A DNA stretch of 64,000 bases. Source: Agreia sp. VKM Ac-1783 (GTDB lineage: Bacteria > Actinomycetota > Actinomycetes > Actinomycetales > Microbacteriaceae). The stretch lies in contig NZ_FXWI01000006.1 of assembly GCF_900177765.1 (NCBI RefSeq), forward strand, positions 62,001 through 126,000, read 5' to 3'. Each line of letters begins with the position of its first letter. Position 1 is the stretch's first letter. Both the position numbers and the translations under genes were made by a program. Positions 1 to 64,000 of the stretch are shown piece after piece. Under the pieces are notes generated by a model, which did not search any database, was not told the origin of the DNA, and worked only from the letters and a program-made list of their open reading frames with translations.

Positions 1-1
1 G

Positions 2-1516
2 CTCGGCGGCTGGATGGCCGCATCCATTCTGCTGGCCGCGCTTCTGGGGGCGGCGGGAGTGATCGGGGCGTCGCGTCTGATCGAAGTAGCACTGGCCGAT
101 CTGCGGGAGCGGATGGTCGACACGGCGTTCCGTCTGCCGCAGTCGCGGGTCGAGGTCGCCGGCACAGGCGACCTCATCTCGCGAGCAGGCGACGATGTGG
201 CGGTCGTCGCCGAGGCGATTCCGAGTGTGGTTCCCGCACTGGCGGGCTCGTTCTTCACGATCGCCGTGACGCTCGTGGGCATGGCCGTGATAGACCCCTG
301 GTACGCGGTGGTGCTGCTTGTCGTGGTGCCCGTGCACGCACTGGCCGTGCGAGGCTACCTCCGACACGCTCCTCAGGTGTACGCGGGCGAGCGTGCGGCG
401 GTGGCCGATCGGGCTCACCACCTGCTCGACAGCCTGCGGGGCCTCGAGTCTGTGCGCGCCTACGGTCTCGCCCCCGCGCACATCGTTCGGATCGCCCGCG
501 TCTCATGGGCCGTCGCCGGCTGGACCATGCGCGCCCGCGCCATCCAGAACGTGTTCTTCGCGCGTCTGAACCTGGCCGAGCTGCTCGGCATGGGCGGACT
601 GCTCGTGGTGGGTTTCGTTCTCGTGTCGAACGGTTCGGGCAGCATTGGAGGCACGACGGCCGCAATGCTGCTGTTTCTGCGACTGTTCGGGCCCATCAAC
701 GAACTGCTCTTCGTGGTCGACGAGTTGCAGTCGGCACTAGCCTCGCTCGGTCGCATCGTGGGCGTGATCACGTGCGCTCCGCAGCGGCGGCCCTCGCGCG
801 TCGAGAGCGCCGCGTCGGCGGGCACCGTGCGTCTGACGGGCGTGGCCCACTCCTATATAGAGGGCCACGACGTGCTGAGTGACATTCACTTCGAGCTGTC
901 GCCGGGCGAGACCGTCGCGGTCGTTGGCGCGTCGGGCGCGGGCAAGAGCACCCTCGCGGCGCTCGTCGCCGGAGTTCACGAGCCGACCGAGGGCTCGGTT
1001 GAGCAGGAGTGTTCGGTCGTGCTGGTCACGCAAGAGGTTCACGTATTCGACGCGACCCTGCGGGCGAACCTCACGGTGGCGCGAGCCGATGCCACGGACG
1101 AGGCCGTTGTGGATGCGTTGGCCCGGGTCGGCGCAACGCCTCTCGTCTCGAGACTGGCTAGCGGGCTCGACGAGCCGCTCGGCTCGTCGGGCACGACGCT
1201 GACACCGGCGGAGGCGCAGCAGCTCGCCCTGGCGCGGGTGCTCCTGGCAGATCCGGAGTTGGTCATTCTCGACGAGGCGACCGCCGAGGGCGGATCCCGC
1301 GACGCCGACAGGCTCGACCGAGCGGCAGCCGAGGTGGGGCGCGGTCGAACCGTGCTCATCGTGGCCCACCGACTCAGCCAGGCCGCCACGGCCGATCGAG
1401 TGATCCTGATGCACGACGGCCGCATCCATGAGCAGGGCTCGCACGCCGAGCTGGTCGCGGCCGGAGGCGGCTATGCCCGCCTCTGGCGAGCCTGGTCGCG
1501 TGAAGGCGAGGCGTAG
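2..1516 (+). CDS. ABC exporter, TMD-NBD half-transporter (5' truncated by window)
   Basis: The reading frame is open to the window edge and the membrane domain is shorter than usual, so the true start lies outside. About 270 residues of transmembrane domain precede an ATPase domain with Walker A GASGAGKST, Walker B LVILDEATAE and H-loop VAHRLS. Family members export lipids, peptides or drugs, or support cytochrome bd assembly (CydC/CydD); the substrate cannot be read here. Oddly, the usual LSGGQ signature is replaced by LTPAEAQQ, so one composite ATP site may be weak, as in heterodimeric exporters. A partner half-transporter may lie upstream of the window. ATPase identity is firm; substrate is unknown. 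Confidence 0.9.
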   Translation, partial: LGGWMAASILLAALLGAAGVIGASRLIEVALADLRERMVDTAFRLPQSRVEVAGTGDLISRAGDDVAVVAEAIPSVVPALAGSFFTIAVTLVGMAVIDPWYAVVLLVVVPVHALAVRGYLRHAPQVYAGERAAVADRAHHLLDSLRGLESVRAYGLAPAHIVRIARVSWAVAGWTMRARAIQNVFFARLNLAELLGMGGLLVVGFVLVSNGSGSIGGTTAAMLLFLRLFGPINELLFVVDELQSALASLGRIVGVITCAPQRRPSRVESAASAGTVRLTGVAHSYIEGHDVLSDIHFELSPGETVAVVGASGAGKSTLAALVAGVHEPTEGSVEQECSVVLVTQEVHVFDATLRANLTVARADATDEAVVDALARVGATPLVSRLASGLDEPLGSSGTTLTPAEAQQLALARVLLADPELVILDEATAEGGSRDADRLDRAAAEVGRGRTVLIVAHRLSQAATADRVILMHDGRIHEQGSHAELVAAGGGYARLWRAWSREGEA

Positions 1517-1535
1517 GCCCTGGTACCGTGACTCG

Positions 1536-2168
1536 ATGCCATCCAAGCGCGAGATCACCGAGTTCTCCGATGAGCCGGCCGCCGGCAACCCCTGGGTCGT
1601 CGAGCCCATGCCCGCGACGATCGACCTCATCGAATACGACTCGGAATGGCCTTCGCAAGCCGCAGAGATCAGCGAGCGACTCAACGATGTTCTCGGCCTC
1701 CGGGCTCTCCGCATCGATCACGTCGGTTCGACCGCCGTAGAAGGCCTGCCCGCCAAACCGGTCATCGACATCGACGTCACGGTCGCCGACCCCGCCGACG
1801 AGGCGGGCTATGTACGAAGCCTGCAGGACGCGGGATTCGTTCTCACCGTGCGCGAGCCCTGGTGGCACGAGCATCGTCTGTTCCGGGGCGGCCACAGGCC
1901 AGACGATCGCGTCGCACCGACCGACGGCGGGCCCGCCACCAACATCCATATCTTCGGACCCGACAGCCCTGAACTCATCAAGCATCTCGTCTTCCGCAAC
2001 TGGCTCCGCTCTAGCGCGAGCGATCGCGAGCTGTACGCCGACACGAAACGCGCCGCCGCCGCCGCGCAGCGGGAGGACGATGCGGTCATGGACTACAACG
2101 CGAGAAAGCAGGCCGTGATCCTCGAGATCTACGAACGTGCGTTCCGCGCATCCGGATTTCTGAGCTGA
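1536..2168 (+). CDS. GrpB/UPF0157 family protein
   Basis: A protein of 210 residues of the GrpB family, which belongs to the nucleotidyltransferase fold superfamily and whose biochemical role is not settled. The diagnostic stretch DHVGSTAVEGLPAKPVIDID is present near residues 50-70, followed by the HEHRLF and N-H-I-F segments seen in this family. The ATG at 1536 is preferred because the family domain (IDLIEYDSEW) begins about 30 residues later and the next in-frame start upstream lies inside the ABC transporter gene. It follows that gene by 19 bp and may be co-transcribed. Function is not inferred beyond the family. Confidence 0.88.
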   Translation: MPSKREITEFSDEPAAGNPWVVEPMPATIDLIEYDSEWPSQAAEISERLNDVLGLRALRIDHVGSTAVEGLPAKPVIDIDVTVADPADEAGYVRSLQDAGFVLTVREPWWHEHRLFRGGHRPDDRVAPTDGGPATNIHIFGPDSPELIKHLVFRNWLRSSASDRELYADTKRAAAAAQREDDAVMDYNARKQAVILEIYERAFRASGFLS

Positions 2169-2202
2169 CGCAGACTCGATGGTCTATATACAAGGAGCGC
2201 CC

Positions 2203-2736
2203 ATGGATTTCTCTGAGGCCCAGGCCGATGTGCGGCGCGTCTACCGCGCCGGCTTTCCCGGCCCCGCGGTATCGGCCGTGGTCTGGGCCGCTTCCAACGC
2301 CGTCTTCCTCTGGGGTTCGGCGACGGCGGGCATGCTCGTGCTCTTCGTGGGCGGCATGCTGATCTTTCCCTTGACCACTCTTGTTCTCTCGGTCATGGGC
2401 GGCCCGGCATCCTTGCCCAAGGGTCATCCGTCGACATCCCTTGCGATGCAATCGGCTTTCACCGTGCCCTTCGGCCTGCTCGTCGCGATTGTTCTGGGAG
2501 CGTACGAGCCCGCTCTGTTCTTTCCGGCGTCGCTCATCATCGTCGGAGCCCACTATCTGGTGTTCGTGTCGCTGTATGGAATGCGCCTCTTCGCGGTTCT
2601 CGCCGCAGTTCTGATAGCTCTCGGAACGCTCGTGCTGTTCCTGCTTCCGTCGCTCGGAGGCATCAGCGGCTGGCTCGGCGCTGCCGTCTTCGCGATCTTC
2701 GCGGTGATCCTCTTTCGCGCGGCGCGCGCCCACTAG
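2203..2736 (+). CDS. Small integral membrane protein, possibly DUF7010-like
   Basis: A 177-residue hydrophobic protein with about five or six predicted membrane spans separated by short loops. The N terminus MDFSEAQADVRRVYRAGF followed by a G-G-M-L-I-F-P motif resembles proteins annotated as DUF7010, but that match is from memory and unverified. The start is set by a clear AAGGAG ribosome binding site 5-10 bases upstream of the ATG at 2203. The stop codon overlaps the stop codon of the convergent gene at 2733 within the palindrome CTAG. No catalytic residues are visible; the function is unknown. Confidence 0.75.
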   Translation: MDFSEAQADVRRVYRAGFPGPAVSAVVWAASNAVFLWGSATAGMLVLFVGGMLIFPLTTLVLSVMGGPASLPKGHPSTSLAMQSAFTVPFGLLVAIVLGAYEPALFFPASLIIVGAHYLVFVSLYGMRLFAVLAAVLIALGTLVLFLLPSLGGISGWLGAAVFAIFAVILFRAARAH

Positions 2737-3332
2737 GCGTTCAGGGCCCGCCGCACTTCCGAGGCGAGCCGCGGAACCGTCTCCTCCTCGAACCATGGGT
2801 TACGCGAACGCCATCCCCTCGCCAACGGCGACGGATGAACCAGCGGAAAGAACGGCAGAAACGACTCGGCCGCCCGCACCGTCTCGGTCACGGACTGTCG
2901 CTTCTGCCCGTGCAGGTAGTACCGCTGCGAATACGCACCCACCAGCACCGTGAGGCGCACGTCGGTCAGCGCGCCGATGATGCGCGGATGCCACAGCGGA
3001 GCGACCTCGGGTCGAGGCGGCAGGTCGCCGCTCGGCCCCTTGCCCGGAAAGTAGAAGTCCATGGGCAGCAGCGCGAACTTCTCGGGGTCGTAGAACGTCG
3101 CATCCGTCACGCCCAGCCATGATCGCAGCAGCCGCCCGCTCACATCGCTCCAAGCCAGGCCCGTCTCCTGCGCGACTCGGCCCGGAGCCTGGCCGATGAC
3201 CAGCACGCGAGCGCGCGCGGATCCGGTGAACAGGGGCTCCCACCCCTGTTTCGTTGCCCATGCATTCGACGGGTCCCCGATGATCTCCTCACGAATGAGC
3301 TCGAACTCATCCACGGGTCGCGATGTCACCAC
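2733..3332 (-). CDS. Uracil-DNA glycosylase family protein
   Basis: A protein of about 199 residues with the two motifs of the UDG superfamily: the water-activating loop IGQAPGRVAQETG and the C-terminal loop HPSPLARGW that carries the conserved His. Members excise uracil or related lesions from DNA and start base-excision repair; this branch resembles the short UDG-like proteins of Actinobacteria, so substrate preference is uncertain. I chose the GTG at 3332, 20 bases past the stop of the upstream gene, since a start at 3422 would overlap that gene by 70 bases. It is convergent with the preceding membrane protein, the two stops sharing CTAG. Confidence 0.82.
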   Translation of the reverse strand: MVTSRPVDEFELIREEIIGDPSNAWATKQGWEPLFTGSARARVLVIGQAPGRVAQETGLAWSDVSGRLLRSWLGVTDATFYDPEKFALLPMDFYFPGKGPSGDLPPRPEVAPLWHPRIIGALTDVRLTVLVGAYSQRYYLHGQKRQSVTETVRAAESFLPFFPLVHPSPLARGWRSRNPWFEEETVPRLASEVRRALNA

Positions 3333-3352
3333 TCGATCTTCGCATTCGCGGA

Positions 3353-4426
3353 TCAGAAGAAGAGGTCTTGGAGGAGGTTGTAGAACCCGAAGAGAGCCAG
3401 CAAGGCGCCGATGATCCACCACCAGTCAGCTCGACGGGCGAGCCTGCGCCCGTGGGACGCAACGCCCTCTCGCCTAGCGTAATTCGGAACGGCCGCGCCT
3501 TCCGGCCATGCCGCGCCACCGGCATCCAGACGCTCATCACGCCACCGCGCCCACTGCCTCACCCTCTGCGACAGCGCCTCGACGGTAGAGAGAAGCTGCT
3601 TCCAGAGTTCGGGATCGAGAGTCGACAACTCGCCCTGCGCGTAGAGGAACAGGTAGTCATCGACGATCTCGATATCGAACGAAGCGGCGTTGTCGATGAA
3701 CCGCGCCATGATGTCGGGCGTGAAGAGGTAGAGGGCGTCGGCTTCGTAGCCCGCCGGGCAGTAGAGGGCGAAGTGCCGATCGAAGTCTCCCTCGAGCGAC
3801 AATCGCTGCCGGGCCGCTAGGGCCACGGGTAACGCTGCTCTGCCCCAAGAGTTGTTCTTCTGGGCATCGAGAACGATGTTGGGCAGCGGCGTAGTCAGGC
3901 GCAGCGCGACGTAACCCCACCGGTGCACTGTCCTGTTCTTTCCCGATCCGACGACCGAGGTGTGGTTCGCGATAATCGTCGGCGCCTCGCCGTCACGGCT
4001 CACCATGTCGGTTGAATACGACGACGACTGCCCCTCGCGCTCAAAGATCATGCCCGGAAGCCACGGCCGCTCAACCCGCGGCGAGTAGCTGAACGAATTG
4101 GCCCGAGCGAACTCGGCTATGCGAAACTGCCTCACTCCGTTGCGCTGCCGCAGAGCCCTGACGAGGAGTGTGATCGCGACGACGGGCATGGTGATGACCG
4201 GCACAAACGCCAGGATGCTCGACAGGCCCTTATCGCGCAGGATGAACTGATCGACACCGATCGCCGTGAGCAGCGCGATCATGAAGACAAAAGGAACAGC
4301 GATGAGGGCGACAGGCAGAAGCACCGTCACCAACTTCGGCCGCACCGTGGAGGGCAGTGTGCGCCGGAAGGCCCGGAGTGCCCGGCGGTCGATGCGATCA
4401 GCCAGCGGCCTGGTATCCAGAGTCAC
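3353..4426 (-). CDS. Membrane protein of unknown function (DUF3137-like layout)
   Basis: A 357-residue protein with two N-terminal membrane spans (about 35-63 and 75-97), a soluble region of about 230 residues, and a final hydrophobic span at the C terminus (WWWIIGALLALFGFYNLL). The central part, starting R-I-A-E-F-A-R-A-N-S-F-S-Y, recalls actinobacterial membrane proteins with a DUF3137-type cytoplasmic domain, but no catalytic motif is visible. It is followed 20 bases later by the UDG-like gene, with which it may form a transcript. The start ATG at 4426 precedes a basic cytosolic N terminus. Function is not assigned. Confidence 0.75.
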   Translation of the reverse strand: MTLDTRPLADRIDRRALRAFRRTLPSTVRPKLVTVLLPVALIAVPFVFMIALLTAIGVDQFILRDKGLSSILAFVPVITMPVVAITLLVRALRQRNGVRQFRIAEFARANSFSYSPRVERPWLPGMIFEREGQSSSYSTDMVSRDGEAPTIIANHTSVVGSGKNRTVHRWGYVALRLTTPLPNIVLDAQKNNSWGRAALPVALAARQRLSLEGDFDRHFALYCPAGYEADALYLFTPDIMARFIDNAASFDIEIVDDYLFLYAQGELSTLDPELWKQLLSTVEALSQRVRQWARWRDERLDAGGAAWPEGAAVPNYARREGVASHGRRLARRADWWWIIGALLALFGFYNLLQDLFF

Positions 4427-4472
4427 CCGACCACATTAGTTGCAGCGATGCGGGGTGGTGTGTGGAAAGCAA

Positions 4473-4506
4473 AAGGCCGGACAGGGATTTCTCCCGATCC
4501 GGCCTT
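4473..4506 (-). terminator. Rho-independent terminator of tRNA-Leu
   Basis: A 9-bp perfect stem (AAGGCCGGA at 4473-4481 with TCCGGCCTT at 4498-4506) lies just past the 3' end of the leftward tRNA-Leu. In the direction of transcription it is followed by TTTTGCTTT. This is the expected shape of an intrinsic terminator. Confidence 0.8.
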
Positions 4507-4518
4507 CATTCGTTCGCG

Positions 4519-4602
4519 TGCGCGAGGGGGGACTTGAACCCCCACGCCCTTTCGAGCACTGGCACCTGAAGCCAGCGCGTCTGCCAATTCCGCCACTCGC
4601 GC
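4519..4602 (-). tRNA. tRNA-Leu (anticodon CAG)
   Basis: A type II tRNA of 84 nt with a 7-bp acceptor stem (GCGCGAG at 4602-4596 paired with CTCGCGC at 4526-4520), D-arm GGCGGAATTGGCAGACGC, anticodon loop CTTCAGGTG giving anticodon CAG, a long variable arm typical of leucine tRNAs, and T-loop GTTCAAGTC. The discriminator base is A, as expected for Leu. The 3' CCA is not encoded, so the CCA-adding enzyme at 47 kb would be required. It is transcribed leftwards and followed by an intrinsic terminator. Confidence 0.95.
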
Positions 4603-5065
4603 GAACTTAGAGAGATTAGCACGAAGCGGCGGCGTGAGGGAATTCGGAGTCGCTTGTAAAGGAGGACAAGCTTCTTGCCGGAGACGAGTCCTCGAGGCAC
4701 AGCCTCGGATTCACGCACCTTCGTGCGAATCGGAGCAGAAATGTCCTCAGTTGGCCCTCGGACTCGTCCCTTCACTTGTGCAGGTGCAGGCTAAAGACGC
4801 ACATATCGAGCAACACGCCGCCAGCGGCACTCGACTCGCCCGCATATCCACCGATTCGTGCTCCATTGGCCCGTTTCGAGGGGCCATGACCAACCGCTGA
4901 ACCTCAAAGTGCCACCCGACCCGCAGCCGTGCTTTTAAGAGGTACGAAATCCACCGGGCAACAGGCCCAGAACGCGTACTAGGTGGATTTGCACGCAACA
5001 CAAGTAACATCTACCTGAGCGTCGCCGCCCGGACTGTGGCGTGCGCGCAAGAAATAGGGAGACAC
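4603..5065. other. 463-bp intergenic region upstream of fhaA
   Basis: No coding region is supported here. The stretch separates the leftward tRNA-Leu from the rightward kinase/cell-wall operon, so it must hold the promoters for both. It contains short imperfect hairpins (for example near 4710-4735 and GGCCCGTTTCGAGGGGCC at 4869-4886) but no riboswitch core that I recognise. An AGGGAG ribosome binding site at 5056-5061 sets the start of fhaA. Confidence 0.6.
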
Positions 5066-5869
5066 GTGGGACTGCTGGACAACTTCGAGAAGGGTCTCGA
5101 GCGTGCCGTCAACGGCGCATTCGCCAAGACCTTCCGCTCGGGGCTGGCGCCGGTCGAGATCACCTCTGCCCTGCGCCGCGAGCTCGACACCAAGGCCGCC
5201 GTCATCTCGCGCGACCGCATTCTCGTGCCCAACTCGTTCCGCGTCATCCTGGCCCCCGGCGACTACCAGCGCATGCAGGCCATCGGCCCTACACTCAGCG
5301 ACGACCTCATCCAGTTCGTTCAGACCCACGCCAAGCAGCAGGGCTACCAGTTCGCCGGTGGCATCTCGATGGACCTCGTGCAGAACCCACGCCTCACCGA
5401 CGGCCTCGTGCAGATCGAATCGGCCAACGCGGCCGGAGAGGTCACCTGGACCCCTGTGCTCGACGTGGCCGGCAAGCGCTACCCGATCACCTCTTCGCGC
5501 ACCGTGATCGGGCGGGGCTCGGATGCCGACATCACCATCGACGATCCCGGCACCTCGCGCAAGCACGTCGAGATCCTGTGGGACGGCAAGCGCGCCCAGG
5601 TCAAAGACCTCGGCTCCACGAACGGATCGCAACTCAACGGCGTCGCCGTCTCGAAGGCCGCGCTCGAGCCCGAGTCCGTCATCCAGATCGGCCGTACCCG
5701 CATCGTGTTCCGCGTTCTCGCGCAGTCGGCCAGCGTCGACCAGTACTCCGATCTGCGCACTCAGCGCCAAAGCCGCGCGCCCGAGCCCTTCCGCGAGCAG
5801 CGCCCGCTGCCACCGCGCCCCGATCGGCCCCGGCACGACCCGGGTGGCTTCTGGAGGGACAACAGTTGA
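5066..5869 (+). CDS. fhaA: FhaA, FHA-domain protein of the kinase/cell-wall operon
   Basis: A 267-residue cytosolic protein with an N-terminal DUF3662 domain (about 1-115, starting GLLDNFEKGLERAVNGAFAK) and a C-terminal FHA domain (about 150-235) with phosphothreonine-binding motifs IGRGSDADI, SRKH and STNGS. FHA domains bind threonine-phosphorylated targets of PknA/PknB; in mycobacteria FhaA binds the pseudokinase domain of MurJ and influences peptidoglycan synthesis. A short Pro/Arg-rich linker closes the protein. The GTG start is supported by AGGGAG five bases upstream. It is the first gene of the operon through pknB, and its stop overlaps the fhaB start (TTGA). Confidence 0.95.
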   Translation: MGLLDNFEKGLERAVNGAFAKTFRSGLAPVEITSALRRELDTKAAVISRDRILVPNSFRVILAPGDYQRMQAIGPTLSDDLIQFVQTHAKQQGYQFAGGISMDLVQNPRLTDGLVQIESANAAGEVTWTPVLDVAGKRYPITSSRTVIGRGSDADITIDDPGTSRKHVEILWDGKRAQVKDLGSTNGSQLNGVAVSKAALEPESVIQIGRTRIVFRVLAQSASVDQYSDLRTQRQSRAPEPFREQRPLPPRPDRPRHDPGGFWRDNS

Positions 5870-6447
5870 GTGAACTCACCCTTCTGATCCTGCAGTTCGC
5901 GTTCCTCGCCCTTCTCTGGATCTTCGTCTTCGTCGTGGTCTACGCCATGCGCAGCGATCTCTTCGGTCGCCGAGTCAAGAAACTTCCGGATGCGCAGGCC
6001 GCCGGCGCGGCCGGCTTCCCCACGGCGGCCCCGGCCGCCGCCGTGAGCACAAACGCCCCGCCCCGCCAGCAGGCGCCCGTTCCCCAATCGAAGGTGCCCA
6101 CCTTCACCCCCCTCGAAGGCTCCTCAGCGGGAACTCATCCCCGCGCGACCACCGGTAACGCGTCGCGCCTGGTCATCACCGCCGGCACGAAGAGCGGCAC
6201 CGAGATCCCCCTCGGCACCATGCCGCTCACCATCGGCCGCTCGACCGACTCGAGCGTCGTCATCCGCGACGACTACACCTCCACCCACCACGCCAGGCTC
6301 ATGGTGTGGAACGAGGAGTGGATGCTTCAGGATCTCGACTCCACGAACGGAACCTTCCTCGACGGCAAGCGCGTCACCTCTCCGGTGAACGTTCCACTCA
6401 ATACGCCCATCAAGATCGGCGCGACCAGCTTCGAGTTGCGGCGCTAA
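5866..6447 (+). CDS. fhaB: FhaB/FipA, membrane-anchored FHA protein
   Basis: A protein of 193 residues with one N-terminal membrane span (about 5-26, LTLLILQFAFLALLWIFVF), a Pro/Ala-rich linker, and a C-terminal FHA domain (about 100-190) with IGRSTDSSV, STHHARL and DSTNGTFLDG. Orthologues bind phosphorylated partners and take part in division (FipA of mycobacteria). The TTG start at 5866 is chosen because the reading frame continues directly into the hydrophobic segment, a GGAGGG site lies 8-13 bases upstream, and the start overlaps the fhaA stop, suggesting translational coupling. The longer frame extending upstream is only an out-of-frame reading of fhaA. Confidence 0.92.
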   Translation: MSELTLLILQFAFLALLWIFVFVVVYAMRSDLFGRRVKKLPDAQAAGAAGFPTAAPAAAVSTNAPPRQQAPVPQSKVPTFTPLEGSSAGTHPRATTGNASRLVITAGTKSGTEIPLGTMPLTIGRSTDSSVVIRDDYTSTHHARLMVWNEEWMLQDLDSTNGTFLDGKRVTSPVNVPLNTPIKIGATSFELRR

Positions 6448-6450
6448 CCG

Positions 6451-7761
6451 ATGGCCCTCGTCACATCGAGCGCCGCCATCTCCCATGTCGGCAAGATCCG
6501 CTCGAACAACCAGGACTCCGGGTTCGCCGGGCAGTCTCTGTTCGCGGTGGCCGACGGAATGGGCGGCCACGCGGGCGGCGACGTCGCATCCGCTCTCGCC
6601 ATCACGCGCCTGCGCGAGATCGACGGCGAGTACGGGTCGGCTGTCGACGCAGAATTCGCCCTGCAGGAGGCCATCGTCGCGGCCAACGCGATCCTGGCAG
6701 AGACCGTGTTCGAGCATCCAGAACTTACAGGCATGGGCACCACGCTCTCGGCTCTCGTGCGCGTCGGTCAGAGCGTGGCCCTCGCCCACATCGGCGACTC
6801 GCGCGTCTACCGATTTCGCGACGGCACTCTGACTCAGATCACCGCCGACCACACCTTCGTACAGCGGCTCGTCGACTCGGGTCGCATCACGGCCGAGGAG
6901 GCCAAGACCCACCCGCGACGCTCGGTTTTGATGCGCGTGCTCGGCGACGTCGATTCGACACCGGACGTCGACCTGCAGGTCATGGACACACGTCCCGGCG
7001 ATCGGTGGCTGATCTGCTCAGACGGCCTCACCGGGGTCGTCGACAACGACCACATCTCGGAGGCCCTGGCCAGCGAGATGACGCCGGCCGAGGTCGTGTC
7101 CGACCTGGTCAAGCAGGCTCTCGACGGCGGTGCGCCCGACAACGTCACCATCGTGGTCGTCGACATCAACTCCTCGTTCGACGAGCACGGTGTCGAGCCT
7201 GTCACCGTCGGCTCCGCGTCTAAACCCGTCGCCTTCGAGGGCACCCTGGGTCGCCGCGTCTCGCGACTGCCCGGCCTGCGCCTTCACCAGCGCGGCCCCG
7301 CAGACCCCAGCCACTTCGAGCCCGAGTCGGAGGACTACCTCGACGAGCTCATCGAAGAGAACCAGCGTCGCTCACGGCGACGCAAGACAGCATGGCTGGC
7401 CGGCGCCCTCGTGGTCATCCTCGCCATCGCGGCTGCCGCTTTCGCCGGCTACAAGTGGACACAGACCCGCTACTACGTCGGCGATGTCGACGGACAGGTC
7501 GCCATCTTCCACGGCGTGCAGCAGAGCGTCGGGCCGATCGCCCTGTCGGAGGTCTACCAGACCACCGACATCCAACTCGACGATCTGCCGTTCTACACCC
7601 AGGAGCAGGTGCGTGACACCATCAGCGCCGACTCGGTGAAGGCCGCCCTCGAGATCGTGAAGCGCCTCGGCGCCGCAGTCGAACCAGAGCCGACGCCCAC
7701 TCCCACGCCCACCCCGTCTGTCACCCCGGCACCCGAAGCACCGGCGGCCCCCGTTGGCTGA
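6451..7761 (+). CDS. pstP: PstP, PP2C-type Ser/Thr protein phosphatase
   Basis: A 436-residue protein: PP2C catalytic domain (about 4-235) with the metal-binding motifs SNNQDS, ADGMGGHAGG, AHIGDSRVYR, SDGLTG and GGAPDNVT, a charged juxtamembrane linker, one membrane span (about 314-333) and an extracytoplasmic part ending in a Thr-Pro repeat tail. It dephosphorylates the PknA/PknB kinases and their substrates, balancing the signalling system encoded here. It begins 3 bases after the fhaB stop and its end overlaps the next gene, so it is clearly inside the operon. Confidence 0.96.
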   Translation: MALVTSSAAISHVGKIRSNNQDSGFAGQSLFAVADGMGGHAGGDVASALAITRLREIDGEYGSAVDAEFALQEAIVAANAILAETVFEHPELTGMGTTLSALVRVGQSVALAHIGDSRVYRFRDGTLTQITADHTFVQRLVDSGRITAEEAKTHPRRSVLMRVLGDVDSTPDVDLQVMDTRPGDRWLICSDGLTGVVDNDHISEALASEMTPAEVVSDLVKQALDGGAPDNVTIVVVDINSSFDEHGVEPVTVGSASKPVAFEGTLGRRVSRLPGLRLHQRGPADPSHFEPESEDYLDELIEENQRRSRRRKTAWLAGALVVILAIAAAAFAGYKWTQTRYYVGDVDGQVAIFHGVQQSVGPIALSEVYQTTDIQLDDLPFYTQEQVRDTISADSVKAALEIVKRLGAAVEPEPTPTPTPTPSVTPAPEAPAAPVG

Positions 7762-9160
7762 TGTGAACGGATCGTCTCCCGTGATCGAGGCCTCGCCGCG
7801 GGTTCCGGATGCCGGTCGCGGCATCCGTCGCATCCGCGTGCCCCAGAAACTCCGCAACCTCGAGCTGTTCCTGCTCGTCGTCGCCTGCGGAATCAACGCG
7901 TTCGCCGTCGTGCTCGTGCAACTCGGGGCGATCGGCACCGTGGACTCGACGGTCATCACTCTCTGCGCAAGCCTGTCGGTGCTCGTGCTGGGCATGCACT
8001 TCGCGCTGCGCTACGTGGCGCCGAACGCCGACCCGTTCATCCTGCCCGTCGCCTCAATTCTCAACGGCATCGGCATCGCCGTGATCTACCACATCGACCT
8101 CATCAACGGCGATACGGGATGGGATTCGACCGCCATCAGGCAGGTCGTGTGGAGCGCGATCGCCCTTATCTGCGCGATCGCCGTCGTCGTCATCATTCGC
8201 AATCACCGCGTGCTGCAGCGCTACACCTACGTCTTCATGTTCGCGGCCTTTGTTCTGCTGCTGCTCCCGATGCTCCCGGGAGTCGGACAGGAGATCTTCG
8301 GCGCCCGCGTGTGGATCCACATCGGGCCGTTCTCGTTCCAGCCCGGCGAGATCGCCAAGATCCTGCTCGCGATCTTCTTTGCCGGCTTCCTCGTGCAGCG
8401 CCGCGACACCCTGTCACTCGTCGGACGCAAGATCCTCGGCGTGCGCTTTCCCCGGGCACGCGACCTCGGCCCCATCCTCGTGATCTGGGCACTCTCGATG
8501 TCGGTCATCGTCTTCCAGCGAGACCTCGGAACGGCTCTGCTCTACTTCGGCCTCTTCGTGGTCATGCTCTACGTCGCCACGGGCCGCACGAGCTGGATCC
8601 TGCTCGGAGGCGGTTTGTTCCTCGCCGGCGCGATCATCGCGAGCCAGACCCTCACCTACGTCAACGACCGCTTCAGTGCGTGGCTCGACCCGTTCAGCCA
8701 GAAGAACTACGGCGAAGACGGCGGCAGCTTCCAACTCGTGCAGGGAATCTTCGGTCTCGCCAACGGTGGATTGATCGGCACCGGCCTCGGTCGGGGCCGC
8801 CCCGACATCACACCCCTGGGGCAGAGCGACTTCATCATCTCGTCGATCGGTGAGGAGCTCGGACTCGCGGGGATCTTCGCGATCCTCTGCCTGTACCTGC
8901 TGCTCATCGCGCGCGGTCTGCGCATCAGCTTCGCGGGACATGACGACTTCGGTCGGTTGCTCGGCGTCGGACTCTCTTTCGTGATCGCCCTGCAGTGCTT
9001 CGTCGTGATCGGTGGAGTCACCCGGGTCATCCCCCTCACAGGCCTCACGACACCGTTCCTGGCCTCCGGAGGCTCATCCCTGATGGCCAACTGGATCATC
9101 GTCGCGCTGTTGCTTCGCCTGTCGGACACAGTTCGCAACCAGCCAAGGCTGGTGATCTAG
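7754..9160 (+). CDS. rodA: RodA/FtsW-family SEDS peptidoglycan glycosyltransferase
   Basis: A polytopic protein of up to 468 residues with about ten to twelve membrane spans and SEDS hallmarks: QRDLGTALLYFGLF with the conserved Asp, the loop RFSAWLDPF, and the C-terminal block GQSDFIISSIGEELG. SEDS proteins polymerise lipid II into glycan strands together with a class B penicillin-binding protein, here the next gene. The start is not fully settled: TTG at 7754 overlaps pstP by 8 bases, while GTG at 7763 follows its stop directly. By operon position this is RodA (elongation), not FtsW. Confidence 0.94.
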   Translation: MADVNGSSPVIEASPRVPDAGRGIRRIRVPQKLRNLELFLLVVACGINAFAVVLVQLGAIGTVDSTVITLCASLSVLVLGMHFALRYVAPNADPFILPVASILNGIGIAVIYHIDLINGDTGWDSTAIRQVVWSAIALICAIAVVVIIRNHRVLQRYTYVFMFAAFVLLLLPMLPGVGQEIFGARVWIHIGPFSFQPGEIAKILLAIFFAGFLVQRRDTLSLVGRKILGVRFPRARDLGPILVIWALSMSVIVFQRDLGTALLYFGLFVVMLYVATGRTSWILLGGGLFLAGAIIASQTLTYVNDRFSAWLDPFSQKNYGEDGGSFQLVQGIFGLANGGLIGTGLGRGRPDITPLGQSDFIISSIGEELGLAGIFAILCLYLLLIARGLRISFAGHDDFGRLLGVGLSFVIALQCFVVIGGVTRVIPLTGLTTPFLASGGSSLMANWIIVALLLRLSDTVRNQPRLVI

Positions 9161-9164
9161 TCCG

Positions 9165-10616
9165 ATGAGCAAAGAACTCAAACGCGTTGCGATCGTCGTT
9201 CTGCTGATGTTCGGGGCACTCTTCATCGCGACCACGAGCATCCAGTTCTTTCAGACGGATACCCTCGCCGCGGACACCCGGAACACGCGCGCCCTCTACG
9301 CCAGCTACGACGCCGAGCGCGGGCCGATCCTGGTCGACGGCCAGCCGATCGCCATGTCGGTCCCCATCGACGACGACTACAAGTTCCTGCGCACATACAC
9401 GAACGGCCCGCTGTACAGCCAGGTCACCGGCTACTACACGCTGGGCCAAGGCTCGACGGGCATCGAGAACTCTCTCGGCGACTACCTGTCGGGCACCGCC
9501 GATTCCCAGTTCCTCGCACGCATCAACAGCATCATCACGGGGCAGAAGCCCAAGGGCGCGTCCGTCGAGTTGACCATCGACCCGGTGGTTCAGCAGGCCG
9601 CATGGGATGCGCTGGGCGATCTCAAAGGCTCCGTCGTCGCCATCGAGCCGTCGACCGGTCGCATCCTGGCCATGGTGTCCAAGCCCTCGTTCGACCCGAA
9701 CACCCTCGCCGTGCACGACAAACAGGCCGTGACAGACACATATAGGACGTTGATCGACACACCGGGCGATCCTCTGATCAACCGCTCGATCGACGGCAAC
9801 CTGTATCCGCCGGGATCGACGTTCAAGATCGTCACCTCGTCGGCCGCCCTCGAAAGCGGCATCGCAGCCACCGACACGCAACCGAACCTCTCGCGCTTCC
9901 CCCTGCCAGGATCGACCAACACGGTCTCGAATGCCGGCGGCGGAACCTGCGGCGGCGGCGACACAGTCTCTCTCGAGACTGCCTTCGTCCTCTCGTGCAA
10001 CATCCCCATGGCCGAGTTCGGCGTGCAGATGGGCGACAGCACCCTCGTCGACAAGGCGAAGGCCTTCGGGTTCGACAAAGAACTCGACATACCGATGGCC
10101 GTGCAGCCCAGCACCATTCGCTCGCCCATGACCGATGACAAGCTCGCGCTGTCTTCATTCGGTCAGGACGAAGACAGGGTCACTCCTCTGCAGGTCGCGA
10201 TGTTCTCCGCCGCAGTCGCGAACAAAGGAACCATCATGAAACCGAACCTGGTCGACTCCATCACGGCGCCCGATCTGACGGTGTTGCAGCAGTTCGAACC
10301 CAAGGTCTTCGCCGACCCGATCACCTCTGCAACATCTTCGACACTTTCGCAGTTCATGGTCTCTGCGGTCGAGAATGGCGCGGCCACTAATGCAAGAATA
10401 GATGGGGTCAGCGTGGCCGGTAAGACAGGCACGGCGGAGAACGGCGAAGACGATCCGTACACTCTCTGGTTCACCGGTTTCGCCCCCGCAGACAACCCTC
10501 GGGTAGCCATCGCGGTAGTGGTGGAAGACGGCGGAGGCGAAAACCAATCCGGCTCGGGGAACTCCATCGCCGCGCCGATCGCAAAACAAGTACTTGAGGC
10601 GGTGCTGAGTAAATGA
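9165..10616 (+). CDS. pbpA: PbpA, class B penicillin-binding protein (transpeptidase)
   Basis: A 483-residue membrane-anchored transpeptidase: a cytosolic start and one span (about 8-29), a short dimerisation region, and the penicillin-binding domain with the active-site S-T-F-K (Ser218-Lys221, in YPPGSTFKIVTS), an S-C-N motif in VLSCNIPMAEFG and K-T-G at about 420-422 (AGKTGTAEN). It cross-links peptidoglycan made by the SEDS partner encoded just upstream. The ATG is 5 bases after the rodA stop and the TGA overlaps the next start (ATGA), so rodA, pbpA and pknA are translationally coupled. Confidence 0.96.
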   Translation: MSKELKRVAIVVLLMFGALFIATTSIQFFQTDTLAADTRNTRALYASYDAERGPILVDGQPIAMSVPIDDDYKFLRTYTNGPLYSQVTGYYTLGQGSTGIENSLGDYLSGTADSQFLARINSIITGQKPKGASVELTIDPVVQQAAWDALGDLKGSVVAIEPSTGRILAMVSKPSFDPNTLAVHDKQAVTDTYRTLIDTPGDPLINRSIDGNLYPPGSTFKIVTSSAALESGIAATDTQPNLSRFPLPGSTNTVSNAGGGTCGGGDTVSLETAFVLSCNIPMAEFGVQMGDSTLVDKAKAFGFDKELDIPMAVQPSTIRSPMTDDKLALSSFGQDEDRVTPLQVAMFSAAVANKGTIMKPNLVDSITAPDLTVLQQFEPKVFADPITSATSSTLSQFMVSAVENGAATNARIDGVSVAGKTGTAENGEDDPYTLWFTGFAPADNPRVAIAVVVEDGGGENQSGSGNSIAAPIAKQVLEAVLSK

Positions 10617-12424
10617 GACCCACAGCAGGGCTCACCTTCGGGGGGCGCTACGAACTCTCCAGTCGCATTGCGATCGGAGGCATGGGCGAGGTCTGGAAAG
10701 CCACCGACCTGGTCATCGGTCGGACCGTCGCGATCAAGATCCTCAAGGACGAATACCTCGGAGATCCGGGCTTCCTCGAGCGCTTCCGCGCCGAGGCGCG
10801 GCACGCCGCACTGGTAAACCACGAAGGCATCGCCAACGTCTTCGACTACGGAGAAGAAGAGGGCAGCGCCTACCTCGTCATGGAACTCGTTCCCGGCGAG
10901 GCGCTCTCCACCATCCTCGAGCGCGAGCATGTGCTCTCGACCGACCGCGTGCTCGACATCGTGGCGCAGACCGCGTCTGCACTGCAGGCCGCACACGCCG
11001 CGGGCCTCGTTCACCGAGACATCAAGCCGGGCAACCTCCTGATCACTCCCGATGGCCGGGTCAAGATCACCGACTTCGGCATCGCGCGCATCGCCGATCA
11101 GGTTCCCCTCACCGCCACGGGTCAGGTCATGGGAACGGTGCAGTACCTGTCGCCCGAGCAGGCGTCGGGTCAGTCGGCATCGCCGACCACCGACGTGTAC
11201 TCGCTCGGAATCGTCGCTTACGAATGCCTCGCCGGCAAGCGTCCATTCACCGGCGAATCGCAGGTCGCCATTGCCATGGCACAGATCAACGAGACGCCTC
11301 CCGATCTGCCGATCACGGTGGCGGAGCCGGTGCGCAACCTGGTTCTCTCGTGCATCGCCAAGAAGCCCGAAGACCGTCCGTCATCGACCGCCAACCTCGC
11401 CCGCGCCGCCACGGCCCTGCGTCGTGGCGACATCGCGGCTGCGGCCGCCGCAGTACCGGCGGTTCTCGGCGGACGAGCCGCCCCGCAGACCCAGGCCACC
11501 AGCCTGATGCCGACGGCCAACACTGTCGCCTACGGCGCGACGCAGGCCACGACCGTGATCGGTGCGGCCGGTGGCGTCGACGGGCTCCCGCCCATCGACG
11601 CAGAAGGCGCCACTGGCGTCGAAGAAAAGAAGAAGAAGCGCAGCCCCTGGACGTGGCCACTCATCGTTCTCATCGCCATCCTCGTTCTCGTGTTGGGCGG
11701 AATCATCACCGCGCTGGTCATCGGCCAGAACGGATCGAACAACGTTCCGGTGACGACGAGCTCCTCGGCTCCCCCCACCAAAGACACGCCGACTCCCAAA
11801 CCCAGCACCCCCACTCCGACACCGACGGCGAACACTGTCGCGATCCCCGAGAGCGAACTCGTCGGCAAGACGTTCGACGAGGCGGCGGCCATCCTCGACG
11901 GGCTCAACTTCGAACTGAGCGCATCGAACGTCACGGGAACTGCGGCAACCTCCGCGGAGCAGGTAGGAACCGTCTACAAAGTGAACCCGGTCGGCAACGT
12001 CCAGCGCGGAACCAAGATCGAACTCACCGTCTATGGCCCGCTGCCCACGGTGAACGCGCCTACGACGGCACCGAAGCTCGTCAGCGTCGATGCTCCGACT
12101 CCTCCGCCCTCTGGCCAGGTTCCTGCGGGCACCGGTTCGTTCACGGTCTCGTGGAGTGCGTACAGCTGCCCGTCGGGAACCAGCCTCGGCGCGTACTCGA
12201 TCGTGGCCACCAACGCCACGGTTCTGAGCGAGCCGGGCATCGGCACCCAGGCCACTCTTCAGGCAACCGCCGCCGGCCCGGTGACGGTCGCCTACACCGT
12301 CACCTGCTCCGGAATCGTCTCGCCCGCATCCCCTGCGCTCAGTCTCACGGCGCAGGCGCCGCCTACCACCGCGCCGAACGGCAACGGAAACGGCACGGGG
12401 AACGGCACCGGCACCGGCGGCTGA
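10613..12424 (+). CDS. pknA: PknA-type Ser/Thr protein kinase with an extracytoplasmic PASTA-like domain
   Basis: A 603-residue transmembrane kinase. The kinase domain (about 12-270) has the glycine loop GGMGEVWKA, catalytic Lys42 (VAIKIL), HRDIKPGN (134-141), DFG (154-156) and the SPEQ substrate motif. A KKKKR stretch precedes a membrane span (about 349-371). Outside lie a Thr/Pro linker, one PASTA-like module (about 409-476), a fibronectin/Ig-like stretch and a Gly/Asn/Thr tail. It phosphorylates cell-wall and division proteins in related species. Mycobacterial PknA lacks PASTA, so the added outer domain is notable. It lies between pbpA (4-base overlap) and pknB. Confidence 0.95.
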   Translation: MRPTAGLTFGGRYELSSRIAIGGMGEVWKATDLVIGRTVAIKILKDEYLGDPGFLERFRAEARHAALVNHEGIANVFDYGEEEGSAYLVMELVPGEALSTILEREHVLSTDRVLDIVAQTASALQAAHAAGLVHRDIKPGNLLITPDGRVKITDFGIARIADQVPLTATGQVMGTVQYLSPEQASGQSASPTTDVYSLGIVAYECLAGKRPFTGESQVAIAMAQINETPPDLPITVAEPVRNLVLSCIAKKPEDRPSSTANLARAATALRRGDIAAAAAAVPAVLGGRAAPQTQATSLMPTANTVAYGATQATTVIGAAGGVDGLPPIDAEGATGVEEKKKKRSPWTWPLIVLIAILVLVLGGIITALVIGQNGSNNVPVTTSSSAPPTKDTPTPKPSTPTPTPTANTVAIPESELVGKTFDEAAAILDGLNFELSASNVTGTAATSAEQVGTVYKVNPVGNVQRGTKIELTVYGPLPTVNAPTTAPKLVSVDAPTPPPSGQVPAGTGSFTVSWSAYSCPSGTSLGAYSIVATNATVLSEPGIGTQATLQATAAGPVTVAYTVTCSGIVSPASPALSLTAQAPPTTAPNGNGNGTGNGTGTGG

Positions 12425-12487
12425 GTCACAACCAGCCTGTGCACCTAGACTGAGAAGCCCCCGCCCCACCGACCATGGAGTATCACT

Positions 12488-14194
12488 GTGACCGATGAAC
12501 ATCGCCTGCTTGCCGGGCGGTATCGAATCGGAGAAGTCATCGGCCGCGGGGGCATGGCCAATGTCTACTCAGGAAGAGACGAGCGACTCGGGCGACAGGT
12601 AGCGATCAAGCTCCTGCGCTCGTCTCTGGCGAGCGATCCGGTGTTCCGCACGCGGTTCAAGCAGGAGGCTCAGGCCGCGTCACGCATGGCGCACCCCACT
12701 ATCGTGCGCGTGTTCGACGCGGGCGAAGAGAAGGTACGCGAACCCGGCGGCTTCGAAGGCGTCGTACCGTTCATCGTCATGGAGTACGTCGAGGGACGTC
12801 TGCTCAAGGACATCATCAAAGAGGGTCCGGTCGCGCCCGCCGAGGCGATCCGCATCACCGAGGGAATCCTCACCGCGCTCGAGTACTCGCACCGTGCAGG
12901 GGTCGTCCACCGCGACATCAAGCCCGGCAACATCATGCTCACCACCTCTGGCCAGGTCAAGGTCATGGACTTCGGTATCGCCCGCGCGATCTCCGATTCA
13001 TCCGCAACCGTGGCGCAGACGACCGCGATCCTGGGCACTGCGCAATATTTCTCGCCCGAGCAGGCGCGGGGCGAGTCCGTCGACGCGCGCACCGACCTCT
13101 ACTCGACCGGTGTCGTTCTGTTCGAGTTGCTGACGGGCCAGGCTCCCTTCCGCGGCGACACGCCCGTGGCCGTGGCCTATCAGCATGTAAGCGAGACCCC
13201 TCCGGTACCGTCGTCGATCAACCCCGCCATCTCGCCCGCGATCGATCGCGTCGTTCTTCACGCGCTCACCAAAGACCGTTTCTCCCGTTTCCAGTCGTCG
13301 GCCGAGTTCCGCTCCGATCTCCAGGTCGCCGGCGCGGGCAAGATTCCCTCGAAGCGTCCACCGGTCGAAGACTTCCAGTCGTCGCTCTTCGGAGCCCCTC
13401 CGAGCCTGACCGCCGCATCAGATTCTGCTCTCACGCAGCTCGCCGGCGACGACGACTACGCGGTCCGCACGCAGTCGAGGCCGCCCGTGGTGTGGATCTG
13501 GGCGGGAATCGCCAGCGTCGCGGTGATCATCATCGCTATCGTCTTCTGGATCTTCACGCTCCAGCCCACGACGATCGTTCCCAACAACTCGATCACGGTG
13601 CCCAATGTGGCCGGCCAGACGTTCGATGCGGCTGACAGCACGTTGCAACAGGTGGGCCTCGTGACAGCCCGCCAAGACATCTTCGACCCTGATATTCCGG
13701 AGGGTCGTGTCATCCGCACCGACCCCGAGCCAGGAACGGTACTGAACCAGAACTCCGACCTGGTGATCGACGTCTATGTCTCTCTGGGCAAGCAGACCGT
13801 GTCGATTCCGGATGAGACGGGCAAGCCCGACGCGGAGGCGACGCAGGCTCTCACCGCTTTGGGACTGAGCGTGGGCACCACGACGAAAGAGAACCACGCC
13901 ACGGCTCCGACCGATACGGTCATCCGCACGACTCCCGCAGCGGGCACCGCGAGCTTTGTCGGAGACTCGGTGGACCTCGTGATCTCGTCTGGACTCGTCA
14001 CTGTTCCCGACGTCACGGGCCAGCCGCTCAACGTGGCGAGCACGACCCTGCAAGACCTCGCCCTTCAGGTGAGCGTCGATGGAGATCCTGGCTGCAAGAC
14101 CGTCGCAGGAAACCCGGTTTCGGGCCAGTCGGTCGCGGCGGGAGATGCCCCACAGAAGTCGGCCATCGCCATCCGGTATTGCACAGGCGCGTAG
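12488..14194 (+). CDS. pknB: PknB, PASTA-domain Ser/Thr protein kinase
   Basis: A 568-residue kinase: catalytic domain (about 10-275) with IGRGGMANVYSG, Lys41, HRDIKPGN (141-148) and DFG (161-163), juxtamembrane linker, one membrane span (about 335-357) and three extracytoplasmic PASTA modules (about 369-437, 438-505, 506-566), which bind muropeptides or lipid II in this family. It regulates growth and peptidoglycan synthesis. The GTG start has GGAG seven bases upstream. It is 63 bases after pknA and is the last gene of the operon, converging on the leftward amidotransferase gene 20 bases away. Confidence 0.96.
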   Translation: MTDEHRLLAGRYRIGEVIGRGGMANVYSGRDERLGRQVAIKLLRSSLASDPVFRTRFKQEAQAASRMAHPTIVRVFDAGEEKVREPGGFEGVVPFIVMEYVEGRLLKDIIKEGPVAPAEAIRITEGILTALEYSHRAGVVHRDIKPGNIMLTTSGQVKVMDFGIARAISDSSATVAQTTAILGTAQYFSPEQARGESVDARTDLYSTGVVLFELLTGQAPFRGDTPVAVAYQHVSETPPVPSSINPAISPAIDRVVLHALTKDRFSRFQSSAEFRSDLQVAGAGKIPSKRPPVEDFQSSLFGAPPSLTAASDSALTQLAGDDDYAVRTQSRPPVVWIWAGIASVAVIIIAIVFWIFTLQPTTIVPNNSITVPNVAGQTFDAADSTLQQVGLVTARQDIFDPDIPEGRVIRTDPEPGTVLNQNSDLVIDVYVSLGKQTVSIPDETGKPDAEATQALTALGLSVGTTTKENHATAPTDTVIRTTPAAGTASFVGDSVDLVISSGLVTVPDVTGQPLNVASTTLQDLALQVSVDGDPGCKTVAGNPVSGQSVAAGDAPQKSAIAIRYCTGA

Positions 14195-14214
14195 CGCCCG
14201 ACGCAGCCCTTCGT

Positions 14215-14853
14215 CTAGCTCGTGCGCATGAGCGGGCTGAGGCTACGCGCCGCTTCTGGCGCGCCCTCAAGACCCGCGGCACCGAGCCAGTTGCCGAGCA
14301 TGCGGTAACCGCCCTCGGTCAGAACCGACTCGGGGTGGAACTGCACCCCGAATACCGGCGCCTCTGCATGGCGGAGACCCATGATGACGCCACCCTTCGT
14401 ACGGCTCGTCACGATGAGCTCAGCAGGCACCGTTCCGTCGACGACGGCGAGGGAGTGGTATCGCGTAGCCGTGAAGGGATCGGACACACCGTCGTAGAAC
14501 GAGCTGCCGTCGTGCTCGATGAGGCTCGTCTTGCCGTGCATCAATTCGTCGGCGTACGTCACCGTGGCGCCGAGCGCTTCAGCGATGGCCTGATGCCCTA
14601 GGCAGACACCGAGGAGCGGTGTACCCGAGGCGAGCGCCGCGTACACAACGGGAATGGAGACGCCCGCGTCGTGCGGAGTACCCGGACCGGGCGAGACGAG
14701 AACGGCGTCGTAGTCCGCGATGCGCGCGGAGGCGTCGGCCGACGAGAAGTCGTCGTTGCGCACGACCTCGGTCTCGGCCCCGAGCTGCAGGAGGTATCCG
14801 TTCAGCGTGTAGACGAAGCTGTCGTAGTTGTCGATGACGAGAACGCGCGTCAT
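14215..14853 (-). CDS. Class I glutamine amidotransferase, anthranilate/aminodeoxychorismate synthase component II (TrpG/PabA)
   Basis: A 212-residue enzyme with the glutaminase triad: nucleophile Cys84 in GVCLGHQAI and His173/Glu175 in FHPES. The N terminus VLVIDNYDSFVYTLN is typical of TrpG/PabA. It supplies ammonia from glutamine for p-aminobenzoate (folate) and possibly anthranilate (tryptophan) synthesis; one protein often serves both, and no synthase component I is in the window, so I give no symbol. The ATG at 14853 is chosen over an upstream start lying in the preceding small gene; it overlaps that gene's stop (ATGA). Its place next to pknB is conserved in Actinobacteria. Confidence 0.93.
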   Translation of the reverse strand: MTRVLVIDNYDSFVYTLNGYLLQLGAETEVVRNDDFSSADASARIADYDAVLVSPGPGTPHDAGVSIPVVYAALASGTPLLGVCLGHQAIAEALGATVTYADELMHGKTSLIEHDGSSFYDGVSDPFTATRYHSLAVVDGTVPAELIVTSRTKGGVIMGLRHAEAPVFGVQFHPESVLTEGGYRMLGNWLGAAGLEGAPEAARSLSPLMRTS

Positions 14854-15011
14854 CGGTCGACGGTGACTTCCTGCGTGGGGGTGATCAGCACGTCGATCCA
14901 CGGGAAGACCCAGGCGGCGAGCACGAAGACGACCGCAGCGACCATGATCAGAACGAAAACGATGCGCAGCCACACGGGCCCGGGCAGAACTCTCCAGAGA
15001 GCGGCGTACAT
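14850..15011 (-). CDS. Small single-pass membrane protein (53 residues)
   Basis: A short open frame of 54 codons from ATG at 15011 to TGA at 14850. The product begins MYAALWRVLPGPVWLR, has one hydrophobic span (about 17-39) and ends with a short polar tail. It starts one base after the sortase stop (TGATATG) and its stop overlaps the next start, so it fills the gap exactly and is probably translated as part of a sortase-small protein-amidotransferase operon. Short membrane proteins occur at this place in related genomes, but I cannot name a family and assign no function. Confidence 0.7.
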   Translation of the reverse strand: MYAALWRVLPGPVWLRIVFVLIMVAAVVFVLAAWVFPWIDVLITPTQEVTVDR

Positions 15012-15012
15012 A

Positions 15013-16098
15013 TCAGTTCCCCGATCCGACGACAGATGCGATCTCAGCGGGCGGTCCAGCAGAACGGGGCTGCCACGACTCGAATGCTCCGTAGGCGATG
15101 ATGCGCTCCGATGCGATGTACAGCGGATTGCAGCTCGTGAGCGTGATCAGGCGGTCGACGGCGGTCGCACCCTCCACCTGGGGAACCGGATCGATGACGC
15201 CCACGCCGTACGGAGTCACGTATTCCGTGTCGCGGTAGCGGTAGGTGTACCAGCCGTCTTGCGTCTCGACGTAGATGGGATCACCGATCTGCAGTTCGTT
15301 GATCTTGATGAACGCGCTGCCCCATCCGTCGCGGTGAGCGGCGACGGCGAAGTTACCGACCTCACCCGGCATCTGGGTGTCTTCGTAGTGGCCGGCGCCT
15401 CCCTTATTGAGCACCGTATGCGGGTCGACTCCCTCAGAGATCGTTCGCTTGAAGTCGGCGCCAAACCGGGGAACGTAGAGAATCGCGAAATCGCTGCCGG
15501 CCGACGGTGAACCCATGACGGCGGGATCGCCGTAGTTCACGGGTGCCGCAGCGGCATCCGGCGTGGTGGGAGTGGGGGTCGGGGTCGTTCCGGTGACGAC
15601 CGGGAGCTTCCAGTCGTCGGCCAGGGACGAAGCGTCGGACGTTTGCTCGTTGGTCAACACGATGCTGTTCCACCACAGCTGCCACCCCAGGAACAGGAGC
15701 ACGAACACGCCCGCCGTAATCAACAGCTCGCCGAAAACCCCCACCACTTTCGTCGCGAAAGTGCGCTTCACCGGTGGGCGCGGTGCCGTCTTGGCGGCAC
15801 GATTCTTCGACCTCGACGGGCGAGCGGATGCGGCTTCGCCGTCGGCGACCGCAGGTTCGTCGCCGGATGCGGGCGGCACGGAGGCGGCGACGTCGTCCAG
15901 ATCCGAATGAGGGGTGGTCGACGCGGCGGGTGTGGGCTCCCCCGTCTGGGCAGCGTCGGGCTGCTGCGTCGACTCGGGTTGCTGCGTCGACGAGGACGAG
16001 TTCTTCAACGCTTCTTGCTCGGCTTTTCGCGCCTCGCGACGTGACAGAGGCGTGGCATCAGAACCTGGCTGAATATCCCCCGGCTGGTATTCGGTCAT
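15013..16098 (-). CDS. Class E sortase
   Basis: A 361-residue membrane-anchored transpeptidase: a long, disordered cytosolic region (1-112) rich in Gln, Ser, Pro and Ala with a repeated STQQPE/STQQPD segment, one membrane span (about 118-145) and the sortase domain. Catalytic residues are His255 (AAHRDGWG), Cys323 (TLTSC) and Arg332 (ASERI). Class E sortases of high-GC Gram-positives attach proteins with LAxTG-like signals to the cell wall; no such substrate is seen in this window. It heads a leftward operon with a small membrane protein and the glutamine amidotransferase, divergent from crgA. Confidence 0.93.
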   Translation of the reverse strand: MTEYQPGDIQPGSDATPLSRREARKAEQEALKNSSSSTQQPESTQQPDAAQTGEPTPAASTTPHSDLDDVAASVPPASGDEPAVADGEAASARPSRSKNRAAKTAPRPPVKRTFATKVVGVFGELLITAGVFVLLFLGWQLWWNSIVLTNEQTSDASSLADDWKLPVVTGTTPTPTPTTPDAAAAPVNYGDPAVMGSPSAGSDFAILYVPRFGADFKRTISEGVDPHTVLNKGGAGHYEDTQMPGEVGNFAVAAHRDGWGSAFIKINELQIGDPIYVETQDGWYTYRYRDTEYVTPYGVGVIDPVPQVEGATAVDRLITLTSCNPLYIASERIIAYGAFESWQPRSAGPPAEIASVVGSGN

Positions 16099-16166
16099 TG
16101 TTGCATTGTAAGCGGTCGATGCGGGCCTTTGCCCTGACAGCCAAGCCGTTACTAAGCATTCCGGGC

Positions 16167-16172
16167 TAGAAT
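16167..16172 (+). promoter_or_regulatory. Candidate -10 element of a leaderless crgA promoter
   Basis: TAGAAT at 16167-16172 ends 7 bases before the crgA ATG. No ribosome binding site lies between, and no good -35 box is visible. A transcript starting at or next to the ATG would be leaderless, which is common in Actinobacteria. This is inference from spacing alone. Confidence 0.4.
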
Positions 16173-16179
16173 CTCCCCT

Positions 16180-16437
16180 ATGGCCCGCGAGAAGACCCGT
16201 TCACCCCGTTCCGAAGTCGCAAAGACTGCTACCCGAAGCGGAGATGAGTCGACCAAGCCGAACCCGGTGTGGTTCAAGCCGGTCATGTTCGGCTTTATGC
16301 TCGTCGGTCTCGCCTGGATCATCACGTTCTACGTGAGCCAGGCCAAGTTCCCGATCGCCGACCTGGGCGGCGGCAACATTCTCATCGGATTCGGAATCGC
16401 CTTCATCGGCTTCCTGATGACCACTCGGTGGCGCTGA
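16180..16437 (+). CDS. crgA: CrgA, divisome-associated membrane protein
   Basis: An 85-residue protein with a basic, polar N terminus (about 1-30) and two membrane spans (about 33-53 and 62-80), ending in TTRWR. The motif NPVWFKPVMFGFMLVGLAWI is characteristic of CrgA (formerly WhiP), which interacts with FtsZ, FtsQ, FtsI and CwsA in mycobacteria and delays division in Streptomyces. Its place between the sortase/kinase region and the rhomboid gene matches other Actinobacteria. It is a single-gene transcript divergent from the sortase operon. Confidence 0.95.
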   Translation: MAREKTRSPRSEVAKTATRSGDESTKPNPVWFKPVMFGFMLVGLAWIITFYVSQAKFPIADLGGGNILIGFGIAFIGFLMTTRWR

Positions 16438-16456
16438 CCAGTTCTTCTCCACTGCC

Positions 16457-16506
16457 TGTGGATAACTAGGAATTACATCCGTGTAATTATCCCCAACTGT
16501 GGATAA
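16457..16506. promoter_or_regulatory. Two perfect DnaA-box sequences downstream of crgA
   Basis: TGTGGATAA (complement TTATCCACA) occurs at 16457-16465 and again at 16498-16506, in the same orientation 41 bp apart, between the convergent crgA and rhomboid genes. The stretch between is AT-rich for this genome and includes GTGTAATTAT. They may titrate DnaA; there is no other sign of an origin here. Confidence 0.6.
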
Positions 16507-16545
16507 CCCTGTTAATAACTTCTGCAGCAGGGCGCGGAAAGTCGC

Positions 16546-17391
16546 CTAGGCGATAGCTTTGACGACGGTGAGGGCGATGAGCCCGACGCCCGTGGCCACC
16601 AGAAGCAACATCTGGGTGTTCTTCTGACGCACGTTTCGGGTCTTCGTGAAGATCAGCCCGATCAGAGCGCCGACGGCTAGGCCGCCGAGATGGGCCTGCC
16701 ACGCGATGCCGAAGCCCGGGATGAAACCGATGACGAGGTTGATGCCGACCAAGACGAGCAGCTGAATGTTGTTGCCGCCGAAATGGCGCTGGATGACGAA
16801 GAACGCGCCCATCAGCCCGAAGATAGCGCCAGACGCACCCACGACGGGTTGAGCCGGCGACGCGATCAGATCGACCGCGACCGAGCCACCGAGGCCGGCC
16901 AGGAGATAGAGCGCGAGGTAGCGCGCGCGCCCCAACGTGTGCTCGAGCATCTGCCCGAAGATGAACAGCGCGTACATGTTGAACAGGAGATGCAGGATGC
17001 CGCCGTGCATGAAGATCGACGTGATCATGCGCCACGGCTCGAGTGGAAACCCGAGCGCCGGCTGCGTATACGCGCCCGCATACTGCAGCGCCTGCGTGAC
17101 GGTCGACCCGATGCCGGGGACGCTCTGCAGAATGAAGAAGAAGGCGGTCACGCCGATCAGGGAGTAGGTGACGACCGGTTGCGTCGATGTGCTGCGAAAG
17201 GCCGTGACGAAACGCGGTTTGGGGCGGGGAGGCCGGTTAGCTCGTGCACAGTCGACACAGTGCACGCCGACGGCCGCCTGCACCTGACATTCGGGACACA
17301 CGGTCTTGCCGCAACGCTGGCAGAGAATGTAGCTCTGTCGCCCGGGATGCCGATAACAGAAGTTATCGGCATCCACTGGAGCCTGTGACAC
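16546..17391 (-). CDS. Rhomboid-family intramembrane serine protease with N-terminal zinc ribbon
   Basis: A 281-residue membrane protease. The cytosolic N terminus (about 10-50) has paired cysteines (C12, C24/C27, C32/C35, C45/C48) forming a B-box-like zinc ribbon. Six or seven membrane spans follow with rhomboid signatures: HLLFN (His134, Asn138), the catalytic GASGAIFG (Ser187) and partner His234 in AWQAHLGGL. It cleaves membrane proteins within the bilayer; bacterial substrates are largely unknown. It is the gene downstream of the cyclophilin gene, 30 bases away, and is convergent with crgA. Confidence 0.94.
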   Translation of the reverse strand: MSQAPVDADNFCYRHPGRQSYILCQRCGKTVCPECQVQAAVGVHCVDCARANRPPRPKPRFVTAFRSTSTQPVVTYSLIGVTAFFFILQSVPGIGSTVTQALQYAGAYTQPALGFPLEPWRMITSIFMHGGILHLLFNMYALFIFGQMLEHTLGRARYLALYLLAGLGGSVAVDLIASPAQPVVGASGAIFGLMGAFFVIQRHFGGNNIQLLVLVGINLVIGFIPGFGIAWQAHLGGLAVGALIGLIFTKTRNVRQKNTQMLLLVATGVGLIALTVVKAIA

Positions 17392-17421
17392 CCGCGTTCG
17401 CCTCTATCTCGTAGAAGAAGC

Positions 17422-17961
17422 TCAGACCGCTTCGATGGTGACGCTCTCGACAACGACGCTGTCGAGGGGGCGGTCGCCCGCGTCGGTTGCGACGGCGCCG
17501 ATCTTCTCGACGATGCGCTTGGACTCGTCATCGGCGACCTCGCCGAAGATGGAGTGCTTGGCCTGCAGCCAGGTCGTCGGGCCCGTCGTGATGAAGAACT
17601 GCGATCCGTTGGTGCCGTGGCCACCGCGCTGGCCTGCGTTGGCCATGGCCAGAACGTAGGGCTGCGTGAAGTTGAGCTCGGGGCTGATCTCATCGTCGAA
17701 GGCGTAACCGGGGCCGCCGGTGCCCTGTCCGATGGGGTCGCCGCCCTGGATCATGAATCCCGGGATGATGCGGTGGAAGATGGTGCCGTCGTAGAGCTTG
17801 TCTTTGGAGACCTTGCCGGTCTGCGGGTGGGTCCACTCGATCTCGCCGGTGGCGAGGCCGACGAAGTTGGCGACCGTCTTCGGCGCGTGGTTGCCGAAAA
17901 GGTTGACCTTGATGGCGCCGTGGTTGGTGGTGAACGTTGCTACGTGGGTGTGTGCGGGCAT
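17422..17961 (-). CDS. ppiA: Cyclophilin-type peptidyl-prolyl cis-trans isomerase
   Basis: A 179-residue cytosolic cyclophilin that catalyses cis-trans isomerisation of prolyl bonds. The active-site blocks are intact: FHRIIPGFMIQGGD (catalytic Arg), NGSQFFIT and the HSIFGEV segment. The ATG at 17961 is chosen because the family domain starts within 7 residues and GGAGAA lies 8 bases upstream; a longer in-frame reading upstream has no such site. No signal peptide is present. It corresponds to PpiA near the origin of mycobacteria and probably shares a transcript with the rhomboid gene. Confidence 0.95.
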   Translation of the reverse strand: MPAHTHVATFTTNHGAIKVNLFGNHAPKTVANFVGLATGEIEWTHPQTGKVSKDKLYDGTIFHRIIPGFMIQGGDPIGQGTGGPGYAFDDEISPELNFTQPYVLAMANAGQRGGHGTNGSQFFITTGPTTWLQAKHSIFGEVADDESKRIVEKIGAVATDAGDRPLDSVVVESVTIEAV

Positions 17962-18105
17962 GTATTGATTCTCCCATACACCCTCAGACATCCAGACGAG
18001 GCACAGGGTATGTGCGGGTGATCGCCAGGGCAAGCCGTGCGCGCCGAGTGGTGCGCGTGGCAAGATTAGGGGGAACCGCGCTCGTTCCGCTGATGGAGGT
18101 TTTCA

Positions 18106-18615
18106 ATGAGTCTTACTCGCAAGCGTCGCAAGGCGCTCAAGAAGTTGAAGGGCAGTGCTGAAGAGCTTTGGCTCGACCAGCAAGAGATCCTTGATCGCGC
18201 AAACCAGATCGCCCGCGTCGCCGCGGGTCACGCCTCCGACCTGACGCGTGAAGAAGTCGTGCCTCGCGTTCGCGGTGCCGTTGACTCGATCGGCCCGGTC
18301 ATCGGCCGCAATGTCGCCGGAGCCAAGCTCGCAGCGCAGGAGGTGCGCAGCCGTTTCGCCCACGACGTGCTTCCCTCGGTCGGCACAGCTCTCGGGTCCG
18401 CCGCCACCGTGCTGCACGTGGCCAACAATCCGACGGTCAAGCGAGCAATCGCCAAGACGCAGCCCAAGAAGGCTCCGGTCGGCGGCATCGTCGCAATCGT
18501 CTTCGGTGTCGTCGCAGCGGTTGGTGTCGGATACGCGCTGTGGCAGACGCTGCGCGCCGATGACGAGCTCTGGATCGCCGACGACGAGGCAGTCTCGGAG
18601 ACGCCCGCCGGCTAG
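18106..18615 (+). CDS. Conserved protein of unknown function, single C-terminal membrane span
   Basis: A 169-residue protein with a very basic N terminus (RKRRKALKKLK), a long helical, charged middle part (about 15-120) and one membrane span (about 127-146), then an acidic tail DDELWIADDEA. A strong GGAGG lies 8-12 bases upstream of the ATG. The pattern suggests a membrane-tethered DNA- or envelope-associated protein, but that is speculation. It is a single-gene transcript ended by a strong bidirectional hairpin at 18632. It is not recognised as a named family; similar proteins may be limited to Microbacteriaceae and relatives. Confidence 0.8.
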   Translation: MSLTRKRRKALKKLKGSAEELWLDQQEILDRANQIARVAAGHASDLTREEVVPRVRGAVDSIGPVIGRNVAGAKLAAQEVRSRFAHDVLPSVGTALGSAATVLHVANNPTVKRAIAKTQPKKAPVGGIVAIVFGVVAAVGVGYALWQTLRADDELWIADDEAVSETPAG

Positions 18616-18631
18616 GCATCACCCCAGCTAG

Positions 18632-18675
18632 AACGACAAGAGCGGCATCCCACTCGGGGTGCCGCTCTTGTCGTT
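18632..18675. terminator. Bidirectional terminator between convergent genes
   Basis: A long stem with arms AACGACAAGAGCGGCA (18632-18647) and TGCCGCTCTTGTCGTT (18660-18675), extended inwards by a few pairs around a 4-base loop. It lies between the rightward gene ending at 18615 and the leftward Nudix gene ending at 18698 and would work in both directions. Confidence 0.85.
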
Positions 18676-18697
18676 CCTGTGGCTCGCCGGCGTGATC

Positions 18698-19135
18698 TCA
18701 GCCTGCTCCGCGGAGTTTCGAGGCGGAGCTCATCCGGATACCGATGTCGACGAGGTCGACACGGTCGAGTGTCGCGACGTCGTCGAGCGCGAACCATGCA
18801 GCCTCGTCGGTACTGCCGTCGGTCTCGTTGGTGAGATCGCCGTCGACCACCTCCGCCGTGTAGACCACCCGCAGCGCGTGCAGGGGCACTCCTGAGCCGC
18901 TTATCCGCTGCTCCGCGGGGATGACCTTGGAGTCGACGCCGATCAGGTCACCGAGCTGCGCCCTGTAGCCGGTCTCCTCGGCGATCTCGCGTATGGCGGC
19001 GTCGGCCGGATCTTCACCCGGATCGATGCCGCCCCCGGGCAACGTCCACCCCGAGTAGTCACCCGCGCGCCAGTGGGCCAGCAGAATGAACCCGTCGCGA
19101 ACGATGACGGCATAGGCGGCGACACGGATATCCAT
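18698..19135 (-). CDS. Nudix hydrolase
   Basis: A 145-residue hydrolase with a complete Nudix box GGGIDPGEDPADAAIREI followed by AEETGY (about 34-57), the Mg-binding catalytic helix that cleaves nucleoside diphosphates linked to another group. The substrate cannot be told from the sequence; the family includes nucleotide-pool-cleaning MutT enzymes and NDP-sugar or ADP-ribose hydrolases. It starts 3 bases after the stop of the gene at 19139, so the two are probably translated from one message, and it ends at the shared bidirectional terminator. Confidence 0.9.
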   Translation of the reverse strand: MDIRVAAYAVIVRDGFILLAHWRAGDYSGWTLPGGGIDPGEDPADAAIREIAEETGYRAQLGDLIGVDSKVIPAEQRISGSGVPLHALRVVYTAEVVDGDLTNETDGSTDEAAWFALDDVATLDRVDLVDIGIRMSSASKLRGAG

Positions 19136-19138
19136 GAC

Positions 19139-19753
19139 TCAGATGTCGTCCATCTGCTGTTTGAGGGCGGCGAGATCGACATCGATCAGAGTGCGGATGC
19201 GACGAGCTCGGTTGCGCGCGTAGTCAGCGTCTCTCACGGGTGGTGTCGGAAGGGTGTCCAGACGCATCTCGACGGCCCCGCCCAGGTCGGCCCAAGCATC
19301 CTGTCTGGCCGTCTCGACGATCTCGGCGACGTAATCGACGTCGTCTGCCAGGAGTCTCAGCCGGGCCGCCACACGGGAGTACACGGCGTGACGCAGGTCG
19401 AGACTGGCCAGGTCTTCGGGATGGTAGTCGTGCTCGTGCCTCACGCTGCCTCGTGCCCGGGCCGCACGCTCGCGCAGCACGTCTGTGACGCGATCGGCGT
19501 AGTCGGACTGCTCGGTCGCGAGACGCACCAGCGACTGCCTCACCTCGCGTGCCGTCACGTCGGCGTCGAACGGCTCATCGTGACGCAGAGCGGTGACGAT
19601 GATGTGATTCTTCACGTCCATCACGACGGCGAAGCGGGCGATCAGCAGACCCTCGTCGACCGCACGCTGAACCGCTTCTTCAGAAACAGAAATGGCCTCG
19701 GACGAAGCCGACGGGCGCTTTCGCTTCCGATCGGATTTTCGCCTCAAGGCCAT
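19139..19753 (-). CDS. Conserved protein of unknown function, helical and charged
   Basis: A 204-residue soluble protein with a basic N terminus (RRKSDRKRKRPS) and mostly predicted helices rich in Arg, Asp and Glu; no membrane span, signal peptide or catalytic motif. It starts about 70 bases past the tRNA-Ala 3' end and is followed 3 bases later by the Nudix gene, so the two likely form an operon. A His-rich piece RHEHDYHPEDL near residue 105 is the only unusual segment. The function is unknown; the arrangement next to tRNA-Ala suggests a lineage-conserved gene. Confidence 0.75.
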   Translation of the reverse strand: MALRRKSDRKRKRPSASSEAISVSEEAVQRAVDEGLLIARFAVVMDVKNHIIVTALRHDEPFDADVTAREVRQSLVRLATEQSDYADRVTDVLRERAARARGSVRHEHDYHPEDLASLDLRHAVYSRVAARLRLLADDVDYVAEIVETARQDAWADLGGAVEMRLDTLPTPPVRDADYARNRARRIRTLIDVDLAALKQQMDDI

Positions 19754-19825
19754 TTCGATCCACCAGTTTTATGGACTGCTGTTTGTTCACTGCGAATGAT
19801 CTCGACTTCGTTGAGATCACTGCGG

Positions 19826-19898
19826 TGGAGCCTAGGAGAATCGAACTCCTAACCCCCTGCTTGCAAAGCAGGTGCTCTGCCAATTGAGCTAAGGCCCC
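19826..19898 (-). tRNA. tRNA-Ala (anticodon TGC)
   Basis: A 73-nt tRNA with acceptor strands GGGGCCT (19898-19892) and AGGCTCC (19833-19827), including the G3-U70 wobble pair that identifies alanine tRNAs. The D-arm is AGCTCAATTGGCAGAGC, the anticodon loop CTTTGCAAG (anticodon TGC) and the T-loop GTTCGATTC. The discriminator is A and CCA is not encoded. It lies 30 bp downstream of tRNA-Ile, a pair commonly found next to gyrA in Actinobacteria. Confidence 0.96.
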
Positions 19899-19928
19899 GG
19901 TTGAGAAGGCTTCTTTCGAAGCATCTCG

Positions 19929-20002
19929 TGGGGGTACGTGGACTTGAACCACGGACCTCTTCGTTATCAGCGAAGCGCTCTAACCGCCTGAGCTATACCC
20001 CC
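19929..20002 (-). tRNA. tRNA-Ile (anticodon GAT)
   Basis: A 74-nt tRNA with acceptor strands GGGGGTA (20002-19996) and TACCCCC (19936-19930), D-arm AGCTCAGGCGGTTAGAGC, anticodon loop CTGATAA (anticodon GAT) and T-loop GTTCAAGTC. The discriminator is A and CCA is not encoded. It is read leftwards after gyrA and the DUF3566 gene and precedes tRNA-Ala. Confidence 0.96.
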
Positions 20003-20078
20003 GGATGGGCAGATAGTAGGTTATCCCACCTGCACCTGTTTCCCCAAACCGAGCGAGCTCGAATGGGGAGAATCCGCC

Positions 20079-20478
20079 TTACTTGTTGGTGAAACCGAGC
20101 AGAACTCCGCCCGTGATCTTGGTCGCGAGGTTATACAGAACCGCGCTGATCGCGCCGAGTGCGGTGATGACGATCACGTTGAGGATCGCCACGATCACCG
20201 CGAATCCCATGACCTGTGACAACGAGGCGAAGTCGAAGAGATCGAAGTTCTCTTTACCCGCGATGTCTTTCAGGAGCCCGTTGATCTGGTCGAAGACACC
20301 GGTCTGGTTGAGAAGCGACCACACGAGGAACGCCACGACGATCGTGATGATTCCCAGAATCACCGCGAAGAGGAACGAGAGCTTGAGGATCGACCAGAAG
20401 TCGACGTAGACCAGCTTGAGCCGCACCTGCTTGGTGGCAGCGGGGCGCGACGACTTCTTCGCGAGTTTCTCGGCGACA

Positions 20479-20486
<8 letters not shown>
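20079..20486 (-). CDS. DUF3566 transmembrane protein downstream of gyrA
   Basis: A protein of 135 residues: a basic N terminus ([15 protein letters not shown]), the conserved block [18 protein letters not shown], two membrane spans (about 33-57 and 93-118) and the ending [10 protein letters not shown]. This matches the DUF3566 family found right after gyrA in Actinobacteria (Rv0007 in M. tuberculosis), whose role is unknown; CwsA-like division links have been proposed for neighbours but not shown here. The ATG at 20486 overlaps the gyrA stop by 8 bases; a much longer upstream reading lies inside gyrA and is rejected. Confidence 0.92.
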
Positions 20487-23067
<2,581 letters not shown>

Positions 23068-23106
23068 GGTGTCCTAGCGGTAGAGCCCGTCGCCGGGCAG
23101 AGCGCA

Positions 23107-25095
<1,989 letters not shown>

Positions 25096-25134
25096 TCAGT
25101 GCCGCCTCTATGTGAGTCATGAAGGCGACCCTTA

Positions 25135-25140
25135 ATTCTA
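25135..25140 (-). promoter_or_regulatory. Candidate -10 element for gyrB-gyrA
   Basis: In the 136-bp gap between the DciA-like gene and gyrB, the leftward strand reads TAGAAT at 25140-25135, followed by AAGGGTCGCC. A convincing -35 box at the right spacing is not seen; TTTAAC at 15 bp is the nearest. gyrB promoters in Actinobacteria often respond to supercoiling. Weak evidence. Confidence 0.3.
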
Positions 25141-25216
25141 GCAAAGGCAGCGTGAGTTAAACGGCTATATGGCGATCTGAGCGGTTTATTTTGCCAAGGT
25201 GACCGTATTTGCCACG

Positions 25217-25759
25217 TCAACCGTAGGTATCGCGAGGACCACGCCCTGGAATTGATCTGGAGCCCTTTTTCCAGGACGGTGCGTGGGGTGCCTGAAAGCG
25301 AACGCTCTCAATGCCCGCGTCGGGGTAGGACTGGGCGATGCGGGTCATGATCATCGTGCGCATGTGTCGCAGTTGAGTTGCCCACGCCGTGGAGTCGCAC
25401 TGCACTGTGAGAACCGAGTCCGTGACGTCGAGCGGAAAGCTGTGTTCGGCCGTGTCGGCGCCGGCGATCTCCCGCCAGGCCATTAGTAGATCCGACTTCG
25501 CGAGCGGTGTCGCCCAGCCCAACTCGCTGGTCATCGCCGTCATCACATCGGCGATACCTCTCGGATCGCGGCCGCGACCGTATGCCTCGCTCTCGACGAC
25601 AGGTTCGCGCGTGCGCCTCTTGCGAGGGCCGTAGCGTCGACTCGTGGCATCGCCGAAGACCTCTTTGAATCGCAGATACACCGACGACGACAATGACAGT
25701 GAGGTCGCTTTCCCCGACCCGTCGTGCCCTGAGTCTGCCTGAGGAATCTCCTGAGTCAC
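25217..25759 (-). CDS. DciA-like protein (DUF721), predicted replicative helicase loader
   Basis: A 180-residue protein with an Arg/Lys-rich linker (YGPRKRRTREPVVE) and a C-terminal DUF721/KH-like domain (about 65-150) starting DPRGIADVMTAM and containing LLMAWREIAG and VTDSVLTVQCDSTAWATQL. DUF721 proteins (DciA; Rv0004 in mycobacteria) bind DnaB and help load the replicative helicase in bacteria without DnaC or DnaI. The GTG start overlaps the recF stop by 4 bases (GTGA), so it is coupled to recF. The N-terminal residues are coded next to a repeat that has extended the recF end. Confidence 0.9.
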   Translation of the reverse strand: MTQEIPQADSGHDGSGKATSLSLSSSVYLRFKEVFGDATSRRYGPRKRRTREPVVESEAYGRGRDPRGIADVMTAMTSELGWATPLAKSDLLMAWREIAGADTAEHSFPLDVTDSVLTVQCDSTAWATQLRHMRTMIMTRIAQSYPDAGIESVRFQAPHAPSWKKGSRSIPGRGPRDTYG

Positions 25760-27027
25760 GCCGTATTCCCTTCGACAGGCTCAGGGAACGGGTCTGGCTC
25801 AGGGGACACGTCTGGTTCAGGGGACACGTCTGGTTCAGGGAACGGCACACTCGGATCGACGATCGTTCCCGCGCTGATGCGCACCGTGTGCGGCGTGAGC
25901 GACTCGGGCACGTCGTCGTAGACGGCAGCCGTTATCAGCACCTGTTCGTAGTCGGCGACCGCGATGGCCAACCGCTTGCGCCTGGCCTCATCGAGCTCGG
26001 CGAAGACATCGTCGAGGATCACCACCGGGTCTCCGGTGGGCGATTCGACGCGCAGGAGAGCGGCAGCAGAGAGCTTGAGCGACAGCGCGTATGACCACGA
26101 CTCTCCGTGACTCGCGTATCCCTTTGCCGGAAGGCCGTTGAGTTCGAAGACGAGATCGTCACGATGCGGACCGATGAGCGTCAGCCCGCGATCGAGCTCC
26201 TGTCGCCTCACGCGGACCAGCCCTTCGCGGAACAGCTCAGCGATCTTCTCCCTGGTCAGAATCTCTTTCGTCGTTCCCTCCGGCACTGCGAATCCATCAT
26301 CCGCCTGCTCGTCGGCATCCGGATGCGCGGCGAGCACGCTGAGCCGATTGCCCAACGCCGGTCGATGGTCGGCCCCGGCGATCGAGCGGTACGCGTCGAC
26401 GACGAGCGGATGAAGACGGCTGACGAGCGCGACCCGTTCGGCGATCAACTCGCTGCCGAGCGCGACGAGTCGTTCGTCCCAGATGTCGAGAGTCGAGAGG
26501 TTGGCTCCTCGCAGGCCCTGTGCTCGGGCGGATTTGAGGAGTGTGTTGCGCTGCTTGAGCACGCGCTCGTAGTCGGACTGCACCCCGGCGAGGCGGGGCG
26601 TGCGTGCCACGAGCAGCTGATCGAGGAATCGTCGTCGACCCGACGGTTCTCCTCGGATCAAGGCGAGGTCTTCGGGAGCGAAGAGCACCGACGAGAAGTA
26701 TCTCGGCAGCTCGCGAGGCTTGATGACCGAGCGATTGACCTGGGCGCGGTTTGCGCTCGAGCGGTTGATCTGGACTTCGACGAGCAACTCGCGTGCCTCG
26801 TGTTCGAGCCGAGCTCGCACGATGGCTGCGTTCTGGCCGGCACGGATCATCGCGTGATCGACGGAGACGCGGTGCGAGCCGAGGCTGCTGAGATAGCCGA
26901 GCGACTCCACCAGATTCGTCTTACCCTGGCCGTTGCTTCCGACGAAGAGATTCGGTCCCGGCTCGAGGTCGACCTCTGCCGTGGCGTAATTACGAAAGTC
27001 GACGAGCGAGAGATGCCGAACGAGCAC
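25756..27027 (-). CDS. recF: RecF, recombination mediator ATPase, with repeat-derived C-terminal tail
   Basis: A 423-residue SMC-like ATPase that helps load RecA at single-strand gaps with RecO and RecR. Walker A is GSNGQGKTN (about 30-38, Lys36); Walker B is VVILDDVFAELD with signature Y-A-L-S-L-K-L before it. The body ends near residue 390; the last part (PFPEPDVSPEPDVSPEPDPF) is a repetitive Pro/Glu/Asp tail coded by an 18-bp tandem repeat joined to a palindromic intergenic element (see 25770-25845). Such a tail is not part of the RecF fold. The gene lies between gnd and the DciA-like gene as in other Actinobacteria. Confidence 0.96.
   Translation of the reverse strand: MLVRHLSLVDFRNYATAEVDLEPGPNLFVGSNGQGKTNLVESLGYLSSLGSHRVSVDHAMIRAGQNAAIVRARLEHEARELLVEVQINRSSANRAQVNRSVIKPRELPRYFSSVLFAPEDLALIRGEPSGRRRFLDQLLVARTPRLAGVQSDYERVLKQRNTLLKSARAQGLRGANLSTLDIWDERLVALGSELIAERVALVSRLHPLVVDAYRSIAGADHRPALGNRLSVLAAHPDADEQADDGFAVPEGTTKEILTREKIAELFREGLVRVRRQELDRGLTLIGPHRDDLVFELNGLPAKGYASHGESWSYALSLKLSAAALLRVESPTGDPVVILDDVFAELDEARRKRLAIAVADYEQVLITAAVYDDVPESLTPHTVRISAGTIVDPSVPFPEPDVSPEPDVSPEPDPFPEPVEGNTA
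25770..25845. repeat. 18-bp tandem repeat fused to a palindromic-family repeat in the recF 3' end
   Basis: TCTGGTTCAGGGGACACG-type 18-bp units run at 25793-25810, 25811-25828 and (partial) 25829-25845, next to TTCGACAGGCTCAGGGAACG at 25771-25790. The latter closely resembles 60971-60990 near the repeat array at 61 kb. Read leftwards in the recF frame the units give PEPDVS repeats. Confidence 0.8.
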
Positions 27028-27054
27028 GGTTCTCTCCTGTCTTACTTACTGGTT

Positions 27055-27149
27055 GCGCTGGTCGAGTAGTCGCGCAACGACGGAACCGGCGTATCGAGAC
27101 CACGGAGTCGTGGCCTCGATACGCTCGTTCCTCGCTACTCGACCAGCGC
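27055..27149. repeat. Nested palindromic (REP/BIME-like) element between gnd and recF
   Basis: Outer arms GCGCTGGTCGAGTAG (27055-27069) and CTACTCGACCAGCGC (27135-27149) are perfect inverted copies. Inside, CGTATCGAGACCACG (27090-27104) pairs with CGTGGCCTCGATACG (27109-27123) with one G-T mismatch and a 4-base loop. The words CTACTCGACCAGCGC and TCTCGATACG recur in the array at 60989-61140, so this is a dispersed family. It could also end the gnd transcript. Confidence 0.85.
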
Positions 27150-27158
27150 GGTTCCGTT

Positions 27159-28049
27159 CTAGTCTTCGGCCTTCTTGACCGCGTGACCGCCGAACTGGTT
27201 GCGCAGAGCTGCGACCGCCTTCATCGAAGGCGAGTCCTCCTGGCGCGACACGAAGCGAGCGAAGATCGACGCCGAGATCGTGGGCACGGGCACGGCGTTC
27301 GAGAGAGCTTCTTCGATGGTCCAGCGGCCTTCGCCGGAGTCCTCGACGTAACCCTCGATGTCTTCGAACTCGGGGTCCTGCTCCAGCGCCTGAACGAGGA
27401 GCTCGAGCAGCCAGGAGCGCACGACTGTTCCGCGCTGCCATGCCTTGAAGGTTCCCGTGACGTCTTTGATGATGTCTTTGCGGGTGTCGAGAAGTTCGTA
27501 GCCCTCGGCATAGGCCTGCATCAGGGCGTACTCGATGCCGTTGTGCACCATCTTGGCGTAGTGACCCGCGCCGACCTCGCCGACGTGAACGAAGCCCTCT
27601 TCACGAGGTCCTTCGGGACGGAGGGCGTCGAAGATCGGCATCAGCGTCTCGATGTTGGCCTTGGTGCCACCGACCATCAGTCCGTAGCCGTTCTCCAGGC
27701 CCCAGATGCCGCCCGATACGCCAGCGTCGACGTAGCCGATGCCCTTGGGCTCGAGCTCTGCCGCGTGCTTGAAGTCTTCGGTGAAGCGGGAGTTTCCTCC
27801 GTCGATGACCAGGTCACCGTCAGAGAGAACGGTTCCGAGCTCGGTGATGACCGAGTCGGTGATCTTTCCGGCGGGAACCATGACCCACACGACGCGAGGG
27901 CTGGGGAGCGCGGCAGCCAGAGCTGCAAGGTCGGCCACGTCGGAGACGGCGGGATTGTTGTCGTACCCCGTTACCTCGTGACCTGCGTTGCGCAGGCGCG
28001 CACGCATGTTGTTGCCCATCTTGCCGAGACCGACGAGTCCAATGTGCAT
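27159..28049 (-). CDS. gnd: 6-phosphogluconate dehydrogenase (decarboxylating), short form
   Basis: A 296-residue enzyme of the oxidative pentose phosphate pathway, oxidising 6-phosphogluconate to ribulose 5-phosphate with NAD(P)+. It has the Rossmann motif GLVGLGKMGNNM, the signature DGGNSRFTED, GVSGGIWGLENGYGLMVGG and the catalytic HYAKMVHNGIEYALMQ. The length fits the short bacterial form (about 300, against 470 residues for the long one). The ATG at 28049 with AAGGAG about 8 bases upstream begins directly at the Rossmann fold, so longer readings are rejected. It sits between dnaN and recF, a conserved actinobacterial arrangement. Confidence 0.96.
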   Translation of the reverse strand: MHIGLVGLGKMGNNMRARLRNAGHEVTGYDNNPAVSDVADLAALAAALPSPRVVWVMVPAGKITDSVITELGTVLSDGDLVIDGGNSRFTEDFKHAAELEPKGIGYVDAGVSGGIWGLENGYGLMVGGTKANIETLMPIFDALRPEGPREEGFVHVGEVGAGHYAKMVHNGIEYALMQAYAEGYELLDTRKDIIKDVTGTFKAWQRGTVVRSWLLELLVQALEQDPEFEDIEGYVEDSGEGRWTIEEALSNAVPVPTISASIFARFVSRQEDSPSMKAVAALRNQFGGHAVKKAED

Positions 28050-28116
28050 TACAGAATCTCCTTGACGAAAGATGTGGGTGAGGGCGTCCGGGATCCCGGC
28101 CACCGGCATCCGGTGA

Positions 28117-29262
28117 TTACCGCAGCAACAGGTTCGGCTGCAGCAGGTATTTGTAGTCGTCTGTGCCGGGCTGGTCTTTGGACGACTGGCTCGTGATGAG
28201 CACGGGGCCCGGCTTGTTGGGGTTGTCGGTCTTGGTGAACGAGATCCGAACGTATTCCGAGTGCACAGCACTCAGCCCATCAAGCAGGAACTGTGGTTTC
28301 AGCGAGACGACGGTGTCGGAGCCGGTGAGAAGCGCGTCGATCGATTCTGATGCCTGAGCCTGCTCGGAGCCGATGGCTTCGAGGGTGACACCGTCGATCG
28401 TGAAGGTGAAGCGGAGCGCGGCCTCGCGCTCGAGAACGAGGCTGACGCGACGAGTGGACTCGATGAGTTCGGCGGTATTCATCACCGCATAGTTGTCGAC
28501 GGTCTCGGGAAAGAGGCGCTTGACAGGAGGGAAGTTTCCCTTGATCAGCAGTGACGTGACCGTCTTCTTGTCGGAACGGAAGGCGATGAGCTCTCGGTCG
28601 TCGGTGTTCGTGATCGAGACCGAGATCGTTCCAGCGTTGCCGAACGTCTTTCCGACCTCTTGCAGAGTCTTGGCGGGAACGAGGGCACTCGCCGTCGTCA
28701 CGCCGGCGTCTCCGGAATCCCAATCGATGTTGCGCACGGCCACGCGGTAGCGGTCGGTGGCGACCAGAGACAGCGTGTTCTCAGAGACCTCGAGCTGAAC
28801 GCCTGTGATCACGGGGGTCACATCATCGCGTGACGCGGCGACCGCTACCTGCGCCACTGCGGCGGCGAACTTGTCTGCTGGCAGGATGCCGGACTCTTCG
28901 CCGATCTGGGGCAGGCTCGGATATTCCTCGACGGGCATGCTCAGAAGAGTGAACTTGGCGGATCCGCTGGAGACGGTGATTCGGGAGTCTTCGGAGGCGA
29001 AGCGCACGGGGGCATTCGGAAGCTTGCTGGCGATGTCTGAGAGGAGGCGACCCGATACGAGCACGGTTCCCGGCTCCTCGACGTCTGCGGCGATCTGGGT
29101 CTGGGCTGAGACCTCGTAGTCGAACGACGACAGAGTGAGGCCGTCTTCATCGGCTTTGATGAGGATTCCGGAGAGGATCGGAAGAGTGGTTCGCTGAGGC
29201 AACAGCTTGACGGCGAAGGAGACGGCTTCGCTGAAGACGTCTCTGTTGGCTTGGAACTTCAC
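28117..29262 (-). CDS. dnaN: DNA polymerase III beta subunit (sliding clamp)
   Basis: A 381-residue protein with three repeated clamp domains (about 1-125, 130-250, 255-381); the dimer encircles DNA and tethers the polymerase. The N terminus VKFQANRDVFSEAVSFAVK and the pieces LPQRTTLPILSGI, ATDRYRVAVR and the C-terminal KYLLQPNLLLR are typical. I chose the GTG at 29262, which matches the family start and total length, over an in-frame start 31 codons upstream that would run into the origin. It is the first gene left of oriC, transcribed away from it. Confidence 0.97.
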   Translation of the reverse strand: MKFQANRDVFSEAVSFAVKLLPQRTTLPILSGILIKADEDGLTLSSFDYEVSAQTQIAADVEEPGTVLVSGRLLSDIASKLPNAPVRFASEDSRITVSSGSAKFTLLSMPVEEYPSLPQIGEESGILPADKFAAAVAQVAVAASRDDVTPVITGVQLEVSENTLSLVATDRYRVAVRNIDWDSGDAGVTTASALVPAKTLQEVGKTFGNAGTISVSITNTDDRELIAFRSDKKTVTSLLIKGNFPPVKRLFPETVDNYAVMNTAELIESTRRVSLVLEREAALRFTFTIDGVTLEAIGSEQAQASESIDALLTGSDTVVSLKPQFLLDGLSAVHSEYVRISFTKTDNPNKPGPVLITSQSSKDQPGTDDYKYLLQPNLLLR

Positions 29263-29379
29263 GAAGGCACTCCATACGAGATCGGCCAGTTGAGATGGGT
29301 TGCTGATTGGCCTCAATGCTAGCGGGTGGTGGGAACGTCGAGGCGTTCTTGTCATTCAGGGACGACGGCGTCGAAAAGG

Positions 29380-29640
29380 TTGTCGGGGGCTTAATTAACT
29401 GAATTTAACGTTAATGGTCTTAACCGCTGTGGATATGTGGATAACTTCTGTGGATTGCAGTCTTCCGTAGGGAACTACAACGGTGTGACATGTAGAAATC
29501 GTGTGCGGGGTGCATCCACAACTCGACCGCTCGGAGAACGCCATATGAACGAATCCACAGCTCGGGTGGATCGACTCACATGTTTAAGCGTGTTATCCAC
29601 AGCTTCTGCACAACGTGTGGAAACTCTTGTGGGTATGAGC
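29380..29640. other. oriC, chromosomal replication origin
   Basis: The 392-bp gap between dnaN and dnaA holds an AT-rich stretch at 29391-29424 (TTAATTAACTGAATTTAACG and onwards), a likely unwinding element, and a cluster of DnaA boxes. Perfect TTATCCACA-type boxes are at 29436-29444 (reverse) and 29593-29601 (forward). A one-mismatch box lies at 29428-29436 and two-mismatch boxes at 29449-29457, 29512-29520, 29551-29559 and 29616-29624. Position, box cluster and divergence of flanking gene blocks agree on an origin. Confidence 0.93.
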
Positions 29641-29654
29641 TGTCGAGGCCGTGA

Positions 29655-31088
29655 TCACACGTCTTTGTAGCGCTGATTGTGCTTGATGCGATTGCTGATC
29701 TCGGTGACCTGGTTGTAGATCGAGCGCTTCTCGGTCATGAGCTTGCCGATCTTGTTGTTCGCGTACATCACCGTGGTGTGGTCGCGACCGCCAAAGAGTT
29801 GACCGATCTTAGGCAAGGAGAGGCTCGTCATCTCGCGGCACAGATACATGGCGATCTGTCGTGCCGTGGCGATCGCCTGCGACCGAGAGGAGCCGTAGAG
29901 GTCGTCGACAGAGAGTTTGAAGTAGTCGGCCGTGTGATTGATGATGTCGACCGGCGCGATGATGTTGTCTTCGTCGAGAGTGATGAGGTCTTTGAGTACG
30001 GTCTGCACGAGTTGCATGTCGACGGGCGTGCGGTTGAGGCTCGCGAACGCCGTGACTCTGATCAGTGTTCCCTCGAGCTCGCGCACGTTAGACGAGACCT
30101 TGGTGGCCATGTACTCGAGGATGTCGTCGGGAACCCGCAGCTTTTCGCTCTGCGCCTTTTTTCTGAGGATCGCGATGCGCGTCTCGAGGTCAGGCGTCTG
30201 CACGTCGGTGATCAGACCCCACTCGAACCGTGTGCGCATCCGGTCCTCGAAGCCGGTCAGTGCCTTGGGTGGCAGATCCGAGGTGATCACGACCTGCTTG
30301 TTGTGATCGTGCAGGGTGTTGAAGGTGTGGAAGAAGGCTTCCTGCGTCTCTGCCTTGCCCTGAAGAAACTGGATGTCATCGATGAGTAGCAGGTCGATGT
30401 CTCGGTAGCGAGAGTGGAATGCGGCGCCTCTGTTGTTGGCGATCGAGTTGATGAAGTCGTTGGTGAACTCTTCGCTCGACACGTAGCGGACGCGAACTCC
30501 GGGATAGAGGCTCATGGCGTAGTGGCCGATGGCGTGCAGAAGGTGGGTCTTGCCCAGACCGGAATCCCCGTAGATGAAGAGTGGGTTGTACGCCTTGGCC
30601 GGAGCCTCTGCCACAGCGACCGCAGCTGCGTGTGCGAAACGGTTTGATCCACCGATGACGAAGTTGTCGAAACTGTACTTCGGGTTGAGACGAGTGTCGT
30701 TGTTGCGCGGAGGGCCGACGGTCTCCTGAGCCGGGGTGGGTGCGGTCTGTACGGCCGGCGTCTCGATGTAGACCGGTTCGGATGCGTCGGCCTGGCCGGC
30801 CATTTCGCTTCCGCTGATCTCCGGGTTGACCACCACGGAGAAATTCGTGACGGCGAGGCCAGAGTCGAGCTGGCCGATCGCGGCGAGCAGCGACGGCCGG
30901 ACCCGCAGTTCGAGCATGTCCCGGGTGAAGTCGTTCGGTACCTCGAGGTAGAACGAACCGGCCATGATGCCCTTCGGTACTACCAGCCCCAGGAAACCTC
31001 GCAACTGCGGTGTGATTCGTTCATCACGGGACAGTGTCTGAAGGACGGAGCGCCATTGGCCCTCCGTCGAGGCGTCATCCTCCGCCAT
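29655..31088 (-). CDS. dnaA: DnaA, chromosomal replication initiator
   Basis: A 477-residue AAA+ protein that binds the boxes in the adjacent oriC and opens it. It has an N-terminal helicase-interaction domain, a short variable linker (VQTAPTPAQETVGPP), the AAA+ core with Walker A YGDSGLGKTH and Walker B LLLIDDIQFL, and the C-terminal DNA-binding helix-turn-helix with the signature GGRDHTTVMYA. The ATG at 31088 is preferred since GGGAG lies 6 bases upstream; an in-frame ATG 18 bases earlier has none. DnaA-box-like sequences upstream (31128-31136, one mismatch; 31273-31281, perfect) suggest autoregulation. Confidence 0.98.
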   Translation of the reverse strand: MAEDDASTEGQWRSVLQTLSRDERITPQLRGFLGLVVPKGIMAGSFYLEVPNDFTRDMLELRVRPSLLAAIGQLDSGLAVTNFSVVVNPEISGSEMAGQADASEPVYIETPAVQTAPTPAQETVGPPRNNDTRLNPKYSFDNFVIGGSNRFAHAAAVAVAEAPAKAYNPLFIYGDSGLGKTHLLHAIGHYAMSLYPGVRVRYVSSEEFTNDFINSIANNRGAAFHSRYRDIDLLLIDDIQFLQGKAETQEAFFHTFNTLHDHNKQVVITSDLPPKALTGFEDRMRTRFEWGLITDVQTPDLETRIAILRKKAQSEKLRVPDDILEYMATKVSSNVRELEGTLIRVTAFASLNRTPVDMQLVQTVLKDLITLDEDNIIAPVDIINHTADYFKLSVDDLYGSSRSQAIATARQIAMYLCREMTSLSLPKIGQLFGGRDHTTVMYANNKIGKLMTEKRSIYNQVTEISNRIKHNQRYKDV

Positions 31089-31427
31089 GGAACTCCCGTC
31101 GAACATATGAAAAAAATCGATTCTGCCTGTGGAAAACTTGGCGAATCGAGCCGATGTGTAGAGCGAGCCCGAGCGTCAGCGAACTGGATAACTAAGCTAG
31201 TTGCTGGCATGCAGCGGGGCAAGCTCACTGTATTGACTCTACGCGTGTCATGCACAGGCAGTTTCCACAGTCTGTGGATAATACCTGTCTCTCTGCCCGT
31301 GAGGTTTGACCATTGGCATTCGAGGTCGTAGGTTTAATCAGTTGACTTGTGGCCAATCGGCCCGCACTTACTTTCCCGGTTCCCTGTCGTGCACTCGCGA
31401 TGAGGTCCGGGCCACGGAGAACACACC
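31089..31427. promoter_or_regulatory. dnaA-rpmH divergent promoter region with DnaA boxes
   Basis: This 339-bp gap has no gene and must carry promoters for dnaA (leftward) and rpmH (rightward). It includes a perfect DnaA box at 31273-31281 (TGTGGATAA), a one-mismatch box at 31128-31136 (TGTGGAAAA) and GTTTCCACA at 31261-31269. GGAG at about 31416 serves rpmH. Confidence 0.65.
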
Positions 31428-31565
31428 ATGAGCAAGAGAACTTTCCAGCCGAACAACCGCCGCCGCGCCAAGGTGCACGGCTTCCGTCTGCGCATGCGCA
31501 CCCGCGCCGGCCGCGCCATCCTCGGCGCACGTCGTCGCAAGGGTCGCACCGAGCTCTCCGCGTAG
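31428..31565 (+). CDS. rpmH: Ribosomal protein bL34
   Basis: A 45-residue, strongly basic protein of the large ribosomal subunit, starting [19 protein letters not shown] and ending in the usual GRTELSA. The length is normal for bL34. The ATG at 31428 has CGGAG about 8 bases upstream. It is the first gene right of dnaA and heads the rpmH-rnpA-yidD-yidC-jag-rsmG series, the order found across bacteria; the gap to rnpA is only 19 bases. Confidence 0.98.
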
Positions 31566-31584
31566 CAGCCGAGCTCGTTTCGCT

Positions 31585-31938
31585 GTGTTGGCTCACGCCA
31601 ACCGGATCACGACCGCCGATGATTATCGGGGCGTGGTCCGGAGGGGAACACGTTTCGTGTCCCCGAACGCCGTGACGTACCTCCGCACGCCCAAAAACGA
31701 GCCCAGCGCACCTGCCGAACCCCGATTCGGATTCATCGTCGCCAAGTCCGTCGGCGTCGCAGTGGTCAGAAATCGCGTTCGTCGGCGACTCAAAGCGGCG
31801 AGCTACACGATGCTCGATCGTGTGAAGCCGGGAACCGATGTGGTTGTACGAGCTCTACCGGGAGCAGCATCTCAGCCTTACGGCGTACTCTGCGAAGAGC
31901 TAGCCGCATCGCTCCGGAAGGGATCCGCATTCGTATGA
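31585..31938 (+). CDS. rnpA: Ribonuclease P protein component
   Basis: A 117-residue basic protein that binds the RNase P RNA and helps cleave 5' leaders from tRNA precursors. The signature is FGFIVAKSVGVAVVRNRVRR followed by RLK (about 47-70), with N-terminal NRITTADDYRGVVRRG. A GTG (31585) followed by TTG gives two close starts; I use the first. Its stop overlaps the yidD start (ATGACG at 31935), so the two are coupled. Confidence 0.96.
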   Translation: MLAHANRITTADDYRGVVRRGTRFVSPNAVTYLRTPKNEPSAPAEPRFGFIVAKSVGVAVVRNRVRRRLKAASYTMLDRVKPGTDVVVRALPGAASQPYGVLCEELAASLRKGSAFV

Positions 31939-32276
31939 CGACGGTTCCTGTTTCCTCCGTTTCCTGGAAATACGCTTTGATCAGCGTTTTCCTTATTCCT
32001 CGCAACGTCGCGGTGGTTCTGCTCCGCGCCTACCGCGCTGTCATTTCTCCCCTCTACGGCGACGTATGTCGGTACTACCCGTCGTGTTCGTCGTACACCC
32101 TCCAGGCAATCCAGCATCGTGGGCTGTCTGTGGGAGTCGGCTTAGGCATCCTGCGCATTGCGCGCTGTCACCCCTGGGCTGCCGGCGGTGTCGACGATGT
32201 GAAGCCGGCCAAAAACCCCCGATACGCGCTGACGCCGTTCGGATTCGTTGTTCCACGTAGCCACGGAAAGGGCTAG
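31935..32276 (+). CDS. yidD: YidD, membrane protein insertion efficiency factor
   Basis: A 113-residue protein of the YidD (DUF37) family with an N-terminal amphipathic helix (about 18-38) and the conserved YPSCSSYTLQAI and GILRIARCHPWAAGG, giving the family's three conserved cysteines. It assists membrane insertion with YidC, encoded 5 bases after its stop. The ATG overlaps the rnpA TGA. The tail PRSHGKG is variable in the family. Confidence 0.95.
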   Translation: MTTVPVSSVSWKYALISVFLIPRNVAVVLLRAYRAVISPLYGDVCRYYPSCSSYTLQAIQHRGLSVGVGLGILRIARCHPWAAGGVDDVKPAKNPRYALTPFGFVVPRSHGKG

Positions 32277-32281
32277 ACGCT

Positions 32282-33241
32282 TTGGATCTCCTCGGCACCA
32301 TACTTTGGCCGATCAAATGGGTCGTCGAACTCATTCTGGTCGCATTCCACTACGTCTGGACGTGGGTTGGACTCAATCCAGACGACGGCCTGACGTGGGT
32401 GCTCTCGATCGTCGGACTCGTTCTGGTGATCCGTGCGGCCCTCATTCCGATCTTCGTCAAGCAGATCAAGAGCCAGCGCAAGATGCTCGAGGTCGCGCCA
32501 CAACTCAAGAAGATCCAAGACAAGTACAAGGGCAAGAAAGATCAGTTCTCCCGTGAGGCGATGTCTCGCGAGACGATGGAGCTGTACAAGCGCACGGGGA
32601 CGAACCCTCTGAGTTCGTGCCTGCCTCTGCTGTTGCAGATGCCTATCTTCTTCTCGCTGTTCTCCGTTCTCAACGACGCGCAGCACGAGAAAGCCGGCGG
32701 CGGTGTCGGTCTGCTCAACGAGGCGTTGGCCAAGTCGTTCGGTGAGTCCGATCTGTTCGGCGCTCCCCTGAAAGCGACCCTCGCCAACAACGAGGGCAGC
32801 GTGCTCGTCATCGTCTTCGCTGTCACGATGATCGCCCTGATGACGGCATCGCAGTTCATCACCCAGCTGCAGATCATGTCGAAGAACCAGTCGCCCGAAG
32901 CCAAGAACAGCCCGATGTTCAAGCAGCAGCGCATCCTCCTCTACATCCTTCCGGTTGTCTTCATCTTCTCTGGTGTGGCGTTCCCGCTCGGCGTGATGTT
33001 CTACTGGCTGACCTCCAACTTCTGGACGATGGGACAGCAGTTCCTCGTCATTCGCAATATGCCCACACCGGGCAGCGAGGCGGCCGCAGCGCGCGAAGCC
33101 CGACTCGCCAAGCGCGGAAAACTGGTCATCAAGGACGGTCCTCTCAGCGACGAGACAGTCGTAGATGAAGCACCGAAGACGACGCAGCGGCAGCAGCCCG
33201 TCGGCAAGAACCGAGCCAAGAAGCAGGGTGGATCCAAGTGA
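32282..33241 (+). CDS. yidC: YidC membrane protein insertase
   Basis: A 319-residue Gram-positive-type insertase without the large periplasmic domain of proteobacterial YidC. It starts DLLGTILWPIKWVVELILV, has five membrane spans and the typical cytosolic hairpin rich in Lys/Gln (IKSQRKMLEVAPQLKKIQDK), the NPLSSCLPLLLQMPIFFSLF segment and a basic tail. The hydrophilic-groove Arg (about residue 63) is present in VIRAALIPIFVKQ. TTG is the start, with GGAAAGGG 13-20 bases upstream. Its stop overlaps the GTG of the jag gene by 4 bases. Confidence 0.96.
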   Translation: MDLLGTILWPIKWVVELILVAFHYVWTWVGLNPDDGLTWVLSIVGLVLVIRAALIPIFVKQIKSQRKMLEVAPQLKKIQDKYKGKKDQFSREAMSRETMELYKRTGTNPLSSCLPLLLQMPIFFSLFSVLNDAQHEKAGGGVGLLNEALAKSFGESDLFGAPLKATLANNEGSVLVIVFAVTMIALMTASQFITQLQIMSKNQSPEAKNSPMFKQQRILLYILPVVFIFSGVAFPLGVMFYWLTSNFWTMGQQFLVIRNMPTPGSEAAAAREARLAKRGKLVIKDGPLSDETVVDEAPKTTQRQQPVGKNRAKKQGGSK

Positions 33242-33807
33242 GTGACGTGACAACCGAGACCGTATCGACAGACGAGACCGGCGAGGTCGTCGTTGTCGAT
33301 GAAGGCGCCGTGGGCACCGATGTGCCTGAGTCGAATGAATCCACCCCGGAAGCCAACCTCGACGATGAGGGTGACATCGCCGCTGACTACATCGAGGAGC
33401 TCCTCGACATCTGCGATCTCGATGGCGACATCGACATCGATACCCGTGGTGGCCGCGCATACATCTCGGTCAACGCGTCCGGCGACAGCAACATCCGTGT
33501 TCTCTCGAAGCCCGACACCGTGAACGCCTTGCAGGAGCTCACGCGTCTGGCCGTTCAAACGAAGACGGGCGCCTTCAGCCGCTTGATTCTCGATGTGGGC
33601 GGCAGTCGCGAGGCCCGTCAGGCCGAGCTCGGCCGACTCGTCGATGCTGCGGTTGTGCGTCTCGACGCCGGTGAAGAGTCTGCTGCTCTGCCTGCCATGT
33701 CGTCGTACGAGCGCAAACTGGTTCACGACATCGTCGCGGAGCGTGGGTTGGTGTCAGCCTCCGAGGGTGATGGCCGCGATCGCCACACCGTCATCAGCCG
33801 CGGCTGA
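33238..33807 (+). CDS. jag: Jag/KhpB-like R3H-domain RNA-binding protein
   Basis: A 189-residue cytosolic protein with a long acidic N terminus (about 1-50, rich in Asp, Glu, Thr and Val), a KH-like domain (about 50-120, starting AADYIEELLDICDLDGDIDI) and an R3H domain at the C terminus (YERKLVHDIVAERGLVSASE followed by G-x-G-R-x-R-H-T-V). Such proteins bind RNA and have been linked to cell-wall elongation in Gram-positives. Its GTG overlaps the yidC stop, a conserved arrangement. Confidence 0.93.
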   Translation: MSDVTTETVSTDETGEVVVVDEGAVGTDVPESNESTPEANLDDEGDIAADYIEELLDICDLDGDIDIDTRGGRAYISVNASGDSNIRVLSKPDTVNALQELTRLAVQTKTGAFSRLILDVGGSREARQAELGRLVDAAVVRLDAGEESAALPAMSSYERKLVHDIVAERGLVSASEGDGRDRHTVISRG

Positions 33808-33839
33808 TCGACCACTCCCCCGCGTACACGGGCGTCGTG

Positions 33840-34475
33840 ATGAGCATTCCTGAGAACACCGAAGCCGAGCCACGAGTTGCTGCCGATCTTTTCGGCGACC
33901 GCATCGAGCTTGCGCGAGAATTCACCAACGCGCTGGCGACCCATGGCGAGGAGTACGGACTCATAGGTCCGTTGGAACTCCCCCGCCTGTGGACTCGGCA
34001 CGTTCTGAACTGCGCCCTCGTGGCTCCTTTGCTTCGGCCGGGAACCGTGGGAGATATCGGTAGCGGTGCGGGACTTCCGGGCCTCGTTCTGGCGATCGCT
34101 CGGCCCGATGTTCACTTCACTCTCATCGAGCCGATGGAACGTCGCGTCAAGTGGCTGAACGATCAGGTTGCCTCTCTCAAGCTCGGCAACGTCACCGTTC
34201 TGCGCGACCGCGCCGAAGACGTGCGACTGCCCGAGGGCTTCGATCAGCTCACTGCGCGTGCAGTGAGTGCGTTCTCCAAGCTCATCCCGATGTGCGCTCC
34301 CCTGGTCGTTCCCGGTGGGGAGTTCATCTTGATGAAGGGCATCAACGCAGCGAAAGAGATCGACGCTGCAGAGAAGCAGATTCGACGGTTCAAGCTTCGT
34401 GATGTCCGCGTCATCGAACTCGGCGAGGGAGTTCTGCCTGAAACGACGCGCGTGATCAGGGCCATCGTTTCGTAG
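33840..34475 (+). CDS. rsmG: RsmG, 16S rRNA m7G527 methyltransferase
   Basis: A 211-residue SAM-dependent methyltransferase that modifies G527 (E. coli numbering) in the 16S rRNA decoding region. Motifs are RLWTRHVLNC, the SAM-binding DIGSGAGLPGLVLAIARP and LIEPMERRVKWLN, and the ARAVSAFSKL block. A GTG three bases upstream at 33837 is also possible; neither has a clear ribosome binding site. Loss of RsmG gives low-level streptomycin resistance in other bacteria. A parS site follows 10 bases past the stop. Confidence 0.95.
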   Translation: MSIPENTEAEPRVAADLFGDRIELAREFTNALATHGEEYGLIGPLELPRLWTRHVLNCALVAPLLRPGTVGDIGSGAGLPGLVLAIARPDVHFTLIEPMERRVKWLNDQVASLKLGNVTVLRDRAEDVRLPEGFDQLTARAVSAFSKLIPMCAPLVVPGGEFILMKGINAAKEIDAAEKQIRRFKLRDVRVIELGEGVLPETTRVIRAIVS

Positions 34476-34485
34476 CTTGTAACGG

Positions 34486-34501
34486 TGTTTCACGTGAAAC
34501 A
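34486..34501. other. parS site 1
   Basis: A perfect 16-bp palindrome TGTTTCACGTGAAACA, the bacterial consensus for ParB binding, right after rsmG. ParB spreads from such sites and loads SMC. Confidence 0.95.
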
Positions 34502-35159
34502 TTCGAGTTGCGTCACGACTGTCGCTGGCGGCTGCCAATCGCTGCTGTGTCGACACCGCCCAGCGCTTGGCTCGGAACACCGGAGCGGGAGCCGCCGGGC
34601 CTTCTCATACGCAGCCCGCGGAGCTTGTTGGCAGGGGGCTGATGGTCCGTCGTCGCTCCCCCAATGGTTGCGTTCATCGAACTACGCGGGGAACGAATCG
34701 CCGTCGCGCGCGTTGCGTGGCCGGGTTGGACGCACGCTGCAACTGCAGTCTGGAAGGGCGTGCATACGGGCGATACCGCTTCCAGCTCTCGTCCGGTGGA
34801 GGGATTCACGGGTGTCGGACGTCATCGTCCGTGCGTCGGCCGCGCGAACCAGCTATTGGCGTCGTGGGGTTGATCACTCTGTGATTCCTTTACGTTTGGT
34901 CGACCGCGTCTACCTCGAGTCAGGTGCGAGTTCCCTTCGGCGGCCCACTGAAGGGGCGAGCTTGTTCACATGAAGCTGGTCTTGTGGGGCTGTCGTCAAA
35001 GTCAGATGTGACCACGAATACCGATCGACGATGGCAGTCTCTGTTAGTGCGTTGTCTTGCGGCTGGCAGGCGAACGAGGCCGACTCGGGGGTTCGACCAG
35101 GTCTCCCCCCGTTCTTTACACGTGCACCACTCGCACCACGCAGGGCGCTGCGAAGGCAT

Positions 35160-35400
35160 GGATGCGCCCGCTCACGCACACCACGCACACCACGCACGCA
35201 GGTCGGCGCAAGCACACCACGCACGCACGCCACTCGCGCACACCGGGCGCACGTGCGCCGCGCGCACGCACGCACGCACGCGGGGCACGCTCGCACGCGG
35301 GGGCACGGGTGCCGGGCACGGGCGCCGAGCACGGCACGTACGTAGCCGGGCCACGCACGCACACGTACCGCGCACATACACGCATGCATGCACGCATGGC
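35160..35400. repeat. Low-complexity alternating purine-pyrimidine (CA/CG)-rich tract
   Basis: About 240 bp dominated by CAC, CGCA and GCAC words, including GCGCGCACGCACGCACGCAC at about 35261-35280 and an ATACACGCATGCATGCACGC stretch near 35380. Alternating purine-pyrimidine DNA of this kind tends to adopt Z-form. No fixed repeat unit or spacer pattern is seen. All reading frames give His/Ala/Arg/Thr-rich peptides that are unlikely to be real. Confidence 0.85.
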
Positions 35401-35773
35401 ACATTGAGATTCTTACGCGGAGACTCCCCAGCGAAGACTCTTATGCGGAGAGAACAACGTGATCCGACCGTGCGCCGATAGTGACGGCTTCGATCTGATT
35501 GAAGGTTGGCGAGTGGGCAACGAGTGCCCAGTACAGGCCGTTCTTGCGACCCCGACCCCACGGTGGGTGGTGTCCTCAAGAAGCAGAAGCTGCGATGAAA
35601 GCGGAGGCCACGTCGAGATCGTTCTTGGTGCAAGGGGCGCAGCGTCGGTGCCTACGGCGTGCTGATTCCGCGGTAATTGGGCAGGCGGCGCGTCAGTTCC
35701 TGTGTCTCGAATTTGGGTGCGCCTGGATGAGAGATGTCAGATGTGGGAAGGCCCGATCGAGGGACGGGGCTCC

Positions 35774-35809
35774 CGGATGACCAAGCGGATGACCAAGCGG
35801 ATGACCAAG
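35774..35809. repeat. Three perfect 12-bp tandem repeats
   Basis: The unit CGGATGACCAAG occurs three times head to tail (35774, 35786, 35798), followed by CCGG. It lies in the gene-poor region. The origin is probably slippage; no function is inferred. Confidence 0.85.
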
Positions 35810-36903
35810 CCGGTGGCTGGGACCTGCGTGAGAGTCCCAGGCGGCGCGGGCGCAGGGCGAGAGCGTGCAGCTACGCGGAGGTGGCGAGGTCGGGACTCGG
35901 TGGAAGCGGGCTGATCGAGCCAGTCAGGAGCGTGCAGGAGAGAGTGTCGTGGGAAAGGCGGTCGTCGCGGAGTGTGCGGGAAAGAGAGTCGTCGAAGAGA
36001 TTCTGGACTACAGGAGATGCCGACTATGACAGATTCTCGCAAAGACAAGGCTCGATGCTGGAGGCAAGATGGCGGCGCAGAGGCAGTGAAATGGTTCGTG
36101 AGGGGAGCAGCACTTGTGGTGGATTTGCTGGGTCTCCTCGGGTTCACATTGCCGTGTCTCGATTGGTCGACGCCGATGGTGACTGAATCCGCGGGCTGTG
36201 CTTGGCTCCGGTTCGGGTAGGGACTCGGGATTCGGGATTGTGCGGGGGATGGTGGAGGGTGTCATCGGTGTTGTGCGAGTGTCGTCTGCGAGCTGGCGCG
36301 GTCGACTCGAGGAGAAGTCATCAGGGCGGCGCGGCGCGGGTCCGAAGCGCAGAGGGCGGACGGTGCCGACGTGCCGACGGTGGCTGCTGAGTTGGGAAAG
36401 GCCAGAGTTGGGTTGCCTTCCAGTTCTCAACGCGGATGTACGGGGCCCGCTGGCCGCCGTACTTTGTGGGATTCACGTCAGACGGGAGGCATCGGGCGGG
36501 CGAATCGTCAGGCTGTTGGTTGCGGGCGACGTGAACAAAGAATCGGCTCCTCCAGGCAGGAGCCTGGTCCTCCCCCATGACTTTCAGTGTGATTGCCCCG
36601 CCCGCCCGCCGCCCGCCCGCTCGGTCTGCTGCCGCGCTAGGTCTACGGTCAAGTCCGTTTCAGCAGCCATCGACATGTGGGCGCCGCGAGGAAGAGGCGG
36701 GCGGTCGACCGTCATAATGAGCAGGATTCGTCGAGTGTTGATCCTCGTCCCGACTGCGAAGGCCGAGCTCATTGAAACACAGACAGGTGTGCGGAGAATC
36801 GAGGGCTCTCTCGAACGGCTCCGCGACGAAGGTCGCGTCAAGGAGTCGCGTTCACGCGTGGACCACCTGACGTCAGACACGGGACTCGGTTGCTGGTCCA
36901 CGA

Positions 36904-36919
36904 TGTTTCACGTGAAACA
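36904..36919. other. parS site 2
   Basis: A perfect 16-bp TGTTTCACGTGAAACA, about 330 bp upstream of parA. Confidence 0.95.
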
Positions 36920-36993
36920 TGTGGAGACAGTGGCGAAGGTGCTCCTGAAGAACCATGCCATTCGGCTTACCGCAGTTGATACTAGACAGTCAA

Positions 36994-37087
36994 GAGCGAA
37001 CTCAAACTTTTCGTTCGCTCAAACGGATCCTAAGCGATTTTCGACGATCGCAGATCGGGCGAAAATCGGCCCAAAATCGACCGATTT
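36994..37087. promoter_or_regulatory. Inverted-repeat cluster upstream of parA
   Basis: A perfect 8-bp inverted repeat GAGCGAAC/GTTCGCTC (36994-37001 and 37013-37020) is followed by CGATTTTCG (37035-37043) and its inverted copy CGAAAATCG (37060-37068), then AAATCG/CGATTT (37074-37079 and 37082-37087). The stretch is AT-richer than its surroundings. By place it may be an operator for parAB autoregulation by ParA or another factor; this is inference. Confidence 0.5.
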
Positions 37088-37249
37088 CTGTCTCAACTTA
37101 GAGTTTCCAGCGACGGCGGGTACTTTGGTCTAGGGACGATTTCGTTTCGACAGACGGTCGCTTGATTGACGACCGGTGTCTTCCATCCTCTCCCCCGGCC
37201 TCGGGTTTCTTCGGGTCGCCAACGGAACTCAGCAAGTCAGGATTTGTGG

Positions 37250-38176
37250 ATGTCAACGGAACCAATTGGCGGAGGCGCATCGTTCGATGCTTCGACGCCC
37301 CTGGCTCGTGAGCTGGCCGACCTCTCGAATCGGCGGCGCAACTTCGCAAAGCGTGTAGTTCCGCTCCCGGAGACGACGCGGGTATTCACGGTCGCCAATC
37401 AGAAGGGAGGGGTGGGCAAGACCACGACGACGGTCAACCTCGCCGCGGCCCTCGCTCGCAGCGGTGCTCGCGTTCTCGTGATCGATCTCGACCCGCAGGG
37501 CAACGCGTCGACTGCTCTGGGCGTCGAACATCGCGCCGACACTCCGAGCGTGTACGACGCCCTCGTTCGCGACGAGCCCATGGCCGACCTCGTACAGAAG
37601 AGCCCGGAGTTCGACACACTCTTCTGTGTGCCGGCGACGATCGATCTCGCCGGTGCCGAAATCGAACTCGTACCCATGGTCGCCCGCGAGCAGCGCTTGC
37701 GGACAAGCGTTGACACGTATCTGCAGGAGTCATTCGACGCGGGGCTCGCGTACCACTACGTGTTCATCGACTGCCCGCCCTCACTCGGACTCCTCACCAT
37801 CAACGCGTTCGTCGCCGCGCATGAGGTTCTCATTCCGATCCAGTGCGAGTACTACGCGCTCGAGGGTCTGAGTCAACTGCTGAAGAACATCCAGCTCATC
37901 GAACGTCACCTGAACCCCACGCTCGCGGTCTCGACGATTCTGCTCACGATGTACGACGGCCGCACCCGCCTCGCCTTTCAGGTCGCCGAGGATGTCCGCA
38001 GTCACTTCCCGGACCAGACCCTTGCGGCGGTCATCCCCCGCTCGGTGCGAGTGTCGGAGGCCCCCAGCTATGGTCAGACCGTGATCAGCTTCGACCCCAA
38101 TTCACCCGGCGCACTCTCGTATTTCGAGGCCGCAGCCGAGATCGCAGACAGAGGAGCGCCCACCGATGGCAACTAA
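37250..38176 (+). CDS. parA: ParA/Soj chromosome-partitioning ATPase
   Basis: A 308-residue deviant Walker ATPase that, with ParB, moves the replicated origins apart. The core starts at VFTVANQKGGVGKTTTTVNL with both lysines of the deviant Walker A (about Lys52 and Lys57), then VIDLDPQGNAS and FIDCPPSLGLLT. A 40-residue N-terminal extension precedes it, common in Actinobacteria. I chose the ATG at 37250 (MSTEPIGGG); the reading frame stays open a further 28 codons upstream, so the start is not certain. It overlaps parB by 11 bases. Confidence 0.96.
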   Translation: MSTEPIGGGASFDASTPLARELADLSNRRRNFAKRVVPLPETTRVFTVANQKGGVGKTTTTVNLAAALARSGARVLVIDLDPQGNASTALGVEHRADTPSVYDALVRDEPMADLVQKSPEFDTLFCVPATIDLAGAEIELVPMVAREQRLRTSVDTYLQESFDAGLAYHYVFIDCPPSLGLLTINAFVAAHEVLIPIQCEYYALEGLSQLLKNIQLIERHLNPTLAVSTILLTMYDGRTRLAFQVAEDVRSHFPDQTLAAVIPRSVRVSEAPSYGQTVISFDPNSPGALSYFEAAAEIADRGAPTDGN

Positions 38177-39146
38177 GAAGAGAACCGGCCTCGGTCGAGG
38201 CATCGGCGCCCTCATTCCTACCAATGACGCGGTCGATTCCGAGGGGCGTCCTGGAGTTCGACCGGTGGACGTGTTCTTCGCCGATCGAGGAGACGCTGCT
38301 ACTCCCCCTCAGACAGACCTGATCGAGGTGCCCGGAGCGCGGCTTGCACACTTGGATCCCGCAGACATCGTGCCCAATGCAAAGCAGCCGCGGGCAGTCT
38401 TCAAAGAAGACGATCTCGCTGAACTCGTCGTGTCGATCCGGGAGATCGGCGTGCTTCAGCCCGTCGTTGTTCGGCCACTCCCCCTCGTTGCCGGCGAGAA
38501 GCCCAAGTACGAGTTGGTCATGGGAGAGAGGCGGCTTCGGGCGACGCGGCAGGTGGGCCTGGAGAGCATTCCGGCGATCGTCAAAGACACGGCCGACGAG
38601 AACATGCTTCGTGACGCCCTGCTCGAGAACCTCCACCGGTCTGAGCTCAACCCTCTCGAAGAGGCATCCGCGTACCAGCAGCTTCTGAGCGACTTCGGAA
38701 TCACCCAGGATGAGCTGGCGACACGGATCGGTCGGTCGCGACCACAGATCACGAATACCATTCGGCTGCTTCGCCTGCCCGCCGCGGTTCAGAAACGTGT
38801 CGCTGCGGGCGTTCTCAGCGCAGGGCACGCGCGCGCGGTGCTCTCTGCCGGAGATGCCGAGGCGATGACACGTCTCGCCGACAAGATCGTCAACGAAGAT
38901 CTATCTGTTCGTGCCGCGGAGGCTGCGGCGAGTGCTGCCCCGAAGCCGGCTAAGGCGAAGACCGTCGCTGGCGCGAAGCGCGGTCACCTCGATGAGATCG
39001 CCGACCGGCTCGGGGATCGGCTGGACACCCGCGTCAAGGTGAGCCTCGGTCGGTCCAAAGGTCAGATCGTCATTGATTTCGCTACGATCGGTGACCTGAA
39101 CCGCATCCTGGGCGAGTTGGGCGACAAGGGCTTCGGTCGCCCCTGA
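38166..39146 (+). CDS. parB: ParB/Spo0J chromosome-partitioning CTPase
   Basis: A 326-residue protein that loads at parS, clamps and spreads on DNA, and recruits SMC. Its N-terminal CTP-binding domain has PNAKQPRAVFKEDDLAELV and the GERRLRAT box (about residues 121-128). The central helix-turn-helix (LSDFGITQDELATRIGRSRP) reads parS, and the C-terminal dimerisation domain starts after an Ala/Lys linker. It opens with the Lys/Arg-rich KKRTGLGRGIGALI motif used for ParA contact. Four perfect parS sites lie within 5 kb, two of them just downstream. Confidence 0.97.
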   Translation: MATKKRTGLGRGIGALIPTNDAVDSEGRPGVRPVDVFFADRGDAATPPQTDLIEVPGARLAHLDPADIVPNAKQPRAVFKEDDLAELVVSIREIGVLQPVVVRPLPLVAGEKPKYELVMGERRLRATRQVGLESIPAIVKDTADENMLRDALLENLHRSELNPLEEASAYQQLLSDFGITQDELATRIGRSRPQITNTIRLLRLPAAVQKRVAAGVLSAGHARAVLSAGDAEAMTRLADKIVNEDLSVRAAEAAASAAPKPAKAKTVAGAKRGHLDEIADRLGDRLDTRVKVSLGRSKGQIVIDFATIGDLNRILGELGDKGFGRP

Positions 39147-39185
39147 GGCCAGCCTGCAGCGGCCCCGCGGCCGCGAGATACGCAA

Positions 39186-39217
39186 AACCCCGATGTTTCA
39201 CGTGAAACATCGGGGTT
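39186..39217. terminator. 32-bp perfect palindrome containing parS 3, likely parB terminator
   Basis: The parS core is extended on both sides to a perfect 32-bp palindrome, with arms AACCCCGATGTTTCAC and GTGAAACATCGGGGTT, 39 bases past the parB stop. As RNA it would make a strong GC-capped hairpin. The following bases GCGTCGTT are only weakly T-rich. Termination is inferred; the DNA palindrome is certain. Confidence 0.6.
39194..39209. other. parS site 3
   Basis: A perfect 16-bp TGTTTCACGTGAAACA inside a larger palindrome downstream of parB. Confidence 0.95.
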
Positions 39218-39239
39218 GCGTCGTTAACGGCGAAGGCAA

Positions 39240-39255
39240 TGTTTCACGTGAAACA
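39240..39255. other. parS site 4
   Basis: A perfect 16-bp TGTTTCACGTGAAACA, 46 bp from site 3 (start to start) and 13 bases from the end of the leftward Ddl-like gene. Confidence 0.95.
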
Positions 39256-39268
39256 TGCCGGTTGCGGG

Positions 39269-40231
39269 TCAGGCAGAATCGTCTGCGATTGCCTTCTCGC
39301 CGAGAGCCTCGTAGACCTCGCCGAGGTTGAGCCCCGCCGCCTGAATGGCCTGCGGTACCAGGGAGGTCTCCGTCAGCCCGGGAAGTACGTTGGCTTCGAG
39401 GAACCAGACAACGCCGTCGTCGTCGATGATGAGGTCGACGCGCGATATGTGTCGCAGGGCGAGCGTCTTGTGAATGGAGAGCGCGGTGGACTGAGCCAAC
39501 TCGGTGATCTCGGCCGATAGACGCGCGGGAGTGAAGAAGCGGGTCTCCCCCGCGTTGTATCGCGCGTCGTATCCGTAGACGCCGAGGCGGGGCTCGATCT
39601 CGACAGCGGGCAATGCGAATGGACCGTCGCCCGTGTCGATGATGCCGACAGAGATCTCGGTGCCCGATACGCGGCGCTCGATCAACGCGACGTCGCCGTA
39701 GGTGTAGGCCTCGACGACTCCGCGACGCAGATCATCGGTGTCTGCGACCATCGAGACTCCCTGAGCCGACCCACCCTGGGCTGGCTTCACGACGAGGTCG
39801 GTGCCGAACTGACTGGCGACGCGATCGAGAACCTGTGCCGAGCCCAGTTCGCGGAACGTGTCGCGAGGAAGCGTGATGGACTCAGGCGTGGAGAATCCGG
39901 CGCGCGCCACGATGACCTTGGCCGTGGGCTTGTGCCAGGCCAGCCGACTGGAGCCGGGCTGAGAGCCGACGTAGGTGATCTCGAGCGCATCCAGGAGCGC
40001 TCTCAGAGCGCCGTCCTCACCGCTCGCACCGTGGAGGGCCGGCCAGACGACGTCGGGACGGTTGGACTCGAGGTAGGACAGGAGTGTGGCATCCGGCTCC
40101 CGCAGAATGACGGTGTGTCCACGATCGAGCAGGCCGTCGGCCACGCGGCGACCAGAGCGAAGAGAGACGTCGCGCTCGTGCGAGATGCCTCCGGCCAGAA
40201 CGACAACGGTACGAGAGGTCACGGTATTCAT
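39269..40231 (-). CDS. D-alanine--D-alanine ligase family protein (ATP-grasp)
   Basis: A 320-residue ATP-grasp ligase. Motifs of D-Ala-D-Ala ligases are present: N-terminal VVVLAGGISHERDVSLRSG, HGASGEDGALRALLDA, the phosphate loop KPAQGGSAQGV and the metal-binding R-V-D-L-I-I-D with W-F-L-E-A-N-V-L-P-G-L-T. It would join two D-alanines for the peptidoglycan stem. Second Ddl-like copies with different roles exist in Actinobacteria, so I do not give a symbol. It follows the aminotransferase by 2 bases and ends 13 bases from parS 4. Confidence 0.88.
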   Translation of the reverse strand: MNTVTSRTVVVLAGGISHERDVSLRSGRRVADGLLDRGHTVILREPDATLLSYLESNRPDVVWPALHGASGEDGALRALLDALEITYVGSQPGSSRLAWHKPTAKVIVARAGFSTPESITLPRDTFRELGSAQVLDRVASQFGTDLVVKPAQGGSAQGVSMVADTDDLRRGVVEAYTYGDVALIERRVSGTEISVGIIDTGDGPFALPAVEIEPRLGVYGYDARYNAGETRFFTPARLSAEITELAQSTALSIHKTLALRHISRVDLIIDDDGVVWFLEANVLPGLTETSLVPQAIQAAGLNLGEVYEALGEKAIADDSA

Positions 40232-40233
40232 CC

Positions 40234-41553
40234 CTAGTTTGTGTTGGGCGGTGGTGCTGTGTAGTTGTCATCGCGGCGGATTGCGGTGAGCGGGCCCGTG
40301 GCCGAGAACGACTCGAGCAGGTCTCTCTCCGCATTGATGACACTCGTGAGACGGCGAATGCCGAGCTTGATCTGCTCGGGAGTCGGGTAGCAGAACGAAA
40401 GACGGATGTTGTTGCGGCCCTGACCATCTGCGAAGAACGCGGTGCCGGGCGTGTAAGCGACCAACTCCGTGACAGCCCTCGGCAGCATCTGCTTGGAATC
40501 GAGGTAGTCGGGTAGCGTGAGCCAGACGTAGAAGCCGCCGTTGGGGTTCGTCCAGCTCAGATCGGGCAGGTACTCGGTCAGCGCCGAGAGCATCGTCTCT
40601 TTGCGTTCCTTATAGATGCCACGGAACCGATCGATCTGGCCCTTCCAGTCGGCGGTGTCGAGATACTGGCTGATGATCATCTGGCTGAAGGAGCTCGGAC
40701 TGAGCACGGCGGCCTCATTGGCGAGGATCAGCTTCTCGCGAATGGCATGCGGCGCGAGCGCCCATCCCACACGGAATCCGGGCGCGAGGGTCTTCGAGAA
40801 CGTGCCCAGGTAGATGACACCGTCGGTTTCGAGTGACCGGATGGCCGCGGGCGGCTTCTCTTCGAAGTACAGCAGGCCGTAGGGGTTGTCCTCGAGAACG
40901 AGAATGCCCTCTGACCTGCAGATTTCGAGGATCTCGACGCGACGCTCCCAGCTGAGGGTGACGCCAGCGGGATTGTGGAAGGTGGGAATCGTGTAGAGGA
41001 ACTTGATGCGCTTGCCGGCTCGTTTGAGTCCGGCGATGTGCTCTCGCAGCGCCTCGGGGATCAGGCCGTGTTCGTCCATGGGAACGTGTTCGATCTCGGC
41101 CTGGTACGACTTGAAGATGACGACGGCCGTGACGTAGCTGGGGCCCTCCGAGAGCACCACGTCGCCCGGGTCGAGGAACAGTTTGCTGACAAGCTCGAGG
41201 GCGTGCTGAGAACCGGTCGTGACGACGACATCGTCGACACCCGCTTTGATGCCCTCGAGCGCCATGACGTCGAGGATCTGCTCACGCAGCGCAGGAACTC
41301 CCTGACCCGACCCGTACTGAAGTGCGGCCGCGCCCTGGTTCGACATGACGCGATTCATGGCGTCGGTGACGAGGTCTTGGGGAAGACCCGAGACGAAGGG
41401 CATGCCACCCGCCAGAGAGACGACCTCGGGGCGGGATGCCACGGCGAACAGTGCACGCACCTCTGATGCTGCCAGGCCCGCCGCGCGGGCGGCGTAGTTG
41501 CCGTACCACGGGTCGAGGTTGTTTCCTGAGCCACTTCGAGTGTTGTCGTTCAC
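40234..41553 (-). CDS. PLP-dependent aminotransferase, class I/II (2-aminoadipate aminotransferase-like)
   Basis: A 439-residue fold type I aminotransferase with the PLP-binding Lys in GTFSKTLAPGFRVGW, the substrate region GSQHALELVSKLFLDPGD and the C-terminal NNIRLSFCYPTPEQI. It resembles LysN-like and valine/aromatic aminotransferases related to the MocR catalytic domain, but there is no DNA-binding N terminus, so it acts as an enzyme. The GTG at 41553 is preferred because AGGAAG lies 5 bases upstream; a GTG 6 bases earlier has no spacing. It is followed directly by the Ddl-like gene, with which it forms an operon. The substrate is not known. Confidence 0.88.
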   Translation of the reverse strand: MNDNTRSGSGNNLDPWYGNYAARAAGLAASEVRALFAVASRPEVVSLAGGMPFVSGLPQDLVTDAMNRVMSNQGAAALQYGSGQGVPALREQILDVMALEGIKAGVDDVVVTTGSQHALELVSKLFLDPGDVVLSEGPSYVTAVVIFKSYQAEIEHVPMDEHGLIPEALREHIAGLKRAGKRIKFLYTIPTFHNPAGVTLSWERRVEILEICRSEGILVLEDNPYGLLYFEEKPPAAIRSLETDGVIYLGTFSKTLAPGFRVGWALAPHAIREKLILANEAAVLSPSSFSQMIISQYLDTADWKGQIDRFRGIYKERKETMLSALTEYLPDLSWTNPNGGFYVWLTLPDYLDSKQMLPRAVTELVAYTPGTAFFADGQGRNNIRLSFCYPTPEQIKLGIRRLTSVINAERDLLESFSATGPLTAIRRDDNYTAPPPNTN

Positions 41554-41661
41554 GCGCACTTCCTGGGTCGAGACCGAAATTCCATACTAACCAGCCCCGG
41601 GCGTGTCGAACGCCGGGCCGGGCGCATCCCAAGCCACAGGCATCCAGGTGGCCTTTAACGA

Positions 41662-41696
41662 CGTCGGGCCCCCTGCGAGATGCAAGGGGCCCGACG
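41662..41696 (-). terminator. Hairpin terminator downstream of trxA
   Basis: An 11-bp perfect stem (CGTCGGGCCCC at 41662-41672 with GGGGCCCGACG at 41686-41696) with a 13-base loop, 12 bases past the trxA stop on the leftward strand, followed by TTAAAGG. It also shields the leftward aminotransferase gene further on. Confidence 0.75.
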
Positions 41697-41708
41697 AACG
41701 AGCGGATG

Positions 41709-42035
41709 CTACGCGATGAAGTCTGCGAGGTCCTTCTCGAGTGCGGCCTTGGGCTTGGCGCCGATGATGGTCTTGACGACCTCGCCGCCCTTGTAGACCT
41801 TGAGCGCGGGGATCGACGTGATCATGTACTTCGCAGCGGTCTGCGGGTTGTCGTCGACGTTGAGCTTGACGACCTCGATCTTGTCACCGTGCTCGTCGGC
41901 GATCTGGTCGAGGATGGGGCCGACTGCGCGACAGGGGCCACACCATTCGGCCCAGAAGTCGACCAGGATCGGCTTGTCGGACTGGAGAACGTCTGCATCG
42001 AAGCTGGCGTCGGTAACTGCCTTGGCGTTGGACAT
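41709..42035 (-). CDS. trxA: Thioredoxin
   Basis: A 108-residue thioredoxin with the active site WCGPC (Cys32, Cys35), the cis-Pro loop ITSIPALKVYKGGEVV and typical length. It reduces disulfides in cytosolic proteins and is itself reduced by the TrxB encoded 26 bases upstream. The pair lies in the trxB-trxA order downstream of murJ, as in other Actinobacteria. It ends at a strong hairpin. Confidence 0.97.
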   Translation of the reverse strand: MSNAKAVTDASFDADVLQSDKPILVDFWAEWCGPCRAVGPILDQIADEHGDKIEVVKLNVDDNPQTAAKYMITSIPALKVYKGGEVVKTIIGAKPKAALEKDLADFIA

Positions 42036-42061
42036 GATTGCTTCTTTCTGTGGGATGAAAA

Positions 42062-43039
42062 CTAGTTGACGGGAATGAGTTCTTCGGCGGCGGCGTCAGG
42101 CGTGACGTGCGCCGCTTGGGCTAAACCCGCGAGGTAGTGCTCCGCGTCGAGAGCGGCGACCGTACCGGACGCGGCCGCGGTGACGGCCTGGCGGTAGGTG
42201 TCGTCGACGACATCGCCGGCAGCGAAGACGCCGGTGAGGTTGGTCTTCGAGCTGCGGCCGTCGACGGCGATGGTTCCGGATGCCGTGAGCTCGAGCTGGC
42301 CGTGAACGAGATGAACCCGCGGGTCGTTGCCGATGGCGACGAACAGACCCTGAACAGCGAGCTCGCTCTGCTCGCCCGAGACGGTGTTGCGGAGAGTGAG
42401 AGCTTCGACAGCGTTCTCACCGGAGATGCCGACGACCTCGGAGTTCCAGACGAACTCGATCTTCTCGTTGTCGAAGGCGCGCTGCTGCATGATCTTGGAT
42501 GCGCGGAGCGTGTCTTTGCGGTGTACGAGGTAGACCTTGTCGGCGAAGCGGGTGAGGAAGGTCGCCTCCTCCATGGCCGAGTCGCCACCACCGATGACGG
42601 CGATGGTCTTGGTCTTGAAGAAGAAGCCGTCGCAGGTGGCACACCACGAGACGCCTCGGCCACTCAGGCGCTCTTCGTCTTCGATGCCCAGCTTGCGGTA
42701 GGCGGAACCGGTGGCGAAGATGACCGACAGGGCCTCGTGCTCTCCGCTGTACCCCGTGCTCACCTTCTTGATGTCGCCAGTGAGGTCGACGCTCGTGACG
42801 TCGTCGAGAAGCACCTCGGTGCCGAACTTCTCTGCCTGCTCCTGGAGTTTGCCCATGAGTTCGGGACCCTGGATGCCCTCGGGGAAGCCGGGGAAGTTCT
42901 CGACGTCGGTGGTCTTCATCAGTTCGCCGCCGGCCTCGACACTCGAGGCGATCAGAAGCGGGTTGAGCCCCGCCCGGGCAGCATAGATGGCCGCGGTATA
43001 TCCGGCAGGACCGGATCCGATGATGATGATGTCGCGCAC
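42062..43039 (-). CDS. trxB: Thioredoxin reductase
   Basis: A 325-residue NADPH-dependent flavoenzyme that reduces thioredoxin. It has the FAD motif IIIIGSGPAGYTAAIYAARAG, redox-active CATC (Cys133, Cys136), the NADPH motif GGGDSAMEEA and the second FAD motif GVFAAGDVVD. The start codon is GTG at 43039. It is the first gene of the trxB-trxA unit, 125 bp after murJ, so it may have its own promoter in that gap. Confidence 0.97.
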   Translation of the reverse strand: MRDIIIIGSGPAGYTAAIYAARAGLNPLLIASSVEAGGELMKTTDVENFPGFPEGIQGPELMGKLQEQAEKFGTEVLLDDVTSVDLTGDIKKVSTGYSGEHEALSVIFATGSAYRKLGIEDEERLSGRGVSWCATCDGFFFKTKTIAVIGGGDSAMEEATFLTRFADKVYLVHRKDTLRASKIMQQRAFDNEKIEFVWNSEVVGISGENAVEALTLRNTVSGEQSELAVQGLFVAIGNDPRVHLVHGQLELTASGTIAVDGRSSKTNLTGVFAAGDVVDDTYRQAVTAAASGTVAALDAEHYLAGLAQAAHVTPDAAAEELIPVN

Positions 43040-43164
43040 GTGCGTGTCAGCTCCTTGGAAAGGGTGTCGCGAGACGGCCTGGTGAGGCCCTCACTTGACG
43101 GGTACAACCCATCCTATTCCGCGGATATTCCGCCGTCAGGGGACAGCGGAGAGCTGGCCGCAAA

Positions 43165-44805
43165 CTAGGAGGTACGGCGCAGACGCGCGAGCAACGGGGT
43201 GAGGGCGTCGTTGAGCTCGGGCGACTTCACCAGCCTCAGCACGCCGATGTAGAGGAGCGACATCACGAGTCCGATCACGATCATCGAGATGACGGAACCG
43301 GGCACGGTGGCGCTGGCGAAGCCCTCGGAATCGGTGACCCGGAACAGAGCAGCGAGCACGAGGCCCGCTCCGAGGGTCGGGATGGCGGCGATGGCGAAAC
43401 GCACGAGGCTGCGGGCGACGCCCGATCCTCCCCCTCCCCCGAGTCTGCGACGAATGAGAATAACGGCAAGGACTGCCTGAAGCGTGCCGGCGATCGACAT
43501 GACGACGGCCACGGCGAAGCCCACGAATTCCTTGGGCACGAAGAACAGAACGACAATCGCGCCCAGCGAGAAGACGACGGCCTGGAAGACCGTGACGTAG
43601 AACGGCGTCCTCGTATCGCCCAGGGCGAAGAATCCTCTGAAGACGACGAACAGGATGCTGAACGGGGGCAAGCCGATGAGGAACCCGATCACCACGTTGC
43701 CCATCGCGAGCTGGTCGGAGAAGGTCCTCGTGAAGAACCCGCTGAACGTGTACGCGACCGCGATGAGCACCACGGTGGCGAGCACCATGATCAGGGTGAT
43801 CACACGAATGGATGCGGACAGATCTCGTCGAACTCCGTCCAGATCACCCGAACTCGCGTGCTGGCTCATGCGAGTGAAGTAGGCGGTGGCCACGGAGACG
43901 GCGACGATCGAGTGCGGCAGCATGAAGATGAGCCAGGCGTTCGACAGCACGAACGTCGAGACATCGTTGCCCGAGGCCGTGAGAACCACGTTCGTCTCCA
44001 CGAGGCCGGCGAGCTGCGTGACGACGAGCATTCCGAACGTCCAGCTCGCGATGCGCCCGGCCTGACCGAGTCCGACTCCGCGCCAACGGAAATCCGGACT
44101 GAATGTCAGACCGACTCGACGCCAGAAGACGAAGAGGATCAGACCCTGCACGGCGACGCCCAAGGTCGCGGATCCGGCCAGCACGGCCACCTTGTCGGGA
44201 GTCCAGAAGTCGAGTCTGAGGGTCGAGTCCTCTCCGGGCGAGAAGAGCAGATTGAACGCGACGAGACCGACGATGGCGACGACATTGTTCAGTACCGGCG
44301 CCCACGTGAACGGACCGAAGGAGTTGCGGGCGTTGAGAACCTCGCCGAGCACGGAGTACAGGCCGTAGAAGAAGATCTGGGGCAGGCACCAGTAGGCGAA
44401 GGCGATCGCGAGAGCCGTCTGGCCCGGAGGCATGGTGAACCCCGCCAAGGTGACCAGCACCGGCGCGAGCAGGGTCGCTATGAGAGTGGCTACTCCGAGA
44501 ACGGCTAGAGCCAGGGTCACGAGCTTGTTGATGTAACCGCGCCCGCCGTCGGCATGGCTGGCCGCTTTGACGATCTGAGGCACGAGAACCGCGTTCAAGA
44601 CCCCGCCCGCCACGATGACGAAGACCGTGTTGGGGAGCTGGTTAGCGACGGCGAAGGCGTCTGTCCCGAGGCCGGTGGCTCCGATGGTCTGGGCAAGCAC
44701 GAGCGCCTTGACGAAGCCCAAGACACGGGACACTGTCGTTCCCGAGGCCAGAATGGCGCTCGCCCGGCCCAGATTCGGTCCGGATTTGGTGGGAGTGTCA
44801 GCCAC
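43165..44805 (-). CDS. murJ: MurJ/MviN lipid II flippase
   Basis: A 546-residue MOP-superfamily flippase with about 14 membrane spans that moves lipid II across the membrane for peptidoglycan synthesis. The N-terminal LGRASAILASGTTVSRVLGF and the AFAVANQLPNTVFVIVAGG segment are typical. The long mycobacterial MviN with a C-terminal pseudokinase is not seen here: the protein ends after the last spans. The GTG at 44805 has GAGGAG 4 bases upstream and overlaps the end of the DUF6049 gene by 8 bases, so I prefer it over a start 16 codons further up. Confidence 0.94.
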   Translation of the reverse strand: MADTPTKSGPNLGRASAILASGTTVSRVLGFVKALVLAQTIGATGLGTDAFAVANQLPNTVFVIVAGGVLNAVLVPQIVKAASHADGGRGYINKLVTLALAVLGVATLIATLLAPVLVTLAGFTMPPGQTALAIAFAYWCLPQIFFYGLYSVLGEVLNARNSFGPFTWAPVLNNVVAIVGLVAFNLLFSPGEDSTLRLDFWTPDKVAVLAGSATLGVAVQGLILFVFWRRVGLTFSPDFRWRGVGLGQAGRIASWTFGMLVVTQLAGLVETNVVLTASGNDVSTFVLSNAWLIFMLPHSIVAVSVATAYFTRMSQHASSGDLDGVRRDLSASIRVITLIMVLATVVLIAVAYTFSGFFTRTFSDQLAMGNVVIGFLIGLPPFSILFVVFRGFFALGDTRTPFYVTVFQAVVFSLGAIVVLFFVPKEFVGFAVAVVMSIAGTLQAVLAVILIRRRLGGGGGSGVARSLVRFAIAAIPTLGAGLVLAALFRVTDSEGFASATVPGSVISMIVIGLVMSLLYIGVLRLVKSPELNDALTPLLARLRRTS

Positions 44806-46969
44806 GCGGCTCCTCGATGATCTCGGTGTTATCGCCCTCTGCCGGGGCGGCACGATTGCGTCGGCGCTTCACATAGAGGCGAATGGCGGCGAAGATCAGA
44901 AGGGCGCCGACGACGCTTCCCACGAGCCACGAGCCCGCCACCTCCCAGTCGGCCGAGACGTTGACAGGAATGAAGGTGGGCTGCTGCGAGACGAGAACGC
45001 CGGTGGGGCTCACCAGTTCGGCTCGAACGATGGTGTCGCCGTTCGCCACGCCCGCGGTGATCGGAACCTTGGCCCGCTTGCTCGACGCGGCCTCGACCGT
45101 GATGGTGACCTCGGGCTGAACGACGAGTCTGAAGTTGGACGGCGAGAGGCGCACCGTGACAGTGACCGGGTAGGGCAGATTGTTCTGCACCAGCACCGTC
45201 ATGTCGCCGCTGTTGCTGACGAGAATGATGGGAGAACCCGCGACGATCGAGACAGAGCTCAGGGTCTGGGCGGAGCGCTCCGTCTGATCCTGCACCGCCA
45301 CGTTCCACCCACCAGAGTTCGACGCCCACGAGTTGGCCAGAAGCGACAGGATGTTCGCGCGATTCTCGCCGAGCAGCTTCGTCGGGTCGGTGATGATGCT
45401 CGAGAACGCAGCGACCTGGTTCTCGGATGCGAGCAGCGCTGTGACGGCGCTGGTTCGTTCGGCGGGCTCGGGCTGGTCGACGACCGTGGCCTCGGTCGCC
45501 GGCGTCTGCGCGGCGAAGCCGTCGAACGATGTCGTCGACGACCAACTGAGCGAGTCGAGTGAGGTCAACGCGTCGGCCAATGCCGTTCCGTCGGCGGGGG
45601 CGGCGCGGTCGAGAGTGGCCAGCACGGTCTGCGGCGTTCCGCCGTCTTCGCTCGCGACGACCGCAAGAGAAGACGCGAGATCGGAGAGCGACCGCTGCCG
45701 GTCTGTCGCCGTGAGGGCTCCTGCCGCGTTGCGGAGGGCCTGAGAGACCATGTCGTCGGAGACGAGAACGGTGCTGTCACCAGAGCGGACGACGCCGGCG
45801 GAGGGCTCTCCCGACGCGACGGCGACGTTCGACGACGACAGGATCGATGTCGTGAGACCGTTGCCCGCGAAGTAGGGCAGATCGGTGGGAGCGACGGTGT
45901 TGTCTCGTGGCCACGCGATCGACGTGCCCGTGTAGTTCCACGCGAGCAGCGCGCTCGTGTCGGGCACGGCATCCGGTGCCGGACTCGGGCTGGGCGTCGG
46001 CGAATTCGTCGCATCGACGCCCGGGTCGACCGCGGTCGTGCCGTTGACCGGGGTGGGAGTCGCCGTCGGAGCGGCAGCGCCCGTGAAGTTCGCCGGGTCG
46101 AGGGCATAGTCGAACGAGGTGGGGGCGAGGATCTGTGGTGCGCCTCCCTGACTCATCGCGGCCACATCGGCGTCGCCGTAGCTGAGCGGGTAGATGGGGT
46201 TCGAAGCCCCCTTCAGGCGGTCGAGCCACGCGGTGGCGGTCGACGGAGCGGCGCTTCCGAGTGCGCGAATCGACGCGATGATGCGGGGGTCGATCAGGAT
46301 GCCGACGGGCCGGCCGATGACCGAGTCGAGTTCGCGGGTGAGTATGCCGTTGTCGGCCGTGATGGTGGCGAGAGTGGCCTCGGGAATCAGTCCCGTCTGT
46401 CCGGGCTGGGTGGTGATGGGGATGGCGACGGCCACCTGTGCGCGTTCCGGTGCGTCTTGGCCGTTGAAGACGAGCGAGGAGTGCGAGACGGATTCGGTCC
46501 CGTCGGATCGTTCTACCGTTCCCGTGATGCCACGGACGCCCCACTCGTCGAGGGTCACGTCTGCGGCCGGGATCACTGCCTGCACGATGTGCTGCTCGCC
46601 GGGCTGCAGAGCGGGAACGGGGACCGCGGTGATGATGGCGTCGGAGTCGACGGTCGACTCGGTGGTGGGAGGGGTGAGCCATTCCGTCAACTCGGACCGG
46701 GTCGATATGACCTCGCGATCGAGAGCGACCTGCAGGGTGGACGCGTCGATGGTCGCGGAGCCGGTGTTGGTGACCGCCGCGGTGACCGTGACGTCGGCGC
46801 CGGGCTGCACCACTCCCCCGTTAGCGGGCGCGAGAACAAGCTGCACGGGCTCGCCGGCAGCGCTGGCGGGCCCCGCGACCGGCACGATTCCCAGCATCGA
46901 CGATGCCACCACTCCCAGGCCCAGAAGGGCGGGGAGGGCGCGCAGGCGTCGGGAGGAAGGCGGTTTCAT
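44798..46969 (-). CDS. DUF6049 family secreted/membrane-anchored protein
   Basis: A 723-residue protein with a signal peptide (basic start, hydrophobic 13-32, cleavage near A-S-A-A), a large extracytoplasmic part rich in Thr, Ala, Ser and Pro that includes a Thr-Pro-rich linker near 300-330, a beta-rich segment near 600-670, and a C-terminal membrane span (WLVGSVVGALLIFAAIRLYV) followed by KRRRNR. It matches in size and place the actinobacterial family next to murJ (Rv3909 in mycobacteria), whose function is not established. Overlap with murJ suggests a joint role in envelope biogenesis. It is divergent from the CCA-adding enzyme gene. Confidence 0.88.
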   Translation of the reverse strand: MKPPSSRRLRALPALLGLGVVASSMLGIVPVAGPASAAGEPVQLVLAPANGGVVQPGADVTVTAAVTNTGSATIDASTLQVALDREVISTRSELTEWLTPPTTESTVDSDAIITAVPVPALQPGEQHIVQAVIPAADVTLDEWGVRGITGTVERSDGTESVSHSSLVFNGQDAPERAQVAVAIPITTQPGQTGLIPEATLATITADNGILTRELDSVIGRPVGILIDPRIIASIRALGSAAPSTATAWLDRLKGASNPIYPLSYGDADVAAMSQGGAPQILAPTSFDYALDPANFTGAAAPTATPTPVNGTTAVDPGVDATNSPTPSPSPAPDAVPDTSALLAWNYTGTSIAWPRDNTVAPTDLPYFAGNGLTTSILSSSNVAVASGEPSAGVVRSGDSTVLVSDDMVSQALRNAAGALTATDRQRSLSDLASSLAVVASEDGGTPQTVLATLDRAAPADGTALADALTSLDSLSWSSTTSFDGFAAQTPATEATVVDQPEPAERTSAVTALLASENQVAAFSSIITDPTKLLGENRANILSLLANSWASNSGGWNVAVQDQTERSAQTLSSVSIVAGSPIILVSNSGDMTVLVQNNLPYPVTVTVRLSPSNFRLVVQPEVTITVEAASSKRAKVPITAGVANGDTIVRAELVSPTGVLVSQQPTFIPVNVSADWEVAGSWLVGSVVGALLIFAAIRLYVKRRRNRAAPAEGDNTEIIEEPRG

Positions 46970-47089
46970 AGGTGCTCTCGTCGAAGACGCATGAGATGCG
47001 GCCTCGCGTAGATTCTAGGTTGCGAAGGCTGAAAGCATGGGAGGCCGCTCTGCCAGCGACCTCTTCGTGCGCCTCGGTAAACTGTGGGC

Positions 47090-48526
47090 ATGCAGCGAAC
47101 GGTTCACGAATCCATGGTTCGGCTGCGCGCACTCAGTGAGTCGTCGCCCGTCGCACCGCTCGCGGCAGCCTTCAGCAAGGCGGGCTTCGAACTGGCCCTC
47201 GTCGGAGGCCCCGTTCGAGACGCGTTCCTCGGCCGTCCCGCCAAAGATCTCGACTTCACGTCGAACGCCACTCCAGACGAGATTCTCGCCGTGGTGTCGA
47301 CGCTCACGAAGAGCACCTGGGACATCGGTCGCGACTTCGGCACGATCGGAGCGATGATCGATGGCGAACAGGTCGAGATCACGACCTACCGCTCCGACAG
47401 CTACGACCAGCAGACCCGAAAGCCCATCGTCGCGTTCGGCGACAGTCTCGAGGTCGATCTCACCCGCCGCGACTTCACGGTCAACGCGCTCGCCCTCCGG
47501 TTGCCCGAACTCGTTCTGGTCGATCCGTCGGGTGGCGTCGAAGACCTGCTGGCGGGCATCCTTCGTACGCCCTCGACGCCGGCCATCTCGTTCGGCGACG
47601 ATCCCCTGCGCATGCTGCGCGCCATCCGGTTCTCGGCCCAGCTCGGGTTCGACATCGAATCAGAGACGCTGGATGCCCTGGCCACCATGGGTGAGTCACT
47701 CAAGATCATCTCGGCCGAGCGCATCCGCGACGAGTTCTCGAAGCTGCTGCTGACGCCCTCGCCGCGCAGAGGCGTCGAGCTGCTCGTCGAGACGGGGCTC
47801 GCCGAGCTGGTGATGCCCGAAATCCCCGCGCTGAGGCTCGAGCGCGATGAGCACCACCACCACAAAGACGTATACCAGCACAGCCTCACCGTGCTCGACC
47901 AGGCGATCGAACTCGAGGAATCGCGGGACTCGTTCGAGGGGCCGGATCTCGTGCTGCGGCTCGCCGCACTGATGCACGACATCGGAAAGCCGGCGACACG
48001 GCGGCTGGAGCCCGGCGGCGTGGTGACCTTCTACCACCACGACGTCGTCGGATCGAAGATCGCCAAGAAGAGGCTGCGCGAGCTGCGCTTCGACAACGAC
48101 ACGATCCACGACGTTGCGCGCCTCATCGAGCTACACCTGCGCTTCTTCGGCTACACCGAGGGCGCCTGGACCGACTCGGCCGTGCGTCGTTACGTGCGGG
48201 ATGCGGGTCCCCTGCTCGAGCGCCTGCACATTCTGACCCGGGCCGACGTGACCACCCGAAACACGCGCAAGTCGCACATGCTGTCGTTCGCGTACGACGA
48301 TCTCGAGACGCGCATCGCCGAGCTGGCCGAGCTCGAGGAGATGCAGGCCGTGCGGCCCGACCTCGACGGCGAGCAGATCATGGCGATTCTCGGCATCCGT
48401 CCGGGCCGCGACGTGGGCGAGGCGTATCGCTTTCTGCTGGAGATGCGCCTCGACGACGGTCCCCTCGGCGAAGAAGAAGCCACCCGCCGCCTACGGGAAT
48501 GGTGGGCGGCGCGCCAGGCAAGTTAG
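47090..48526 (+). CDS. cca: CCA tRNA nucleotidyltransferase
   Basis: A protein of about 478 residues that adds or repairs the 3' CCA of tRNAs, needed here since none of the three tRNAs in the window encodes CCA. It has the nucleotidyltransferase motif LVGGPVRDAFLGR with the metal-binding D-L-D, the RRDFTVNALALR motif, the FGDDPLRMLRAIRFSAQLGF block and an HD domain (HHHHKDVYQHSL, LMHDIGKP). The ATG at 47090 and a GTG at 47084 are both possible; neither has a clear ribosome binding site. It is divergent from the DUF6049 gene, as in mycobacteria (PcnA). Confidence 0.95.
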   Translation: MQRTVHESMVRLRALSESSPVAPLAAAFSKAGFELALVGGPVRDAFLGRPAKDLDFTSNATPDEILAVVSTLTKSTWDIGRDFGTIGAMIDGEQVEITTYRSDSYDQQTRKPIVAFGDSLEVDLTRRDFTVNALALRLPELVLVDPSGGVEDLLAGILRTPSTPAISFGDDPLRMLRAIRFSAQLGFDIESETLDALATMGESLKIISAERIRDEFSKLLLTPSPRRGVELLVETGLAELVMPEIPALRLERDEHHHHKDVYQHSLTVLDQAIELEESRDSFEGPDLVLRLAALMHDIGKPATRRLEPGGVVTFYHHDVVGSKIAKKRLRELRFDNDTIHDVARLIELHLRFFGYTEGAWTDSAVRRYVRDAGPLLERLHILTRADVTTRNTRKSHMLSFAYDDLETRIAELAELEEMQAVRPDLDGEQIMAILGIRPGRDVGEAYRFLLEMRLDDGPLGEEEATRRLREWWAARQAS

Positions 48527-48536
48527 GGTACCCTTA
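48518..48536. promoter_or_regulatory. Candidate DtxR/IdeR iron box upstream of the siderophore-interacting protein
   Basis: GTTAGGGTACCCTTA (48522-48536) contains the perfect palindrome AGGGTACCCT and matches 13 of 15 positions of the right part of the DtxR/IdeR consensus (TWAGGTTAGSCTAACCTWA); over all 19 positions about 14 match. It overlaps the stop of the cca gene and lies 42 bases before the start at 48578. Iron repression is inferred from this match and from the gene it precedes. Confidence 0.45.
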
Positions 48537-48577
48537 ATTCGGCCCCCCTCCCCCGAGTCGAGACGAGTACCGCGAGC

Positions 48578-49411
48578 ATGGCAAAGAGCACCGAGGCAGC
48601 CCGCCGGATCAAGCCTCAGGCCTCCGAACTGCTGACGCTGCATGTGATCCGCCGCCAGGTGATCACACCGAACATGGCCAGGGTCACCCTCGGAGCGGGC
48701 GACATCGCCAAGTTCGTGCCGATGGGATTCGATCAGTGGTTCCGACTCTTCATTCCGATCGCCGAAGAAGAGACACTGTCGAGGCTGCCGCAGAAGCTCA
48801 ACACGCTCTCGTACGCCAAGTACCTGACCATCTCGAAGACGAAACGGCCGGTGCTGCGCAATTACACGGTGCGCGCATATAGAGAGGTGGGCGTCGACGG
48901 CCCCGAACTCGACGTCGACTTCGTTCTGCACGGCGACGCGGCAGCGGGAACGGCAGGACCGGCTGCGAGTTGGGCGGCCCGGTGCGAACCTGGAGACGCG
49001 GTCGCGATTCTCGACGAGGGCATCGGATTCGTCCAGCCCGTCGAGACCGACTCCGTGGTGTTGGTGGCCGACGAGACGGGCTTGCCCGCAGTCGCCGGGG
49101 TTCTGGCGTCTCTGCCAGCCGACACCGTCGGAATCGCTCTGATCGAGGTGCCGACGGCCGACGACATCCAAGATCTCGTGGGCCCGGCCAAGGTCGACGT
49201 GCGATTCATCGTGCGACCGGATGCGCATGCCACTCCGGGCCGCGCCGTTCTGGCGGCGGCAGAGGCCCTTCCTGCGCTGGGAGAGCGCTGCTTCGCCTGG
49301 ACCGTGGGCGAATCGGCTCTCGTCGCGGGAGCGCGCCGGCACTGGATCGCGACCGGAGTGCCGAAGGAGAACATCATGTTCTGCGGGTACTGGAAGGCTT
49401 CCCAGCACTGA
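48578..49411 (+). CDS. Siderophore-interacting protein (FAD/NAD(P)H ferric-siderophore reductase family)
   Basis: A 277-residue flavoprotein of the SIP family that reduces ferric siderophores in the cytosol to release iron. The FAD-binding domain (about 15-130) has the R-N-Y-T-V-R motif followed by VDFVLHG; the C-terminal SIP domain (about 140-277) has VVLVADETGLPAVAGVLASL and ends FCGYWKASQH. Siderophore specificity is unknown and there is no transport or biosynthesis gene next to it. A possible DtxR-type box at 48518 suggests iron control. Confidence 0.92.
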   Translation: MAKSTEAARRIKPQASELLTLHVIRRQVITPNMARVTLGAGDIAKFVPMGFDQWFRLFIPIAEEETLSRLPQKLNTLSYAKYLTISKTKRPVLRNYTVRAYREVGVDGPELDVDFVLHGDAAAGTAGPAASWAARCEPGDAVAILDEGIGFVQPVETDSVVLVADETGLPAVAGVLASLPADTVGIALIEVPTADDIQDLVGPAKVDVRFIVRPDAHATPGRAVLAAAEALPALGERCFAWTVGESALVAGARRHWIATGVPKENIMFCGYWKASQH

Positions 49412-49543
49412 TCAGGCGCTTCTGCTAAGCTTCCAAGGTTGTCCGTTACCAGTGGGAATCTCCCACGCGGTGGCGGGCCGATGCAGATACACCCTCCTGT
49501 CACAGACCGTCTGTGACCGAACTAGTCCGAAGGAGGTGGGTTT
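49412..49543 (+). promoter_or_regulatory. Leader region of the rpsF-ssb-rpsR-rplI operon
   Basis: A 132-bp leader with hairpins GTGGGAATCTCCCAC (49452-49466) and the inverted repeat TCACAGAC/GTCTGTGA (49500-49516, one base between arms), then AAGGAGGTGGG before the GTG start. rpsF leaders in many bacteria bind the S6:S18 complex for autoregulation; I see hairpins but cannot confirm that motif. Confidence 0.35.
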
Positions 49544-50056
49544 GTGACGCATCAGTACGAACTCATGGTGATCCTCGATCCTGAAATCGATGAGCGCACC
49601 GTGGCACCCAGTCTCGACAAATTCCTCAACGTCATCCGCAAGGATGGCGGCACCGTCGACAGCGTCGACATCTGGGGACGCCGTCGTCTGGCCTACGAAA
49701 TCAACAAGAAGACCGAAGGCATCTACGCGGTGGTCAACCTGACCGCAAGCGCAGACTCGACCAAAGAGCTCGACCGCCAGCTGAAGCTGTCGGAGGCCGT
49801 CATGCGCACCAAGGTGCTGCGTGCCGAGGAGGCCATCGCTATGGTCGCCACCGCCGACAAGCTCGCCGCCGAGAAGGCCGCCCGCAAGGCTGCCAACCCG
49901 AAGGCCGCTGCTGCTCCCGCCGAGGCTCCCGCCGAGGCTTCCGCTGCTGCTCCTGCTGCCGCCAAGGCCGCGCCGAGCGCCGCGTCGAAGGTCGCTGCTG
50001 CCGCGAAGGCTCCCAAGGCTGCCGCACCGGCCGCCGACGACGAGTCCGCCAAGTAG
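49544..50056 (+). CDS. rpsF: Ribosomal protein bS6 with a long Ala-rich C-terminal tail
   Basis: A 170-residue version of small-subunit protein bS6. The normal fold (about 1-96) is clear: [38 protein letters not shown] and [17 protein letters not shown]. The rest, about 74 residues, is an Ala/Pro/Lys-rich low-complexity tail ending in acidic DDESAK; usual bS6 is about 95-100 residues. The start is GTG with AAGGAGG 8 bases upstream. It heads the operon rpsF-ssb-rpsR-rplI. The tail is likely disordered, with unknown purpose. Confidence 0.96.
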
Positions 50057-50062
50057 TCGATC

Positions 50063-50578
50063 ATGGCTGGCGAAACCGTAATCACCGTGGTGGGCAACCT
50101 CACCAGCGATCCTGAACTGCGCTACACGCAGGGCGGGCTGGCGGTTGCCAACTTCACCATCGCATCCACGCCGCGCACGTTCGATCGTGCCGCGAACGAC
50201 TGGAAAGATGGCGAGGCTCTGTTCCTGCGCGCGAGCGTCTGGCGTGAATTCGCCGAGCACGTTGCTGGATCGTTGACCAAGGGAAGCCGTGTCGTCGCGA
50301 CCGGTCGCCTTCGCCAGCGCTCCTACGAGACGAAAGAGGGCGAGAAGCGCACCTCGATCGAGCTCGAGATCGACGAGATCGGCCCCAGCCTGCGCTACGC
50401 CACGGCAAGTGTCACCCGGGCAGCCGGGGGCGCACGCCAGGGCGGCGGCCAGGTCGGTGGACCGAGCGGTGGAAACGACGAGCCGTGGGCCGCTTCGGCG
50501 CCCGCGCAGCCGGCTGCCGGAGCTGGAGCCGACGTGTGGAACACGCCGGGCAACTTCAGCGACGACACCCCCTTCTAA
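50063..50578 (+). CDS. ssb: Single-stranded DNA-binding protein
   Basis: A 171-residue SSB that coats single-stranded DNA and recruits repair and replication proteins. The OB fold (about 1-115) has [19 protein letters not shown] and [12 protein letters not shown]; a Gly/Pro/Gln linker follows. The acidic tip SDDTPF is the protein-recruiting tail found in bacterial SSBs. It is 6 bases after rpsF and before rpsR, the standard order. Confidence 0.97.
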
Positions 50579-50619
50579 CAACTTCGTTCTTCATAGAACT
50601 CATCTGAAAGCAGATAAAA

Positions 50620-50883
50620 ATGGCTGGAAAGTCAAGCGGCGACCGCCGCAAGCCGCTGCGCGGTGCCAAGGGCGCCAAGAACGCAGCTCCCGCGAAGTCC
50701 ATTCGCGTCGGCGTCATCGACTACAAAGATGTCGCAACTCTCCGCAAGTTCATCTCCGAGCGTGGAAAGATCCGCGCTCGTCGCATCACGGGAGTCTCCG
50801 TCCAGGAGCAGCGCCTCATCGCCCGTGCCGTCAAGAACGCCCGCGAAATGGCTCTTCTGCCTTACGCCGGCTCGGGCAGGTAA
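50620..50883 (+). CDS. rpsR: Ribosomal protein bS18
   Basis: An 87-residue basic small-subunit protein that pairs with bS6 on the ribosome. The [20 protein letters not shown] and [19 protein letters not shown] blocks are diagnostic. No cysteines appear in the N-terminal part, so this is the zinc-independent (C-minus) type that actinobacteria use either as the main or the zinc-starvation form. It lies between ssb and rplI; spacing to rplI is 9 bases. Confidence 0.96.
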
Positions 50884-50892
50884 GGAACCGAC

Positions 50893-51345
50893 ATGTCAAA
50901 ACTCATTCTCACGCACGAGGTCTCCGGCCTCGGTTCAGCGGGTGACGTGGTCGAGGTCAAGAACGGCTTCGCTCGCAACTACCTGATCCCCCAGGGTTTC
51001 GCGGTCACGTGGAGCCGTGGTGGCGAGAAGCAGGTCGAGCAGATCAAGGCCGCCCGCGTTTCACGCGAGCACGCCACGATCGAAGAGGCCCAGCACCTCA
51101 AGCAGGTTCTCGAGGCTGCGACCGTCAAGCTGACCGTCAAGGCCGGCGAAGGCGGACGCCTGTTCGGTTCGGTCAAGACCTCCGACATCGCTGACGCGGT
51201 GTCGGCCCAGGGTCTCGGCTCACTCGACAAGAAGAAGATCGAGATCAGCCAGGCCATCAAGCTCACCGGAACCCACGAGGCCACGGTCAAGCTGCGCGAT
51301 GACCTGGTCGCGACGATCACGTTGAACGTGGTCGCTGCCAAGTAG
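50893..51345 (+). CDS. rplI: Ribosomal protein bL9
   Basis: A 150-residue large-subunit protein with the N-terminal fold [20 protein letters not shown] and [15 protein letters not shown], a connecting helix, and the C-terminal rRNA-binding domain ([20 protein letters not shown]). The length is normal. It is the last gene of the rpsF operon and is followed by a strong 15-bp hairpin terminator. Confidence 0.97.
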
Positions 51346-51379
51346 CACCTCAGAAACACCGCGCTCGCTCGAGCGCACA

Positions 51380-51413
51380 ACGAATGGCGGTGGATGATTC
51401 CACCGCCATTCGT
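51380..51413 (+). terminator. Rho-independent terminator of the rpsF operon
   Basis: A 15-bp perfect stem, ACGAATGGCGGTGGA (51380-51394) with TCCACCGCCATTCGT (51399-51413), with a TGAT loop, followed by CGTTTCG. It lies 34 bases past the rplI stop. Confidence 0.85.
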
Positions 51414-51754
51414 CGTTTCGCCACCTGTGTTCGGAGGTAGGGCCAGACCCACTTCGGGGGTAAGAATGGCTCGATTTTATGCACAGGACAAAAGTCAAAT
51501 CGAAACCCTCAAGCTCTGCTAGAAGGATGTATCTATCCACGGCTGTGGAAACCCGATAATCCCTGTTCAACTAGCTTTTTGCTAGACAAATTGGTCTGAC
51601 TTTCCACAGCGGTTTCCACAGTTTCCCCCCAGACCTTCCGGCGTTTCTCCCCAATTGTCCACATGGTTATCCACAGGGCCTGTTGGGGATGTCGGATGGT
51701 GCGGGTACAACTGTCACAGAACGATCGCGCGCGAGCGCACACGAAGGAGGACCC
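51414..51754. promoter_or_regulatory. dnaB upstream region with DnaA-box-like sequences
   Basis: A 341-bp gap without a gene. It carries a perfect DnaA box TTATCCACA at 51667-51675 and two-mismatch boxes at 51533-51541, 51544-51552 and 51600-51608, plus GTTTCCACA at 51612-51620. AAGGAGGA at 51744-51751 serves the dnaB GTG. DnaA may control dnaB transcription here or simply be titrated. Confidence 0.6.
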
Positions 51755-53167
51755 GTGTCGATAGCCCATCTGGGACTGTCCGGCCCGAACGACGGCCAGC
51801 GCGGTGGCAACGCCGCGGGCGGTGCGGGCGAATGGCGGGCCGACTCCCGTGGCGATCGCACCCCACCTCACGATCTGCTTGCCGAGCAGAGCGCCCTCGG
51901 CGGAATGCTGCTGAGCAAAGACGCTGTTGCCGACGTCGTGGAGGTCGTCCGCGGAGCCGACTTCTACATTCCCAAGCACGAGATCATCTTCGACGCCGTG
52001 CTCACGCTCTACTCGCACGGCGAGCCCACCGATGTGATCGCGGTCACCGACGAGCTCACCAAGATCGGTGAGCTGAGCCGAGCCGGCGGTGCGGAGTACC
52101 TGCACACGCTCACCGGCCTCGTCCCCACCGCTGCGAACGCCGGCTACTACGCCAACATCGTCTCCGAGAAGGCCGTTTTGCGCCGTCTCGTCGAGGCCGG
52201 CACCCGCATCGTTCAGATGGGGTACGCCAGCGAGGGTGAGGTCATGGACCTGGTGAACAACGCTCAGGCCGAGATCTACGCCGTCAACGGCAACGTCGAG
52301 ACCGAAGACTACGTGCCGCTCACGATCGCCCTCACGGCCGCCACCGACGAGATCGAGGCAGCTGCGGGCAAAGATGGCCAGATGACGGGCGTTCCCTCCG
52401 GGTTCACCGACCTCGACAACCTCACCAACGGGTTCCACCCCGGCCAGCTCATCATCGTCGCGGCGCGACCCGCGCTCGGTAAGTCGACGCTCGCCCTCGA
52501 CTTCTGCCGCGCCGCGTCGATCAAGCACGACATGCCGGCCATCTTCTTCTCGCTCGAAATGGGCCGCGCCGAGATCGCCATGCGTCTGTTGTCGGCCGAG
52601 GCATCCGTGCCCCTGCAGATCATGCGTAAGGGCCAGGTCAACGGCCAGGACTGGACCAAGATCGCGTCGACGCGCTCGACCATCAACGACGCGCCGTTCT
52701 ACATCGACGACAGCCCCAACATGACGCTTGTCGAGATCCGGGCCAAGTGCCGCCGACTCAAGCAGAAGGTCGGCCTCAAGCTCGTGGTCATCGACTATCT
52801 GCAGCTCATGACCAGCGGCAAGAAGGTCGAGAGCCGCCAGCAAGAGGTCTCGGAGTTCTCGCGTGCGCTCAAGCTCATGGCGAAAGAGCTCCAGGTTCCT
52901 GTCATCGCCCTGTCACAGCTCAACCGTGGCCCCGAGCAGCGCGCCGACAAGAAGCCCGCCATCAGCGACCTCCGCGAGTCGGGATCGCTCGAGCAAGACG
53001 CCGACATGGTGATCTTGCTGCACCGCGAGGGCGCCTACGAGAAAGACAACCCGCGTGCGGGCGAGGCCGACTTCATCGTGGCTAAGCACCGCAACGGCCC
53101 CACCGCCACCATCACCGCGAGCTTCCTCGGTCACTTCTCCCGCTTCGCGGACATGCCGCAGGCGTAG
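51755..53167 (+). CDS. dnaB: DnaB replicative DNA helicase
   Basis: A 470-residue hexameric helicase that unwinds DNA at the fork. The N-terminal primase-interacting domain begins PPHDLLAEQSALGGMLLS; the RecA-like ATPase has Walker A ARPALGKSTLAL, FSLEMGRAEIAMRLL, Walker B LVVIDYLQLM and the arginine region near QLNRGPEQR. No intein is present (length normal, no interruption in the ATPase motifs). The GTG at 51755 has AAGGAGGA just upstream, which makes the in-frame start 24 codons earlier unlikely. Confidence 0.97.
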   Translation: MSIAHLGLSGPNDGQRGGNAAGGAGEWRADSRGDRTPPHDLLAEQSALGGMLLSKDAVADVVEVVRGADFYIPKHEIIFDAVLTLYSHGEPTDVIAVTDELTKIGELSRAGGAEYLHTLTGLVPTAANAGYYANIVSEKAVLRRLVEAGTRIVQMGYASEGEVMDLVNNAQAEIYAVNGNVETEDYVPLTIALTAATDEIEAAAGKDGQMTGVPSGFTDLDNLTNGFHPGQLIIVAARPALGKSTLALDFCRAASIKHDMPAIFFSLEMGRAEIAMRLLSAEASVPLQIMRKGQVNGQDWTKIASTRSTINDAPFYIDDSPNMTLVEIRAKCRRLKQKVGLKLVVIDYLQLMTSGKKVESRQQEVSEFSRALKLMAKELQVPVIALSQLNRGPEQRADKKPAISDLRESGSLEQDADMVILLHREGAYEKDNPRAGEADFIVAKHRNGPTATITASFLGHFSRFADMPQA

Positions 53168-53191
53168 CTTCAAGCGCCCGGAGGTGTCCGC

Positions 53192-53245
53192 GCCCGTTCG
53201 GCGCATCCGCTGCTGGTCGAGTCGGCGCTGATAGACCGAACGGGC
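53192..53245. terminator. Hairpin between convergent dnaB and the editing-protein gene
   Basis: GCCCGTTCGG (53192-53201) pairs perfectly with CCGAACGGGC (53236-53245) across a 34-base loop that contains CTGGTCGAGT, a word shared with the palindromic repeats. It would work in both directions; termination is inferred. Confidence 0.5.
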
Positions 53246-53258
53246 ACGAATGCGTGCG

Positions 53259-54137
53259 TCAGGCGCGGGTCGTCATCCGAAGTTCCAGCGCGGCATCGCC
53301 CTGCTGCGCGTGCAGAGTCACCTGCGGGTCGCTCAGCTCTGCGAGTGCCGCCACATGGGTTCCTCCGCAGGGGATGCTCACGGGGTGGCCGTCGAGCGTC
53401 GTCGTCCAGTACCGGCGGTCGGTGAGGCGATCTCCGTCGCGCTCAATCGCGGCCGCAGCGCCCGAGGCGATCCACGCCGACAGGCGCGCATCCACGCCTT
53501 TCTCGACCTCGCCGAGGTCGTCGGCGAGCCTGGCCGGCGTGAAGCCCTTCTTTCGCAGCGACTTGCCCACTCGGTAGGCGTCGGCGGAGCCGCGCTCGTG
53601 AATACGCGACGTCTCGATGGCCAAGGCGTCGAAGTTCGGATGCTCGAGAGCGTCGAGTGACGCCTCCTTGTTCCACGACCCGGCGAGTTCTGCATTGAGC
53701 GCCAGCGACGCAAGGTGGCATGCCGTATGGCCGACAGAAAGCGCGTGCCGGTAGTCGGCATCGACCGCGACGGATGCGTCGGATCCTTCGACGAGGCCGG
53801 CCTCTGTCGCGAGGGCATCGTCGACGATGTGTGCCGTCACGAACGCCCAGCCTTCGGTTCCCTTGCGTACGGGAACATCGCCAGCGAGATAGAGCGCCTC
53901 GCCATCGGTCGCACCCACGACGCAGTCGAGAATGTCGAGTTCGACGCCGTTCGTTGTGAGTACGGCGCGATCGGCGGGCTGGTCGGGCCAGGCGGAGTCG
54001 ACGGGGTGGCAGGCCGAGATGTCGAGCACAACCACGCGTCGACCGGCATCCAGCGCTTCGGTGTGAAGCACGGTGCCGGTCGACGTGAGGTCTCCCGCCG
54101 GGTAGGTGACGATCGTGTCAGCGGTGGGAAGTGTCAT
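53259..54137 (-). CDS. AlaX-like trans-editing protein (AlaRS editing-domain family)
   Basis: A 292-residue protein related to the editing domain of alanyl-tRNA synthetase. Zinc ligands are seen in HTACH (His137, His141) and CGGTH (Cys257, His261), the pattern that hydrolyses mischarged tRNA. Stand-alone AlaX proteins remove Ser or Gly from tRNA-Ala, but some related proteins act on other aminoacyl-tRNAs, so the substrate is not fixed. There is no synthetase domain. It starts 9 bases after the aldo/keto reductase gene and probably shares its transcript. Confidence 0.83.
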   Translation of the reverse strand: MTLPTADTIVTYPAGDLTSTGTVLHTEALDAGRRVVVLDISACHPVDSAWPDQPADRAVLTTNGVELDILDCVVGATDGEALYLAGDVPVRKGTEGWAFVTAHIVDDALATEAGLVEGSDASVAVDADYRHALSVGHTACHLASLALNAELAGSWNKEASLDALEHPNFDALAIETSRIHERGSADAYRVGKSLRKKGFTPARLADDLGEVEKGVDARLSAWIASGAAAAIERDGDRLTDRRYWTTTLDGHPVSIPCGGTHVAALAELSDPQVTLHAQQGDAALELRMTTRA

Positions 54138-54146
54138 GCGGTGAGG

Positions 54147-55016
54147 TTAGCTTGCCAGCGCGGAGAGTTCGTCGAACTCGGCGTCGCTGAGCTGCACTTC
54201 GGCGCCGGCGATGTTCTGCTCGAGGTGATCGACCGACGAGGTGCCGGGAATCGGCAGCAGTACGGGTGAACGCTTGAGCAGCCAGGCGAGCGCGAGCTGC
54301 GAGGGTGTCGCGTCGTGCTTCGCGGCGATGTCGTCGAGTACGCCACCTGCCTTGGCAAGCTCGCCGGTCGCCAGCGGGAACCACGGGATGAACGCGATGT
54401 TCTGCTCGGTCGCGTAGTCGAGCAGCTCCTCCGACTGGCGGTTGGCGAGGTTGTACAGGTTCTGCACCGAAGCGATGGTCGCGAACTCGGTGGCGGCCTT
54501 CAACTGCTCGACGGAGATCTCGCTCAGGCCGATGTGACGGATCTTGCCCTCCTGCTGCAGCAGCGCGAGCTCGCCGACCTGGTCGGCCAGGGGCACCTGG
54601 CTGTCGATGCGGTGCAGCTGAAAGAGGTCGATGCGGTCGACGCCCAGGATGCGCAGGCTCATCTCGGCCTGCTGGCGCAGGTACTCGGGGCGGCCGACGG
54701 GGCGCCAGTCGGCGGGTCCTGAGCGGGTGAGTCCAGCTTTCGTCGCGATGACGAGGTCGTCTGCATAGGGGCGGAGTGCCTTGGCGATGAGGGGTTCGGC
54801 CACGGCGGGTCCGTACGAGTCCGCCGTGTCGATGAAGTTCACGCCCAATTCGACTGCGCGGCGCAGGACGCGCACGGCCTCATCCGGATCGGCGGGCCAA
54901 CCCCATACCCCGGGGCCGGTCAATTGCATGGTGCCGTAGCCGAGACGGGTGACGGGCAGGTCTCCGCCCAGGTCGAAGGTTCCGGATGCCCTGGCGGGAA
55001 GCGTTGAGGTTGTCAT
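54147..55016 (-). CDS. Aldo/keto reductase
   Basis: A 289-residue TIM-barrel NADPH-dependent oxidoreductase. Catalytic residues are visible: Asp and Tyr in DTADSYGP, Lys in VIATKAGL and His in LFQLHRID; the C-terminal cofactor segment is [16 protein letters not shown]. The start [16 protein letters not shown] gives a normal family length. The closest subfamily includes general oxidoreductases without a defined substrate. It lies upstream of the AlaX-like gene in a leftward pair and is divergent from the small gene at 55190. Confidence 0.93.
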
Positions 55017-55189
55017 TGCGCCAACGCTACGCCCGTGCCGGATCGTGCGGGTAGCCCCGGTCGACGTGTTCGCCGCGCGCGGAAATCGAGGCAGGTGGGA
55101 CGAAAAAAGGAGGTGGTTTCGGCGTCGGAGGGACAGACTGGAGAGGGCTTTCGTATGTACGGCTCAATCGATCGATCAAGGAGTTCACC

Positions 55190-55453
55190 GTGACCGCAGT
55201 AGAAGTGGCAACAGTCTCGTACACCGTGTCGGCCGACTACTTCGCCGAGGTCGGCGCAGATTTCAACAGTGAGGCGGTCGACGATGCGGTGCTCGCCGAG
55301 CTGAACCGGATCGTTCCGAAGGGTGTCGTGGTGCACCGCAACGGCAAGGCGTATGCGGAGCCGGAGGTGGCCGCGGCCGCTCGTGAGATCGACTGGGACG
55401 CTCTGCTCGAGCGCATCGACGTCGATCAGATCATGGCGACGCACGGGCGCTGA
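55190..55453 (+). CDS. Small protein of unknown function (87 residues)
   Basis: An acidic soluble protein of 87 residues with a strong AAGGAG ribosome binding site before its GTG start. It shows no membrane span or known motif. The first part (SYTVSADYFAEVGADFNSEA) looks beta-alpha and the last part (AREIDWDALLERIDVDQIM) helical. It lies alone between the divergent aldo/keto reductase gene and the convergent fusion oxidoreductase gene. It looks like a real gene because of its codon use and ribosome binding site, but no function is inferred. Confidence 0.72.
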   Translation: MTAVEVATVSYTVSADYFAEVGADFNSEAVDDAVLAELNRIVPKGVVVHRNGKAYAEPEVAAAAREIDWDALLERIDVDQIMATHGR

Positions 55454-55469
55454 ATCGGAGCGGCTTCAC

Positions 55470-57119
55470 CTACAGGTGCACGCCGATCGCTCGGTGAACG
55501 GATGCGACGGCGCTCGCGCCCTCGCCCACCGCGGCGGCGACCCTCTTCATCGAGCCGTGCCGCACGTCGCCGGCTGCGAAGAGGGCGGGAACGCTCGTTT
55601 CGAAAGGCAGAGGCACGCGGCCTAGCGCGGAGAAGGTCTCGCCGAGGGCTGCCTCATCGAGATGCGAGTCGGTGAGCAGGAACCCGTTCTCATCGGAGGC
55701 CACACCCGTGAGCCACTCGGTGGCCGGCGTCGCACCGATGAAGCAGAACAGCCCGGCGCTCTGCTGTTCGGAACTCGTGCCCGTCGCTCGGTTCGTGAGG
55801 GTGATCGTCTCCAGCGACTCGTCCCCTCCGAGTGCGGTCACCTCGGTCGACGTGTGAACCGTAACGCGCGGGTCGACCAGAAGACGGTCGACGAGGTAAC
55901 TCGACATCTCCTTTCGGATGTCGGTTCCGCGGATCACGAGGCAGACGTCGCTTCCTCTGCCCGCGAGAAAGAGCGTCGCCTGGCCGGCGGAGTTCGCTCC
56001 CCCGACCACGGTCACCGGCTTGCCGGCGACAGCGCGTGCTTCGAGTTCTGTAGCCGCGTAGTAGATGCCCGCGCCCTCGAAGTGAGACCACCGAGGAAGC
56101 GAAAGCGCCCTGTACTGAGCGCCCGTGGCGATGACGACCGCGCGGGAGTTGATCTCGGTTCCGTCTTCGAGAACGACGCGAAGGCGCTCGCAGTGGGGGT
56201 CGAGCGCGGTGACCGTGCACGGACTGTAGATGCGCGCTCCGAACTTCAGCGCTTGAACCGAGGCGAGTCCGGTGAGCTCAGACCCGCTCAATCCATTGGG
56301 AAACCCCAGGTAGTTCTCGATTCGGGAACTCGCGGCGGCCTGCCCGCCCGGCCCCGTCGCATCCAGAAGCACCGTATCGAGGCCTTCGGATGCGCCGTAG
56401 ACGGCGGCGGCGAGGCCGGCCGGCCCGGCGCCGATCACCGTGAGATCGACTTGCTGGCCCGACGGGCGCGCGTAGGAGAGGCCGATCCGTTCGGCGAGAT
56501 GGCCCGGCGTGACGTGGGTGAGCACGTCGGAACCGAGCAGCACAACAGGCAGGTCGGACGCGGTGACGCCAGCGGACTCCATCAGGGCGATTGCCGCGGT
56601 TCCGTCTGCGTCGAACCAGTGGTGTGCGAGCTCGAGGCGAGCGGCGTAGGTGCGGAGTGCGAGAGAGGCGGATGACAGCGGGCTTCCGATGATCTCGATG
56701 CTGCGCGACGCGGTTCCTCGAAGCATGGCTCGACGCGCCTGGAACGCTCGGAGCAGGATGCTCGACAACTCCGGATCCTCCGACATGACGCGGCGGAAAT
56801 TGTCGGGTGAGATGCGGTGAACCGTTCCGGGGGATGTGACGCGAGCCGTGAGAAACACGGTCTGCCCGGTCAGCAGGTTCAGCTCTCCCAGAAACCTGCC
56901 CGCGCCGTGCTGCGCCACGATCTCCTCGGCCGAGTCGCGCGTCGCCTCGCGCACGATGTCGATCGCGCCGCTGTCGATGAGCACGAGGTCGTAGCTGCGG
57001 TCGCCGACGCGAAACAGGGTGTCGCCCGTGGCGACCTCGGCAGGCTCGCCGAACGAGCGAAGGCGGGCGAGCTGGGCCTCGGTGAGTACGGGGTTGGATG
57101 CGCTGGGCTCGGTCGTCAC
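55470..57119 (-). CDS. Cyclic-nucleotide-binding domain fused to thioredoxin-reductase-like FAD/NAD(P)H oxidoreductase
   Basis: A 549-residue fusion. The N-terminal CNB/CRP-like domain (about 10-130) has GDTLFRVGDRSYDLVLIDSG and GRFLGELNLLTGQ, without a helix-turn-helix. After a linker resembling a thioredoxin fold (about 140-225) comes a thioredoxin-reductase-like part with VIGAGPAGLAAAVYGASEG, VVGGANSAGQA and FAAGDVRHGSMKRVA. The redox CxxC of thioredoxin reductase is missing; that place reads GIYYAATELEA. Similar fusions occur in soil bacteria, with unknown substrate. The GTG at 57119 is chosen as it opens the CNB domain; longer readings are possible. Confidence 0.88.
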   Translation of the reverse strand: MTTEPSASNPVLTEAQLARLRSFGEPAEVATGDTLFRVGDRSYDLVLIDSGAIDIVREATRDSAEEIVAQHGAGRFLGELNLLTGQTVFLTARVTSPGTVHRISPDNFRRVMSEDPELSSILLRAFQARRAMLRGTASRSIEIIGSPLSSASLALRTYAARLELAHHWFDADGTAAIALMESAGVTASDLPVVLLGSDVLTHVTPGHLAERIGLSYARPSGQQVDLTVIGAGPAGLAAAVYGASEGLDTVLLDATGPGGQAAASSRIENYLGFPNGLSGSELTGLASVQALKFGARIYSPCTVTALDPHCERLRVVLEDGTEINSRAVVIATGAQYRALSLPRWSHFEGAGIYYAATELEARAVAGKPVTVVGGANSAGQATLFLAGRGSDVCLVIRGTDIRKEMSSYLVDRLLVDPRVTVHTSTEVTALGGDESLETITLTNRATGTSSEQQSAGLFCFIGATPATEWLTGVASDENGFLLTDSHLDEAALGETFSALGRVPLPFETSVPALFAAGDVRHGSMKRVAAAVGEGASAVASVHRAIGVHL

Positions 57120-57251
57120 ACGCCAACCGTAATGCGGCTGTGGCCCGCGAGGGTCATCGATTCGTCGAATCGAGCACGCTCGACTCAAAAGTCATCCGGC
57201 TCTGCCCGAGAGGCATCTGTTCGGGGAATGACCGCCCCTAGGCTGTGGATC

Positions 57252-58469
57252 ATGACCCTGCCAGTGATTCGCATGCGGCACCGCGACATCGATGAGAAGC
57301 ATCGCGCATCCACCCCGCTCGAGTTGCTTTTCGACCTGACCTTCGTCGCTGCCGTGCAGGCGGTAGTCACGCAACTGGCCCACGGCATCGAGGGCGGTCA
57401 CGCGGCCGAGGAACTTCCCAACTTCTTCATGGTGTTCTTCGCGATCTGGTGGGCCTGGCTGACCTTCACCTGGTTCGCATCTGCCTATGACACCGACGAC
57501 GTGCCGTATCGTCTCTTCACCATGCTGCAGATGGGCGGAGTGCTCGTCTTGGCTGCGGGAGTTCCCGCCGCGTTCAACGACGGCGACTTCTTGCTCATCA
57601 CCGTGGGCTACTTCATCATGCGGATCGCTCTCGTCGCGCAGTGGCTGCGCGCCGCCGTGCAAGACCCTGAGGGCAGGGCGACGGCCCTGCGTTATGCGGC
57701 GGGAATCAGCATCGTGCAGGCGATGTGGATCGCGCGGCTTTTCATCGCCGCCGAGCTGCCCACCGGGGCGCAGATCGCGACCTTCGCCTTTCTCGCCGGA
57801 TGCGAGCTCGCCGTGCCGTTGTGGGCGGAACGTCGCGGGTACATCCGCTGGCACCCGCACCACATCGCCGAGCGATACGGACTCTTCACGATCATCCTGC
57901 TGGGCGAGTCGGTTCTCGCGGCCACGGTCGGCGTGCAGGCGATCGTGACAGCGGGGGATGCTTCGGGCGAGTTCGTTCTGCTGGCCGCCTCGGGTCTCGC
58001 GCTGCTCTTCGGCATCTGGTGGGTCTATTACCTCGAACCGGCTGGCGACGGTCTCGAGAAGCGGCGTCGGCGAAGCTTCATCTGGGGATTCGGGCACTAC
58101 TTCGTGTTCGCAGCGCTCGCGGCCCTCGGGGCCGGACTCGAGGTGGCCGTTCAGTCGCTCAGTCATGAGGCCCATGTCGACAGCACGACGGTGGCGTACT
58201 CGATCGCTATTCCCGTGGCGGTGTTCCTGGTCGCAATGCAGGTGCTCTATCGGCCGCTCCTCGGTTCGGACACGGCCATCCGGCCCGCGAGCAGTCTCGT
58301 GGGCGCCGGGGCCGTGATGCTCATTCCTCTGCTCGCCCCGGCGGTCTCGTTCGGTGTCACCGTGCTGCTCATCACACTCGTCGTGGCGGCGATCATCGCG
58401 GTGACCGTTCTGCAGCAGCGATCACGCACCCTGAACACCACCGAAGAGGGAGTGCGTCATGGCGCCTGA
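57252..58469 (+). CDS. Low temperature requirement protein A (LtrA) family membrane protein
   Basis: A 405-residue polytopic protein with about twelve spans. The N-terminal RASTPLELLFDLTFVAAVQAV and the HIAERYGLFTIILLGESVLA motif identify the LtrA family; the name comes from a Listeria mutant with reduced cold growth, and the biochemical role is unknown. The ATG at 57252 is used; an in-frame ATG at 57228 is an alternative. It heads a coupled set of three membrane proteins: the next gene overlaps its end by 11 bases. Confidence 0.9.
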   Translation: MTLPVIRMRHRDIDEKHRASTPLELLFDLTFVAAVQAVVTQLAHGIEGGHAAEELPNFFMVFFAIWWAWLTFTWFASAYDTDDVPYRLFTMLQMGGVLVLAAGVPAAFNDGDFLLITVGYFIMRIALVAQWLRAAVQDPEGRATALRYAAGISIVQAMWIARLFIAAELPTGAQIATFAFLAGCELAVPLWAERRGYIRWHPHHIAERYGLFTIILLGESVLAATVGVQAIVTAGDASGEFVLLAASGLALLFGIWWVYYLEPAGDGLEKRRRRSFIWGFGHYFVFAALAALGAGLEVAVQSLSHEAHVDSTTVAYSIAIPVAVFLVAMQVLYRPLLGSDTAIRPASSLVGAGAVMLIPLLAPAVSFGVTVLLITLVVAAIIAVTVLQQRSRTLNTTEEGVRHGA

Positions 58470-58854
58470 CAAAAGCTTCGAGGACAACCGCAGACCCCGG
58501 TCGGTTTACGGCGTCGGTGACGAGCCGGATGCGCGATTCTCGCTGGCCAACGAACGCACGGCGCTCGCGTGGATGCGCACCGGCCTGGCTCTGGTCGCCG
58601 GCGGCGTGGCGCTGACGACTCTGGCGGGCGTCGCGGATCTTCCCCTGTTCGTCGACGTGATGGCGGCGCTCGTCTGTCTTGGCGGCGGCCTCGTCGCAGT
58701 GTCTGCGCTGATCGGGTGGCGTCGCGTCGAGCGGGCCATGCGGCTCGCGTTGCCACTACCGGCTCCGCGCATTCTCGTCGGGGTGGGGCTGGGCATCGTC
58801 GTGCTCGCTCTCGTCTTCGCGGGATATGCCGTCTTCGAGGCCCTGCAGCGGTGA
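58459..58854 (+). CDS. DUF202 (YidH-like) membrane protein
   Basis: A 131-residue protein with the DUF202 signature DARFSLANERTALAWMRTGLAL and three membrane spans (about 38-60, 66-88, 105-128). Function is not established; the family includes YidH, and the domain is also found in vacuolar transport chaperone proteins of eukaryotes. It overlaps the LtrA gene by 11 bases and the next DUF202 gene by 4 bases. Confidence 0.9.
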   Translation: MAPDKSFEDNRRPRSVYGVGDEPDARFSLANERTALAWMRTGLALVAGGVALTTLAGVADLPLFVDVMAALVCLGGGLVAVSALIGWRRVERAMRLALPLPAPRILVGVGLGIVVLALVFAGYAVFEALQR

Positions 58855-59222
58855 GCACGCCTGGAGCGTCTGCCGGTATGTCCGGGCAACCGGCCCGAGA
58901 TCCGGGACTGCAACCGGAACGAACCGCCCTCGCTTGGAGGCGCACCGCGATAGCCGCCGTCGGAGTCGCCCTTGTCTGCGGCATCACAGCGGTGCGATCC
59001 GGCGCTCTGGCGCTTGCGGTCATCGCAGCTGTGGTCGCTGGCGGAATCGTGGTCTTGTCGCTTCGCCCGCCGTTTCGCGCGCGCATGTCTGGAATATCGC
59101 GCACGTCTGGGACGGAGTATCGACCGGAACCATGGTCGGCGCTCGCGACGTTGACGGCGTGCGTCTGCGCTGTCTCGGTTCTCGGATGCGCGCTCGCCGT
59201 CGCTGGTGCAATGCTGCGCTGA
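58851..59222 (+). CDS. Second DUF202 membrane protein
   Basis: A 123-residue protein with the second DUF202 signature QPERTALAWRRTAIAAVGVA and three membrane spans (about 30-47, 50-68, 97-118). It is a shorter, diverged form of the preceding gene, the usual pair in Actinobacteria. The GTG start overlaps the previous stop (GTGA). The reading frame ends exactly where a 9-bp tandem repeat begins, so the stop codon is part of the first repeat unit; expansion of the array may have changed the original C terminus. Confidence 0.88.
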   Translation: MSTPGASAGMSGQPARDPGLQPERTALAWRRTAIAAVGVALVCGITAVRSGALALAVIAAVVAGGIVVLSLRPPFRARMSGISRTSGTEYRPEPWSALATLTACVCAVSVLGCALAVAGAMLR

Positions 59223-59300
59223 GTGCGCTGAGTGCGCTGAGTGCGCTGAGTGCGCTGAGTGCGCTGAGTGCGCTGAGTGCGCTGAGTGCGCTGAGCGCGC
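59213..59300. repeat. 9-bp tandem repeat (8 perfect units)
   Basis: The unit GAGTGCGCT is repeated eight times without change from 59221 to 59292, with a partial unit on each side (TGCGCT at 59215-59220 and GAGCGCGC at 59293-59300). A multiple of three, it stays open in several frames and would code E-C-A or S-A-L repeats, neither likely to be a real protein. It starts in the stop codon of the DUF202 gene. Confidence 0.95.
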
Positions 59301-59488
59301 GAAGACCAGGTGTGACGCCGAGCCCTTCACGGCGGTCGGGTGCGAGGGTGTCCGGGCACAAGCGCATGCGCGTTCGAGCCGGGAAGACCGGCTCCTTCCG
59401 TCAAGGACGAACCGCTGATGCACGGAGGGAGTGCGTTCGTGGGCTCTCCTTTGGCTGGCCGGGTATTCGCCATATAGGTCAGGGGCTC

Positions 59489-60841
59489 CTAGAAGGGGCA
59501 GTCGTCGGTGTCGTTCTCCGTTGCAGTCGCTCGGTTTGCGACTGCTTGCCCGGCCGCGGTGGCGGCTCCTGAGCTGGCGGCCGCTGTCGCTGCTGATGCG
59601 TCGACGAGTTGTTTCGGTGCGGGTCGCATCGTGCCTTCTGGCTGGATCACATACCGGTAGCCGGCGGGTGAGGTGGCTGTGAGGGTGTCGTCTCCGTTCT
59701 GCACGATCTGCCACCTCGTGTGGTGCTTCACCCTGTGGTGCGCCTGACTCAACGGCGCGAGGTTCTCCGGAACGGTGTTGCCGCCGTAGGCGTGGTCCTC
59801 GGTGTGGTCGACATCGGCCTGCTCCGACGGGACCGTGCAGCCCGGAAACACACATGTCGGATGCACCAACCGGGCATGGTCGATCATCCTTGCTGTCGGC
59901 CGGTAATCCCTCGGGTCCGTCGTCAGGATGCGCCCCGTGATCGGGTCCGTGAGTATCCGCCGCCATGACGTCGCCTCCGCCGTCAACTGCGCGGCGGTCG
60001 CCGGGTCGATCGGCCCATAGCCGCGGAGGATCGCTGCCTCTTGCCCAACACCTAGGAGCGTCATCGCGGGAACCATCACATGCACCCTGCCCCGGACGCC
60101 CCGGGTGGCGCCCGGGATCGAGGTTTCTCCGTTGAGCATGAGGTCGGTGAGGACATCGAGTTTCAGGTGCGTCATGCTGCGCGGGTCACCTCCCGCCCTG
60201 AGACCTGCCGCCAATCGAGTCGCCCTGTCTGTGATCGCGTGGACCTCGGGCGCCGGAGCGAACAGGGTGAGATAGGCCATGCCATCCGCTGCAGGATCGA
60301 CATATATGCGTCGGGTGCCCGCGGCCTTCTCGGCACGTTCGACCGCGGTCGACGGTTGAGACAGTTCGACTTCGTGGCGGGCTTTGCGGTCGAGTTGCTT
60401 CGGGTTCACCTCCGCCGCCAGGGCTGCGAGTCTGGTGTCGTACAACACCAAGGCGTCGCCGTCGAGGCCGTCGGCGTGCTTCGCGATGACCTCGGCATGC
60501 TCCCACGACACGACTCCGGCAGCCACTGCAGCGAGCGTGGCGGGAAGACGATCCACAAGAGCAGTGCTGGTGTCGATCAGAGTCGCGGCCCGATACTCGG
60601 TGCGGCGGGTGAGCTGGGCGAGTTCGGTGAACAACTCGACTCTCTCGACTCGGGCGGTCGACCACACGGGACCACCCGTCGAGGTGTCGGTGGGTGTCTG
60701 CCTGTGCAGGTGGTGCGCAGCGTCGGTGACGCGTCTGGCCCTGACGGCAGACAGTCGGGCTATCTGCTGATCGAGGGCGGCGACCTCCTCGAGCGCGACC
60801 ACGTACGGGTCGGGCTCGAGGAGCGGGATCGAGGATGTCAT
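59489..60841 (-). CDS. DUF222/13E12-family protein with HNH nuclease domain
   Basis: A 450-residue protein with the N-terminal DUF222 region (helical, about 15-290) and a C-terminal HNH domain with CVFPGC, DVDHTEDHAYGG, N-L and HHRVKHH, the ligands of a zinc/metal nuclease. The family (13E12 in mycobacteria) is multicopy in actinobacterial genomes and thought to be mobile or defence-related, but its true job is not shown. The ATG at 60841 is used; a TTG 4 codons earlier is possible. It lies in an accessory stretch between the 9-bp array and the palindromic repeat array. The C-terminal Ala/Thr-rich tail is low complexity. Confidence 0.9.
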   Translation of the reverse strand: MTSSIPLLEPDPYVVALEEVAALDQQIARLSAVRARRVTDAAHHLHRQTPTDTSTGGPVWSTARVERVELFTELAQLTRRTEYRAATLIDTSTALVDRLPATLAAVAAGVVSWEHAEVIAKHADGLDGDALVLYDTRLAALAAEVNPKQLDRKARHEVELSQPSTAVERAEKAAGTRRIYVDPAADGMAYLTLFAPAPEVHAITDRATRLAAGLRAGGDPRSMTHLKLDVLTDLMLNGETSIPGATRGVRGRVHVMVPAMTLLGVGQEAAILRGYGPIDPATAAQLTAEATSWRRILTDPITGRILTTDPRDYRPTARMIDHARLVHPTCVFPGCTVPSEQADVDHTEDHAYGGNTVPENLAPLSQAHHRVKHHTRWQIVQNGDDTLTATSPAGYRYVIQPEGTMRPAPKQLVDASAATAAASSGAATAAGQAVANRATATENDTDDCPF

Positions 60842-60965
60842 ACCTGAAGTCAAACAGCAGCCACCGACACTGGGTCCAGGAGGGCATTCGATACTTGATC
60901 AGGGGATATCGCTGTGGATAACTCCCCGAAGCCTTGCCCTGTGGAGGAGTAGACGCCACCTATAC

Positions 60966-61140
60966 CCCCTTCGACAGGCTTAGGGAACGGGTCTCGATAC
61001 GGCCGCGGGCGGCCTACTCGACCAACGCGGCCGGGTCTCGATACGGCCGCGGGCGGCCTACTCGACCAGCGCAAACATGGCCTGCTCGACCAGCGCGGCC
61101 GGGTCTCGATACGGCCGCGGGCGGCCTACTCGACCAGCGC
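60966..61140. repeat. Array of three palindromic repeat units (REP/BIME-like)
   Basis: The unit GGGTCTCGATACGGCCGCGG and its continuation GCGGCCTACTCGACCAGCGC (first copy AACGC) occurs at 60989, 61033 and 61101, each with the internal palindrome GGCCGC-GG-GCGGCC. It is preceded by CCCCTTCGACAGGCTTAGGG at 60966-60985, related to the recF-end repeat. The words TCTCGATACG and CTACTCGACCAGCGC also form the 27055-27149 element. It lies upstream of the ABC ATPase gene. Confidence 0.88.
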
Positions 61141-61389
61141 TGGAGCTGTCTGCTCGACCGGCGCATTAGCGGCCCACTGGACGGGTGCAGGTGAGTCTCG
61201 ACAGGTCCAGATCAAGAGCGAAAGGCCTCTGCCCGATGTCCCCCGCGCGGGGGATGCGAGCTGTCTGTCGCTCCCCCTATGGTGGGTGACACGCGCCGGG
61301 TTCGCGCACGCGTATCGACAGATCGCACGACGAGAACGGCCTGAGTGTCCATCGCAAGACGCAAATCGTAAGACGGAAAGCAGGCGGCT

Positions 61390-62253
61390 ATGTCCTTGGA
61401 AGACCCAGTACAGACCCACCCAGTACAGGCCAACCCCGTGCAGGCCGACCCCGTGCAGGCCGACCCGGCCCAGGTTCTCCCCCCGGTGACGGATGCTCAT
61501 GGGCCGGCCCTCGAGATCCGCGGCCTGACGAAGCGATTCGGTGAGAAGGTCGCCGTCGACAACCTGGCTCTCACCGTTCCCTCCGGTTCGTTCTACGGCC
61601 TCGTCGGCCCCAACGGTGCGGGAAAGACGACGACCCTGTCGATGGCGACCGGTCTTATGCGGCCCGACGCAGGCGACATCACGATCCACGGTGTGAACGT
61701 CTGGCACGACCTCATCAAGGCCAAGCGCCTCGTCGGGGTGCTCTCCGACGGCGTTCGCCTCTTCGACCGACTCACGGGCACCCAGCTCGTGACCTACGCG
61801 GGACTGCTCAGCGGCATGAGTCGCGAGACCGTCGCCGAGCGCACCCACGACCTGCTCAACCTGCTCGACCTCGAATCAGCCGGCGGCACGCTCGTGGTCG
61901 ACTACTCCGCCGGAATGACCAAGAAGATCGCCCTGGCCTGCGCTCTTGTGCACGCGCCGAGCCTGCTCGTGCTCGACGAACCGTTCGAATCGGTCGACCC
62001 CGTGTCTGCCGCGAACATCCGCGACATCCTCGACGGCTTCGTCAAATCAGGCGGCACCGTGATCGTGTCGAGCCATGCCATGGACCTCGTTCAGCGTATG
62101 TGCGACCACGTGGCCGTGATCGCCCAGGGCCGTGTGCTCGCGGCAGGCACGACCGAAGAGGTGCGCCAGGGCTCCACACTCGAAGACCGTTTCGTCGAAC
62201 TCGTCGGAGGTCGCCGCACAGGAGAGGGGCCGGAATGGTTGCGACTCTCGTAA
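61390..62253 (+). CDS. ABC transporter ATP-binding protein (ABC-2 type exporter)
   Basis: A 287-residue ATPase with Walker A GPNGAGKTTT, signature DYSAGMTKKIALA (a variant of LSGGQ), Walker B LLVLDEPFESVDP and the H-loop VSSHAMDLV. The first 35 residues are unusual: a degenerate five-residue tandem (DPVQT, HPVQA, NPVQA, DPVQA, DPAQ) coded by a 15-bp repeat, ahead of the normal domain start ALEIRGLTKRF. It energises the permease encoded next, which overlaps it by 19 bases. The substrate is not known. Confidence 0.93.
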   Translation: MSLEDPVQTHPVQANPVQADPVQADPAQVLPPVTDAHGPALEIRGLTKRFGEKVAVDNLALTVPSGSFYGLVGPNGAGKTTTLSMATGLMRPDAGDITIHGVNVWHDLIKAKRLVGVLSDGVRLFDRLTGTQLVTYAGLLSGMSRETVAERTHDLLNLLDLESAGGTLVVDYSAGMTKKIALACALVHAPSLLVLDEPFESVDPVSAANIRDILDGFVKSGGTVIVSSHAMDLVQRMCDHVAVIAQGRVLAAGTTEEVRQGSTLEDRFVELVGGRRTGEGPEWLRLS

Positions 62254-63809
62254 GACTGCGCTTTCTCATTCTGGCGAACAGCCTGAAGGGAAAGCCATGG
62301 CAGATCGTCGCCGTCGTCATCGGCGGGCTCTACGGACTCGGCGTTCTCTTCGGCGTGGTGGCCGGGCTGATCGCCCTGAGCTTCGCACCGACTGAACTGG
62401 CTCGCACGGTCACGGTGCTCGGCGGCGCAGCAACCATCCTCGGCTGGATCGTGCTGCCTCTCATCGGCCCCGGAACCGACCAGACTGTGGAGCCTTCGCG
62501 GCTGGCCGTCTTCCCCATTCCCCTCAACCAGCTCGTGCTGGGCCTCCTCGTCAGCGGAGTCCTCGGAGTTCCCGGAATCGTCACCTCGGTAGCCGCCCTC
62601 GCAACAGCGGCAACGTGGTGGCAGCATCCACTCGGCGCCATCGCGGCGATCGTCTGCGCCGTGATCGGTGTTCTCACGTGCGTCGCCGGTTCGCGGGCGA
62701 TCACCGCGTTGAGCTCGGGCATCGGATCGGGCCGCCGGTTCCGCGAAGCCAAGGGAATCCTGTTCTTCATTCCCCTGATCCTGCTCGGCCCGATCATGAT
62801 CGGGCTCACGACGCTGCTGCGCAGCTCTGCGGATGCCCTTCCCGGCATCGCAGACTTCGTCGCGTGGACGCCGCTCGGCGCGATCTGGTCGGTTCCCGGC
62901 TACATTGTCACAGCAGACTTCGGCCGCGCGGCGGCCGGATTCGTCATCGGTCTCGCGACCCTCGCCATCCTGCTGGTCGTCTGGCGTTCTAGCCTGCGGC
63001 ACGCGCTCGAGAACCCCGCTCGGGCGTCGTCGCCAGCGATGAAGGGAACCCGCAAGCTGGGCCTCTTCGGAGTCTTCCCGGCGACGCCGTGGGGCGCCGT
63101 GGCGGCGCGCGCACTCACCTACTGGATGCGCGATCCGCGGTACGCGCAGTCGCTCATCGTCATTCCGCTGATTCCCGTTCTGCTGTTCGTGTACTCGGGA
63201 AACATGGGCAGCATGGGCGTCTTGAACGCGCTCGGCCCGATCGTCGCGCTGCTGCTGGCGTTGTCGATCTACACCGATGTCTCCTATGACAACACGGCGT
63301 TCGCGCTGCACCTCTCGACAGGCGTATCGGGCCGCGACGACCGACTCGGTCGCGTGGTGGCCCTGGGCGTCTTCGCCGTTCCGGTTTCCGTGCTGCTGAC
63401 GATCGCGTCGGTGTGGTTCACGAACTCGTGGCAGGTGCTGCCGGGGCTGCTCGGTCTGGTGTTCGGGCTGCTGTTCTCGGGCTTCGCGCTGTCGTCGGTC
63501 ATCTCGGGTCGATTCGTGTTCCCTGTTCCGGCTCCCGGCGAGAGTCCTTTCAAGGCGAAGCCCGGCGGCGGCTTTATGCTCACGCTCACGACGTTCGCGA
63601 CCTGGGGAGGCCTGACCGTGCTCGTGCTTCCCGAGCTGGTCCTGGCCATCGTCGGCTTCGTCACGGGCGATGCGATCTACGGTTGGATCGCCCTGGTCTT
63701 GGGACTCGTGCTCGGCGGCGGCATGCTCGTGATCGCGGTGCGTTGGGGAGGATCGATTCTCGACAAACAGGGCCCCGACCTGCTCGCCACGCTGCAAGCC
63801 GGCAAGTAG
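62235..63809 (+). CDS. ABC transporter permease, large multi-span
   Basis: A 524-residue membrane protein with about twelve spans arranged in two halves, starting MVATLVRLRFLILANSLKGK. It is the transmembrane partner of the ATPase just upstream: its ATG at 62235 lies inside the ATPase end, with GGAG about ten bases upstream, so translation is coupled. A loop with DPRYAQSL precedes the second half, and a Pro/Gly/Lys-rich loop lies near residue 440. It resembles large transporter permeases of actinobacteria without known substrate. Confidence 0.88.
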   Translation: MVATLVRLRFLILANSLKGKPWQIVAVVIGGLYGLGVLFGVVAGLIALSFAPTELARTVTVLGGAATILGWIVLPLIGPGTDQTVEPSRLAVFPIPLNQLVLGLLVSGVLGVPGIVTSVAALATAATWWQHPLGAIAAIVCAVIGVLTCVAGSRAITALSSGIGSGRRFREAKGILFFIPLILLGPIMIGLTTLLRSSADALPGIADFVAWTPLGAIWSVPGYIVTADFGRAAAGFVIGLATLAILLVVWRSSLRHALENPARASSPAMKGTRKLGLFGVFPATPWGAVAARALTYWMRDPRYAQSLIVIPLIPVLLFVYSGNMGSMGVLNALGPIVALLLALSIYTDVSYDNTAFALHLSTGVSGRDDRLGRVVALGVFAVPVSVLLTIASVWFTNSWQVLPGLLGLVFGLLFSGFALSSVISGRFVFPVPAPGESPFKAKPGGGFMLTLTTFATWGGLTVLVLPELVLAIVGFVTGDAIYGWIALVLGLVLGGGMLVIAVRWGGSILDKQGPDLLATLQAGK

Positions 63810-63857
63810 GGCACGCAGGACACCAAAGGAACTTGGCTCGACAAGTACTCTCGAGAC

Positions 63858-64000
63858 ATGCTCGGAACGATCGATTCGCTCTACCGTTACCCGGTCAAGG
63901 GGCTCACTCCCGAGCCCCTCGACAGGGTGGTTCTCGAAGCGGGCAGCGCGTTCCCCGCCGACCGGCTCTTCGCGCTGGCCAAGCCCTCCGGTGCGTACGA
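63858..64000 (+). CDS. MOSC-domain protein (3' truncated by window)
   Basis: The first 47 codons of a gene that runs out of the window. The product starts MLGTIDSLYRYPVKGLTPEP and goes on LDRVVLEAGSAFPADRLFAL, the typical MOSC N-terminal beta-barrel (MOCO sulfurase C-terminal family, as in YcbX-like proteins). Such proteins handle sulfur or molybdenum cofactor chemistry or iron-sulfur enzymes; no catalytic Cys is in the visible part. It starts 48 bases after the permease stop. Confidence 0.75.
   Translation, partial: MLGTIDSLYRYPVKGLTPEPLDRVVLEAGSAFPADRLFALAKPSGAY

Follow-up and report, generated by a model that had tools for sequence, protein, structure and literature searches.

The inverted repeats upstream of parA at 36994-37087 of the window, by which the whole 64 kb stretch of DNA analysed is meant, probably lie within a promoter-operator module of parAB that is shared by seven species of the genus and bound by a putative regulator. 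The genes and sites that surround this module are:

dnaA, within the 64 kb window, minus strand.
31428 (start), a gene that we take to be rpmH.
After rpmH, in order: yidC, a jag-like gene and rsmG.
36904..36919, parS 2, TGTTTCACGTGAAACA, an exact match and the upstream neighbour of the parAB module.
37250..38176, plus strand, parA, 308 amino acids counted from the ATG, Pfam-confirmed.
38166..39146, plus strand, parB, overlapping parA by 11 bp, Pfam-confirmed.

The score of the jag-like gene was under the cut-off of the model. The top-scoring named relatives of ParA are organisms that we take, from their names, to be Microbacteriaceae, which makes this family the probable source of the window. 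The parS word searched for is quoted in the available portion of PMC2346475. A position between parS 2 and the ATG of parA, as the earlier note had given for the repeats, was borne out. The distance from the rsmG stop to the parA ATG is approximately 2.8 kb in this genome (G000) and just 0.38 kb in G006, with values of 1.4-2.9 kb in the remaining five carriers of the module. The approximately 2.4 kb running from parS 1 to parS 2 (34502-36903) contains CACG-type and 12-bp tandem repeats and yielded DNA matches to other species of the genus at parS only. Two further exact parS sites, 46 bp apart from start to start, are found directly 3' of parB at 39194-39255.

Direct reading of the sequence confirmed the presence of three perfect inverted repeats within the 94 bp at 36994-37087, and a further overlapping 7-bp inverted pair occurs at 37063-37087. 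For footprinting, the region upstream of parA was aligned across seven genomes of the genus (G000, G001, G002, G003, G004, G006 and G007). The observed and predicted elements of the interval are as follows, the counts referring to these seven species:

36989..36993, minus strand, TTGAC (GTCAA on the plus strand), invariant in 7/7, its spacing to block 1 constant.
36994..37020, perfect hairpin GAGCGAAC-N11-GTTCGCTC, species-specific.
37008..37041, plus strand, block 1, a 34-bp element with 30/34 columns invariant in 7/7 species.
37035..37068, long perfect inverted repeat CGATTTTCG-N16-CGAAAATCG (CGATTTT/AAAATCG), its left arm overlapping the end of block 1.
37042..37068, spacer, 0/27 columns invariant, gapless in all seven sequences.
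37069..37092, a dyad of 24 bp, imperfectly symmetric around 37080.5, with the core AAATCG-AC-CGATTT, lying near position -52 relative to the predicted transcription start.
37074-37087, short perfect inverted repeat AAATCG-AC-CGATTT.
37098..37103, plus strand, TTAGAG, predicted to be the -35 hexamer for parAB, identical in 6/7.
37121..37126, plus strand, TACTTT, predicted to be the -10 hexamer and separated from the -35 by 17 bp, identical in 7/7.
37133..37249, plus strand, predicted untranslated parA leader, its start near 37133 placed from the -10.
37239-37242, plus strand, AGGA, the likely ribosome-binding site of parA.

The heptamer CGATTTT/AAAATCG occurs five times in the window, with three of the occurrences inside 37035-37079. 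The 6-mer CGATTT/AAATCG, which is not among the eight top 6-mers, occurs 17 times, five of them inside 37035-37142. A total of 61 perfect inverted repeats with arms of at least 8 bp and gaps of at most 20 bp were found in the window, compared with 23-36 in five tile-shuffled copies. When 94-bp windows were counted at a step of 10, 13 contained at least three repeats of which two had arms of at least 8 bp, against 0, 7, 0, 0 and 1 in the same shuffled copies. The cluster before parA is therefore real and unusual, exceeding chance in arm length, yet it is not unique in the window.

The repeats fared unevenly when compared between species. Only 20 of 134 fourfold-degenerate sites of parA were invariant in the same seven genomes, so that positions free of constraint can be regarded as largely diverged. 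The hairpin is perfect in G000 only: its left arm is kept in 1/7 and its right arm, GTTCGCTC, with its last base in 2/7, while the constant GTTCGCT within the right arm belongs to block 1. The long repeat likewise has both arms in G000 only (left arm CGATTTTCG in 4/7, right arm CGAAAATCG in 2/7). The short dyad AAATCG-AC-CGATTT is exact in 2/7, and four single half-sites of the CGATTT type are kept in 5, 2, 3 and 3 of 7. Strong folds were obtained for the region of the long repeat in G000 (z -3.0) and G003 (z -4.1), and for this region together with the short dyad in G003 (z -3.3) and G002 (z -2.2). Pairing of the long repeat with its own arms gave a mean of -8.4 kcal/mol, compared with -8.1 kcal/mol when arms were swapped between species; since own and swapped arms pair alike, there is no sign of selection on this repeat. 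For the hairpin, as for the long CGATTTT/AAAATCG repeat, the likely reading is a chance or recent feature of this strain superimposed on the module. An operator upstream of parA, as had been suggested, holds in its place and its kind, the region being conserved and promoter-operator-like, with the hairpin and long repeat discounted as its carriers; footprinting lends the short dyad moderate support and shows neither of the other two to be kept in relatives.

Block 1 is followed at an exact distance of 88 bp, from start to start, by block 2 in 7/7 genomes, and the alignment is gapless in all sequences from 36989 to 37132. The constant length of the 27-bp spacer across the seven genomes is, taken alone, weak evidence. 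parS 2 lies 79-164 bp before block 1, from start to start, in all seven species, and the length from the rsmG stop to block 1 varies between species from 140 to 2641 bp. Comparison of this rsmG-to-block-1 DNA between species (E 1e-3) returned matches at parS sites and at a repeat family common to G002 and G004, in both of which diverged internal repeats occupy the interval; five parS are found there in G002. What is noteworthy in block 1 is that it stands isolated in drifting DNA, past parS 2 and ahead of the promoter, that it is long and that its spacing is constant.

Searches with two overlapping 21-mers from block 1, allowing at most 3 mismatches, returned one site each in seven of eight genomes of the genus and no second copy of the kind expected for a regulon-type site in any of the eight. 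At this stringency block 1 is not a common regulon word. No site was found in G005, the eighth member, from which block 1 is absent; its ParA is more distant (80% identity) and two parS lie close upstream. Beyond the genus, an nhmmer search of 110 parA loci gave, among the matches listed, extra-genus matches that cover the parA start only. A matrix scan of the 103 non-carrier loci reached a best score of -5.1, under that of the best shuffled control (3.2), where the seven sites score 60.8-65.6. No exact match to the core pattern of the element was present in viral contigs, and the element was without a match in plasmids. Long two-fold symmetry is not evident in block 1, although by eye it contains a short and imperfect dyad, TTCGTT-N6-AACGGA. 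For the binding site of a regulator, such weak symmetry together with the lack of a second copy would be unusual.

Block 2 covers approximately 37096-37134, an interval with 34 of 39 columns invariant in the seven genomes. Promoters of the sigma-A type have the consensus -10 TANNNT, with the -35 situated 16-18 bp upstream. The spacing of TTAGAG-N17-TACTTT fits this type and its -35 is a poor match to TTGACA; it was missing from the list returned by a promoter scan, the consensus of which is of the E. coli type. The counterpart in G005 reads TTAGAG-N17-TAACTT, and hexamers starting with TAC or TAAC were seen by eye near the same place at several other parA loci. As judged from sequence, block 2 is likely to hold a housekeeping-type parAB promoter at 37098-37126.

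The distance from block 2 to the parA ATG is 154, 155 or 156 bp among the seven species. Lengths of this kind indicate that the leader does not extend the ParA reading frame, in keeping with a start at the ATG at 37250. The segment 37230-37260, comprising the likely ribosome-binding site and the first codons of parA, is invariant in 30 of 31 columns across the seven species, even at synonymous sites, a hint that the start of translation may be constrained at the level of RNA.

Between the two blocks lies the imperfect dyad. The number of Watson-Crick pairs, of 11 possible, is 8 in G000, 9 in G001, 10 in G002, 8 in G007, 8 in G004, 9 in G003 and 3 in G006, and the total of 55/77 is the highest among 1035 dyad centres tested over the module. 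The symmetry is thus kept in six of the seven species and almost gone from G006. Eight of its 24 columns (37069-37092) are invariant in the seven genomes. Pairing was observed in 76.6% of cells, compared with 26-62% when the partner strand was slid, and there was no excess over column shuffles, of which 154/500 reached the percentage paired and 104/500 the covariation score. There is modest evidence for the dyad as a candidate site for a dimer.

A coding frame through the module was considered and rejected: the single long open frame on the plus strand is interrupted in both G006 and G007, and substitutions are without clear codon phase (238, 249, 287). No Rfam match was obtained in 34400-39400 at E values up to 1, and a search for a structured RNA leader gave no conserved covarying fold, with 3 of 67 pairs changed on both sides. 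Fold z-scores for the module ranged from -1.28 to +0.19 on the plus strand and from -2.71 to -0.10 on the minus strand, which folds somewhat better than shuffles in G003 (z -2.71) and G006 (z -1.83). The lack of an Rfam match, the broken frame and the weak folds of the plus strand favour action at the level of DNA. A sequence-specific DNA-binding protein, probably not ParA, would bind the dyad in dimeric form, and either this protein or a second one would occupy block 1; once bound, these proteins may set the level or the timing of parAB transcription. The fixed spacing between blocks 1 and 2 would fit sites that cooperate on one defined face of the helix.

The degree of conservation was set against that of the dnaA-rpmH intergenic region (31107-31427), where 277/321 columns are invariant in six genomes, G006 having been dropped from this control as its contig ends inside dnaA. 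In the same six genomes the corresponding counts are 105/159 for 36989-37147 and 32/34 for block 1. The control is the more conserved, and strong constraint on regulatory regions near this origin is therefore not special to parA. The dnaA-rpmH region also carries the words TTATCCACAG and TTTTCCACAG. On the whole the module resembles a rather ordinary control region, apart from a single unassigned element that is long and single-copy.

Several other explanations were weighed against a promoter-operator module with a putative regulator. Block 1 might separate two divergent promoters, one directing parAB rightward and the other, with TTGAC at 36993-36989 on the minus strand, directing a non-coding transcript leftward across parS 2. 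The TTGAC is invariant in 7/7 and a TA step follows 18 bp past the hexamer in 7/7; however, none of the seven hexamers at the 18-bp register ends in T, leaving no good -10, and five conserved bases plus two amount to little evidence. To the left, moreover, between-species matches are confined to parS apart from the repeats of G002 and G004. A leftward promoter is considered unlikely.

Alternatively, the repeats may constitute an operator for the products of the operon itself, with ParA, or ParB spreading from parS 2, repressing parAB through the CGATTT half-sites. The presence of parS 2 close upstream in 7/7, 79-164 bp before block 1, would suit ParB, and for mycobacteria it was proposed, in the portion of PMC2346475 available, that ParB at a promoter-near parS may affect the expression of gidB and parA. 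The half-sites, though, are poorly kept (5, 2, 3 and 3 of 7), and the N-terminal extension of ParA (approximately 42 residues) has no match to a DNA-binding domain. In Pfam and NCBIfam no match to the extension was found, none of the listed matches starting before residue 36. Because the extension matches no domain, ParA is unlikely to be the regulator, and chromosomal ParAs are described as lacking the DNA-binding domain in the accessible text of PMC7022226. Autoregulation by ParA through this extension, raised in the earlier note, was judged unlikely on the same ground, the extension being without a Pfam or NCBIfam match and the domain that class Ia systems require being undetected. Repression by ParA or ParB is on balance decidedly improbable.

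A bolder reading of block 1, to which a very low probability is assigned, would have it as the site of a dedicated, undescribed factor that ties transcription of parAB to the state of the neighbouring centromere. Such a factor could form a roadblock, preventing ParB clamps that load at parS 2 from reaching the parAB promoter, or a switch released on their arrival. This would fit block 1, of which one copy was found per genome and which in 7/7 stands at a constant distance from the promoter, with parS 2 on its other side.

Control at the level of RNA was also contemplated, whereby block 1 would be transcribed from an upstream promoter and would pair with the start of parA, from its ribosome-binding site into the first codons. 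In the RNAalifold prediction block 1 is paired with 37239-37260, the pairs being kept in 7/7, the energy of the duplex between block 1 and the parA start is -17.7 to -18.9 kcal/mol, and 30/31 columns of 37230-37260 are invariant. Both sides are invariant at those pairs, hence there is no covariation, and shuffled sequences reach the duplex energy in approximately 3-7% of trials; the conserved promoter, furthermore, sits downstream of block 1. Very little probability indeed is left to this mechanism. That the whole region is promoter DNA with accidental repeats is scarcely credible: chance is likely for two of the repeats, namely the hairpin and the long CGATTTT/AAAATCG one, neither of them kept and the latter pairing equally well with swapped arms, but it leaves block 1, the -10 region and the rank of the dyad without explanation, and the conservation of both blocks argues against it.

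How parAB transcription is controlled on chromosomes has been described for few model systems, and a near-invariant site of 34 bp provides concrete bait with which to look for a protein that regulates chromosome segregation. The literature searched, the coverage of which is partial, many subscription papers being outside its scope, yielded no account of an element of this kind in Microbacteriaceae.

Plasmid par operators of class Ia include those of P1 ParA and F SopA. The module resembles these in that sites upstream of parA are proposed to control the par operon, and differs from them in that class Ia control depends on a DNA-binding domain at the N-terminus of ParA (PMC7022226, in the sections available), whereas no such domain is detected here. 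The parAB promoter of Streptomyces is a second parallel, an actinobacterial parAB under regulated transcription that is there whiA-dependent in sporulation (PMC3781837, accessible text). In S. venezuelae, according to the same partial text, ChIP-seq was without WhiA binding at parAB and the dependence was called indirect (PMC3781837). The WhiA word GACAC/GTGTC, as given in that portion of the paper, is absent by direct reading from both block 1 and the dyad in this genome, and one GTGTC occurs in the parA leader near 37176. The mycobacterial parAB loci of M. bovis BCG and M. smegmatis are alike in their origin-near gidB(rsmG)-parA-parB order, in a promoter-near parS and in having par promoters of their own (PMC2346475, available portion). 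At these loci the gidB and parA codons overlap and promoter activity was located in the 3' end of gidB, as reported in the accessible part of PMC2346475. By comparison with that arrangement, as far as the available text of PMC2346475 describes it, rsmG and parA are here separated by 1.4-2.9 kb (0.38 kb in G006), and a dedicated distal element has its place in the gap.
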